A stretch of 64,000 nt of DNA, from the NCBI GenBank assembly GCA_963969495.1, contig OZ018331.1, positions 150,040,779-150,104,778 on the forward strand, given 5' to 3'. Below are positions 1-64,000 of this stretch, piece by piece (within the stretch, counting starts at the first letter, position 1; every line of letters starts with the position of its first letter). Source of the DNA: Ceratothoa steindachneri (Eukaryota > Arthropoda > Malacostraca > Isopoda > Cymothoidae). The notes under the pieces are model-generated. The model was not told where the DNA came from, did no database searches, and saw only the letters and a list, made by a program, of their open reading frames with translations. A program made the position numbers and the translations under genes.

Positions 1-3000
1 CATTTTATGATAACAAAATCGCTATTAAAATTCTCCTGATTCATTTTCTGATAACAAAATCGCTATTAAAATTCTTCTCATTCATTTTATGATAACAAAA
101 TCGCTATTTAAATTCTTCTCATTCATTTTATGATAACAAAATCACTATTAAAATTCTTTTCATTCATTTTATGATAACAAAATCACTATTAAAATTCTCC
201 TGATTCATTTTCTGATAACAAAATCGCTATTAAAATTCTTCTTATTCATTTTATGATAACAAAATCGCTATTAAATTCTTCTCATTCATTTTATGATTAC
301 AAAATCGCTATTAAAATTCTTCTCATTCATTTTATGATAACAAAATCGCTATTAAAATTCTTCACATTCATTTTAGGATAACAAAATCGCTATTAAAATT
401 CTTCGGATTCATTTTATGATAACAAAATCGCTATTAAAATTCTTCTCATTCATTTTATGATAACAAAATCGCTATTAAAATTCTCCGGATTCATTTTATG
501 ATAACAAAATCGCTATTAAAATTCTCCTGATTCATTTTCTGATAACAAAATCGCTATTAAAATTCTTCTCATTTATTTTATGATAACAAAATCGCTATTA
601 AAATTCTTCTCATTCATTTTATGATTACAAAATCGCTATTAAAATTCTTCTCATTCATTTTATGATAACAAAATCACTATTAAAATTCTTCTCATTCATT
701 TTATGATAACAAAATCACTATTAAAATTCTCCTGATTCATTTTCTGATAACAAAATCGCTATTAAAATTCTTCTTATTCATTTTATGATAACAAAATCGC
801 TATTAAATTCTTCTCATTCATTTTATGATTACAAAATCGCTATTAAAATTCTTCTCATTCATTTTATGATAACAAAATCGCTATTAAAATTCTTCACATT
901 CATTTTATGATAACAAAATCGCTATTAAAATTCTCCTCATTCATTTTATGATAACAAAATCGCTATTAAAATTCTTCTCATTCATTTTATGATAACAAAA
1001 TCGCTATTAAAATTCTTCGGATTCATTTTATGATAACAAAATCGCTATTAAAATTCTCCTGATTCATTTTCTGATAACAAAATCGCTATTAAAATTCTTC
1101 TCATTCATTTTATGATAACAAAATCGCTATTAAAATTCTTCTCATTCATTTTATGATTACAAAATCGCTATTAAAATTCTTCTCATTCATTTTATGATAA
1201 AAAAAACGCTATTAAAATTCTTCTCATTCATTTGATGATTACAAAATCGCTATTAAAATTCTTCTCATTCATTTTTTGATAACAAAATCGCTATTAAAAT
1301 TCTTCTCATTCATTTTATGATTACAAAATCGCTATTAAAATTCTTCTCATTCATTTTATGATAACAAAATCACTATTAAAATTCTTCTCATTCATTTTAT
1401 GATAACAAAATCACTATTAAAATTCTCCTGATTCATTTTCTGACAACAAAATCGCTATTAAAATTCTCCTCATTCATTTTATGATAACAAAATCGCTATT
1501 AAATTCTTCTCATTCATTTTATGATTACAAAATCGCTATTAAAATTCTTCTCATTCATTTTATGATTACAAAATCGCTATTAAATTTCTTCGCATTCATT
1601 TTATGATAACAAACCGCTATTAAAATTCTCCTCATTCATTTTATGATAACAAAATCGCTATTAAAATTCTTCTCATTCATTTTATGATAACAAAATCGCT
1701 ATTAAAATTCTTCTCATTCATTTTATGATAACAAAATCGCTATTAAAATTCTCCTGATTCATTTTCTGATAACAAAATCGCTATTAAAATTCTTCTCATT
1801 CATTTTATGATAACAAAATCGCTATTAAAATTCTTCTCATTCATTTTATGATTACAAAATCGCTATTAAAATTCTTCTCATTTATTTTATGATAACAAAA
1901 TCGCTATTAAAATTCTTCTCATTCATTTTATGATTACAAAATCGCTATTAAAATTCTTCTCATTCATTTTATGATAACAAAATCGCTATTAAAATTCTTC
2001 TCATTCATTTTATGATAACAAAATCACTATTAAAATTCTTCTCATTCATTTTATGATAACAAAATCGCTATTAAAATTCTTCTCATTCATTTTATGTTAA
2101 CAAAATCGCTATTAAAATTCTTCTCATTCATTTTATGATTACAAAATCGCTATTAAAATTCTACTCATTTATTTTATGATTACAAAATCGCTATTTAAAT
2201 TCTTCTCATTCATTTTATGATAACAAAATCGCTAATAAAATTCTCCTCATTCATTTTATGATAACAAAATCGCTTTTAAAATTCTTCTTATTCATTTTAT
2301 GATAACAAAATCGCTATTAAAATTCTTCTCATTCATTTTATGATAACAAAATCGCTATTAAAATTCTTCTCATTCATTTTATGATAACAAAATCGCTATT
2401 AAAATTCTTCTCATTCATTTTATGATTACAAAATCGCTATTGAAATTCTTCTCATTCATTTTATGATAACAAAATCGCTATTAAAATTCTTCTCATTCAT
2501 TTCATGATTACAAAATCGCTATTAAAATTCTCCTTATTCATTTTATGATAACAAAATCGCTATTAAAATTCTCCTCATTTATTTTATGATAACAAAATCG
2601 CTATTAAAATTCTTCTCATTCATTTTATGATAAAAAACCGCTATTAAAATTCTTCTCATTCATTTTATGATTACAAAATCGCTATTAAAATTCTTCTCAT
2701 TCATTTTATGATAACAAAATCGCTATTAAAATTCTTCACATTAATTATGATAACAAAATGGCTATTAAAATTCTCCTGATTCATTTTCTGATAACAAAAT
2801 CGCTATTAAAATTCTTCTCATTCATTTTATGATAACAAAACGCTATTAAAATTCTTCTCATTCATTTTATGATTACAAAATCGCTATTAAAATTCTTCTC
2901 ATTCATTTTATGATAACAAAATCGCTATTAAAATTCTTCTCATTCAATTATGATTACAAAATCGCTATTAAAATTCTTCTCATTCATTTTATGATAACAA

Positions 3001-3229
3001 AATCGCTATTAAAATTCTTTTCATTCATTTTATGTTAACAAAATCGCTATTAAAATTCTTCACATTCATTTTATGATTACAAAATCGCTATTAAAATTCT
3101 ACTCATTTATTTTATGATTACAAAATCGCTATTAAAATTCTTCTCATTCATTTTATGATAACAAAATCGCTAATAAAATTCTCCTCATTCATTTTATGAT
3201 AACAAAATCGCTATTAAAATTCTTCTTAT

Positions 3230-6200
3230 TCATTTTATGATAACAAAATCGCTATTAAAATTCTTCTCAATCATTTTATGATAACAAAATCGCTATTAAA
3301 ATTCTTCTCATTCATTTTATGATAACAAAATCGCTATTAAAATTCTTCTCATTCATTTTATGATTACAAAATCGCTATTGAAATTCTTCTCATTCATTTT
3401 ATGATAACAAAATCGCTATTAAAATTCTTCTCATTCATTTCATGATTACAAAATCGCTATTAAAATTCTCCTTATTCATTTTATGATAACAAAATCGCTA
3501 TTAAAATTCTTCTTATTCATTTTATGATAACCAAATCGCTATTAAAATTCTCCTCATTCATTTTATGATAACAAAATCGCTATTAAAATTCTTCTCATTC
3601 ATTTTCTGATAACAAAATCGCTATTAAAATTCTTCTCATTCATTTTACGATTACAAAATCGCTATTAAAATTCTTCTCATTCATTTTATGATAACAAATC
3701 GCTATTGAGGGTCTTGTCTTTCATTTTATGATAATAAAATCGATATTAAAATTCTTCTCATTCATTTTATGATAACAAAATCGCTATTAAAATTCTTCTC
3801 ATTCATTTTATGATAACAAAATCGCTATTAAAATTCTTCTCATTGATTTTATGATTACAAAATCGCTATTAAAATTCTTCTTCTTCATTTTATGATAACA
3901 AAATCGCTATTAAAATTCTTCTCATTCATTTTATGATAACAAAATCGCTATTAAAATTCTTCTCATTCATTTTATGATTACAAAATCGCTTTCAAAATTC
4001 TTCTCATTCATTTTATGATTACAAAATCGCTATTAAAATTCTCCTCATTCATTTTATGATCACAAAATCGCTATTAAAATCCTTCTCATTCATTTTATGA
4101 TAACAAAATCACTATTAAAATTCTCCTCTTCCATTTTATGATAACAAAATCGCTATTAAAATTCTTCTCATTCATTTTCTGATAACAAAATCGCTATTAA
4201 AATTTTCCTCATTTATTTTATGATTACAAAATCGCTATTAAAATTCTCGTCATTCATTTTATGATAACAAAATCGCTGTTAAAATTCTTCTCATTCATTT
4301 TATGATTACAAAATCGCTATTAAAATTCTCCTGATTCATTTTCTGATAACAAAATCGCTATTAAAATTCTTCTCATTCATTTTATGATTACAAAATCGCT
4401 ATTAAAATTCTTTTCATTCATTTTATGATAACAAAATCGCTATTCAAATTCTTCTCATTCATTTTATGATTACAAAATCGCTATTAAAATTTTCCTCATT
4501 CATTTTATGATAACAAAATCACTATTAAAATTCTTATCCTTCATTTTCTGATAACAAAATCGCTATTAAAATTCTCCTCATTCATTTTATGATAACAAAA
4601 TCGCTATTAAAATTCTTATCATTTATTTTCTGATAACAAAATCGCTATTAAAATTCTTCTCATTTATTTTCTGATAACAAAATCAATATTAAAATTCTCC
4701 TGATTCATTTTCTGATAACAAAATCGCTATTAAAATTCTTCTCATTCATTTTATGATAACAAAATCACTATTAAAATTCTTCTCATTCATTTTATGATAA
4801 CAAAATTGCTATTAAAATTCTTCTCATTCATTTTATGATTACAAAATCGCTAATAAAATTCTTCTCATTCATTTTATGATAACAAAATCGCCATTAAAAG
4901 TTTCGGATTCATTTTCTGATAACAAAATCGCTATTAAAATTCTCCTGATTCATTTTCTGATAACAAAATCGCTATTAAAATTCTTCTCATTCATTTTATG
5001 ATAACAAAATCGCTATTTAAATTCTTCTCATTCATTTTATGATAACAAAATCACTATTAAAATTCTTCTCATTCATTTTTTGATAACAAAATCACTATTA
5101 AATTTCTCCTGATTCATTTTCTGATAACAAAATCGCTATTAAAATTCTTCTCATTCATTTTATGATAACAAAATCGCTATTAAATTCTTCTCATTCATTT
5201 TATGATTACAAAATCGCTATTAAAATTCTTCTCATTCATTTTATGATAACAAAATCGCTATTAAAATTCTTCACATTCATTTTATGATAACAAAATCGCT
5301 ATTAAAATTCTCCTCATTCATTTTATGATAACAAAATCGCTATTAAAATTCTTCTCATTCATTTTATGATAACAAAATCGCTATTAAAATTCTTCGGATT
5401 TATTTTATGATTATAAAATCGCTATTAAAATTCTCCTGATTCATTTTCTGATAACAAAATCGCTATTAAAATTCTTCTCATTCATTTTATGATAACAAAA
5501 TCGCTATTAAAATTCTTCTCATTCATTTTATGATTACAAAATCGCTATTAAAATTCTTCTCATTCATTTTATGATAACAAACCGCTATTAAAATTCTTCT
5601 CATTCATTTGATGATTACAAAATCGCTATTAAAATTCTTCTCATTCATTTTATGATTACAAAATCGCTAATAAAATTCTTCTCATTCATTTTATGATTAC
5701 AAAATCGCTATTAAAATTCTTCTCATTCATTTTATGATAACAAAATCACTATTAAAATTCTTCTCATTCATTTTATGATAACAAAATCACTATTAAAATT
5801 TTCCTGATTCATTTTCTGACAACAAAATCGCTATTAAAATTCTCCTCATTCATTTTATGATTACAAAATCGCTATTAAATTTCTTCGCATTCATTTTATG
5901 ATAACAAAATCGCTATTAAAATTCTCCTCATTCATTTTATGATAACAAAATTGCTATTAAAATTCTTCTCATTCATTTTATGATAACAAAATCGCTATTA
6001 AAATTCTTCTCATTCATTTTATGATAACAAAATCGCTATTAAAATTCTCCTGATTCATTTTCTGATAACAAAATCGCTATTAAAATTCTTCTCATTCATT
6101 TTATGATAACAAAATCGCTATTAAAATTCTTCTCATTCATTTTATGATTACAAAATCGCTATTAAAATTCTTCTCATTCATTTTATGATAACAAAATCGC

Positions 6201-9200
6201 TATTAAAATTCTTCTCATTCATTTTATGATTACAAAATCGCTATTAAAATTCTTCTCATTCATTTTATGATAACAAAATCGCTATTAAAATTCTTCTCAA
6301 TCATTTTATGATAACAAAATCGCTATTAAAATTCTTCTCATTCATTTTATGATAACAAAATCGCTATTAAAATTCTTCTCATTCATTTTATGATTACAAA
6401 ATCGCTATTGAAATTCTTCTCATTCATTTTATGATAACAAAATCGCTATTAAAATTCTTCTCATTCATTTCATGATTACAAAATCGCTATTAAAATTCTC
6501 CTTATTCATTTTATGATAACAAAATCGCTATTAAAATTCTTCTTATTCATTTTATGATAACCAAATCGCTATTAAAATTCTCCTCATTCATTTTATGATA
6601 ACAAAATCGCTATTAAAATTCTTCTCATTCATTTTCTGATAACAAAATCGCTATTAAAATTCTTCTCATTCATTTTACGATTACAAAATCGCTATTAAAA
6701 TTCTTCTCATTCATTTTATGATAACAAATCGCTATTGAGGGTCTTGTCTTTCATTTTATGATAATAAAATCGATATTAAAATTCTTCTCATTCATTTTAT
6801 GATAACAAAATCGCTATTAAAATTCTTCTCATTCATTTTATGATAACAAAATCGCTATTAAAATTCTTCTCATTGATTTTATGATTACAAAATCGCTATT
6901 AAAATTCTTCTTCTTCATTTTATGATAACAAAATCGCTATTAAAATTCTTCTCATTCATTTTATGATAACAAAATCGCTATTAAAATTCTTCTCATTCAT
7001 TTTATGATTACAAAATCGCTTTCAAAATTCTTCTCATTCATTTTATGATTACAAAATCGCTATTAAAATTCTCCTCATTCATTTTATGATCACAAAATCG
7101 CTATTAAAATCCTTCTTATTCATTTTATGATAACAAAATCACTATTAAAATTCTCCTCTTCCATTTTATGATAACAAAATCGCTATTAAAATTCTTCTCA
7201 TTCATTTTCTGATAACAAAATCGCTATTAAAATTTTCCTCATTTATTTTATGATTACAAAATCGCTATTAAAATTCTCGTCATTCATTTTATGATAACAA
7301 AATCGCTGTTAAAATTCTTCTCATTCATTTTATGATTACAAAATCGCTATTAAAATTCTCCTGATTCATTTTCTGATAACAAAATCGCTATTAAAATTCT
7401 TCTCATTCATTTTATGATTACAAAATCGCTATTAAAATTCTTTTCATTCATTTTATGATAACAAAATCGCTATTCAAATTCTTCTCATTCATTTTATGAT
7501 TACAAAATCGCTATTAAAATTTTCCTCATTCATTTTATGATAACAAAATCACTATTAAAATTCTTATCCTTCATTTTCTGATAACAAAATCGCTATTAAA
7601 ATTCTCCTCATTCATTTTATGATAACAAAATCGCTATTAAAATTCTTATCATTTATTTTCTGATAACAAAATCGCTATTAAAATTCTTCTCATTTATTTT
7701 CTGATAACAAAATCAATATTAAAATTCTCCTGATTCATTTTCTGATAACAAAATCGCTATTAAAATTCTTCTCATTCATTTTATGATAACAAAATCACTA
7801 TTAAAATTCTTCTCATTCATTTTATGATAACAAAATTGCTATTAAAATTCTTCTCATTCATTTTATGATTACAAAATCGCTAATAAAATTCTTCTCATTC
7901 ATTTTATGATAACAAAATCGCCATTAAAAGTTTCGGATTCATTTTCTGATAACAAAATCGCTATTAAAATTCTCCTGATTCATTTTCTGATAACAAAATC
8001 GCTATTAAAATTCTTCTCATTCATTTTATGATAACAAAATCGCTATTTAAATTCTTCTCATTCATTTTATGATAACAAAATCACTATTAAAATTCTTCTC
8101 ATTCATTTTTTGATAACAAAATCACTATTAAATTTCTCCTGATTCATTTTCTGATAACAAAATCGCTATTAAAATTCTTCTCATTCATTTTATGATAACA
8201 AAATCGCTATTAAATTCTTCTCATTCATTTTATGATTACAAAATCGCTATTAAAATTCTTCTCATTCATTTTATGATAACAAAATCGCTATTAAAATTCT
8301 TCACATTCATTTTATGATAACAAAATCGCTATTAAAATTCTCCTCATTCATTTTATGATAACAAAATCGCTATTAAAATTCTTCTCATTCATTTTATGAT
8401 AACAAAATCGCTATTAAAATTCTTCGGATTTATTTTATGATTATAAAATCGCTATTAAAATTCTCCTGATTCATTTTCTGATAACAAAATCGCTATTAAA
8501 ATTCTTCTCATTCATTTTATGATAACAAAATCGCTATTAAAATTCTTCTCATTCATTTTATGATTACAAAATCGCTATTAAAATTCTTCTCATTCATTTT
8601 ATGATAACAAACCGCTATTAAAATTCTTCTCATTCATTTGATGATTACAAAATCGCTATTAAAATTCTTCTCATTCATTTTATGATTACAAAATCGCTAA
8701 TAAAATTCTTCTCATTCATTTTATGATTACAAAATCGCTATTAAAATTCTTCTCATTCATTTTATGATAACAAAATCACTATTAAAATTCTTCTCATTCA
8801 TTTTATGATAACAAAATCACTATTAAAATTTTCCTGATTCATTTTCTGACAACAAAATCGCTATTAAAATTCTCCTCATTCATTTTATGATTACAAAATC
8901 GCTATTAAATTTCTTCGCATTCATTTTATGATAACAAAATCGCTATTAAAATTCTCCTCATTCATTTTATGATAACAAAATTGCTATTAAAATTCTTCTC
9001 ATTCATTTTATGATAACAAAATCGCTATTAAAATTCTTCTCATTCATTTTATGATAACAAAATCGCTATTAAAATTCTCCTGATTCATTTTCTGATAACA
9101 AAATCGCTATTAAAATTCTTCTCATTCATTTTATGATAACAAAATCGCTATTAAAATTCTTCTCATTCATTTTATGATTACAAAATCGCTATTAAAATTC

Positions 9201-9290
9201 TTCTCATTCATTTTATGATAACAAAATCGCTATTAAAATTCTTCTCATTCATTTTATGATTACAAAATCGCTATTAAAATTCTTCTCATT
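3230..9290. repeat. Higher-order tandem duplication of the 41-bp satellite, period 3030 bp
   Basis: Two consecutive blocks of about 74 monomers carry the same private variants in the same order. GCTATTGAGGGTCTTGTCTT is at 3701 and 6731, CCATTAAAAGTTTCGG at 4891 and 7921, and TTCTTCTCAATC at 3261 and 6291; each pair is exactly 3030 bp apart. A third related block appears at about 17080-20300 with the same internal spacing of 1190 bp between the first two markers (17660 and 18850). The GAGGGTCTTGTC variant also recurs at about 9353 and 9764, a local 0.41-kb repeat. Confidence 0.93.
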
Positions 9291-10559
9291 CATTTTATGA
9301 TAACAAAATCGCTATTAAAATTCTTCTCATTCATTTTATGATAACAAAATCGCTATTGAGGGTCTTGTCTTTCATTTTATGATAATAAAATCGATATTAA
9401 AATTCTTCTCATTCATTTTATGATAACCAAATCGCTATTAAAATTCTCCTCATTCATTTTATGATAACAAAATCGCTATTAAAATTCTTCTCATTCATTT
9501 TCTGATAACAAAATCGCTATTAAAATTCTTCTCATTTATTTTATGATTACAAAATCGCTATTTTAAATTCTCGTCATTCATTTTATGATAACAAAATCGC
9601 TATTAAAATTCTTCTCATTCATTTTATGATAACAAAATCGCTATTAAAATTCTCCTCATTCATTTTATGATAACAAAATCGCTATTAAAATTCTTCTCAT
9701 TGATTTTATGATTACAAAATCGCTATTAAAATTCTTCTCATTTATTTTATGATAACAAAATCGCTATTGAGGGTCTTGTCTTTCATTTTATGATAATAAA
9801 ATCGATATTAAAATTCTTCTCATTCATTTTATGATAACAAAATCGCTATTAAAATTCTTCTCATTCATTTTATGATAACAAAATCGCTATTAAAATTCTT
9901 CTCATTGATTTTATGATTACAAAATCGCTATTAAAATTCTTCTTCTTCATTTTATGATAACAAAATCGCTATTAAAATTCTTCTCATTCATTTTATGATA
10001 ACAAAATCGCTATTAAAATTCTTCTCATTCATTTTATGATTACAAAATCGCTTTCAAAATTCTTCTCATTCATTTTATGATTACAAAATCGCTATTAAAA
10101 TTCTCCTTATTCATTTTATGATCACAAAATCGCTATTAAAATCCTTCTCATTCATTTTATGATAACAAAATCACTATTAAAATTCTCCTCATTCATTTTA
10201 TGATAACAAAATCGCTATTAAAATTCTTCTCATTCATTTTCTGATAACAAAATCGCTATTAAAATTTCCTCATTTATTTTATGATTACAAAATCGCTATT
10301 AAAATTCTCGTCATTCATTTTATGATAACAAAATCGCTGTTAAAATTCTTCTCATTCATTTTATGATTACAAAATCGCTATTAAAATTCTCCTGATTCAT
10401 TTTCTGATAACAAAATCGCTATTAAAATTCTTCTCATTCATTTTATGATTACAAAATCGCTATTAAAATTCTTTTCATTCATTTTATGATAACAAAATCG
10501 CTATTCAAATTCTTCTCATTCATTTTATGATTACAAAATCGCTATTAAAATTCTCCTCA

Positions 10560-12540
10560 TTCATTTTATGATAACAAAATCACTATTAAAATTCTTCTCA
10601 TTCATTTTCTGATAACAAAATCGCTATTAAAATTCTCCTCATTCATTTTATGATAACAAAATCGCTATTAAAATTCTTATCATTCATTTTCTGATAACAA
10701 AATCGCTATTAAAATTCTTCTCATTTATTTTCTGATAACAAAATCAATATTAAAATTCTCCTGATTCATTTTCTGATAACAAAATCGCTATTAAAATTCT
10801 TCTCATTCATTTTATGATAACAAAATCACTATTAAAATTCTTCTCATTCATTTTATGATAACAAAATTGCTATTAAAATTCTTCTCATTCATTTTATGAT
10901 TACAAAATCGCTAATAAAATTCTTCTCATTCATTTTATGATAACAAAATCGCCATTAAAAGTTTCGGATTCATTTTCTGATAACAAAATCGCTATTAAAA
11001 TTCTTCTTATTCATTTTATGATAACAAAATCGCTATTAAAATTCTTCTCATTTATTTTATGATTACAAAATTGCTTTTAAAATTCTTTTCATTCATTTTA
11101 TGATAACAAAATCGCTATTAAAATTCTTCTCATTCATTTTATAATAACAAAATCGCTATTAAAATTCTCCTCGTTCAGTTTATGATAACAAAATCGCTAT
11201 TAAAATTCTTCTCATTCATTTTATAATAACAAAATCGCTATTAAAATTCTTCTCATTCATTTTATGATAACAAAATCGCTATTAAAATTCTCCTGATTCA
11301 TTTTCTGATAACAAAATCGCTATTAAAATTCTTCTCATTCATTTTATGATAACAAAATCGCTATTTAAATTCTTCTCATTCATTTTATGATAACAAAATC
11401 ACTATTAAAATTCTTCTCATTCATTTTATGATAACAAAATCACTATTAAAATTCTCCTGATTCATTTTCTGATAACAAAATCGCTATTAAAATTCTTCTT
11501 ATTCATTTTATGATAACAAAATCGCTATTAAATTCTTCTCATTCATTTTATGATTACAAAATCGCTATTAAAATTCTCCTCATTCATTTTATGATAACAA
11601 AATCACTATTAAAATTCTTCTCATTCATTTTCTGATAACAAAATCGCTATTAAAATTCTCCTCATTCATTTTATGATAACAAAATCGCTATTAAAATTCT
11701 TATCATTCATTTTCTGATAACAAAATCGCTATTAAAATTCTTCTCATTTATTTTCTGATAACAAAATCAATATTAAAATTCTCCTGATTCATTTTCTGAT
11801 AACAAAATCGCTATTAAAATTCTTCTCATTCATTTTATGATAACAAAATCACTATTAAAATTCTTCTCATTCATTTTATGATAACAAAATTGCTATTAAA
11901 ATTCTTCTCATTCATTTTATGATTACAAAATCGCTAATAAAATTCTTCTCATTCATTTTATGATAACAAAATCGCCATTAAAAGTTTCGGATTCATTTTC
12001 TGATAACAAAATCGCTATTAAAATTCTTCTTATTCATTTTATGATAACAAAATCGCTATTAAAATTCTTCTCATTTATTTTATGATTACAAAATTGCTTT
12101 TAAAATTCTTTTCATTCATTTTATGATAACAAAATCGCTATTAAAATTCTTCTCATTCATTTTATAATAACAAAATCGCTATTAAAATTCTCCTCGTTCA
12201 GTTTATTATAACAAAATCGCTATTAAAATTCTTCTCATTCATTTTATAATAACAAAATCGCTATTAAAATTCTTCTCATTCATTTTATGATAACAAAATC
12301 GCTATTAAAATTCTCCTGATTCATTTTCTGATAACAAAATCGCTATTAAAATTCTTCTCATTCATTTTATGATAACAAAATCGCTATTTAAATTCTTCTC
12401 ATTCATTTTATGATAACAAAATCACTATTAAAATTCTTCTCATTCATTTTATGATAACAAAATCACTATTAAAATTCTCCTGATTCATTTTCTGATAACA
12501 AAATCGCTATTAAAATTCTTCTTATTCATTTTATGATAAC
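10560..12540. repeat. Higher-order duplication of the satellite, period about 1023 bp
   Basis: The run from about 10560 to 11580 is repeated immediately downstream. The marker GCCATTAAAAGTTTCGG occurs at 10951 and 11974, and the rare monomer CTCCTCGTTCAGTTTAT occurs once in each block (about 11169 and 12190). Twenty-five monomers make about 1023 bp. This is a second, shorter higher-order unit within the same array and suggests repeated unequal exchange. Confidence 0.85.
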
Positions 12541-15500
12541 AAAATCGCTATTAAATTCTTCTCATTCATTTTATGATTACAAAATCGCTATTAAAATTCT
12601 TCTCATTCATTTTATGATAACAAAATCGCTATTAAAATTCTTCACATTCATTTTAGGATAACAAAATCGCTATTAAAATTCTTCGGATTCATTTTATGAT
12701 AACAAAATCGCTATTAAAATTCTTCTCATTCATTTTATGATAACAAAATCGCTATTAAAATTCTTCGGATTCATTTTATGATAACAAAATCGCTATTAAA
12801 ATTCTCCTGATTCATTTTCTGATAACAAAATCGCTATTAAAATTCTTCTCATTTATTTTATGATAACAAAATCGCTATTAAAATTCTTCTCATTCATTTT
12901 ATGATTACAAAATCGCTATTAAAATTCTTCTCATTCATTTTATGATAACAAAATCACTATTAAAATTCTTCTCATTCATTTTATGATAACAAAATCACTA
13001 TTAAAATTCTCCTGATTCATTTTCTGATAACAAAATCGCTATTAAAATTCTTCTTATTCATTTTATGATAACAAAATCGCTATTAAATTCTTCTCATTCA
13101 TTTTATGATTACAAAATCGCTATTAAAATTCTTCTCATTCATTTTATGATAACAAAATCGCTATTAAAATTCTTCACATTCATTTTATGATAACAAAATC
13201 GCTATTAAAATTCTCCTCATTCATTTTATGATAACAAAATCGCTATTAAAATTCTTCTCATTCATTTTATGATAACAAAATCGCTATTAAAATTCTTCGG
13301 ATTCATTTTATGATAACAAAATCGCTATTAAAATTCTCCTGATTCATTTTCTGATAACAAAATCGCTATTAAAATTCTTCTCATTCATTTTATGATAACA
13401 AAATCGCTATTAAAATTCTTCTCATTCATTTTATGATTACAAAATCGCTATTAAAATTCTTCTCATTCATTTTATGATAACAAAATCGCTATTAAAATTC
13501 TTCTCATTCATTTGATGATTACAAAATCGCTATTAAAATTCTTCTCATTCATTTTATGATAACAAAATCGCTATTAAAATTCTTCTCATTCATTTTATGA
13601 TTACAAAATCGCTATTAAAATTCTTCTCATTCATTTTATGATAACAAAATCACTATTAAAATTCTTCTCATTCATTTTATGATAACAAAATCACTATTAA
13701 AATTCTCCTGATTCATTTTCTGACAACAAAATCGCTATTAAAATTCTCCTCATTCATTTTATGATAACAAAATCGCTATTAAATTCTTCTCATTCATTTT
13801 ATGATTACAAAATCGCTATTAAAATTCTTCTCATTCATTTTATGATTACAAAATCGCTATTAAATTTCTTCGCATTCATTTTATGATAACAAACCGCTAT
13901 TAAAATTCTCCTCATTCATTTTATGATAACAAAATCGCTATTAAAATTCTTCTCATTCATTTTATGATAACAAAATCGCTATTAAAATTCTTCTCATTCA
14001 TTTTATGATAACAAAATCGCTATTAAAATTCTCCTGATTCATTTTCTGATAACAAAATCGCTATTAAAATTCTTCTCATTCATTTTATGATAACAAAATC
14101 GCTATTAAAATTCTTCTCATTCATTTTATGATTACAAAATCGCTATTAAAATTCTTCTCATTTATTTTATGATAACAAAATCGCTATTAAAATTCTTCTC
14201 ATTCATTTTATGATTACAAAATCGCTATTAAAATTCTTCTCTTTATTTTATGATAACAAAATCGCTATTAAAATTCTTCTTATTCATTTTATGATAACAA
14301 AATCACTATTAAAATTCTTCTCATTCATTTTATGATAACAAAATCGCTATTAAAATTCTTCTCATTCATTTTATGTTAACAAAATCGCTATTAAAATTCT
14401 TCTCATTCATTTTATGATTACAAAATCGCTATTAAAATTCTACTCATTTATTTTATGATTACAAAATCGCTATTAAAATTCTTCTCATTCATTTTATGAT
14501 AACAAAATCGCTAATAAAATTCTCCTCATTCATTTTATGATAACAAAATCGCTTTTAAAATTCTTCTTATTCATTTTCTGATAACAAAATCGCTATTAAA
14601 ATTCTTCGGATTCATTTTATGATAACAAAATCGCTATTAAAATTCTCCTGATTCATTTTCTGATAACAAAATCGCTATTAAAATTCTTCTCATTCATTTT
14701 ATGATAACAAAATCGCTATTAAAATTCTTCTCATTCATTTTATGATTACAAAATCGCTATTAAAATTCTTCTCATTCATTTTATGATAACAAAATCGCTA
14801 TTAAAATTCTTCTCATTCATTTGATGATTACAAAATCGCTATTAAAATTCTTCTCATTCATTTTATGATAACAAAATCGCTATTAAAATTCTTCTCATTC
14901 ATTTTATGATTACAAAATCGCTATTAAAATTCTTCTCATTCATTTTATGATTACAAAATCGCTATTAAAATTCTTCTCATTCATTTTATGATAACAAAAT
15001 CGCTATTAAAATTCTTCTCATTCATTTGATGATTACAAAATCGCTATTAAAATTCTTCTCATTCATTTTATGATAACAAAATCGCTATTAAAATTCTTCT
15101 CATTCATTTTATGATTACAAAATCGCTATTAAAATTCTTCTCATTCATTTTATGATAACAAAATCACTATTAAAATTCTTCTCATTCATTTTATGATAAC
15201 AAAATCACTATTAAAATTCTCCTGATTCATTTTCTGACAACAAAATCGCTATTAAAATTCTCCTCATTCATTTTATGATAACAAAATCGCTATTAAATTC
15301 TTCTCATTCATTTTATGATTACAAAATCGCTATTAAAATTCTTCTTATTCATTTTATGATTACAAAATCGCTATTAAATTTCTTCAAATTCATTTTATGA
15401 TAACAAACCGCTATTAAAATTCTCCTCATTCATTTTATGATAACAAAATCGCTATTAAAATTCTTCTCATTCATTTTATGATAACAAAATCGCTATTAAA

Positions 15501-18500
15501 ATTCTTCTCATTCATTTTATGATAACAAAATCGCTATTAAAATTCTCCTGATTCATTTTCTGATAACAAAATCGCTATTAAAATTCTTCTCATTCATTTT
15601 ATGATAACAAAATCGCTATTAAAATTCTTCTCATTCATTTTATGATTACAAAATCGCTATTAAAATTCTTCTCATTTATTTTATGATAACAAAATCGCTA
15701 TTAAAATTCTTCTCATTCATTTTATGATTACAAAATCGCTATTAAAATTCTTCTCATTCATTTTATGATAACAAAATCGCTATTAAAATTCTTCTCATTC
15801 ATTTTATGATAACAAAATCACTATTAAAATTCTTCTCATTCATTTTATGATAACAAAATCGCTATTAAAATTCTTCTCATTCATTTTATGTTAACAAAAT
15901 CGCTATTAAAATTCTTCTCATTCATTTTATGATTACAAAATCGCTATTAAAATTCTACTCATTTATTTTATGATTACAAAATCGCTATTAAAATTCTTCT
16001 CATTCATTTTATGATAACAAAATCGCTAATAAAATTCTCCTCATTCATTTTATGATAACAAAATCGCTTTTAAAATTCTTCTTATTCATTTTATGATAAC
16101 AAAATCGCTATTAAAATTCTTCTCATTCATTTTATGATAACAAAATCGCTATTAAAATTCTTCTCATTCATTTTATGATAACAAAATCGCTATTAAAATT
16201 CTTCTCATTCATTTTATGATTACAAAATCGCTATTGAAATTCTTCTCATTCATTTTATGATAACAAAATCGCTATTAAAATTCTTCTCATTCATTTCATG
16301 ATTACAAAATCGCTATTAAAATTCTCCTTATTCATTTTATGATAACAAAATCGCTATTAAAATTCTCCTCATTTATTTTATGATAACAAAATCGCTATTA
16401 AAATTCTTCTCATTCATTTTATGATAAAAAACCGCTATTAAAATTCTTCTCATTCATTTTATGATTACAAAATCGCTATTAAAATTCTTCTCATTCATTT
16501 TATGATAACAAAATCGCTATTAAAATTCTTCACATTAGTTATGATAACAAAATGGCTATTAAAATTCTCCTGATTCATTTTCTGATAACAAAATCGCTAT
16601 TAAAATTCTTCTCATTCATTTTATGATAACAAAACGCTATTAAAATTCTTCTCATTCATTTTATGATTACAAAATCGCTATTAAAATTCTTCTCATTCAT
16701 TTTATGATAACAAAATCGCTATTAAAATTCTTCTCATTCAATTATGATTACAAAATCGCTATTAAAATTCTTCTCATTCATTTTATGATAACAAAATCGC
16801 TATTAAAATTCTTTTCATTCATTTTATGTTAACAAAATCGCTATTAAAATTCTTCACATTCATTTTATGATTACAAAATCGCTATTAAAATTCTACTCAT
16901 TTATTTTATGATTACAAAATCGCTATTAAAATTCTTCTCATTCATTTTATGATAACAAAATCGCTAATAAAATTCTCCTCATTCATTTTATGATAACAAA
17001 ATCGCTATTAAAATTCTTCTTATTCATTTTATGATAACAAAATCGCTATTAAAATTCTTCTCAATCATTTTATGATAACAAAATCGCTATTAAAATTCTT
17101 CTCATTCATTTTATGATAACAAAATCGCTATTAAAATTCTTCTCATTCATTTTATGATTACAAAATCGCTATTGAAATTCTTCTCATTCATTTTATGATA
17201 ACAAAATCACTATTAAAATTCTTCTCATTCATTTCATGATTACAAAATCGCTATTAAAATTCTCCTTATTCATTTTATGATAACAAAATCGCTATTAAAA
17301 TTCTTCTTATTCATTTTATGATAACCAAATCGCTATTAAAATTCTCCTCATTCATTTTATGATAACAAAATCGCTATTACAATTCTTCTCATTCATTTTC
17401 TGATAACAAAATCGCTATTAAAATTCTTCTCATTTATTTTATGATTACAAAATCGCTATTTTAAATTCTCGTCATTCATTTTATGATAACAAAATCGCTA
17501 TTAAAATTCTTCTCATTCATTTTATGATAACAAAATCGCTATTAAAATTCTCCTCATTCATTTTATGATAACAAAATCGCTATTAAAATTCTTCTCATTC
17601 ATTTTACGATTACAAAATCGCTATTAAAATTCTTCTCATTCATTTTATGATAACAAATCGCTATTGAGGGTCTTGTCTTTCATTTTATGATAATAAAATC
17701 GATATTAAAATTCTTCTCATTCATTTTATGATAACAAAATCGCTATTAAAATTCTTCTCATTCATTTTATGATAACAAAATCGCTATTAAAATTCTTCTC
17801 ATTGATTTTATGATTACAAAATCGCTATTAAAATTCTTCTTCTTCATTTTATGATAACAAAATCGCTATTAAAATTCTTCTCATTCATTTTATGATAACA
17901 AAATCGCTATTAAAATTCTTCTCATTCATTTTATGATTACAAAATCGCTTTCAAAATTCTTCTCATTCATTTTATGATTACAAAATCGCTATTAAAATTC
18001 TCCTCATTCATTTTATGATCACAAAATCGCTATTAAAATCCTTCTCATTCATTTTATGATAACAAAATCACTATTAAAATTCTCCTCTTCCATTTTATGA
18101 TAACAAAATCGCTATTAAAATTCTTCTCATTCATTTTCTGATAACAAAATCGCTATTAAAATTTTCCTCATTTATTTTATGATTACAAAATCGCTATTAA
18201 AATTCTCGTCATTCATTTTATGATAACAAAATCGCTGTTAAAATTCTTCTCATTCATTTTATGATTACAAAATCGCTATTAAAATTCTCCTGATTCATTT
18301 TCCGATAACAAAATCGCTATTAAAATTCTTCTCATTCATTTTATGATTACAAAATCGCTATTAAAATTCTTTTCATTCATTTTATGATAACAAAATCGCT
18401 ATTCAAATTCTTCTCATTCATTTTATGATTACAAAATCGCTATTAAAATTTTCCTCATTCATTTTATGATAACAAAATCACTATTAAAATTCTTATCCTT

Positions 18501-21500
18501 CATTTTCTGATAACAAAATCGCTATTAAAATTCTCCTCATTCATTTTATGATAACAAAATCGCTATTAAAATTCTTATCATTTATTTTCTGATAACAAAA
18601 TCGCTATTAAAATTCTTCTCATTTATTTTCTGATAACAAAATCAATATTAAAATTCTCCTGATTCATTTTCTGATAACAAAATCGCTATTAAAATTCTTC
18701 TCATTCATTTTATGATAACAAAATCACTATTAAAATTCTTCTCATTCATTTTATGATAACAAAATTGCTATTAAAATTCTTCTCATTCATTTTATGATTA
18801 CAAAATCGCTAATAAAATTCTTCTCATTCATTTTATGATAACAAAATCGCCATTAAAAGTTTCGGATTCATTTTCTGATAACAAAATCGCTATTAAAATT
18901 CTCCTGATTCATTTTCTGATAACAAAATCGCTATTAAAATTCTTCTCATTCATTTTATGATAACAAAATCGCTATTTAAATTCTTCTCATTCATTTTATG
19001 ATAACAAAATCACTATTAAAATTTTTCTCATTCATTTTATGATAACAAAATCACTATTAAATTTCTCCTGATTCATTTTCTGATAACAAAATCGCTATTA
19101 AAATTCTTCTCATTCATTTTATGATAACAAAATCGCTATTAAATTCTTCTCATTCATTTTATGATTACAAAATCGCTATTAAAATTCTTCTCATTCATTT
19201 TATGATAACAAAATCGCTATTAAAATTCTTCACATTCATTTTATGATAACAAAATCGCTATTAAAATTCTCCTCATTCATTTTATGATAACAAAATCGCT
19301 ATTAAAATTCTTCTCATTCATTTTATGATAACAAAATCGCTATTAAAATTCTTCGGATTTATTTTATGATAACAAAATCGCTATTAAAATTCTCCTGATT
19401 CATTTTCTGATAACAAAATCGCTATTAAAATTCTTCTCATTCATTTTATGATAACAAAATCGCTATTAAAATTCTTCTCATTCATTTTATGATTACAAAA
19501 TCGCTATTAAAATTCTTCTCATTCATTTTATGATAACAAACCGCTATTAAAATTCTTCTCATTCATTTGATGATTACAAAATCGCTATTAAAATTCTTCT
19601 CATTCATTTTATGATAACAAAATCGCTATTCAAATTCTTCTCATTCATTTTATGATTACAAAATCGCTATTAAAATTCTTCTCATTCATTTTATGATAAC
19701 AAAATCACTATTAAAATTCTTCTCATTCATTTTATGATAACAAAATCACTATTAAAATTTTCCTGATTCATTTTCTGACAACAAAATCGCTATTAAAATT
19801 CTCCTCATTCATTTTATGATTACAAAATCGCTATTAAATTTCTTCGCATTCATTTTATGATAACAAAATCGCTATTAAAATTCTCCTCATTCATTTTATG
19901 ATAACAAAATTGCTATTAAAATTCTTCTCATTCATTTTATGATAACAAAATCGCTATTAAAATTCTTCTCATTCATTTTATGATAACAAAATCGCTATTA
20001 AAATTCTCCTGATTCATTTTCTGATAACAAAATCGCTATTAAAATTCTTCTCATTCATTTTATGATAACAAAATCGCTATTAAAATTCTTCTCATTCATT
20101 TTATGATTACAAAATCGCTATTAAAATTCTTCTCATTCATTTTATGATAACAAAATCGCTATTAAAATTCTTCTCATTCATTTTATGATTACAAAATCGC
20201 TATTAAAATTCTTCTCATTCATTTTATGATAACAAAATCGCTATTAAAATTCTTCTCATTCATTTTATGATAACAAAATCACTATTAAAATTCTTCTCAT
20301 TCATTTTATGATAACAAAATCGCTATTAAAATTCTTCTCATTCATTTTATGTTAACAAAATCGCTATTAAAATTCTTCTCATTCATTTTATGATTACAAA
20401 ATCGCTATTAAAATTCTACTCATTTATTTTATGATTACAAAATCGCTATTAAAATTCTTCTCATTCATTTTATGATAACAAAATCGCTAATAAAATTCTC
20501 CTCATTCATTTTATGATAACAAAATCGCTTTTAAAATTCTCTCTTATTCATTTTATGATAACAAAATCGCTATTAAAATTCTTCTCATTCATTTTATGAT
20601 AACAAAATCGCTATTAAAATTCTTCTGATTCATTTTATGATAACAAAATCGCTATTAAAATTCTTCTCATTCATTTTATGATTACAAAATCGCTATTGAA
20701 ATTCTTCTCATTCATTTTATGATAACAAAATCGCTATTAAAATTCTTCTCATTTATTTCATGATTACAAAATCGCTATTAAAATTCTCCTTATTCATTTT
20801 ATGATAACAAAATCGCTATTAAAATTCTTCTTATTCATTTTATGATAACCAAATCGCTATTAAAATTCTCCTCATTCATTTTATGATAACAAAATTGCTA
20901 TTAAAATTTTTCTCATTCATTTTCTGATAACAAAATCGCTATTAAAATTCTTCTCATTTATTTTATGATTACAAAATCGCTATTAAAATTCTCGTCATTC
21001 ATTTTATCATAACAAAATCGCTATTAAAATTCTTCTCATTCATTTTATGATAAATAAATCGCTATTAAAATTCTCCTCATTCATTTTATGATAACAAAAT
21101 CGCTATTAAAATTCTTCTCATTCATTTTATGATTACAAAATCGCTATTAAAATTCTTCTCATTCATTTTATGATAACAAAATCGCTATTAAAATTCTTCT
21201 CATTCATTTTATGATTACAAAATCGCTATTAAAATTTCCTCATTCATTTTATGATAACAAAATCACTATTAAAATTCTTATCATTTATTTTCTGATAACA
21301 AAATCGCTATTAAAATTCTCGTCATTCATTTTATGATAACAAAATCGCTATTAAAATTCTTCTCATTCATTTTATGATAACAAAATCGCTATTAAAATTC
21401 TTCTCATTCATTTTATGATAACAAAATCGCTATTAAAATTCTTCTCATTCATTTTATGATAACAAAATCGCTATTAATATTCTTCTCATTCATTTTATGA

Positions 21501-21814
21501 TTACAAAATCGCTATTAAAATTCTTTTCATTCATTTTATGATTACAAAATCGCTATTAAAATTCTTCTCATTCATTTTATGATTACAAAATCGCTATTAA
21601 AATTCTTCTCATTCATTTTATGATAACAAAATCGCTATTCAAATTCTTCTCATTCATTTTATGATTACAAAATCGCTATTAAAATTCTCCTCATTCATTT
21701 TATGATAACAAAATCACTATTCAAATTCTTTTCTTTCGTTTTATGCCATTGGAATCAATATTGAAGGTCTTCTCCAAATGTAATCCCTTAATACTATCCC
21801 TTCTGATTGGTTAG

Positions 21815-22120
21815 TCCGATGGGTTGGAGAGCCCAGTGTCCCAAAATGCTTTGCCTGACTACTCCCCTGGTTAAGGACTCTAGTAGCCTAAGATATGTTA
21901 CTCTGGTTAATCCCTGTGTTTGGGACCCCACTGCCCTGAAATACTTCATTAATCTCAGAGTCGGGGACCCCACTACACTAAGATGCTTTCATTTATTTAG
22001 TCCAGGTTGAGGACCATTGTGCCCTGAGACTTTTGGGTTAATCCACGAATTGAGAACTCCAGTACCCTAAGGTAATTTGCCCGCTTAATCCCCGGATTGG
22101 AGACCCCATTAGCACTCCGG
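21815..22120. repeat. Degenerate ~45-bp minisatellite, seven copies
   Basis: Seven diverged units share the pattern GGTTNGGGACCCCACTRCCCTAAGAT followed by a pyrimidine-rich segment and TTAATCC. Unit anchors (GGTTGGAGA, GGTTAAGGAC, GTTTGGGACC, GTCGGGGACC, GGTTGAGGACC, GAATTGAGAAC, GGATTGGAGACC) begin near 21822, 21869, 21918, 21960, 22005, 22047 and 22094, so spacing is 42-48 bp. It directly abuts the end of the 41-bp satellite but is unrelated to it in sequence. Short ORFs here are by-products of the repeat. Confidence 0.75.
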
Positions 22121-22149
22121 CCCTGACCCTTATTTCTTCTCCCCCACAG

Positions 22150-22326
22150 CTTTTGATAGTAGTCCGTGGCGACTCGGCCGTATTGAAGAAACGGATCAAG
22201 AGACTCCTGTTTAGGGGGCCTGAGCTGGAGTCGCCCCTCCTCAACGCTTTCCAGCTCCTCGCACCCCAAATCCAGGCCGACAGTTGGGTTCCCACGTTTG
22301 AATCGGGTGCAGGCCTCTCTTCGTAA
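22150..22326 (+). CDS. Possible terminal exon of an unrecognised protein
   Basis: A 20-base pyrimidine-rich run ending CCCCCACAG (22141-22149) looks like a good 3' splice acceptor. From 22150 one frame is open for 58 codons to TAA at 22324, beginning LLIVVRGDSAVLKKR and ending ESGAGLSS. After that single stop the same frame stays open for another 38 codons, to TGA at 22441. The tract is GC-richer than its surroundings. I do not recognise the protein. The opposite strand is also open here (133 codons, 22038-22439), so the coding strand is uncertain and the openness may only reflect base composition. No upstream exon was identified, and the preceding 300 bp is minisatellite. This could be a relic exon or chance. 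Confidence 0.25.
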   Translation, partial: LLIVVRGDSAVLKKRIKRLLFRGPELESPLLNAFQLLAPQIQADSWVPTFESGAGLSS

Positions 22327-22590
22327 TCAGAGGCCCCCGCTGCTTTCCCCAACAACGGAACTTGGCCGCAGACGGGCGCCGGCCTGCTGACGAAGCTCTT
22401 CTTTTTGTGCCCCTCTTCGCTGTCGTCCCCCCACCCCACCTGAACTGAGTGCCATCAGGTGCTCTTCCACCCTCCCACTACACCTAGCAACATTCCATAG
22501 ACGCGCGCGTTCATTACAGACTCGCGCCAAATTTATACACTTATTCCCATCGCAGTTCGGCTGCGACACATCAGACACAGAATGAGAATG
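22327..22590. other. GC-richer island with promoter-like motifs
   Basis: CpG-containing sequence follows the exon-like ORF and ends abruptly in AT-rich DNA near 22590. It contains GACGCGCGCG (22501 onward), GCGCCAAA (an E2F-type match within CTCGCGCCAAATTT) and CTAGCAAC (an RFX half-site type match). Motif matches this short are weak evidence. If a promoter lies here it could drive transcription leftward, where the minus-strand ORF starts at 22439. Confidence 0.2.
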
Positions 22591-22884
22591 TATTGAGGAG
22601 GTATAAATATTAATGGCATTAATAATGAGAATAGGATCATATTTTTACCAATGTTGTTGATATGTTATTATATTTATTATAACATTTCACTTCGATTGCG
22701 GAATTGGTACGGTTAATTTAGTGGCATTATTAGACAACTGCCCTGCTTCACGTCCAGCTGTAGATCCTTTCCTCCTCGAACTGGAAGACTACATTTTTTT
22801 ATAGGATAGCTAATCCACCAGTCCCAAAAAACTGGTTTCAAAGTTACCCCTTTATGTTAGCCTCTTTACCGTCACAGAAAACCG

Positions 22885-22890
<6 letters not shown>

Positions 22891-22950
<60 letters not shown>
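22891..22950. repeat. (AT)n microsatellite
   Basis: About 30 uninterrupted AT dinucleotides. Confidence 0.98.
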
Positions 22951-22952
<2 letters not shown>

Positions 22953-24479
22953 ATTTTTAAGTAGATACATATGATCTAAATGGTCTATGCATGTTAGCAT
23001 GAGTGAAAATTACATTACATACAAATTATGTTATATTAGTCCTTGATAATCCAAATTAAATGATAGAAGGATACATTCAATTTTATTAGTAAAAATTGTA
23101 TTGAAAGAATTTCCTAATTTAAATGTATGTTTATAAATATTTGTTAAGTTTGCAATCAATTTACTTGGAAATTTTGCACAGAGCCTTTGGCTAAATTGGC
23201 AAAAATTAAACAAAGCAAATGAGCTTATCTGAATTTGACAACTATGTAGTTTCACACACCTACATTGTGAAATAAGTGTAAAGAAAGCATTTTACGTGTG
23301 TAATTCCTTCATTACTGAGTCATACTCATAGAGTATTTAAATACTTATTATAGTGATTAATTTGTTCACTCGCTATGCCATTTAAGTGTTCTACAGAGAG
23401 GTTGTTTTTGTCCAGCAAATTTCTCCATCCTAATCATAGTTGGATTGCGTGCCAAAACATCCCAAATTTTACCACAAAATCTACTCAACTTCATTACTTT
23501 TGCATAACTACCAAACACCTCCAACATTAATTAATGAAACAATTAAATATAACCCAGTGATAGTATATTTATCATGGGAACTATTCATTTTTATGGTTAG
23601 TGAAACATGCGAAATTGAAACTCATGTACCCCTCTTTTAGTCAATTCAGGGGTCAGGCTCAGTTTTCTTGGCAACACCTTTCTTTTGTCAGGGGTTTATC
23701 TGAATTTTGGAGGGGAACATTGGGTTTGATGTGATTCTAGTAACGCCCGATGTTATTTATCAGAATGTTACCTGTAAATGATGTTTTTGAGCGGATATGT
23801 CATGGAGTGGTTTACTGCCCCGATTCCTTCCCTCCTGTGGAGTGTATACCCTTATTAATTCTGGGTAATTTTAGTATTTTCTAATTTATTTTAATACAGC
23901 CATATTTGGAAACTGGTCTAAATTTCACATTCGCCTCCATATACATACATATCTCTCTCCATAATAAACATCCACCTTCCTTAATTTTCTTTATGACTAC
24001 CAAATTCTTAGTCAAATTCCTGAAAATTCCCTGTGAAAGTCCATGAAAATACTTAGTAAATTTTTCCCATATCATTGTAGGCTTCCATCTCATTCAATTA
24101 TCCATTATATCTCTCACAACGTCCTATTTTTTTCCAATTTCGGTACGTTAAAATCTATAGCTTTCAAATTTAGATTTTTAATCACAAATAAATAACTAGA
24201 ATTTACGACTCACAAATAATAATAAATATTTTCCATTTATCTCACACAAATGGCTTCTTCCATGATTGGTCTTGAGCGAGGGCAAAGATGCTTGCACCCA
24301 AAACGTCATCTTTGATGCCACAAGAAAGCTTGGTGTTTATTTCAATTTCCCAGATTATATTTACGGTTGCTCAGTCATTCTACAACCAAGATTTGCAACA
24401 CAGCATACTGGTCACTAGGACTAGATGGCAACACTTAAGCCTGCCACTGCTACGACCAAGACGCGTTCTCCACCAAGCA

Positions 24480-24483
<4 letters not shown>

Positions 24484-24532
<49 letters not shown>
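24484..24532. repeat. (TC)n microsatellite
   Basis: About 24 uninterrupted TC dinucleotides, 75 bp before the left end of the first mariner. Confidence 0.98.
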
Positions 24533-24535
<3 letters not shown>

Positions 24536-24607
24536 AGACTGCCTTGTTCAATGCATTCTTAAAATGCGTTGCCATGGTTCCAACGCTCTCCCATCGATCC
24601 TGTTGTA

Positions 24608-26020
24608 TTGGGTTGAGGAATAAGTTCTTGCGGTGTTATCAAATTTATTCATTACCATTAACAATTTTAGAAAAACTTCATTTTTAATTGATAACAATAT
24701 GCAATTTAATCAATAGTGTATTCTCCGTTGTTATTTATGACTTCTTCCCAACGTTCAACTAGTTTTGGGATGCCTCTCCAATAACAATCTCTGGAATTTG
24801 ACTCGAAGAATTCGTCTAACCAGGTTTTTAATTCCACATCAGTATTGAACGAAACGCCGCGCAAATTGTTAGAGAGCGATCGTAACAGATGGAAATCCGA
24901 TGGAGCCAGGTCTGGCGAATATGGAGGATGCGGCAGGATTTCCGAATTAAGCGTTTGGATGGCGTCTTATGTCATATTGGTAATGTGAGGACAAGCATTG
25001 CCGTGTTGCAGAAGGACTCCATAACGTCGATGAGGTCGCTTTTCACGAATAGCTTCGGCTAGTCGATACATTTGTTGAACGTAGAGTTCTGCATTGACAA
25101 TCTCGTTGTTCGCAAGGAACTCATAAAGAATGATGCCTTCACAATCTTACCACACACACAACATCGTCTTTCGTGGATGAAGTCCTTGCTTTAATCGCGG
25201 AAGTGGTTTTTTATTGGGGCTAAGCCATTGTTGTCGATGGTTCATGTTCACATAAACACAGCACTTTTCGTTGCCAGTGATGATGCGGTAAAGAAATTTG
25301 TCCTTTTATCCACGAGTAGCCATGTGACGAGCAAGCAAACCTGCGGCAATCGTGGAGCGTTGAAGTTTGTTGCTTTCGCTCAAAGCGTGCGGAACCTATG
25401 CACCGAGTTTTTAAACTTTCGCCATCGAGTGAAGGTGATTCACTACAGTTTTCTGATCACACGCCAATTGTAAAGCCAATTCTCTAGTCGATTTACGAGG
25501 ATTTTCATGAAGAAGGTCGTTCAATCGATCTTCATCTAACTTAATGGGGGCGACCAGAACGTTCTTCGTCATTAAAATTGAAGACCGTCATTAAGACCGT
25601 TTTTAAAACGTGAAAACCACCATTGAGCTGTCCTTTCTGATTAAGCATTTTCTCCGTACACAACACAAATATCGCGACGAGCTTTGGCTGCGTTTGTATT
25701 GTTCCCGTCTCCATTGAAAATGAATAACAACAAGTGTCGAAAATGCGCCTTTCTTTCAACTTGAAATTCCATTTTGAGGGGACAAAACAAAAATTAAATT
25801 AACGCAACTTTTAAATAAACCGCAATCACTTATTACTCAACTTCAAGGCGTAGCCTAAGCAAAAGCCTAATAGTCTACGCTCTTAAGAGACGTAGCCTAA
25901 CCTTTGCAAATATTGCTTTCATTATTTATTATTGTTTCTTAATATGTGCACAAAACACGTCAACAAAACTTAAATCAACACAACATTGAAAAAAACGCAA
26001 GAACTTATTCCTCAACCTAA
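24608..26020 (-). mobile_element. Complete-length but inactive mariner element
   Basis: The ends are inverted repeats: GGTTGAGGAATAAGTTCTTG at the left (24611 onward) and its reverse complement at the right (ending 26017). Terminal bases are TTGGG and CCTAA, and a TA target duplication lies on each side (24606-24607 and 26021-26022). Length is 1413 bp, normal for mariner. The transposase relic is on the minus strand with a ~250-bp untranslated leader at the high-coordinate end. Ends and target site are intact enough to define the insertion exactly. Confidence 0.93.
24706..25772 (-). pseudogene. Mariner transposase pseudogene
   Basis: In the source family this is a DDE/D cut-and-paste transposase (D34D catalytic triad) with an N-terminal helix-turn-helix. 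Reading leftward from ATG at 25772, the frames give MEFQVERKAHFRHLL, then a broken HTH region, then ERSGRP near 25545. The C-terminal signature HPPYSPDLAPSDFHL is intact near 24900, and the relic ends GEYTID-stop at 24706. Several frameshifts and stops interrupt it, including a TAA after MLCVW. Two catalytic aspartates are visibly replaced: the usual TGDE block reads TGNEKC (near 25270) and the usual HDNA block reads HGNA (near 25005). The third aspartate, in SPDLAPSD, remains. Total length matches a ~350-residue transposase. It is certainly non-functional. Confidence 0.93.
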
Positions 26021-26022
26021 TA

Positions 26023-26655
26023 GAATTATTATCTTCTAATCTCTCCCTTGACATTTTCTTTCCTTGTCTGTCTTCCCCCTTCTCTCTCTGAAAATAAATT
26101 GATCACCTCAGGAAGGCCTCTCGTAAGATGGTGTCAAGCTTGCAATGCTGCGGGTGACATCCGCAGAATTGCATGCCCGAACCCTGGGAGGGGGTGGGGG
26201 AGTTGTTTACATTAATAAGGTTAATCAGATTCAGGAGAGTTGTGAGTCCTCGCGGTTCAAACGCCACAGTTTCTACACTACTTTTCTTATCTAACTTCCA
26301 CGCATTTTCACTTCTCCCTACTTCACCATTTTAGTTACAAACCTCCCTTTCTATACATTTCGACTCAGATGCACTCGTTGGTTTTCATTTTTTTAGTTTC
26401 AAATAACAACAGCCATTAAGAGGGGGCATTTAAGACCCCCACCTCCCGCTGTGTCAATCAATTTGGTGCTCGCAAAAAGAAACGCAGTAACCATTGAGGG
26501 CACTTCACTTGAGGGAAAGAGTCATAAGAAGTAGCACAAAGGTCAGACTATGAGTTTTGGGGCATGTAGGGTAGGATACATATCTACAACAACAAAATTG
26601 TATAAAGAGAACAGTTTTTAAGTACGAACTTGAACACCTCATAGGCGTTCATTGG
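26023..26655. other. Intergenic DNA, nothing recognised
   Basis: Mixed-composition DNA with a short GT/GGGGG run (GGGAGGGGGTGGGGGAG, near 26190). No ORF above 60 codons, no repeat and no RNA gene were recognised. Confidence 0.5.
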
Positions 26656-27430
26656 TACTCACACACACACACACCAATCCTTCTCTCCATTTAGAACACT
26701 TCCCGTGCTTACACACATACATACACGATCATTAGTGCTCATGTAGATCAATCCTTCTCTCCATTTAGAACACTTCCCGTGCTTACACACATACATACAC
26801 GATCATAAGTGCTCATGTAGATCAATCATATTTAGAACACTTCCCGTGCTTACACACATACATACACGATCATTAGTGCTCATGTAGATCAATCCTTCTC
26901 CATTTAGAACACTTCCCGTGCTTACACACATACATACACGATCATTAGTGCTCATGTAGATCAATCCTTCTCCATTTAGAACACTTCCCGTGCTTACACA
27001 CATACATACACGATCATTAGTGCTCATGTAGATCAATCCTTCTCCATTTAGAACACTTCCCGTGCTTACACACATACATACACGATCATTAGTGCTCATG
27101 TAGATCAATCATTTTCCATTTAGAACACTTCCCGTGCTTACACACATACATACACGATCATTAGTGCTCATGTAGATCAATCCTTCTCCATTTAGAACAC
27201 TTCCCGTGCTTACACACATACATACACGATCATTAGTGCTCATGTAGATCAATCCTTCTCCATTTAGAACACTTCATGTGCTTACACACATACATACACG
27301 ATCATTAGTGCTCATGTAGATCAATCCTTCTCCATTTAGAACACTTCATGTGCTTACACACATACATACACGATCATTAGTGCTCATGTAGATAAATCCT
27401 TCTTCATTTAAAACACTTCCCGTGCTTACA
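26656..27430. repeat. 72-bp minisatellite, about 10.5 copies
   Basis: Units contain CACTTCCCGTGCTTACACAC, ATACATACACGATCATTAGT and GCTCATGTAGATCAATCC. Period is 72 bp; the first units carry an extra CT (TTCTCTCC instead of TTCTCC), making 74 bp. Two late units have CACTTCATG for CACTTCCCG, and the last copy is diverged (GATAAATCCTTCTTCATTTAAA). Because 72 is divisible by three, the minus strand shows an open frame with a 24-residue repeat (IYMSTNDRVCMCVSTGSVLN). That ORF is a by-product, since it stops as soon as a unit has an indel. Confidence 0.95.
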
Positions 27431-27724
27431 TCTCCCCTACACACACGCGCCCGCCGCGAACACACCTGCATATTCATCATTCTCGCTCAAACTGAATTAT
27501 CCGAGTGTGTAAATGTTGGGGTGCTATTTCTCTCACGCAGTCATTGAATTCGCTGCATTTGAGCTTTGCTTCCCATCATACATCTATCAACACAAAGGAT
27601 TTAATCACCATCATTCAGGGATCATCGTCGGATCATCAGGGATCATCATTGGGTCGTCTTCCCGCTCGAGTGGATTGATCAGGATTCTCTCTTTCCTCTT
27701 CTTCACACTGCAGGAGGTTGGATA
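27431..27724. other. Spacer between minisatellite and G-rich tract
   Basis: Contains a CpG-rich patch (CACACGCGCCCGCCGCGAAC near 27445) and a short run of GGGATCATC-type triplet-like repeats near 27615-27655. The 70-codon ORF at 27513-27725 has no recognisable domain. Confidence 0.4.
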
Positions 27725-28160
27725 ATTGGTATAGTAGTAGTGTAGTGAAATGGGAGGTGGTGTGGGAGTGGTGTGGTGGGAGGTCGTGGTAGGATGAGGA
27801 ATATTGTGGTTGGAGGTGTGGTGGTAGTGTAGTACGGTGGGAGGAAGTGATAATGGCGGGGGGGGGAGGGGCAGGGAAAGGTGTGGTGGCAGTGTAGTGT
27901 TATAAAAAGTGGTGCTGGGGCGAATTATTGAGGTTGGAGGTGAGGGAAGGAATAGTGTTATGGGAGAGGGAGAGAATGGGATTGTAATGGAATAGGAAAT
28001 AGTGTTGTGGTAGTGTAGTGGAGTGGATGCAGATATGTAGAATGGTGCGGTGGTAATGTAGTGGGGTGGGAGATAGTGATAGTGTGGCGAGGCAGGGAAT
28101 GATGTGGTGGTAGTGTAATGGGGTGTGGAATGGTGGTGTTGTAGCGAGGGTGATTTATGC
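27725..28160. repeat. G/T-rich degenerate repeat tract (GGTGGTAGTGTAGTG family)
   Basis: The plus strand is dominated by G and T with little C. Variants of GGTGGTAGTGTAGTGGGGTG recur at irregular spacing (for example near 27735, 27820, 27885, 28005, 28050 and 28105). A run GCGGGGGGGGGAGGGGCAGGG lies near 27855. The minus strand therefore shows a Pro/His/Thr-rich ORF (27958-28209), which is compositional. Confidence 0.7.
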
Positions 28161-28442
28161 TAAGTGATGAAAGAAATTTGAGTTGAGAAGTGAAGGTGAA
28201 AAAGAACACTGTTTATTTACTTATAAAAAAGTGACAACCAATGGGAGTAGTGCCATAATTCTCTTGAAAAGAGATAAGTAATAAAAGGTGAAAATGTCAG
28301 TGGAAAATGTGTGAAAGCTTCCGAGTCCGTCTGGCCGGAAAGGGATACTACTAGGCGCGCGGAGGACCTGAGAGGCACGCGACTCTCCTAATCAGGCTCC
28401 AACAGCACGTCTCGAAATGGCCCAGTTATTTGGGTTGATATG

Positions 28443-28533
28443 TTATTATTATTATTTATTTATTATTATTATTATATTTTATTATTATTATTATTATATT
28501 TTATTATTATTATATTTTATTATTATTATTATT

Positions 28534-28564
<31 letters not shown>

Positions 28565-28580
28565 TTTATTATTATTGCAT
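28443..28580. repeat. (ATT)n microsatellite, interrupted
   Basis: Repeated ATT triplets are broken at intervals by TATATTTT, giving a compound array of about 140 bp. Confidence 0.95.
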
Positions 28581-29381
28581 ATTATTGATTAAATAATTTT
28601 GCCGCGAATCCCACGCAGTATCTGTCGCATAGCTTGCGAAAGGTCGCACTCGGGGCCAGAAGGGCACGTGACTCTGAGGGATATAGATACTGCTTTCCCA
28701 AATCTCATGAAAGCATTTGATAGTACAAAGATTCACACTTACGAACTGAAAAGATCCAGAAAATGTTCGTAAATTAATGTACCGAATTTCCACGATTTCC
28801 ACAGCCACGAACGTCGTTCTAACACTTAAAATATATTAACATTTGTCGGGAGTTTTAGGAAAAGATGTATGTTAAAAAGATTCGGGGGAAAATGAATGAG
28901 TGAAAGTTTGGATTTATTGCAGTGTTTTTTTCTGTTCGTTCATTTTCAGAAAATGGTGTCCCGAAATAAAATGAATAATTTATTCACATTTATTTATTAT
29001 TGTAAATAAGAAAGGTTTAAGTTTAATATGAGTACTTAATTCATGTAAATATTAGCATTTCAATGACCCTCATACGTGTATTATTGAACTTTACCTCAGT
29101 TATTTTTCGCAGTCATGACTCAAAGAGAAATTGTTCTTTCCGAACAATACATTAATTTTTTATTGTAAATTAAAGCCTTTATAAACTATTAAAAAATTTC
29201 GGTTACAATATACTCGTATATATTTACACACGTACTAACATGTATTGCATTTTATATAAGTATATATGTAAAATTTTAGTTGTTTAATATATGCATATTA
29301 CGAACGATGATAAATTCTGAGAACTTTGTTTTATTTCGTGAATAGCATTTAAAAATTTTAGATTACCATTGTTTTATTATA
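28581..29381. other. AT-rich intergenic DNA
   Basis: No gene or repeat recognised. The TA at 29380-29381 is the target-site copy of the second mariner. Confidence 0.5.
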
Positions 29382-30309
29382 CGAGGGGCGGTCAATAAGT
29401 TTTGCGAATCGGTAGGGCAAAACAGAGGAAGGAGAATGGCTGTTTTGGGGGGTGTTATGACAGGTCGTGACCTGCAGCCGCACGCTCCTGCCTCGTTTAT
29501 TTAAGAAGCAGTAGCTGATCGCAGATCGTCAGTCACAAATTTTTCAACAATGGAGAAGGTTGAGCTCCGCGCAGTGATCAAATTTTTGACCAAGGAAGGC
29601 AAGAATGCAAAAGAGATCCACAAACGCATGGTTGCAGTGTACACCGACACCGCTCCTTCCTATGCAACCATTGCTCGCTGGAATAGGGAGTTCCGCCATG
29701 GTTGTGAGTCCCTTGAAGATCACCCCCGTCCAGGACACCCATCAGACGTGACCAACGAGGACAATGTGGCCCGTGTGGAGAAGATGATCCTCGAAAATCG
29801 ACGGGTGAAGGTCGAAGAAATCGAGCGACAACTTGGAATATCACATGGAAGTGTTATCAACATCATCCATTCCAATTTGGCCATGACCAAGGTCTCTGCC
29901 CGTTGGGTCCCAGGAAACCTCACGCCCCATGATCGACTTCAACGTCGTCAAAGTCCACAAGGCCAGAGTTACACAGGCTGCCTTGCGCGAGTGTGGATTC
30001 GAGGAGCTCAACCATCCCCCCTACAGTCCAGATCTGACCCCTAGCGACAATTTTTTATTCCGCCAGCTCAAGGCTGCACTGCGTGGACGCCGGTTTCCGG
30101 TTTGGGACGATGGAGATGTCCAGCTCGCCGTCCAGGAGTGGATTGAACAGCAGTCGGGAGATTCCTGGTTGTCGGGAATTCGAAGCCTCAGGGACAAGTG
30201 GCGCAAGTGCATTGAAGTCGAGGGTAGTTAAATTGAAAAATAATAAAACACTTTTCCTCATATCTCATTTCCTTATATCCGAATTGCAAAACTTATTGAC
30301 CGCCCCTCC
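29382..30309 (+). mobile_element. Internally deleted mariner element (928 bp)
   Basis: Terminal inverted repeats of about 31 bp begin GAGGGGCGGTCAATAAGTTT on the left and end with the matching reverse complement on the right, with a few mismatches toward the inside. TA duplications flank it (29380-29381 and 30310-30311). The leader is short (about 165 bp) and the transposase is on the plus strand. At 928 bp it is about 350 bp shorter than an intact mariner. It is unrelated at the ends to the mariner at 24608-26020, so this is a different lineage. Confidence 0.94.
29550..30231 (+). pseudogene. Mariner transposase with the catalytic core deleted
   Basis: ATG at 29550 sits in good context (ACAATGG). 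The N-terminal DNA-binding half is intact: MEKVELRAVIKFL, a first helix-turn-helix, the GHPSD-type linker and a second HTH (RQLGISHGSVINII), continuing to NLTPHDRLQRR near 29945. The sequence then jumps, in another frame, to VHKARVTQAALREC and the C-terminal signature NHPPYSPDLTPSDNFLF, ending at TAA 30231. The block carrying the first two catalytic aspartates (normally in TGDE and HDNA motifs) is absent. About 230 of roughly 345 residues remain, with a frame change at the joint. The intact N-terminal ORF could make a DNA-binding-only fragment; whether it is expressed is unknown. Confidence 0.92.
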
Positions 30310-30311
30310 TA

Positions 30312-31994
30312 TCTCACCAGGAAGAAAAAATGTTATTGTGCGAATAAAAAAGTTTTTAAAAGCGCTAATTTTACTATAAGGTGTTATATACTAATGAAAA
30401 ATTAGTGAGTTTTTTGGTAGTTAATTATTGACAATTTGAGTTTATTGTATACTAATTTCAATTTTACGTCCGATAAATGAAAAGTTCATTTCAGATTAAA
30501 GAGGACATAATACAAGCAAATTATTTAACAATGTTTACCATAATTTTCTAACAACAAAAAAATTATATTTAGGATAGGTAATATATTTTAAATAATAAAA
30601 CTTTTCTTTCGTTTGAAGGTTTAACGAAAAACTTTATAGTATGAAAATAGATTAGTAGAAAAAACAATTTAGGTGGTGTGGGGCCAAAAATGCGAGAATA
30701 AGTCAAAATGTAAGCACCCTCAAACTATATTTCGTGGTTTATTATTTCTAGTGGCGTTCGAAAATTGGAGTGAAACCATTGTTATCACCCGAGAAGAAAT
30801 GTATATTCAGCTTTATCTTACACTATCAGTAGTATTCGTATATTCCGCATACATCTTGACTTCTTAACCTCGTTCTGATTCAATCTTCCAACTTGTGATT
30901 TGGTAAAGAAACCAGTAAATTTCTAAGAGTATCTCATTTTTCATAAAGACAAAATGCAAATTCAATTGAAATAATGGTATTGGTCACATGACACCTTTAT
31001 GGTATGAGATATGAAAGAATAGATTTTAAATCTATCTCAGTCTTCCGGATAATCTGAAACTTCTCAGAATATCCCATTTTTTCTCGAGAATTTATTCGTG
31101 GGGGGGGTCTTGCCATTCGAATGGATATCTTAAGCATGGGTAATTGAGGAACTGTGATTGAGCTTGTTTGGTAACCATTTAGATGTGAATCATTTCTAAA
31201 GGCAATGTATTAATTCTATTATATTAACTAGCGAAAGAATGCATAGAAAATTGTGGAACATTAACTTAAAATTAAGGATAGAAATAACGGAGCTATTTAG
31301 CACCTTCATTATTACTAAATTAGATCTAACACTGGTTAGATTTAAGTATATCTTTTATATCAATGGTGCAAGTTTAGGTTAGGATATTTATGAAACTGTA
31401 ATAAATAGATAGGTAATGAAACCGGGAACTCGTTGATACTGAATGAAATTCTATAAGATGCCATTAGAAATTTAAGATCTCTGAATTGTTTAACAAAACC
31501 CCCTTAAAATTTGTGGTTATCTTTGTTTATAGAAATTCAACGACTGTCATTTAAATGATCGTTAAGAAAATCGTTAAGAAGACATTTAGAAGAATGTCTT
31601 GGAATTAAATTACTTTTAATGTCGTATTGTATTAGCTTTACTTGGCATTTCTTGTGACTTCAATGTTTTTTTTCTTTTTAGCCGAAAAAAACCCCCCAGA
31701 GATTTTAGCTAATCAAAAGAAATTCCATTATTAACCTGGTGAAATAGATTAATATTGGCAACACACACAAAAAAAAACCCGCACTGAAATAAAAACACAA
31801 AAAATCACTAAAGACGATTTGGGAGACGGAATTAGAGTTGAATCCCATTAAACGCTCCGAATTTTCTAAAGACCGGCAAACCTTTGTTTTCTTATCCACA
31901 TTGCCTTGATCTTGAGAGTAATTTCAATTGTATGTGCCAATCTTTTCTACTTTTCCACCTTCATTACTAATTGAATTTCTAATTTTTACCAGTA

Positions 31995-31997
<3 letters not shown>
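30312..31997. other. AT-rich intergenic DNA, nothing recognised
   Basis: Only ORFs of 60-65 codons with no recognisable domain occur. A run of A/C homopolymers (GAAAAAAACCCCCC) lies near 31685. Confidence 0.5.

Positions 31998-32074
<77 letters not shown>
31998..32074. repeat. (AT)n microsatellite left of the foldback
   Basis: About 38 AT dinucleotides ending just before CATGAGCGCG. Confidence 0.98.
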
Positions 32075-32076
<2 letters not shown>

Positions 32077-32100
32077 TGAGCGCGAGAGAATGATGAAATA

Positions 32101-32374
32101 AATCCAACACACTGCAAGAAACAGAAAACGGAATACTTTTTCTTTGTTAATAGTTATTACCTACTTCGAAAAATTCCGAGCTGGAGTGGGTTCGAACGGT
32201 ACACATTGAGGCAGCGAGCAACCGCTTTGATCTCAATTAAACCGCCCCTTAGACCACTCGGCTCGGATCGGTGCACAGTTCGAATCCCACCCCAGCTCGG
32301 ATTTTTTCGAAGTAGGAAATAACTATTAACAAAGAAAAAGTATTCCGTTCTCTCTTTCTTGCGGTGCGCTGGAG

Positions 32375-32377
<3 letters not shown>
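32101..32377. repeat. Foldback element with a tRNA-like centre
   Basis: Two arms of about 97 bp (32101-32197 and about 32276-32376) are near-perfect reverse complements; shared blocks include GGAATACTTTTTCTTTGTTA, ATAGTTATT and CTACTTCGAAAAA. The ~78-bp centre plus arm ends read on the minus strand as tRNA-like: GCCGAGTGGTCTAAGGGGC resembles a Leu/Ser-type D arm and A box, and CCGTTCGAACCC resembles a B box, enclosed by CCGAGC...GCTCGG, which could pair. No convincing anticodon stem is formed, so I call it tRNA-derived rather than a tRNA gene. AT microsatellites lie on both sides. It could be a foldback MITE or two SINE fragments head to head. Confidence 0.75.

Positions 32378-32462
<85 letters not shown>
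32376..32462. repeat. (AT)n microsatellite right of the foldback
   Basis: About 43 AT dinucleotides immediately after the right arm. Confidence 0.97.
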
Positions 32463-32466
<4 letters not shown>

Positions 32467-32979
32467 CTTTTCTTCTTAAAATAATAGTTTTAAAAACATT
32501 TCTAAACTATCGAGACCAGAATTTATACAAATGTCATCATGTATTTATTTGTATTTTATTTTTATTAAACTAAATAAGTAAATATGTTATTAGACATTTA
32601 AATTAAAAAAGAAATATATTAAAATAATGATATAATAAGCTTAACCCAATTAAGCTATTATTATTTTATATTAAGGTTTTTCCCTTCATGTTCGGTGTGG
32701 CGGGTTACATGCTAAAAGGGCACGTAAAAGGTGACTGGTTTCTACCATCCCCTGAGTATGGATGAAAATGTACCCCTCTTTGTTACCTCCATAAACCCAA
32801 TATAAGTTCAACTGATGGGTGAATCATCCTTAGAGCTTAAAAGTGGTGCATATGACTACCGAACCTACTATTGAGCATGGTCACCCCAAATAGGTGCTCT
32901 TAGTTCCTCTTTGTGAGAATGATGAAAACGTAAATAAACAAAAAATCTCCTATCGTCAGTTATTTATCTTCTCCCTCCA
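32463..32979. other. Intergenic DNA, nothing recognised
   Basis: AT-rich to about 32670, then mixed-composition sequence without an ORF or domain that I recognise. A mobile-element fragment in 32680-32940 is possible but unproven. Confidence 0.4.
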
Positions 32980-35209
32980 CATCTGTTTCCCAGACAGCGT
33001 TGGCATGACTTTTGCTGCGATCTGGCATTCCCGACCCATCTGCTACTCCTAGTTCTCGCGGCCACCTCAATACCCTAGTATTCTCTCCCTGACTCGCCTC
33101 ATTTTTTTACGAATTTTTTTTGTAAAATGCTCGCACTTTTTACTGCATTTCCGCCCCCGATCCACTCTCAACTTCTTTCGTCATCTGCCACACACTATAT
33201 GGGGCGTAGATCGTCCGCACGTTACTCTGCCTCTACCTTGCCTTGGTCGAGTCCAAAGTCGAGTTCGGCTACGTGGCTTACAATACTGCATTCCTCTCGA
33301 CCCTCCTCCGCCTTGACACAACTCTTTCTTCTCGTCTCCTATGTCACGCCTCGGCGCGGAGTATGACTTCCCTTCCTTATCAGATAGATGTGCCTTCCTC
33401 ACAGAAAATTCATTCTTTCGCTTCCACCGACTCCCACAACCCGAGTGTTCCCTCTAGTATCAATTGCCCGCTCTTTTCCACCCGTCCCATTGCATCTTGA
33501 CCAATCTACTCAGTTATCATCCGCTCCAGCACGCCTAGCTCGTCTTCCCTTTACTGATTTCCTTCCACACATTAAGAGGATCCTTAATACATGATGGTTT
33601 GCCACCTGGAAACTTTTGTCTCTCACCAAACCACACCCATTAAATCCATCCTCGGCTACTGGGTTGGATAATCTTGCATCAAGTTGAGGTTCCCCCCCCC
33701 CACCCTTTCACATTAAATAAAGGTTTCCCCATTTCCCCCTCACCTTCCCCACCTAATGGACTACGCCGTCTCCGTAACCCAACAGTTCTGTCTCAACTCT
33801 TGCCGGACTCAATCTTTGCTGCAGATATTCCCGTTGCGGACCTCTTAAAAGACCTCTTCCAAGAAGTTCACTCTTACCCTCTGATTTCTAACGAGAGTTA
33901 CCCACATGCTTAGTATAGGTCAGGAGCGTCCCCCAGGCGTGCACGATACAGGGTCGAGGAAGCAAACTATTCTCCGCTTCACTCTGATATTCAATTTACT
34001 CATCCCCCGGGGTATGAGATACCACTGGCACTCATTTTTGTCCTTCCATGCGTGTCATGCCTCTCATTCTGGTTCGATACAACGGGTTTTAACACATAAA
34101 CTGCCTGAAGACAGCTGGTACCTCTTTAACTGAATGACAGTTCTACTTCCCCCTTGTCAAACAGATCCCCTTCGCTGAAATTGCTTTGAAAGGCCCCCTC
34201 GCCTTCCTTCCAGCACTCGACCTTTCACAACGGACAAAGAGGCCTGAGATCAGTTGCGTTCTCTCCCTAGACCTCCCAACGCTAACAATGGTTTCCCCTC
34301 CAGCACCATCTATTCATCCAGCTCAGTGGTTCTCTCATTTCTCCTATCGGCTTCATCTAAACCACTGTCTCTAATCCTCTCCATTTCTACCTCAACCGGT
34401 AGTGCTGGAGCTACATCGGCACCTGTCTTCAAAAAAATAACTTAAATCCCGTACAAAAAGAAACTACCTCTTATTACGAGTATCTTTGCCATAGAAGATC
34501 AGTGCTTTCCACTCCCACATATTTAGGCTTCCCATGATACTCTCCCTTCCTCCCATACCTTACCAAGCGCCTATGTAAGGCAGCCCCATCCTCCAAATTG
34601 TCTCTCCAGCAAAATTTCCCTATCTGCAGCCTCGCATTTGGTACTCTTTGGTAGTGAGACGATGGTTGAGGTGCACGTGGATCCTGCATCATCCCGAACA
34701 TCACCGGTTCTCTTGGTCGAGTAGAGTTCGGAGAGGCTCGGGGGGTTCTATCCCGATGTCGCCCCCTTTACAATACGGGCTTCCCGATTTCATTCACCAC
34801 CATACCTGCCATCCGTAGCTCTAGGCTTACCAAAGCACCCATCTCCTACTTCTCATCCTAGTTACCTAACCCTACCCTCTTGGTCGGCCTAAAGATAGGC
34901 TTTTTTTATTTCGGCTGTTGTGACCTTGTTAGTGACCGGCAAAAGGAACCGTGAAGTTGCGACGGTCAACGCTTCGTGTGGTATGTTCCTTCCTTGAAAA
35001 CCGATTCCGATGGCCTCTTCTTGAAAAACCTTTGATCCCTCCTGGAATAACAACAAATGAACCCTCTTTAGCACACTCTAGGCCCTTCCTGAGCACTCTT
35101 TTCGCCCGTTTCGTACCTTTTCCATACCCTACTCGCCTTTACCTTGTCCCTCAGCCTCCCGCTCTCCTCTTCTACCCTCCTCATCCTTCACATTACCTAA
35201 CCCCTATGA

Positions 35210-35433
35210 AACTAGAGGGACATTATCTAGCGGTCCTTCGGCGAAAATGGCCGTTTTAGCACCTCTAGTCACTAGGTAGCGACACCTAGTGGTCAACTTA
35301 TATCATATTTGAACTTGGTGACCTCAAATATCTTCGGTAGCATTGGTTTTAGCTGGCTACATTGAGCCAGCGACTCGTTGCGGACAGAAAATGACCCATA
35401 GACCTCCTGGCTTCGCCGCAGTTAAAAATAAAC
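35210..35433 (-). repeat. ~230-bp palindrome-bearing module, copy in LINE A (inverted relative to LINE B)
   Basis: From ACTAGAGGGACATTATCTAG to CGCCGCAGTTAAAAA, this matches the reverse complement of 43502-43744. Shared blocks include TAGCATTGGTTTTAGCTGGC, GAGCCAGCGACTCGTT and ATGACCCATAGACCT. It contains a perfect 8-bp inverted repeat CACTAGGT...ACCTAGTG with a 6-bp spacer (35270-35291). Because the tails of the two host LINEs are in the same orientation while this module is inverted, it is probably an independent mobile repeat. Confidence 0.8.
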
Positions 35434-35482
35434 CACACAAGGTTATTGGGCTTCAGCCCCTCATCGCTGCCACCAAAAAGAG

Positions 35483-35545
35483 TTGGTACTAGCCTACCTA
35501 TGCCTAGGTCATAAGAGGCTAAACCGCGGATACCTTATATCCTGC
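35483..35545 (+). pseudogene. Remnant of the post-RNase-H region of LINE copy A
   Basis: The frame reads LVLAYLCLGHKRLNRGYL. In I- and jockey-group LINEs the segment after RNase H has the form LxRLRxGHTRLTHGYL. The flanking frame is broken upstream (a stop lies shortly before KELVLAY is joined to coding sequence) and loses similarity downstream. Not functional. Confidence 0.7.
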
Positions 35546-37523
35546 GAACTTTTCTCTTACTTTTACCACCCGTCGTACCAGACTCACCGTAGACCCACGT
35601 GGTCGTTCGGTACCCCGTGTATCGTATCCCTCGTCGCCCTTTTCTCTATTCTGACCCGACCTCATACCACTTGCGTTTAATCCTGGCCGATGGTTCTCTG
35701 ATTCTCCGTATATTATCTCTTCTTCCTATCTACCACTCGACTTCTCCCTGTGATATAATTGCATATTCATCTCCACCCCCATTTCCCGCCCTTCCCATAT
35801 TCCTTGAGAATGAAAAGCCTCGCTGGGTATGAGGCATATGTGTCAATCGGCGGGCATAGCAACTTCTATATAAAAAAAATATCCATCCGACCATTGGGGT
35901 CCTAGTTACATCATCCCCTGTATTTTTAGTCGAACCACACAGCTTTTAGGTTCCCTTATCATCCTGGTTAATCGGCCTATTTAAATAGAAGAGGATCTAT
36001 TTTCCACTTCCTTATAAATGGACTGACTTTCCAGGAATTCGGTCATTTTAGACCTAGCTCCCGCCGCTTCATTTGGTGTAGAGTGAGTACGATATGTAAC
36101 ATGTAAAGAGGAGTCTGTGTAATTAACGTACCCTCAAATATATCTATTAGGTAGTATTGAATTTAACCAATAACGCCTTAATTTAGAGATTTCGTGACTT
36201 TATTATGAAAATCCGGTGTCAAAGAACTTTTGGGCACCTCCCTGAACTATGTTGTTAATCCTGAATACGGCCTACAAGGTAGGCTTTGTAAAACTGTGGT
36301 TGTAATTAATAATGTTTAATTGAGACGTACATTTTATGAATAAATTTTAACTATTCCTGTCATTCAATAATTTTTAAATTATTTTAATACTGATCTTTCA
36401 AAATAATAGTATAGGACATAAATAGAAAAAGCTATGTGCAATTACTGTGTACTAATTATATTACTAATTGCTATTGCTTCCTGCTAGTTATTGCCTGTGT
36501 GACTTTAGTTAAAAATTAATATTTTATAGTATTTTTTTAAAGGGTCATTGATAATAACTTAAATATCTCTTTCTACTTATCGTTTTTATTTGAGCTCACA
36601 TCTTCCTATTTGCCGCCTGTTTAGACCCAAATTGTGGTGAAAGAAGGTGTTTAACGCTTAAAAAAATCTTCTTAGTTAAAATCGAATAAAGATATTTAGT
36701 AAATTAATTTGCAGGAACCTCACTATAGACATTTCTGTCCCATAATTAATGTTTCGTCTCTTAGCCTAATAATAACCGGATGAAAGTTTCTTTGTCGTAG
36801 TAAGGAATCCTTTTGACCCTTTTTCTTCAAAATAAATTTAAATGATGAAATATCTGCAGCTGTAAACTACTCTTACCACATTCCTACCAAAAAATTATGA
36901 TATTCCTTTCCATATTTTAGTTCATTTTCATAGCGTGAAAATCCAAAAATTTCTCTGGTTGGTTTTCATTGAGGATATTATAAAAAAGCCCGCAGTCCGT
37001 TGATTTGACCTAACCATACTTAACTTAACCCAGTTACATTGTAAGAGCATTTTTAAAATTAGGGAAAAGGGTAACAAGGACATACTAATCTCACTCAGCA
37101 ATTTATGTGCATATAATTTTACACACACCCTTCTAACCATGCCCCAAAGAGTCCCAAATGAGCATTTCATCCCTTAAAATTCTACCCTCTCTCTTATTTC
37201 TAGTTTCAAAAATGTACCTCAATTAGACTCTTGTCGGTTCCGGTCTCTTCGGAAAAAGGAGCTGAATAAAATCTCGAAATTAATATAAATAATACTAAAA
37301 TGATGAGTCATTTTGTAATCTTTTTTTGTAATGCGGCAGGAACCTTTCTGGAAAGGTTACTTAATAAAATTGAAGCTGACTTATTAATGGAAAATTGAAT
37401 TTTGGATTGGGGGAAAAAATGACTAATTTTCATTGTGCCATTTGCAGAGATGATTATGAGAAAATGAAGCTGGCTTCACACCTCAAACCCCTCTGTAACA
37501 ATTTAGTTGTAGAAAGAATATAA

Positions 37524-37526
<3 letters not shown>

Positions 37527-37572
<46 letters not shown>
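37527..37572. repeat. (TA)n microsatellite
   Basis: About 23 TA dinucleotides beside the left arm of the hairpin element. Confidence 0.97.
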
Positions 37573-37575
<3 letters not shown>

Positions 37576-37583
37576 GCCGACAG

Positions 37584-37709
37584 AAATGAAAACTGGTATT
37601 ACAACCCGGAAAAACGCTAAGGAAAATATTACGTGAATCATTGAAAGCTTAAGAAAGAAAATGAGAGATATCTTAGCATTTTTCCGGATTGTGATAGTAG
37701 TTTTCATTT
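37584..37709. repeat. 126-bp hairpin, MITE-like
   Basis: Arms of about 38 bp face each other. The left arm has AAATGAAAACTGGTATTACA then CCCGGAAAAACGCTAAG (37584-37621); the right arm is its imperfect reverse complement, CTTAGCATTTTTCCGG to TTTTCATTT (37672-37709). Roughly five mismatches in 38. The ~50-bp loop has no ORF. No clear target duplication was found. Confidence 0.65.
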
Positions 37710-38065
37710 GTGGACATTTAAATACATCTATTATATATCACGTTTCATGTGATTTTCAATTAATATATATATATTCAGAAAAGAAATTATTGTAAATTAT
37801 ATAAAGAAAATATCCTGTGAATATTCTCAAAGAAACATTGCCTTAGACATATTAAATTTGTTATGGTGACAGATTTATGAGTGATTCTTGTCTTATATTA
37901 TGGATATTACAATATACACTCCTGTTCGGTTTAATGTATTTTGCAAATGGTTTAAAATTAGTTAGTATTCTGTATGATTTGGCATATATTGTCACATAGA
38001 CAAAATGTTAACTTGGTTATGAATAAAATTTGAATTACTTTAATTTCATTATTCACCTCACTTGG

Positions 38066-38435
38066 GGATTTATACAGAGGTTGGAAAAAGCGCTGATGAG
38101 CTGCGATAAGAGAATGTTGAGGTACATGGCTGGTGTAACATGGAGGGATAGAGTTCGGAGTGAAGAGGTAGCTATAAAATGTGGTGTGGATGAGCTGGAC
38201 GTAGTTCTGAAGAGAAGAAGATTGAGATGGTTTGGACATGTGAAGCGAAGAGATGAAGAAGAGGCACTTGGTAGGGTGAGAGAGTTGGAGGTGAATGGAA
38301 GAAGGCCAAGAGGTAGACCTAAGAAAACATAGAACAAGAATATAGAGGAAGAGATAACGATGTTAGGAGTGCAAGAAAACGAGGCGTATAATAAATGAAG
38401 ATGGGAGCAAATTATCAAATGTCTAACCTCAAGAA
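38066..38435 (+). pseudogene. 3' tail of an RTE/jockey-like non-LTR retrotransposon
   Basis: One frame reads LEKALMSCDKRMLRYMAGVT, then RRLRWFGHVKRRDEEE and GRRPRGRPKKT, to TAG at 38330-38332. The same frame resumes NKNIEEEITMLGVQ and later RWEQIIKCLTS after a second stop near 38396. The RRLRWFGHV...RPRGRPKK pattern is the characteristic C-terminal extension after the reverse transcriptase of many animal LINEs. The first stop falls where the family usually has Trp after RPKK. No RT core lies upstream, so this is a 5'-truncated copy, as expected for incomplete reverse transcription. Clade assignment (RTE versus related) is uncertain. Confidence 0.85.
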
Positions 38436-38859
38436 ATCAAAATTTAGAAAATCTGACGCAAAAAGTATTAAGTAACTTTATGAGACTTCCCGAAAAGTAA
38501 TTGGGACGAGCCCTTCCGGATAGCCTTGTTTTCATACCTCTCTATAGGGCATTTGTGGACTATGAAGAGGCCTTTGGCTTATGACACACCGATCTAGTCT
38601 TAAGAAGAACACTACAGAAACCAAACCAGTAATAAGGGACAAGTATGTGTACATACTCTTTTTTAAATGGGGGATGAGGGGGATGGCCGATTGAAACAAG
38701 TGCCTTCCACTCAGAAAAGCGCATCATCATCAAGATGTAGGAAAGAGGGAGATGGCGGTTGGAAATTGAGGGGGGGGGGGCATAAATGAAACTAGGTCAC
38801 AAAGAGGTGATAAGTGGCAGAGAGGAAGGGAAAAGAGACATTTTACGGAGGACCAGAGG
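38436..38859. other. Spacer between LINE tail and LINE copy B
   Basis: No gene recognised. Contains a G-homopolymer (near 38770) and purine-rich sequence. Confidence 0.45.
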
Positions 38860-39012
38860 CTTTCGTCCAGGTTTAGAGTCACGTGCTATCACGGTACACA
38901 GAAGCGGTTCTCTGTCGATTACGCATTGGATGCTCAATGTTGACTCATGACTACCTCATGGCCAGTTCATCACTACCACAATGCGTAAATTGCAACAGAA
39001 CTTTAAACTTCG

Positions 39013-39222
39013 CCCACATCCTCACTCACTGACAGAGATCATATGGCACCGTCGTCATTTCTTCCCACTTCTACAACAGCGCTGACATCCTCACTCACTG
39101 CTATAGATCAATTGACCTATACTGACGTTTCTTCTCGCTTCTACAACATCATCTACATTCTCACTGACTGGCATAGATTATATGGCCCCCCGTCGACTTT
39201 TCTTCACACTACTTCTGCACCT
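39013..39222 (+). repeat. Three tandem ~69-bp repeats in the 5' region of LINE copy B
   Basis: Units begin near 39013, 39080 and 39149 and share ACATCCTCACTCACTG, ATAGATCA/GAGATCATAT and TCTTC...CACTTCTACAACA. Lengths are 67-71 bp. Tandem 5' repeats acting as promoter modules are known in some LINEs; that role here is inference. Confidence 0.7.
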
Positions 39223-39639
39223 ACACCACATGAACAGTTGTCCGGTACGCTATCCGACGGATCGTATTTCTCCGAAGCAGCCCCCTATTCGTAATCTTCC
39301 CCGATCGGACTATGTTACCCCGAGCAAAACGTCTTAGGAGGGGGAGGGCGTGGCGATTGCTGCTGTAAGAGTGCCAGCATTGTTTAGGTTCTTCCTTATT
39401 GAGTAATCCAATTGTGTATAAGTAAAATGTAAATCAACCTGGCAACGAATATGGAGTACTTACGCCACTACCCCTACCCACATCCCTGCTATTGCGCCGC
39501 ACTGTGACTATCGAAGGGTCGTCGGGAAGCTCCAGTGGAGGACTTCATTAAGGATGTTTCTCGCCAAGGAGCCACGAGGGTCTACTGATTATAATAGACG
39601 GTCGGAAAAGCATGGATGTCAATCCCTAGACTATCACTA

Positions 39640-39730
39640 TAATTTTCTTGTGTACCAGCCCCAATACATTGCATCGAATGCGAGATAATTGGACACGTCA
39701 CCTCCGCCTGCAGAAAGGTAGTAGCCTGAA
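39640..39730 (+). pseudogene. ORF1 (gag-like) relic with CCHC zinc knuckle
   Basis: The frame reads VPAPIHCIECEIIGHVTSAC, an exact C-x2-C-x4-H-x4-C nucleic-acid-binding knuckle (near 39657-39715). In I- and jockey-group LINEs such knuckles sit at the C-terminal side of the ORF1 protein that packages the element RNA. Flanking frames are broken, and no second intact knuckle was confirmed downstream. Confidence 0.7.
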
Positions 39731-40317
39731 TTGTTGCCTAGAGTTCCCTCCTCTATGTCGAGTATATCTGCACTGTTTATGAAAGAATCAATGATTCTCA
39801 CGCGACTGACCGACCTTTACGTTTGAGTCTTAAGTGATCAGAAGACGCGATAGTAGGTCCTACCAGGCTCGTACGCTAATGCCCTATCCCGATCTGATTC
39901 CTAATAAATCCGCACACTCAGTAACATCCTCTGTCTGAACTGCGGTTTCGTCCGCTCTCCTGCACCTCTAACTCATTTGGGTTGATTTTCCCAAGAGTAT
40001 CGAGACCTACTCGAAACCGGTACCCTCCCTCATATTGCCCGCCCAGGTCAACTTAACCCAACCACAGTCGCCGGGGCAAGCTCTGCACTCTCTCTCCACA
40101 CATGGGGCCATTCTACAGGCTTTCCTGGTCACTCCTATTGCTAAGCTACATGTGCATAGTAGAACCCTCATGTAGCCTCCTCTGAGGGTGCCCCCGTTCA
40201 TGCAGTCATCATACACCTCCATGGACAGCACTACTGTGGCGGCGGTACATGTATCGTCTAGCCCAGCATGATAAATTTACCCATTCCTCTCAGTGAAAGA
40301 ATCAGTGAGGATTCTCT

Positions 40318-40746
40318 TTGAGTCCTCTCTGCTGCCTTCTCACTTTAATTCCTCCAACTACACTTGGCCAGGTCCATCTCCAAATCCATAGCTACAAAGA
40401 TCCGACCACTCGAAGTCTAAAAACAATCTCTTCCCCAAGCCCCACCCTGCAAACTCTACTGCCCATGATCCTCCCTGAAATCATACACTCAACCCCCTTC
40501 CCAAAACTCCTAGTCCCTTTCCTAAACCCCCATTTCACAGAGCCTTGCCTTTTTCAATCTCCCAGGGTGTTCTTAACCCCTCGGGGTGCTTGCAAACTCA
40601 CCCTTCTTAGGCTACTCCTAAGCCAACCTCATCTAAAGTTCCTCTTAAACACCCTATATCCCAGCAAATCCCTCCCTCCAGCGATCTTCTCTCTTTGCTG
40701 TTTCTCTCCCTCCCACCTTGCCCTGATTTCTATAGTCCTCATATGA
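40318..40746 (+). pseudogene. Pro/Leu/Ser-rich open stretch within LINE copy B
   Basis: A 142-codon open stretch lies between the zinc-knuckle relic and the endonuclease relic, so by position it should be the end of ORF1 or the ORF1-ORF2 spacer. It has no recognisable domain and is rich in Pro, Leu and Ser, as expected from the local CT bias. Probably non-coding in its present state. Confidence 0.35.
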
Positions 40747-40986
40747 ATCAATCCCATCCTTTCTCAACGTAAACTTCCACTGTCTTCTCTAATGACACCA
40801 AAAGATAACGCCCTGAGCTTCCTCCTCCCTATTACAATGCCGACAGACCACTCTTGCCGTGATCTAAGACTAGCTAAAGCCTCTGGTTTATCTGATCCTG
40901 TTAGGTGGCCTATTCCTGCTCTCGTGTCAACTCGCTAAATCTTAGATTTCAATTCTGCCACTATCTTTTTTATCCCTCCCTCAGTG

Positions 40987-41880
40987 ATCCAATTGAATAG
41001 CCGTGGTTTAGTGACTATCTGGGAGAGCATTAGATTTCTTGTAACTTTGTATCAACCTACTTACCTCTGTCCCAAGGAACTAATTAGGGGTGGCCTTCGG
41101 GTTCCTAGGATTTGTGGCTACCTTCCTTTCCTCACTTTCACTCGAGGTGATTTTTGATGCGGGAGAGTAGCCATCTTCGTCAGGGCATCATTCTCATGTC
41201 ACCTTTTCCATTTCTACAACGACTGTTTTTACCTAGAACGACACTATGTAGACTGTCTACATCCCTCCTTAGGACGTCATCTTCTGATTATCTGTAGCCT
41301 TATTTTCAAGCATCCTAGGCCTTTTCTTCTTTTAGGAGATTTTAATAGCAGGGACCCAGACTGGAATGACTGTTGTTTGACTATCCTCGCGCCTACTCTT
41401 CTGTCTTTTTCATGACTAGTATGAATGTCAAATCGGCTACCTATCAACTCTTTTTCCTCTGTTCTGATGATATGGTGCTGGACATCTCTTGAGTTGTATC
41501 CTAGGAAAGTTTGCTAGCGACCATTTTCCAGTTTTTCTCTCCCTACTTTACCCTAACCCAACTGTCGCGGGGCAGAAATTCAACTTCCGGAGAGCAGACT
41601 ATGTCCGCATGATTTATGAAACCACAGCCTTCCTACTCACTAATATTCGCATATGTCCACCCTTTTATCCCTCAATTCTCTGGCACAGCCTACCTCAGGT
41701 TGTGTCCTGGTGATTTCCTCAGTGTGGTAAGGCAGTTTGCGCTAAGAAGCGTGCGAGTCGCCGATATTAAGCATCCGTCATCTTCATCATATAACACAGA
41801 TGTACAAGGAAAGAACTGTTCTACAACGTAGTCTCAAATAGGATTACAGCTCCTCCTGTAAGGCGTAAGTCTCGAGAATT
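40987..41880 (+). pseudogene. ORF2 relic: APE-type endonuclease and start of RT linker
   Basis: The region begins IQLNSRGLVTIWESIRFLV (40987), continues to GGLRVPRICGYLPF, an interrupting stop (TGA near 41155), then VAIFVRASFS. The catalytic-loop block LLLGDFNSRDPDWND is near 41332 and SDHFPVFLSLLYP near 41517. GDFN and SDH are standard active-site motifs of LINE endonucleases, which nick target DNA to prime reverse transcription. The following segment (about 41655-41760) resembles the SSG..R..PWW..C..A..KKRA linker. Several frame changes are needed to read through it. Not functional. Confidence 0.82.
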
Positions 41881-42839
41881 TCTATGTCCTCCTCCCCGAA
41901 CAAAGTCTGGTGATTATATCGCATTGTGGCGTGAAAACCCGCTAACTCACGCCCTCGTATCTTTGGGTGACGACCTACTGATCTACCTCTGTGGAAGGTC
42001 CCTTCCCACGCTCGTCAGACAGGTCTAGCTAGTCATCACTGAAACCACTAAATATACGGTTAATTGTGGATTCTCCTCCTTCCCCCACAAGTATTTTCAT
42101 ATTCTCCTTTGCCCCCAGCTGAAAACGAGATTCCTAAAATCAGAAATTATTTATATCTGGGAACCCAATACAGGCGAAGAGTTGACCCCGGTCCCCTCTT
42201 AAGCTTCTAAGTCTTTTGTCCCACAGTAGATAGGACACTGACTAAGGTACGTTACTTCGACTCTAAAATGCATTCGACTCGTTCAAACTAGACTTTGGCT
42301 GTGCGGTAGACAAATCTACATCACTATAGAGCCCCTTCCGCCTTGATTCAATTCTAAGCCAGGGTTGTTGGCTGGTCACATGGGCTTTTCGCTTTTCAAC
42401 ACTAGCCAGCCCAAGTGCAGAATGCAATGTCTTTTGCCTATCGAACAGCCACACATCCTTCTCTGCAAACATTCCTCCGCTTTCACCAGATTCACACATT
42501 ACCAATTTTCTCGTTCGTGTTCATTGCTCCCTCCACGGAAGATCACTGGCACTTACCTCCCAAGGAGAGGTGTCCCACTCTCCCCGACCTATTCTCAATG
42601 CCTACAAACTGATTTCTTTCGTGGTTGATCCTCCCTGGATGATCTTCCAAGAAAAATATCTGTAACAGTCTCTTGAAAGGATACAAGTCCAAAACTGGCT
42701 ATGTTTCTCTTGTCAGAGCTCCTCAGCCATGCGTCCTCCACTCTCAGGGCACAGCCATCTCCACCTATGGCTCCCGTTCACTCCATAGCCCGTCTGCTGC
42801 CGTTGTGGTAGAGGCGATATTACGGAGCTCATTTTTCCT

Positions 42840-43200
42840 TCTGCCTTTCCTCATGGCGCCCATCGTACATGGCAGAGCTGTAAACTACCGGGATCGCCTT
42901 TCATACTATCTGCCTATTCCATAATATCGAATTCGTACTGTTTACTGATTCTTGAAGCGCTATTTCTGCATTGCCACCACTACTCCCATTCCACTTCTTT
43001 GATCCGTGAGATCCAATTACACTTGCTGACGCTTTCGACTTCACACAATAAGCTTGTAACCTTCTACCTGGTGCCCTTCCACTTTTGGGTACTTGGCAAT
43101 GAAGCAGCTAAGCCAGCTGCACGGTTGGCCTACGAGCCAGTAAGACTAGCCTCCTTCCATTACAGATCATCATCTACATGTGAAGGATGCCCTTAATGCA
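42840..43200 (+). pseudogene. ORF2 relic: RNase H domain
   Basis: Near 42870 the frame reads MAELTTGIAFHTICL and then IEFVLFTDSRSAISAL (near 42927-42970). After a frame change come VREIQLHLLTLSTSHNK and then FHFWVLGNEAAKPAARLAYE (near 43080-43140). These match RNase H blocks: the Glu of AEL, the Asp of TDS and the GNEAAD block, where the last acidic residue is Lys here (GNEAAK), one more sign of decay. RNase H places the element with I-type rather than CR1-type LINEs. Confidence 0.85.
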
Positions 43201-43274
43201 CAATGACTAGCTGTCTATCCAATTCATTAAACCCAATTTCACTACTCTGCCTCATTCTTCTACAACCTCAGTCA

Positions 43275-43400
43275 TAATAAAACGTTGGTGCTGGCCCGCC
43301 TAGACTTTGGTCACTCCGGGGTAACTCACGGATGGTTTCCCCCGTGATCTCCATCCTAGCTATACCATCTGCCATACCAGACTTGCCGTGTCCAAGGTGT
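43275..43400 (+). pseudogene. Post-RNase-H tail of LINE copy B
   Basis: The frame near 43283 reads LVLARLDFGHSGVTHGWF, the counterpart of the copy A segment at 35483, followed by LHPSYTICHT after a frame change. It separates the RNase H relic from the 3' untranslated part. Confidence 0.7.
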
Positions 43401-43501
43401 TAGATGGGTGCTGCGTTTACTCCATCCCTCGTTAGCGTTTCTTTCATTTTCTATTTTCCTATCCTAACTCAAAACACCCATATTTAACTCGCCCAATGGC
43501 C

Positions 43502-43744
43502 CCCTTTTTACCTGCGGTGAAGCAGGTCTATGGGTCATGCAAATCTCGTGTTGTGTTCATCTTCTGTCCAGAACGAGTCGCTGGCTCAATACAGCCAGCT
43601 AAAACCAATGCTACCAAAGGTAATTGAGGTCACTGAGTTCAAATAGGATATAAGTTGACTCCTAGGTGGCGCCATCTAGTGGCTAGAGGTGCTAAATCGG
43701 CCATTTCCGCCGCAGATCTACTACATTAGGTCCCTCTAGTCTTC
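43502..43744 (+). repeat. ~230-bp palindrome-bearing module, copy in LINE B
   Basis: This is the reverse complement of 35210-35433, slightly longer because it has an extra segment near 43538-43560 (ATGCAAATCTCGTGTTGTGT). The core around 43665-43685 contains GGCGCC flanked by CTAG on both sides (CCTAGGTGGCGCCATCTAG), forming a near-palindrome. On the minus strand it reads CCACTAGATGGCGCC, which fits the CTCF-type consensus. Confidence 0.8.
43668..43682 (-). promoter_or_regulatory. CTCF-consensus-like site inside the repeated module
   Basis: The minus strand reads CCACTAGATGGCGCC, matching the published animal CTCF core CCASYAGRKGGCRS at all 14 positions. The equivalent in LINE copy A has two or more mismatches (TCACTAGGTAGCGAC). 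One motif is not proof of binding. Confidence 0.3.
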
Positions 43745-43900
43745 CTATATAACCCCCTCTCTTTTCTCTCTGCCACTAGATCTCCTCTCGTGATAGAACC
43801 ACGCATTCATTCTCCTCCCGTTTTCTCGTCACTACTTTTCCTTTTCCTAGAGAATGAAAGGTCTCGCTAAGTATGACGCACATGCGTCAATCGGTAATCA

Positions 43901-45426
43901 AACTCACTTCCAAAGGAACTTTAACCCTTCCACCTCCCTCCTATCTCACCTTTAACTTTTGTTTTTTGAGTCTCGAAAACTTCATAGAATCGCTGTGATA
44001 TGCGTTAATGAGTAGGTGCAAAACTGGTAAAAATAGGCAAGTGCTCTTAGATATGTGAGGAAGAAAGAAAAAGAAGAAAGGGTGACGAGAAATCGAATAC
44101 AGAGACATCCAACGAATACATGGAACAGGCTGAGTCTGGTGTGATAGCGCGACATGATGAATTCAAGGGTTAGCAAGATATGATACAGTTATTGGCGGGT
44201 CACCACCACATCTTTATGTTGCGAACGGTGTAAAGATGAGGGGGGTTGCCGAGGAGGACTTTAATGTGTAGATGTTTTGTGTGAAGCCGTTTTGCATTGT
44301 TCGGTAGGAATGGCGGATTTTTTTCTCTATTGACAAATACATTTAAAAAATCATTTCCGAGCAGAGAAGCTATGGTTACTCCCCTCCCCCCATCCTCCCA
44401 TTTAACTGAGTTTAATATCTCACCAAACCCCTTCATATTTTCGCTAAACTTGAAAACGAGCCGCTTCGAGTGTCAGTTAATTTCTTTTGGGGCCATCGTT
44501 CCTCTACTAGTGTTAGATTTTGCTATTCAAGTGCACTGCCCAAATTTTTGTTTTTGTTTTTGTGTAATCCAGTAAGGATTATTCGTTGAAGAAATTCACG
44601 TTTATTTAACTAAAGATTTCAGATTGCAAAATGTGAGTAGTTTGAAGTTTCTCCTGTGGAGAACTATGATGAAAACCTTAATTTTTCCCATATTGGGGAT
44701 TTTTTAGTTTTCCCGCGTTTCCGAGTTTAGTGTAGTGGGACGAGTGCCTTCGTTGGTTTCCCCGTATTGGGATGGATGAATTTTATAGACCCCGAGGTTG
44801 ATATCATTCACTTAGATTTGCTGCTCTAGAGATTGCCGATCTTGGGTACGAGCATTTCCTCCACCTAACTTTAATTAGTATCTCATTCCTGATCCAATCA
44901 CAAATAGCTTTGCGGCAAGTTCTCTTGCGTTGGGGCTCTGTGGTTTAATTTATCTTAAACCTTTCACTGAACCATACCGAGAGCATCAACCACCTTTTGT
45001 ACGTAAGTTAAATGGATTGGGTTTATGGTTTTTCCCTGAGTGCATACATACTTTGCGGGGTTTGGTATGACTTAGCAAACTGAGAAGGGCAATTCTAGTA
45101 GAGACCTCCCATTATACACCTGCGCCGGGAGCTTAAATTTTGGACCACTATGTAGTGCTTTGCATACTTACAGTACAGTGCGCAAAGCTATAGTCCGTAA
45201 GGTGATAGATACATCTTTTTACATCCCTTTGGTTTGCGATCAGAAGTTCGGATCTTGGTTCTCTAACCTCTCTGATCGTGTGCGAGAACCTAGTTACTTT
45301 TATGCTTGTGGAGTAAATGGGAATTTAGTATGTTTACATTTGGTGAGGTAAGAATTCATTATTGAAGTAAACTACCTAATCAGTGGTTCAACTCTAACTT
45401 CATTAAGGGATGCTTCTTTTTGATTT
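43901..45426. other. Intergenic DNA with no firm gene
   Basis: AT-rich. A minus-strand ORF of 78 codons (44200-44436) reads ILNSVKWEDGGRGVTIASLL and VNREKNPPFLPNNAKRLHTK; it is unusually protein-like for its size, but I recognise no family. It could be a fragment of a LINE ORF1. Nothing else was seen. Confidence 0.4.
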
Positions 45427-45895
45427 GAGGAAGTCTCTTGCTTAGCTTAGGAAAAGGCCTCTTGCTTGAGGGCGCTTGTGTTGTCATTGCCTTTTGAGGA
45501 TGCTTGTTTGTCCATGCTGTTAGGGAACGCTTTTCTTTGTCCTTGCTTTACTTTGAATACGATTGTTTTGTCCTTACTTTAATATGAGGACGCGTGTTTT
45601 TGTCCTTGCTTTTATTCGAGAACGCTTGTGTTTGTCCTAACTTTAAGTTGGGGACGCTTGCGTTTATCCTTGCTTCAATTTGAGGAAGCGAGTGTTTGCC
45701 TTTGCAATAATTCGAAGACTTTAGTATTTATCGTTGCTTTAATTTAAAGACTTACCGGCAAGACATTATGTTTGTCTTTGCTTTAATTTGAAGAGGCGCG
45801 TGCTTGTCGTTGCTTTAATTGGAGGACGTTTGTGTTTTTCATTGTTTTTATTTAGACGCTTGTGTTTGTCGTTGTTTTAATTTGAGAACTTTTTG
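45427..45895. repeat. 32-bp minisatellite, about 14 degenerate copies
   Basis: Units resemble GAGGACGCTTGTGTTTGTCC followed by TTGCTTTAATTT. Anchors such as GAGGACGCTTG fall near 45468, 45496, 45523, 45555, 45586, 45618, 45650, 45682, 45714, 45746, 45790, 45822, 45852 and 45884; spacing is mostly 31-32 bp, with a few shorter steps and one longer one. The copies are quite diverged, so the array is old. Confidence 0.9.
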
Positions 45896-46879
45896 TGAAG
45901 GTACGGGGGTAGTAGAAGGGAAAGATTCATCATCGGTACAGGTCCCTCTCCACCTCCTCCCCCGAGTGGAGGAGAAGGGCGGAGATTGTCACCCGGTCTA
46001 ACCTTCAAAAACTCCCTCTCCCTCTCCAAAGGGTCCAAGTGGTGCCAGATGGCGAAGGGTCTGCAAGAGTCGGTGAGCGTAGATACCAGTAGGATAAGGA
46101 GGGGAAAAGGGGAATTGAAAAGGGGGTTATACTTGAGTTTATGGGTGCACGCTAGAGGGCGCTATTTCTAGGCTACAATTTAGGCGTTATGACGTCAGAC
46201 GGTAGCTTCGGGTGTGGCCAATCACGGCGTTGTATTCTTTTGGTTATTGTTTTAGGGTCTCTATTCTTTATTATTTAGTAAGTGCCTGCACTTCTACTCG
46301 ATTATATTTAATTAGTATTGTAATGAATTTTTCTATACTTCATAATGTTTTGTTGTTGTGTTTTTTTTTTGGAGGGGGGGAGGGGGTCGTGTACCTATTT
46401 CGTTTAAAGATCAAATTTCACAGCTTCTCTTAAAGTTAAAATAAACCATTATTTTCACACACTGGCAACCCTTAAATCGACCTTATTTCAAACATTGGCA
46501 ACCTGGAGCCAAGCAGTTAAAAGAGCACGATTCTTGTGAACTCAGTTTGTTGGACTATAATACGACTGTTGTTAATACCTCGGTCAATTTAATAGATTTT
46601 TTTATAGATCATAGCCTCATTTTAAAAGCGAAGATTTGAAACAGGTATGAAAAAGAAGCGCGGCTCGATTATAATATTGAAAGGTGAAGATGACTTAGCC
46701 TTTGTCGTGAAGTGATTATATATTAGGTAATTTAAGACGACGATAGCGCCGCCGACATTTAGCAATCGCCTAAATGTTAGCCTTTACAATTACCTTTACT
46801 TGTATTAGTTCTTAGCTTCCAGTCCCATTCGTAATTATTTTTGTGTCTCAAAGCGTTCTTTCATGTACTACGTAACGAC
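45896..46879. other. Intergenic DNA with GC-richer patch
   Basis: 45900-46200 is G/C-richer with purine runs and short ORFs (60 codons or so) lacking domains; beyond 46210 it is AT-rich. A G-run (GGAGGGGGGGAGGGGG) sits near 46370. No gene recognised. Confidence 0.45.
46149..46197 (+). promoter_or_regulatory. CTCF-like and CRE-like motifs close together
   Basis: ACGCTAGAGGGCGCTA (46149-46164) resembles the CTCF core with about two mismatches at its 5' side, and TGACGTCA (46190-46197) is a perfect cAMP-response-element palindrome. No adjacent gene supports a promoter here. Confidence 0.2.
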
Positions 46880-47700
46880 GAGCTGCCTTATGCCACGTGC
46901 AAACTGTATGTTTAGACTGTATGTTAGACAATTAGTCAGTATTTGTGATGGCAACTCTGCTGTATAAATTGAATACATCGTGGGACTGAGACAGCCACCC
47001 AGCGGAAGTCCAGCTTCCATTCGAATTCTGGTCCTGAATAACATTAATCATCACATGTGCTTTCATGTAGGCAATGTAATCGCAGATATTTCTATCCAAA
47101 TTGCTGTTAACCTGGAGATTTCAGATCTTATATTGCATTTTTCTGAACCAGAATTTGTTAAATGCTTTCTCTACATCTCTCAGGACCAGATCGGTGTAAC
47201 TTTTCTCTGATTTTGCCTTGGCTATTTTATACGTGGTGCCTCTGTCTATTCTGAATCCGAACTGGTCTTCGATATATTCTTTCAGTCTTAGATTGAGAAT
47301 TATTTTTTTTAGAACTTTGTCTATGAAATTCAATAACGATATAAGCCTGTAATTGTTGAAGTGTCTAGGTGGTTTTCCTGGCTTCGGGCCCAAAATCATT
47401 TTGACTCATTTATAGCCATTCTGGAAGTAACCGGTGTTTAGGCACGCGTTATAAATAATTTTTAATGTTTTTAGGATTACTCAGGTGCTTTGGTGAAATT
47501 AATTCTAGTTATTCCCGCGGGACCTGTCGCTTTTTGTTTAAATGTTTGGATTATGCCTTGCCTCTCTTGGTCTACCGCTGGTACTGAGATTATCTTGGCG
47601 ATGTTTTCACACAAGTAAGCGTGGACTATTTCATCTATCTCTAGATTGAAGTCTGGTTCCTCCTCTGTTAAGACAGAGAGACCGTTTGCCATTCACAGTT
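46880..47700 (-). pseudogene. Reverse-transcriptase relic of the zinc-knuckle LINE
   Basis: Minus-strand frames read KATGPAGITRINFTKAPE (near 47500), then KPGKPPRHFNNYRLISLLNF (near 47330-47390), EDQFGFRIDRGTT, DLVLRDVEKAFNKFWF (near 47140) and finally SWTSAGWL (near 46990). These correspond to RT blocks GPDGI, PISLL, GFR and the first catalytic Asp block (LDVEKAFD, here RDVEKAFN). The usual GLPQGSVLSP block is reduced to AGWLSQS, and the FADD block is absent. Frameshifts and stops interrupt it. Non-functional. Confidence 0.85.
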
Positions 47701-48035
47701 CCTCGGAAAATTTAACCGGTCAAGGCACACATTACCCTCTATTTGTTCAGCTTGTCCATGTTATCTATTATTTAGATCGTTTCCGTCTGGCAACTGTTTC
47801 ATAGCGTGCATATGTTTGTGTAGGGCCGCATGGGAACTCTGGCTATCCGCTTTGCTCGATTCATACTTTCTTAATAAATATAAAATAGTAATATAGTATT
47901 TCTCTCTCTATTTTGCATTGCTTCACTATCTATTACATGGCATGTTATTTCATTAATTCATGCGTGTACCCATTTTCAGGATTTCATAGATCCACCGGGC
48001 GCCCATTTGTGAGGGTTCATCGCTGGGCCTTCCTA

Positions 48036-48293
48036 TCATGCAATTTGAGGGCCACATGCATACTTTCCTTGCAATTTGGGTGCCACAGCCGCCTTGTCAT
48101 GTTGCTTTCCTGAAAGGTTCGCGTTAATGACGGTGTAATTGAACTGTTTCATCGCTTTTCTTTCTGGATTCACTCCATGTTCTGATATTAATATAATATT
48201 TGAATCGGTCTCCCTGAAAATATTTCCTACTGTTGATGTTTTATCGATCCAGCATTTTGTTTTTATTTGCAGTATGTTAAGCTTTCTCCTCAT
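48036..48293 (-). pseudogene. ORF2 N-terminus: endonuclease start of the zinc-knuckle LINE
   Basis: From ATG at 48293, 20 bp past the ORF1 stop, an 85-codon open frame reads LNILQIKTKCWIDKTSTVGN, SNIILISEHGVNPERKAM and NYTVINANLSGKQHDKAAVA. The LxILQxNT start and IIxISEH block (catalytic Glu) are typical of LINE APE endonucleases. The remainder of the domain (GDFN and SDH blocks) is missing, so a deletion lies between here and the RT relic at 47700. Confidence 0.8.
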
Positions 48294-48313
48294 TTCTGCT
48301 TATAATTGTTTTA

Positions 48314-48985
48314 TTAAGTTGAAGTGCTTTGATTTCCCGGAGTTCTGTCGGCTGGATCTCTGGCAGGCATCTCCTTCTCAACCCGTAAATTTGCCGTTTT
48401 TATTCCTAGAAATGTCGAATGACTGAGAATTACGCAGTCTCCAGGATAGATACGTATTCTATCCTTGAATACGTGTTCACCCGGTTTCTCATTTTCTTCT
48501 CCTGTCTTGCTTCTAAATGCCCATTTGCATTTACCTTCTTTGAGTCTTTTGATGTCTTCTTGCTTCTTTCCTCTTGGTAGAGGGAATAACTCATCAATGT
48601 ATACTCTTAGATGATATCTGCTGCTTCCATACGAATCTTTTTTTTTATTTCTTTCGTTTGTTTGTTCAGTGCCACTTGAGTCTTCTTCCGTCATGGTTTC
48701 TTGAGGGCTCATTATTGTTGTTGTTGGTGATGGTGCGACATTTATCTTCAGTATTTCGGATGAAGGGGATTATCAGGGAGACACATCTTCTTCATCTCGT
48801 TCTTCTCCAGCATTGTATTTAATGTGGTTGCGGAGGTTCCTGGCTTCCATATATTCATGACATGCGAATATAGGATGGACGTCAGAAGTTCCGTCGATGT
48901 TCTCTGTGCTACAGTTAGGTGTGATGAGTTTTGGCTCACTTCATTTTTTTCACGGTTGCTTTTACAAGGAGTAACAAGGAGTAAC
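48314..48985 (-). pseudogene. ORF1 C-terminal part of the zinc-knuckle LINE
   Basis: Two abutting minus-strand open stretches: SNREKNEVSQNSSHLTVAQR to LPDNPLHPKY (48987-48748), then, after a frame change, MSPQETMTEEDSSGTEQTNE, YIDELFPLPRGKKQEDIKRL and RIYPGDCVILSHSTFLGIK, to a stop at 48314. It lacks knuckles, which in this LINE type lie upstream (see 53960-54350). It ends just before ORF2, as expected for a two-ORF LINE. Its first codons merge with the CR1 3' terminal repeat, which places the insertion point. Confidence 0.7.
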
Positions 48986-48992
48986 AAGGAAA
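48963..48992 (-). repeat. CR1 3' terminal tandem repeat
   Basis: Three consecutive copies of CCTTGTTACT-type decamers on the minus strand (AGTAACAAGG on plus). CR1 elements end in such short repeats, which can prime on matching target bases. The last copy merges into CCTTGTAAAAGCAAC of the interrupted LINE. Confidence 0.8.
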
Positions 48993-49069
48993 GTAAGTAC
49001 CCTAGGAGACCTTACGGTCCATTCAAAGAGGGTACCTTTGGACTAGCAATTGAGCGGGCACATGGCTGC

Positions 49070-51739
49070 TCAATTGTTTTGCGTCCATAAACGGCCACTT
49101 TTCAAGACTTTGTCTAGTCTTGACTTGAACTGGTCAACAGATTCACTGTTAACAACTTCCACTGGAAGTGCGTTCCACTTACCGCAGATACTGTAGGTGA
49201 AAAAGTTTCCACACAGATTGCGGTTGTAACGCTTCAGTTCAAGTTTGAAGCCGTGATTGCGCGTTCTGTTCTCACTCAGTGTGAAAATATCCCGGTAGTC
49301 AACATTGTCGAACCCTCGAAGTATTTTGAAGACTTCGATGAGCTGACCACGCAGTCTACGGGTTTCCAGTGAGAACAGATCTAACTCCCTTAGTCTATCC
49401 TCATAACTTTTATGTCGGATAGAGGGAATCAGCTTGGTTGCCCTGGCTTGTACGCGTTCCAATCTCGCGATGTCCTTTCGCAATGAAGGACTCCAAAATT
49501 GTACGGCATACTCCAGGTGCGGTCGGACAAGTGAGTTGTACAGGCACAGTACAATCTCCTGGTTCCGATAACCAAACTGGCGCTTAATATAGCCTAGCAT
49601 CCTTTGGGCCTTTTTCTCCGCCTCAATGCACTGTTTCGAGAACTTGAGGTCACTAGTGATTGTTACACCCAAGTCCTTCTCAGTGTCACTCGATTCAATA
49701 GCAGTGCCCTTAAGGATATACTGGGATTGGGGGTTTCTGTGGCCGATATGCATCACTTTGCATTTCCCCACGTTAAAAGGCATTTGCCACGTGTCCGACC
49801 ACTCCCCAATCTTCCCAAGATCTTCCTGCAGGCGGGCAGTATTTCCATCCTTTGCAACGTTCATACCAAGTTTGGTATCGTCGGCAAATTTGGAAATCTT
49901 GGCAACCATGTCACCGTCCATGTCGTTGACGTAGATGATGAATAGTAGTGGTCCCAGGACAGAACCTTGAGGCACCCCGCTAGTAACGGGCACCCACTCA
50001 GAAGACTGTCCATTCACCACCACCCGTTGCCGTCTGCCACTTAGCCAGTTCTCGATCCAGCCGGCTACCTTTCCGTCTATGCCAAGCGCTCGCACTTTCC
50101 GGAGAAGGCGGCGGTGTGGTACCTTATCAAAGGCTTTCTGAAAGTCTAGGTAGACCACATCCACCGCCTTGTCCCGATCGTGCTCGCTGAAAACGAAGTG
50201 GAAGAATTCTACAAGGTTCGTCAGGCATGACCGTTGCCTTCGGAAGCCGTGCTGGGAACTCCTCAGTAGCAGGTTTGACTCTAAATACGACGTCACTTTG
50301 TCCACCATGATGCTTTCCATGAGTTTACCGACTATCGAAGTCAGACTGATAGGTCGGTAGTTCGACGGTTGGTTACGGTCTCCTTTCTTGAAGATCGGAG
50401 TCACCTCCGCCTCACGCCAGTCTCTAGGAACGCATCCGGTCCGGATTGACATGTTAAAGATAGCGCACAGATGTCGTGATACTTCATCGCACACTTCCTT
50501 CAACACCTTGGATAGAAACCCGTCCGGTCCAGGGGACTTATTCGTCTTTAGGTCAGTGATCTTTTTCTTTATTTCTCCTTCAGTGAAGTCCATTGCCTCC
50601 AGCTTTTCCCCCGAGTAGGAATCCGTCGGCTGGGGAATGGGACCACACTCTTCAGTAAACACTGAAGAGAAGTAGTCGTTGAGGAAGTTAGCATTTTCTG
50701 CATCTAAGTGCTTTAATGTCCCTTCCTCATTCCTCAAAGGGCCAATCCTTCGACGGATTGGTTTACGGCTCTTCACATATCCAAAAAACTCCTTGGGATT
50801 CTCTTTACAGAGTCTCGCCACTCGGAGTTCCTCAGACCGCTTAGCCGCCCGTATGCTGGACTTCACTCTTCTGGATAGCCTCCGGTATTCGTCAAAGTCA
50901 CCCGAGATCTTCGATTGCCGGTACACATTCCTCTTCTCCCTAAGCAGTTGCCCGATTTCTCGATTAAACCACTTTGGTTGAACAGAGGACCGACGGGGGC
51001 ATTTCAGAGGGATGAAACGCGATTGAAGACTCATGAATGTGGTTTTGAAACTGTTCCAAGAGTCTTCAACAGCCTCTCACTCTTCTAGCCTCGCGTCAGT
51101 CAGTCCCGCGCGTAGACCTGCAAAGTCTGCTCTTCTCAAATCCAGTTTCCTTGATTTACTAGTTGCAGGCTCTGCCTTGGGGACTTTGACTACGAATCTA
51201 ATTATTCGGTGGTCACTGCCACCGAGCTCTTCGCAAACAGAGAGGTCCTCAACGATTTCATCCTCAGAGGTGAAAACCAAGTCGAGGATATTGTCTCCTC
51301 TCGTTGGCTTTCTCACCCATTGAGTGAGGAACTCGTTGTTCGTGAACTCCAGGAGTAGTGCGTTCTCGCCACAGGGTTCTCTGGTTTCCCAGTCAACTTG
51401 TGTGTTGAAATCACCCATGATGATACACACTCTGTCTTCGACAAGTTCTCCTAGTAGCTGGTACAGATCTCTGTCCTTTTCAACGAGTTGGGCAGGAGGT
51501 CTATAAAGCACCAGGGTCCTGTATTTGGCAGGACCTATCTCTAGGTCAACACCTAGTAGTTCATGGTCGGATACGATGTTGCAATCCGTCGAGTTGAGAG
51601 TATCCTTGACATACAACATCACACCGCCACCCTCTCTGTCTGGCCTATCTTTCTGGAAGAGCTGGTAACCGGGAATCGTGAATTCACCTTCAAAATCTCG
51701 GCTTGAGGTTTTAATCCACGTCTCCGTTATGGCCACCAT
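49070..51739 (-). pseudogene. CR1 ORF2: endonuclease plus reverse transcriptase, one in-frame stop
   Basis: A single frame runs from ATG 51739 to the stop at 49070, interrupted only by TGA at 51077-51079. With read-through it is about 889 codons, within the usual CR1 range. The endonuclease half has MVAITETWIK (catalytic Glu), IIMGDFNTQVDW and GGSDHRIIRF. The RT half, numbered from Met at 51034, has SPGPDG (167-172), NYRPISL (225-231), LDFQKAFD (296-303), SGVPQGSVLGP (352-362) and FADD (383-386), then LVRPHLEYAVQFWSP near 510. All catalytic residues I can check are present. Endonuclease homology extends upstream of 51739 (LLFNARSIRNKFLELRGL) in the same open frame, so translation probably starts earlier, overlapping the ORF1 end. 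No RNase H. Confidence 0.95.
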
Positions 51740-51846
51740 CTCAGGTTCCTCTGTTGCTACGAGGCCACGGAGCTCAAGAAACTTATTCCTGATTGACCTC
51801 GCGTTGAACAGGAGAACTTTGAGGGAGTCCCCCAGTGTAGGACTCC

Positions 51847-53100
51847 CTACGCTCTTCCGTTTCCCGGCTTCTTTTGTGTGGCAGTACCCCTCTTTGCCAC
51901 ATCTAAGAACGTCGTTCCAGGAGTGACACGGGCATACTGTCTTATGTCCGCCTTCACTCTGGGTCGGACGCTCCTCTGCGTCCGCTCTACGACATCCTGG
52001 ATTAAGTTACAGAGTACAGCCTTTCCCTTGAATGAAAGGTGCACTCCGTCCCTTTGGTAAAGGTCGTTTCGACCGTAAAAGGTGCGGTAAGGGTCCAGAA
52101 AGAAGACCCCTTCCGCTGTACAGAGGTCGGACAGGCGCTGGTTCAGGGTCACGTTCCTAGAGTGAGCTGTCCGGCTAGGACCTCTTCTTGGGAGCATCCC
52201 TACAACGACCCGTTTGCGAGTTCTCAATCCACAGTCGTCCACGGCTCCCATGACCGTGTTGAGAATTTTCTCGCTGGGGCCGACTTTGCCTCCTCGGAGG
52301 TAGAGGTCATTCCCACTCACCATCAGGGCAACGACTGAATTCTCGGAGATCTGAGATTTCTCAGCCTCTACCCTGATGTGGTGGTTTCCCCGTCCTGGCT
52401 GGCAGCATACCTCCACACTAGTGCGAAGGCGGGCCGCTAGCAGGGGCTGAAAACCTTGTGCTTGGGAGTCGCTCACGAGGGTAACCCTCGGACATTTCTG
52501 TGCAGAGGTTTGAGGCTTTCCTTGCGGAAGCGAACTCTTGGTTCGCTCTTTCTTCTCCATCTTATTTTTCTTGTTCTTCTTTTTCTTATTCGTCTCTTCC
52601 CCCTTATCTTCCTTTGTTACATACTCTTCTGTTTTTCTCTTTTCTTCCTCTGCTTCAACTTTCTCTTTTTCAGCTTCTACTTTATCTTCTGTTTCAACTT
52701 TCTCTTCTTCCTGTTTCTTTCCCTTCCTTTTCCTTTTCTTTGAGGGTTTATCCATAGCATGCGGACCTAGCTCTGGGGGTAATACTGCAGATGCAGTGTT
52801 CAGTACAGGGCTTGACGTTAGCTCTGCTATTCTCACCTCAAGCCTGCGAATCAGTCCGGCGTGTTCTAATTCGAGGCTGCTTATTTTTTCCTCCAACTTC
52901 CTGGATCTTTCCTCGGAAACCCTGCATGTTTCCTTTAGCTCCTTGATTTGGCCGTTTAAAATACAGTCGGTGCAGGAACTGGCCGGGTGGCATTTCGAAA
53001 AACACCCTTCCGGAAAGTCCACGCACCACTTATCTATGTGGCATATTGCGCACGTGTATTTTAGAGCTCCTGGTCCTTTCTTGCCGGTCATTCTGAACAC
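51847..53100 (-). CDS. CR1 ORF1 protein: zinc-binding, coiled-coil and SGNH esterase domains
   Basis: An intact 417-codon ORF. Residues 17-46 hold a Cys/His cluster (C17, C20, H21, C26, C33, C37, H38, C43, C46) like the PHD/ESSS-type zinc region of CR1 ORF1. Residues 50-95 form a Leu/Glu heptad-like coiled coil. Residues 115-190 are Lys/Glu low complexity. Residues 203-385 resemble an SGNH hydrolase, with VSDSQ (nucleophile S212), SGND (N264) and DGVHLS (D351, H354). In CR1 elements ORF1 is thought to bind element RNA, and the esterase may act on lipids; the activity is unproven here. The start at 53100 (MFRMTG) is the first ATG of the frame, with another at codon 4. Neighbouring ORF2 overlaps its end in another frame. 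Confidence 0.92.
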   Translation of the reverse strand: MFRMTGKKGPGALKYTCAICHIDKWCVDFPEGCFSKCHPASSCTDCILNGQIKELKETCRVSEERSRKLEEKISSLELEHAGLIRRLEVRIAELTSSPVLNTASAVLPPELGPHAMDKPSKKRKRKGKKQEEEKVETEDKVEAEKEKVEAEEEKRKTEEYVTKEDKGEETNKKKKNKKNKMEKKERTKSSLPQGKPQTSAQKCPRVTLVSDSQAQGFQPLLAARLRTSVEVCCQPGRGNHHIRVEAEKSQISENSVVALMVSGNDLYLRGGKVGPSEKILNTVMGAVDDCGLRTRKRVVVGMLPRRGPSRTAHSRNVTLNQRLSDLCTAEGVFFLDPYRTFYGRNDLYQRDGVHLSFKGKAVLCNLIQDVVERTQRSVRPRVKADIRQYARVTPGTTFLDVAKRGTATQKKPGNGRA

Positions 53101-53640
53101 TTTCTCTCTTTAAATACTTTGCGACCAATCAATGATAAAAAAGGGGGGTGGTGAGTTCTCCCCGCGTGAGTCACTCCCGCCTATCGATCGGAGACGTTTC
53201 GGATCTTTCAGAAGGCACGCTCCATGTGCTGCTGTTCGTCCGACCGAGTCGTCAAGCCTCGGCGTGCCGTGGCTCCCAACCAAGCAGCACAGACGGTCCC
53301 CGAAGGGGCCATCGATTTGTCACCAGGTGAACAGCAACGAAACACGCCCCTTACTAAACTCCTACTAGTTCCCTTCACAACGGCCAGGATCTCGGAGCAG
53401 CGTTCAATGGATATCCCGCCCCACCAAGAGACTCGACCCAAGGCTTTTTATTGGCCTGGCAACCAACCTGGGAACAAAGGGCCGTCACCTCGGACCGATG
53501 CTACCAGAGGCACCCGTCAACGGGCACTGGGAACGGTCAATAATTACGCGCCAGGGAAGGGGTTAACGGGGCACTACCCTCATCCCATTCATCGTGCCCC
53601 AACGCCTAGGACACCTCTAGTCCTAGTCTCTCGCAACCAG
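53101..53640 (-). promoter_or_regulatory. CR1 5' untranslated region with probable internal promoter
   Basis: A GC-rich leader precedes ORF1 on the minus strand and contrasts with AT-rich flanks. LINEs carry their promoter inside the 5' region, so this should hold it; no specific box was identified. Short ORFs here are on the opposite strand or lack domains. Confidence 0.5.
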
Positions 53641-53959
53641 TGAACGTCGATTGGCGTTGTTTTTAGAGGTTCCAAAGCCTCTCTTCTGACGCGTGAGGTA
53701 GCTGCCAGGTCCTTATATGTAGATAGAGGGAAAAAAGGGAAAGAGTGACATGATAGGAGTAGGCTTTTTTTTGTTTTTTTCTTTTTGTATAAGTGGGAGA
53801 GATAGGATAAAAGTTAAAAAGGAGAAGGATAGAGGAGAAAAAGGAATGAATGACGCACTTAGTCTGGAATCTGGTTTGCGACCAAATCGACAAGGGAAGC
53901 CCTACCAGGGGTACCCAGAAGAGGTACCCCCGCCGACATAGCTCGAAAAGTCAAAGGTA
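53641..53959. other. Unexplained 320-bp spacer between CR1 and the gag fragment
   Basis: Contains a T-rich run (GGCTTTTTTTTGTTTTTTTC near 53765), purine-rich sequence and a small inverted pair GGGGTACC...GGTACCCC (53908-53931). If CR1 inserted cleanly into the gag ORF this should be gag sequence, but no gag-like peptide was found, so it may be a further insertion or the true CR1 5' end. Confidence 0.45.
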
Positions 53960-54350
53960 CACACAAGCTCTCTTCCCGCGACAAGGGGGCGTCACCTCTC
54001 TCTCTACTTTCTTTAAGAGAGAGAGAGAGAGAGAGTATTTTGCCACATCCTTATACGTTTTATTTTTCTTATTTTTCTCTTCGTTTTTTTTTGCTTCCCT
54101 TTCCTTCCTTTCCATTATTTCCTTTCTTTTGGGCCATGCCATAACGATAGTTCTGTGTCTTCCATGGCAATTTACGCATTTCTTTGTTGTTTCCTTACAG
54201 TCTCTCCATTTTTGCCAACCTCTGAACATACTGTATTCTTCTCTGTGCACTCTTGGGTAAGGTAGTCTTTCATTTTGTAACATCTGCAACATATTTGTAT
54301 ATCAGTTTTTCGTTTTCCATATTTTTTGTAGTAATCCTCATGTTGAACAT
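53960..54350 (-). pseudogene. ORF1 zinc-knuckle part of the split LINE
   Basis: From about 54350 leftward the frame reads VQHEDYYKKYGKRKTDIQIC, CCRCYKMKDYLTQECTEKN (first knuckle), then TVCSEVGKNGETVRKQ (second knuckle, key Cys and His changed). After a frame change come KKCVNCHGRHRTIVMAWPKR (third knuckle, final Cys replaced by Trp) and KRKEIMERKEREAKKNEEKN. Three consecutive knuckles followed by a Lys/Glu-rich segment are typical of gag-like LINE ORF1 proteins. The mutated ligands and frameshift make it a pseudogene. A GA microsatellite at 54017-54036 interrupts the reading just after TYKDVAK. Confidence 0.75.
54017..54036. repeat. Short (GA)n microsatellite
   Basis: About ten GA dinucleotides, inside the gag-like relic. 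Confidence 0.95.
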
Positions 54351-56166
54351 GAGTAGTCCCAGCGGCAGATCCAGAAAAAGCGAATGGGAGGGGAGGGCAA
54401 TGCTAGGATTCTATGAGTTGATATTTGTTAAGGCTGCCTATTATGGTACATATTTTTACAAGTAATACATACATGATTATACAAATAATCAGTGCTGAAT
54501 ATATACGAATAAGTTATAGGCATAAATGGTTGTCGTAGTTTACGGCCGAGTACGGATGTACGTTCGATTCGTACATGAATTAATCCGTTCCACTTTTCTC
54601 TAATAGTGCTCTAATTTAATTCTTTAACCAGGGAGGCTTCGTATCATAATATATCTATTGACATTTGCTGCATTCAAGGATCTATTTAAACAACTCCGAC
54701 AAAATATACTTTTAATCACATAAAAGAACTATATATTAAATCTTTAAATACACTAATTTTATAGTAAGAACGTCTAATAAAAATCCACACTACAACTAAG
54801 TAATACGAGATGGTTGACGCAAAAATCACTTCTAATACACGCGATTTAAGCTCAATTAATGCTAGTTCTTAAGTCATTTGAAATTGAAATAGTCTGGTTA
54901 CGACTATTGGATTGAAATAGTTACGAATAGAGTTTGGAACGGAATTGTAAATAACAAAAAAATGAATATTTTTTGTATTCGTTTTACCTTTAACTCAGAG
55001 TGTGTCGACAGTTGGATGACCTTGAAAGTGAGACGCCTCAATGAGTTGGTTTGGGCGAGTTAGACTAGGGACGTCTTCGCTGAGGTGAGGCGAGCGAGGT
55101 AAGGTGAGTCGGAACAACAGCTGATGCTTCTCCCGGGGAGGTGGAAGCGAGTGACGATGCTTCTCTCGACTTTAAGATATAAGTGAGGGGATCTTGGATG
55201 AATGGAAGTTATCCCGATCTCCGTGTTACCAATTCTGGCTTCTCGACGATGAGACTTAACCAAGATGCGAATCCCTTCTCAAATGGGAATTCACTTTGGT
55301 CTTCCTCACTGGTTAGGGGTATCTGCTTTTTCAGCAAACTGAGATACGTGATTTTCTCTGGACGAGAATGGTAGGAGAGTTGGTTTCAATACCACTGGTC
55401 TGCTTCAATAAGCGACTAAAGGAACAGCCTCGCAGGAGGGTAAGTCTCACTTGGTTCCAACTATCTTCTTTATTCCCCGTTTAACTCAGGAACTCGTTTT
55501 CTTCTCTGGATGGCTACGCGAATTCTCCTCCAAATTTCTCAAGATCGAAATATATACGTCGATTATCCCCTGGGGAGAGGGGAGACGAGGGATTTTAGGA
55601 GTGGTGAACCCTCACTAGCCCACACTAAAGCCCCTCTCCTAGGGCATAAATTTTCAACGCTGTGACACCCCGCCCCTTCATGTTTACGCACGGAAAAGGT
55701 GAGGTTTCTTCTATTTGGCGAAAAATAGACATTAATAATCGGAGGGGATAGTGAGCTTGTTCATAGATTTTCTGCCGACGAAGCCTTAGGCAGCAAGATT
55801 TTTATTATAAACGGACTACACCACCAGTCTCGTAAATTATGAAATCTGCCGACCGAAATCCGTCTTTGCGCGCGACTTCGAAGGGTCTTGAGGCAGCTGG
55901 AAAAAGGGTCGGGGGTAAAGTCTTGGCCCATGTGGAGCGTAACGGTTGACGTTGTATAAACAAACTAGCGTCTGCTTGTCCTCGTCATATTCATTCCTGC
56001 ACAATGAAGAATATGTACATGTAGTGTAGACTATAATGATGTAGGCTAGCTGCAAGTCATTTCGCCCACTTAAGTAACAAGGTACATAATAGAAAAAGTA
56101 TTTTTATTTTCCAGGAGTAGGCTCACTCAAAGTCGTGGCCCATGCCTAGAGTCCCTCTTCATGTGC
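54351..56166. other. Intergenic DNA, nothing firmly recognised
   Basis: AT-rich to about 55000, then mixed composition with purine-rich runs (GGTGAGGCGAGCGAGGTAAG near 55084; GGGGAGAGGGGAGACGAGGG near 55570). ORFs are below 80 codons and lack domains. Short similar strings AAAGTCTTGGCCCATG (55917) and AAAGTCGTGGCCCATG (about 56129) may mark the end region of the hAT element, but no terminal inverted repeat was found. Confidence 0.4.
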
Positions 56167-57640
56167 CTAAGCGAAGAGAAGACTGCGGTTTTTCTCCTCA
56201 AACTTGTTAATCATTTGATCATTCGAAACTTGAATGTCATTGTGGACGGCGAGTAGGGCGAGGCCGTTAAGGCGATCCTGGCCAATGGTGCTCCTCATAT
56301 ACGTCTTTAGCCGTTTCAAGGCTGAGAATGAGCGTTCTGTCTCTGCAGCTACGACCGACAAAGTCATTAAGATGGTCAGGAGCTTTGCAATGTTCGTTAA
56401 CATATGGGTTTCGGCGTACTCCTTCTCATTCTTGGCAGTGCCGAAGACCAGAGCGGAATTGGTCCACAGCTATGCCTCCGCTTGAACGAATACCAGTGAC
56501 TCAATATCGCTCTCATAGAGCTTAGCGGCCTTAAGGACGGCATCCACGTCTGCCTTTCAGCCGTTGAGAAGCTCCTTCAACCGGAGAACAACTGGCATGG
56601 TATCGTCCTCAATTCTTCTCTTCAGCTCGGAAATCACTTAGTCAACGAACGAAATATAAACCGAACGTCGATAGTACTCCTCAGCAGTCCTGACCGGGAT
56701 ATTCTCGCACTAGGTCTGTCATGCACAGACTCGGGGAACATGGACGTCATCGTGAGCTGAGTCCACTTCAATCAGGAGATCCTTGGCTTTTGAGAAAATA
56801 CATTGTGGAAGTGCTCCTTGGCATTCTTTCTGAACTTGGCGAAAACAGTCTCTATCCCACGAATCAGTGCGTACGCAGATGCCAAGTTACCGTTCTTCTT
56901 CTGCAAGGGCCTGCTCGGTTCAAGTGTGTGGGCCAAAACTGGCTCCGCCACACCAGCTCAATGAAAAAGCGAGAGGCTCTAATCGCGGCGAGTAAGATTC
57001 CAGCATTGGCATCCAACTTCATTTCCTCTTCCATGAAGACCGCGATGTGAGGCAGAAACTTGATGAACACGAAGGCTGCACCATACAGCTCAACCCATCT
57101 GGTAGGACACAAGGGCACCAACTTCTCCCGCTTAGCTGAGGAAAATTCATGATTTTGGAGAACCGGAGCGTCCTCATGTTCCTGAAGTAAATTAAGTCAT
57201 GGACTTCGTTGAGCGTCTGAAGGGTGAGTTACACTTCTTTCACATTGCAGGCCTTGGTCAGAACCAGGTTCAGTCGTTGATTAAATCAGTGGATCGGTTT
57301 GGCGAGTGGGTATTGCTCCATGATGATAGCGGCACAACCTCTGAACTTCCCCATCATGACACTCGCTCCGTCGAAGGCAAAGCCCCGGCAGTTTGACAAG
57401 TCCAAACTAAGGCCATGTACGGTGTGAATGAGCAGTTGCCCCAGGCCTTCACCAGTGAGGTTCTTAGCATTGACGAAAGTGAGAAAGTTCTTCTTGATGT
57501 CCTTTTCAACGTGTCGAGGGATAATGGTGTCTTGCTCCTTCCCTGAGACGTCCGTGGTCTCGTCCATTAGCACTGCGAATACACCTCACACTCCGGCTAA
57601 TACCTCTTCCAGCACTAATCAACCTGTAAAGCGAAATATG
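56167..57640 (-). pseudogene. hAT-type (DUF4371/ZMYM-like) transposase relic
   Basis: Reading leftward on the minus strand: LEEVLAGV, a stop, then VFAVLMDETTDVSGKEQ (57600-57530, catalytic-core start), NLTGEGLGQLLIHTVHGL, CRGFAFDGASVMMGKFRG and EQYPLAKPIH (57286), then a shifted frame with NQRLNLVLTKACNVKEV, and LCPTRWVELYGAAFVFIKFL (57121-57060). The C-terminal dimerisation block ETERSFSALKRLKTYMRST is at about 56345-56290, with the end at 56167. This is the usual order for domesticated-like and active hAT transposases with an RNase-H fold: D in MDETTD, the CPTRW block and the ERSFS block. Stops and frameshifts show decay. The N-terminal zinc finger is not seen. The 56987-57958 part also forms the first unit of the 972-bp array. 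Confidence 0.88.
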
Positions 57641-60600
57641 AATATGGTGACATCGGTTCATAATGTCAAAATAGCATGAATTCTACTTTTGGAATAAGAG
57701 TCCTATTTGGGGGATAGAAGTTGCAGTGTCACCCATCTGTGGTATCGATCAGATCGTTCTGAATGGTTTTGCTAATGAGGGTGGAGTTGGCTTGGCTAGC
57801 CAAGCTGGTGAGAAGGTAGTTGACTTCGGCATCTCCTCCCTGGCTCTATTCTGTTTTGCTCGGAATAGAGAGGTCCAATGGACCGTCATATCAATGCCCA
57901 CGGAGAGGCAGCATATTTCGTCCGCAGAAGAGGATGCTCTCAATAACCTGAACCAACAGGCGAGTAAGATTCCAGCATTGGCATCCAACTTCATTTCCTC
58001 TTCCATGAAGACCGCGATGTGAGGCAGAAACTTGATGAACACGAGGGCTGCACCATACAGCTCAACCCATCTGGTAGGACACAAGGGCACCAACTTCTCC
58101 CGCTTAGCTGAGGAAAATTCATGATTTTGGAGAACCGGAGCGTCCTCATGTTCCTGAAGTAAATTAAGTCATGGACTTCGTTGAGCGTCTGAAGGGTGAG
58201 TTACACTTCTTTCACATTGCAGGCCTTGGTCAGAACCAGGTTCAGTCGTTGATTAAATCAGTGGATCGGTTTGGCGAGTGGGTATTGCTCCATGATGATA
58301 GCGGCACAACCTCTGAACTTCCCCATCATGACACTCGCTCCGTCGAAGGCAAAGCCCCGGCAGTTTGACAAGTCCAAACTAAGGCCATGTACGGTGTGAA
58401 TGAGCAGTTGCCCCAGGCCTTCACCAGTGAGGTTCTTAGCATTGACGAAAGTGAGAAAGTTCTTCTTGATGTCCTTTTCAACGTGTCGAGGGATAATGGT
58501 GTCTTGCTCCTTCCCTGAGACGTCCGTGGTCTCGTCCATTAGCACTGCGAATACACCTCACACTCCGGCTAATACCTCTTCCAGCACTAATCAACCTGTA
58601 AAGCGAAATATGAATATGGTGACATCGGTTCATAATGTCAAAATAGCATGAATTCTACTTTTGGAATAAGAGTCCTATTTGGGGGATAGAAGTTGCAGTG
58701 TCACCCATCTGTGGTATCGATCAGATCGTTCTGAATGGTTTTGCTAATGAGGGTGGAGTTGGCTTGGCTAGCCAAGCTGGTGAGAAGGTAGTTGACTTCG
58801 GCATCTCCTCCCTGGCTCTATTCTGTTTTGCTCGGAATAGAGAGGTCCAATGGACCGTCATATCAATGCCCACGGAGAGGCAGCATATTTCGTCCGCAGA
58901 AGAGGATGCTCTCAATAACCTGAACCAACAGGCGAGTAAGATTCCAGCATTGGCATCCAACTTCATTTCCTCTTCCATGAAGACCGCGATGTGAGGCAGA
59001 AACTTGATGAACACGAGGGCTGCACCATACAGCTCAACCCATCTGGTAGGACACAAGGGCACCAACTTCTCCCGCTTAGCTGAGGAAAATTCATGATTTT
59101 GGAGAACCGGAGCGTCCTCATGTTCCTGAAGTAAATTAAGTCATGGACTTCGTTGAGCGTCTGAAGGGTGAGTTACACTTCTTTCACATTGCAGGCCTTG
59201 GTCAGAACCAGGTTCAGTCGTTGATTAAATCAGTGGATCGGTTTGGCGAGTGGGTATTGCTCCATGATGATAGCGGCACAACCTCTGAACTTCCCCATCA
59301 TGACACTCGCTCCGTCGAAGGCAAAGCCCCGGCAGTTTGACAAGTCCAAACTAAGGCCATGTACGGTGTGAATGAGCAGTTGCCCCAGGCCTTCACCAGT
59401 GAGGTTCTTAGCATTGACGAAAGTGAGAAAGTTCTTCTTGATGTCCTTTTCAACGTGTCGAGGGATAATGGTGTCTTGCTCCTTCCCTGAGACGTCCGTG
59501 GTCTCGTCCATTAGCACTGCGAATACACCTCACACTCCGGCTAATACCTCTTCCAGCACTAATCAACCTGTAAAGCGAAATATGAATATGGTGACATCGG
59601 TTCATAATGTCAAAATAGCATGAATTCTACTTTTGGAATAAGAGTCCTATTTGGGGGATAGAAGTTGCAGTGTCACCCATCTGTGGTATCGATCAGATCG
59701 TTCTGAATGGTTTTGCTAATGAGGGTGGAGTTGGCTTGGCTAGCCAAGCTGGTGAGAAGGTAGTTGACTTCGGCATCTCCTCCCTGGCTCTATTCTGTTT
59801 TGCTCGGAATAGAGAGGTCCAATGGACCGTCATATCAATGCCCACGGAGAGGCAGCATATTTCGTCCGCAGAAGAGGATGCTCTCAATAACCTGAACCAA
59901 CAGGCGAGTAAGATTCCAGCATTGGCATCCAACTTCATTTCCTCTTCCATGAAGACCGCGATGTGAGGCAGAAACTTGATGAACACGAGGGCTGCACCAT
60001 ACAGCTCAACCCATCTGGTAGGACACAAGGGCACCAACTTCTCCCGCTTAGCTGAGGAAAATTCATGATTTTGGAGAACCGGAGCGTCCTCATGTTCCTG
60101 AAGTAAATTAAGTCATGGACTTCGTTGAGCGTCTGAAGGGTGAGTTACACTTCTTTCACATTGCAGGCCTTGGTCAGAACCAGGTTCAGTCGTTGATTAA
60201 ATCAGTGGATCGGTTTGGCGAGTGGGTATTGCTCCATGATGATAGCGGCACAACCTCTGAACTTCCCCATCATGACACTCGCTCCGTCGAAGGCAAAGCC
60301 CCGGCAGTTTGACAAGTCCAAACTAAGGCCATGTACGGTGTGAATGAGCAGTTGCCCCAGGCCTTCACCAGTGAGGTTCTTAGCATTGACGAAAGTGAGA
60401 AAGTTCTTCTTGATGTCCTTTTCAACGTGTCGAGGGATAATGGTGTCTTGCTCCTTCCCTGAGACGTCCGTGGTCTCGTCCATTAGCACTGCGAATACAC
60501 CTCACACTCCGGCTAATACCTCTTCCAGCACTAATCAACCTGTAAAGCGAAATATGAATATGGTGACATCGGTTCATAATGTCAAAATAGCATGAATTCT

Positions 60601-63600
60601 ACTTTTGGAATAAGAGTCCTATTTGGGGGATAGAAGTTGCAGTGTCACCCATCTGTGGTATCGATCAGATCGTTCTGAATGGTTTTGCTAATGAGGGTGG
60701 AGTTGGCTTGGCTAGCCAAGCTGGTGAGAAGGTAGTTGACTTCGGCATCTCCTCCCTGGCTCTATTCTGTTTTGCTCGGAATAGAGAGGTCCAATGGACC
60801 GTCATATCAATGCCCACGGAGAGGCAGCATATTTCGTCCGCAGAAGAGGATGCTCTCAATAACCTGAACCAACAGGCGAGTAAGATTCCAGCATTGGCAT
60901 CCAACTTCATTTCCTCTTCCATGAAGACCGCGATGTGAGGCAGAAACTTGATGAACACGAGGGCTGCACCATACAGCTCAACCCATCTGGTAGGACACAA
61001 GGGCACCAACTTCTCCCGCTTAGCTGAGGAAAATTCATGATTTTGGAGAACCGGAGCGTCCTCATGTTCCTGAAGTAAATTAAGTCATGGACTTCGTTGA
61101 GCGTCTGAAGGGTGAGTTACACTTCTTTCACATTGCAGGCCTTGGTCAGAACCAGGTTCAGTCGTTGATTAAATCAGTGGATCGGTTTGGCGAGTGGGTA
61201 TTGCTCCATGATGATAGCGGCACAACCTCTGAACTTCCCCATCATGACACTCGCTCCGTCGAAGGCAAAGCCCCGGCAGTTTGACAAGTCCAAACTAAGG
61301 CCATGTACGGTGTGAATGAGCAGTTGCCCCAGGCCTTCACCAGTGAGGTTCTTAGCATTGACGAAAGTGAGAAAGTTCTTCTTGATGTCCTTTTCAACGT
61401 GTCGAGGGATAATGGTGTCTTGCTCCTTCCCTGAGACGTCCGTGGTCTCGTCCATTAGCACTGCGAATACACCTCACACTCCGGCTAATACCTCTTCCAG
61501 CACTAATCAACCTGTAAAGCGAAATATGAATATGGTGACATCGGTTCATAATGTCAAAATAGCATGAATTCTACTTTTGGAATAAGAGTCCTATTTGGGG
61601 GATAGAAGTTGCAGTGTCACCCATCTGTGGTATCGATCAGATCGTTCTGAATGGTTTTGCTAATGAGGGTGGAGTTGGCTTGGCTAGCCAAGCTGGTGAG
61701 AAGGTAGTTGACTTCGGCATCTCCTCCCTGGCTCTATTCTGTTTTGCTCGGAATAGAGAGGTCCAATGGACCGTCATATCAATGCCCACGGAGAGGCAGC
61801 ATATTTCGTCCGCAGAAGAGGATGCTCTCAATAACCTGAACCAACAGGCGAGTAAGATTCCAGCATTGGCATCCAACTTCATTTCCTCTTCCATGAAGAC
61901 CGCGATGTGAGGCAGAAACTTGATGAACACGAGGGCTGCACCATACAGCTCAACCCATCTGGTAGGACACAAGGGCACCAACTTCTCCCGCTTAGCTGAG
62001 GAAAATTCATGATTTTGGAGAACCGGAGCGTCCTCATGTTCCTGAAGTAAATTAAGTCATGGACTTCGTTGAGCGTCTGAAGGGTGAGTTACACTTCTTT
62101 CACATTGCAGGCCTTGGTCAGAACCAGGTTCAGTCGTTGATTAAATCAGTGGATCGGTTTGGCGAGTGGGTATTGCTCCATGATGATAGCGGCACAACCT
62201 CTGAACTTCCCCATCATGACACTCGCTCCGTCGAAGGCAAAGCCCCGGCAGTTTGACAAGTCCAAACTAAGGCCATGTACGGTGTGAATGAGCAGTTGCC
62301 CCAGGCCTTCACCAGTGAGGTTCTTAGCATTGACGAAAGTGAGAAAGTTCTTCTTGATGTCCTTTTCAACGTGTCGAGGGATAATGGTGTCTTGCTCCTT
62401 CCCTGAGACGTCCGTGGTCTCGTCCATTAGCACTGCGAATACACCTCACACTCCGGCTAATACCTCTTCCAGCACTAATCAACCTGTAAAGCGAAATATG
62501 AATATGGTGACATCGGTTCATAATGTCAAAATAGCATGAATTCTACTTTTGGAATAAGAGTCCTATTTGGGGGATAGAAGTTGCAGTGTCACCCATCTGT
62601 GGTATCGATCAGATCGTTCTGAATGGTTTTGCTAATGAGGGTGGAGTTGGCTTGGCTAGCCAAGCTGGTGAGAAGGTAGTTGACTTCGGCATCTCCTCCC
62701 TGGCTCTATTCTGTTTTGCTCGGAATAGAGAGGTCCAATGGACCGTCATATCAATGCCCACGGAGAGGCAGCATATTTCGTCCGCAGAAGAGGATGCTCT
62801 CAATAACCTGAACCAACAGGCGAGTAAGATTCCAGCATTGGCATCCAACTTCATTTCCTCTTCCATGAAGACCGCGATGTGAGGCAGAAACTTGATGAAC
62901 ACGAGGGCTGCACCATACAGCTCAACCCATCTGGTAGGACACAAGGGCACCAACTTCTCCCGCTTAGCTGAGGAAAATTCATGATTTTGGAGAACCGGAG
63001 CGTCCTCATGTTCCTGAAGTAAATTAAGTCATGGACTTCGTTGAGCGTCTGAAGGGTGAGTTACACTTCTTTCACATTGCAGGCCTTGGTCAGAACCAGG
63101 TTCAGTCGTTGATTAAATCAGTGGATCGGTTTGGCGAGTGGGTATTGCTCCATGATGATAGCGGCACAACCTCTGAACTTCCCCATCATGACACTCGCTC
63201 CGTCGAAGGCAAAGCCCCGGCAGTTTGACAAGTCCAAACTAAGGCCATGTACGGTGTGAATGAGCAGTTGCCCCAGGCCTTCACCAGTGAGGTTCTTAGC
63301 ATTGACGAAAGTGAGAAAGTTCTTCTTGATGTCCTTTTCAACGTGTCGAGGGATAATGGTGTCTTGCTCCTTCCCTGAGACGTCCGTGGTCTCGTCCATT
63401 AGCACTGCGAATACACCTCACACTCCGGCTAATACCTCTTCCAGCACTAATCAACCTGTAAAGCGAAATATGAATATGGTGACATCGGTTCATAATGTCA
63501 AAATAGCATGAATTCTACTTTTGGAATAAGAGTCCTATTTGGGGGATAGAAGTTGCAGTGTCACCCATCTGTGGTATCGATCAGATCGTTCTGAATGGTT

Positions 63601-64000
63601 TTGCTAATGAGGGTGGAGTTGGCTTGGCTAGCCAAGCTGGTGAGAAGGTAGTTGACTTCGGCATCTCCTCCCTGGCTCTATTCTGTTTTGCTCGGAATAG
63701 AGAGGTCCAATGGACCGTCATATCAATGCCCACGGAGAGGCAGCATATTTCGTCCGCAGAAGAGGATGCTCTCAATAACCTGAACCAACAGGCGAGTAAG
63801 ATTCCAGCATTGGCATCCAACTTCATTTCCTCTTCCATGAAGACCGCGATGTGAGGCAGAAACTTGATGAACACGAGGGCTGCACCATACAGCTCAACCC
63901 ATCTGGTAGGACACAAGGGCACCAACTTCTCCCGCTTAGCTGAGGAAAATTCATGATTTTGGAGAACCGGAGCGTCCTCATGTTCCTGAAGTAAATTAAG
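56987..64000 (-). repeat. 972-bp satellite derived from the hAT transposase, about 7.2 copies, open to the right
   Basis: The sequence repeats with a period of exactly 972 bp. The block GGCGAGTAAGATTCCAGC starts at 56987 and 57959 and then every 972 bp, and the ORF set recurs at +972 six times. Every spot checked in copies 2-7 is identical. Copy 1 differs at one base (near 57072, GAAGGC versus GAGGGC) that changes Phe to Leu in the minus-strand frame. Each unit carries the MDETTD-CPTRW part of the transposase plus a 3' segment (about 57700-57958) reading ADEICCLSVGID on the minus strand. The left boundary lies inside the transposase, where AGILLAAIRASRF in the single-copy flank becomes AGILLACWFRL at each internal junction. 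The array reaches the window end. Confidence 0.97.

Follow-up and report, generated by a model that had tools for sequence, protein, structure and literature searches.

Few satellites still reveal their beginnings, and the locus described here, found in the genome of the isopod Ceratothoa steindachneri, raises the question of such a beginning rather directly: which sequence did its 972-bp tandem array come from, by which steps was it formed, and how recently did this happen relative to the age of its parent? The window (i.e., the whole 64,000-nucleotide stretch of DNA analyzed, C15:150040779-150104778) belongs to an assembly of 3,927,640,985 bases in 529 contigs, in which 4.9 Mb separate the array from the end of its 155-Mb contig. 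The right-hand neighbor of the window (L009) was considered together with it, and the window numbering, when carried into this neighbor, is referred to below as “extended” coordinates.

Organization of the 972-bp array

Repeat detection revealed head-to-tail repeats with an exact start-to-start spacing of 972 bp from 56987 to the window end at 64000, amounting to seven full copies plus the first 210 bp of another (7.2 copies), and the coordinates, period, and copy number (about 7.2) given for this array by the initial annotation of the window were thus right. A single substitution, in copy 1, had also been claimed, and the lag-972 comparison of the part of the array inside the window indeed results in a single mismatch, at 57073, where copy 1 has A and copy 2 has G. 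When followed into the neighboring sequence, the whole array is 7776 bp long and is made up of exactly eight units joined at seven junctions (56987-64762 in extended coordinates), and a one-unit query against the window's own assembly likewise returned eight consecutive full units at C15:150097765-150105540; the eighth ends at extended 64762 (L009:762), and what comes next is not the start of another unit. Units 2-7 are identical to one another, and the two end units carry one private change each: A for G at unit position 87 in unit 1 (window 57073) and T for A at unit position 837 in unit 8 (extended 64627). The tandem head-to-tail organization at high identity that is characteristic of satellite DNA is therefore present (eight units, two differences), and a chance origin of 7.8 kb of such identity is impossible. 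The coordinates of the array, its host element, and the adjoining features are given in Table 1.

Table 1. Features of the locus in window numbering, with extended coordinates where a feature runs past the right edge of the window.
Feature	Position	Strand	Basis or remark
Host hAT element	54360..64000, on to extended 65891 (L009:1891)	- (transposase)	blastn against 11 dispersed relatives
Nested insertion, about 1.47 kb	54527..56002	.	skipped by relatives covering both sides; site compared with L010 and L018
Single-copy parental left flank	56003..56986	-	C-terminal part of transposase with hAT dimerization region; contiguous with unit in relatives
Unit 1	56987..57958	-	private A at 57073
Unit 2	57959..58930	-	identical to units 3-7
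Unit 3	58931..59902	-	
Unit 4	59903..60874	-	
Unit 5	60875..61846	-	
Unit 6	61847..62818	-	
Unit 7	62819..63790	-	
Unit 8, first 210 bp	63791..64000	-	continues to extended 64762; single-copy parental sequence then to 65891

The identity of units 2-7 is also what one would see if the assembler had repeated an inner unit and fewer units, perhaps one to three, were real, the number of units being judged here from the assembled sequence. We nevertheless deem such an artefact unlikely, since continuous parental sequence flanks the array on both sides and the distinct changes of the end units (unless they are base errors) require at least two real copies; an array of 7.8 kb could, in addition, be covered by a single long read.

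As 972 is divisible by 3, a coding repeat protein was also considered, and it was rejected on account of units 1 and 2 having stops in all three minus-strand frames, a rejection that extends to units 3-7, which are identical to the translated unit 2.

The hAT parent, its relatives, and the breakpoints

Elsewhere in the assembly, the unit was found as one copy at each of the 39 places listed, at 84-88% identity (40 of 607 candidates scored, two of which concern one and the same copy), and the left flank, too, is single wherever else it was listed (39 places; 40 of 782 candidates scored). From the places matching the unit, 11 dispersed 10-kb loci (L010-L020) were drawn as relatives, namely eight of the best nine places and three with shorter matches. 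Their blastn alignments cross the unit and extend outward on one or both sides. In the alignment, the left breakpoint of the array is run through by 10 of the 11 (L020 has a gap just left of this breakpoint, which its blastn match crosses), and the right one by 8 of the 11. The other three (L018, L019, and L020) break off near unit position 857 (856-857) and thus say little about the right breakpoint; in L020, similarity returns after about 0.93 kb and then spans this breakpoint (as a separate blastn piece), in L018 a 40-base piece is seen 40 bases beyond the interruption, and the interruption common to the three could reflect a shared insertion or a subfamily. Whole-assembly searches also show left-flank and unit matches that abut in several relatives (e.g., C8:87220494/87220495 and C5:147199101/147199102), while for the right side parental continuity is drawn from the 11 fetched relatives. 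The view that the left flank preserves the parent, put forward in the initial annotation, is hence borne out by both blastn and the alignment of the relatives, and parental sequence continues on the other side of the array as well, just outside the window.

Judging by these comparisons, the parent is a single decayed copy of a hAT transposon that is dispersed in the assembly, and this host copy holds both the nested insertion and the eight-unit array. An origin inside a hAT transposase pseudogene had already been suggested, and it agrees with the minus strand, which encodes parts of a hAT transposase on translation, and with the hAT C-terminal dimerization domain, for which a 129-aa piece of the single-copy left flank (with X placed at one stop) scored 31.8 bits against PF05699, the cut-off being 21.4. 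A 98-aa fragment of the unit came just below the cut-off of PF14291 (DUF4371; 30.6 bits vs. 32.1, E 4.1e-07), and the adjacent 95-aa piece had no Pfam match (no match for three further pieces of the locus in all). When the open frame of L018 (324 aa) was used as a query, 22 proteins were retrieved, with PF14291 present in many of them, and the named homologues are from the crustaceans Eriocheir sinensis and Oratosquilla oratoria and, more distantly, from the beetle Aquatica leii. Short terminal inverted repeats accompanied by an 8-bp target duplication, as befits a hAT element, could be recognized by eye in this copy and its relatives: the terminal repeats of this copy are CAGCGGCAGATCCAG at the left end and TTGGATCCGCCTCTG at the right end, and its flanking 8-bp target duplication is imperfect (AGTAGTCC / AGTGTCCT, which are alike only if one base was lost), with the duplication being exact in L011 (AATGTTTT) and matching at 7/8 positions in L010 and L016.

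The nested insertion, the edges of which are accurate to a few bases, is later than the hAT copy itself, as the comparison with relatives shows; without the insertion and with one unit, this copy is about 3.25 kb long (3254 by script, its edges being off by a few bases). Between two transposase coding parts, there is a stretch at 57617-57745 (with its equivalent in the other units) that ends with TTTACAG on the minus strand and whose equivalent end is translated in L014, L018, and L019; in our own reading, it may be regarded as an intron.

At the array edges, the flanking sequence is CGC-GGCG-AGTAAG on the left and ACA-GGCG-CCGG on the right, with GGCG (4 bp) common to both breakpoints. A match of at least 4 bp is expected in 1.6% of random joins (assuming equal base frequencies), and as a sign of microhomology this one is suggestive only. 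The 32-base unit-to-unit junction, searched with up to 3 mismatches, had seven matches assembly-wide, all of them in this array (junction counts for repeats may be lower bounds), and the reversed control of the junction pattern had zero matches in the assembly. This bears on whether the array is but one member of an established satellite family, which its uniform tandem organization resembles and which the word “satellite” in the initial annotation would imply. Such a family was rejected and is barely conceivable at all, given that none of the junction matches in the 3.93-Gb assembly, at up to 3 mismatches, fell outside this array, and that the matches listed elsewhere represent single dispersed transposon copies. 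Instead of the long arrays and/or many loci by which satellite DNA is also known, there is one 7776-bp array, i.e., a single-locus array that falls short of a satellite in both copy number and spread.

Repeats of other kinds are also seen in and around the locus. Positions 1-21745 are occupied by an AT-rich satellite with a 41-bp unit (about 531 copies, 92% match, GC about 23%), which reaches the left window edge and is the window's long satellite-like array; a 72-bp tandem repeat (10.5 copies, 96% match) is located at 26675-27430, and degenerate 32-bp tandem repeats (70-73% match) at 45527-45885. When 300-bp windows were compared at lags of 100-3000 bp and an identity of at least 90% was required, only the 72-bp and the 972-bp arrays emerged in the window beyond the 41-bp array. 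The same scan of L009 and L010-L020, a small control from which too few bases are available to derive a base rate, returned an array in one of the 12 loci; it consists of unrelated tandem repeats of about 358 bp at L015:8072-9937 and lies outside the hAT copy present there. Among other mobile elements, the window contains a non-LTR retrotransposon at 49070-53109, whose long minus-strand open frames include one of 668 aa that matches reverse transcriptase (PF00078) and, upstream of it, two of 309 aa and 420 aa; similar reverse transcriptase frames are present in L020. The window also contains the remnant of a Mariner (Mos1-type) transposase with an HTH_48 match at 29505-30231. Rfam had 0 matches in the window.

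Relative timing of the amplification

At unit position 87, the relatives have G in 10 of the 11 cases and T in the remaining one, with A in none, and at unit position 837 they have A in 10 of the 11 and G in one, with T in none. Both private changes of the end units thus look derived from this comparison, and, since neither private base is present in any of the 11 relatives, the two are most simply explained as changes that followed the formation of the array. This copy differs from the majority of the relatives at 95 of 1172 positions (8.1%), with the difference from individual relatives ranging from 5.5% to 11.0%, and two changes in 7776 bp set against this divergence give a ratio of 0.3% (95% range 0.04-1.1%, derived from the count of two alone), by which the last amplification or homogenization would be put at about 0.3% of the age of the hAT copy. 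The very recent amplification or homogenization proposed in the initial annotation is well in line with this estimate. When the parts of the element are compared with the majority of six relatives, the divergence is broadly alike (8.5% for the left flank, 7.4% for the unit, and 6.1% for the right flank), as would be expected if the whole element had aged as one and been amplified late.

An in-frame TGA is present in all eight units. The same codon is TCA or TCT in three of six relatives, those in which the search motif was found (the other three gave no match to it), and the open frames of L014, L018, and L019 cross the TGA site without a stop. As the stop is common to all eight units, the transposase gene was already broken at the time of amplification. 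The amplification of a working transposase gene was accordingly rejected, with this stop being carried by every unit and absent from the relatives examined. Both private changes sit in end units, for which the chance probability is 1 in 16, and this is at most a hint that the inner units have been homogenized.

Origin of the array and comparison with known systems

The array most probably originated by local tandem duplication at microhomology in one old, broken hAT copy, followed by expansion through unequal exchange. An internal 972-bp stretch of the transposase region of this copy would have been duplicated in tandem locally, with the new joint arising via the 4-bp GGCG present at both breakpoints, as happens in template switching during replication or in microhomology-mediated end joining, and the two identical neighbors would then have permitted unequal sister-chromatid exchange, or similar recombination, to bring the array to eight units. 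We infer both the repair route behind the first duplication and the role of unequal exchange as the multiplier, and a continuing homogenization of the inner units is possible, if on slender grounds; no function for the array is needed or indicated. The same structure would be yielded by rolling-circle amplification with homologous reintegration, i.e., by the excision of the 972-bp piece as an extrachromosomal circle, its rolling-circle copying, and its return to the source by homologous recombination, which would account for the whole number of units, the identical inner units, and the parental flanks alike, and a 2025 review considers rolling-circle models for arrays of transposon origin, mainly those from Helitrons (PMC12628747). 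Such a route, however, requires more steps than local duplication and exchange, and we hold it to be quite improbable.

On the reading of local duplication and subsequent unequal exchange, the array is possibly a first step towards a satellite. A bolder version, which we regard as doubtful, would see in it a satellite in its first steps, with one relatively dated birth event, for which both parental flanks, the microhomology, and the succession from the insertion of the element through its decay to duplication and expansion are still legible, with inner units already homogenized faster than the ends, and with a copy number that probably still varies between individuals.

Hobo is a hAT element, just as the parent of the present array is. 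According to the 2025 review (PMC12628747), it has expanded to 16 tandem copies and resembles the present case in being a transposon amplified in tandem that is viewed as raw material for satellites; its dimers, however, are said there to arise mainly from insertion-site preference, with elements landing side by side, whereas in the present array an internal piece is repeated within one broken element, with the joint at a candidate 4-bp microhomology. In Chenopodium, the satellite CficCl-61-40 derives from the tnp2 domain of a CACTA-like transposon (PMC7320549) and is thus alike in having a unit from the transposase region of a DNA transposon and an array that adjoins its parent, but it started from a monomer of about 40 bp and became the most abundant satellite family of several species, while the present array has a 972-bp unit in eight copies at one locus. 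With these two published examples at hand, the initial annotation's statement that arrays born from the body of a DNA transposon are uncommon is overstated.

Arrays from internal parts of DNA transposons are, moreover, described in the same 2025 review, which includes miDNA4 and Xstir of Xenopus MITEs, both being tandem arrays formed from the internal sequence of a DNA transposon (PMC12628747). Short direct repeats are invoked there for the copy-number change of miDNA4, to which the present case may be likened (PMC12628747); the Xenopus elements are, however, miniature and non-autonomous, with miDNA4 having a captured repeat (PMC12628747), whereas the present array lies in one copy of a coding element and consists of that element's own transposase sequence. 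A 2022 review tabulates such cases and states that the prevailing sources are terminal and non-coding parts (PMC9659126).

The present array is a further case of a known type of event, set apart mainly by the clarity with which its origin can be traced, and the knowledge of transposon-derived repeats is unchanged by it. What the locus offers is that a single assembly reveals the parent, the two breakpoints, and, for each of the two variable sites, the ancestral state, which allows models of array birth through microhomology-mediated duplication and subsequent unequal exchange to be checked against it, and the copy number of the array could be followed in a population.
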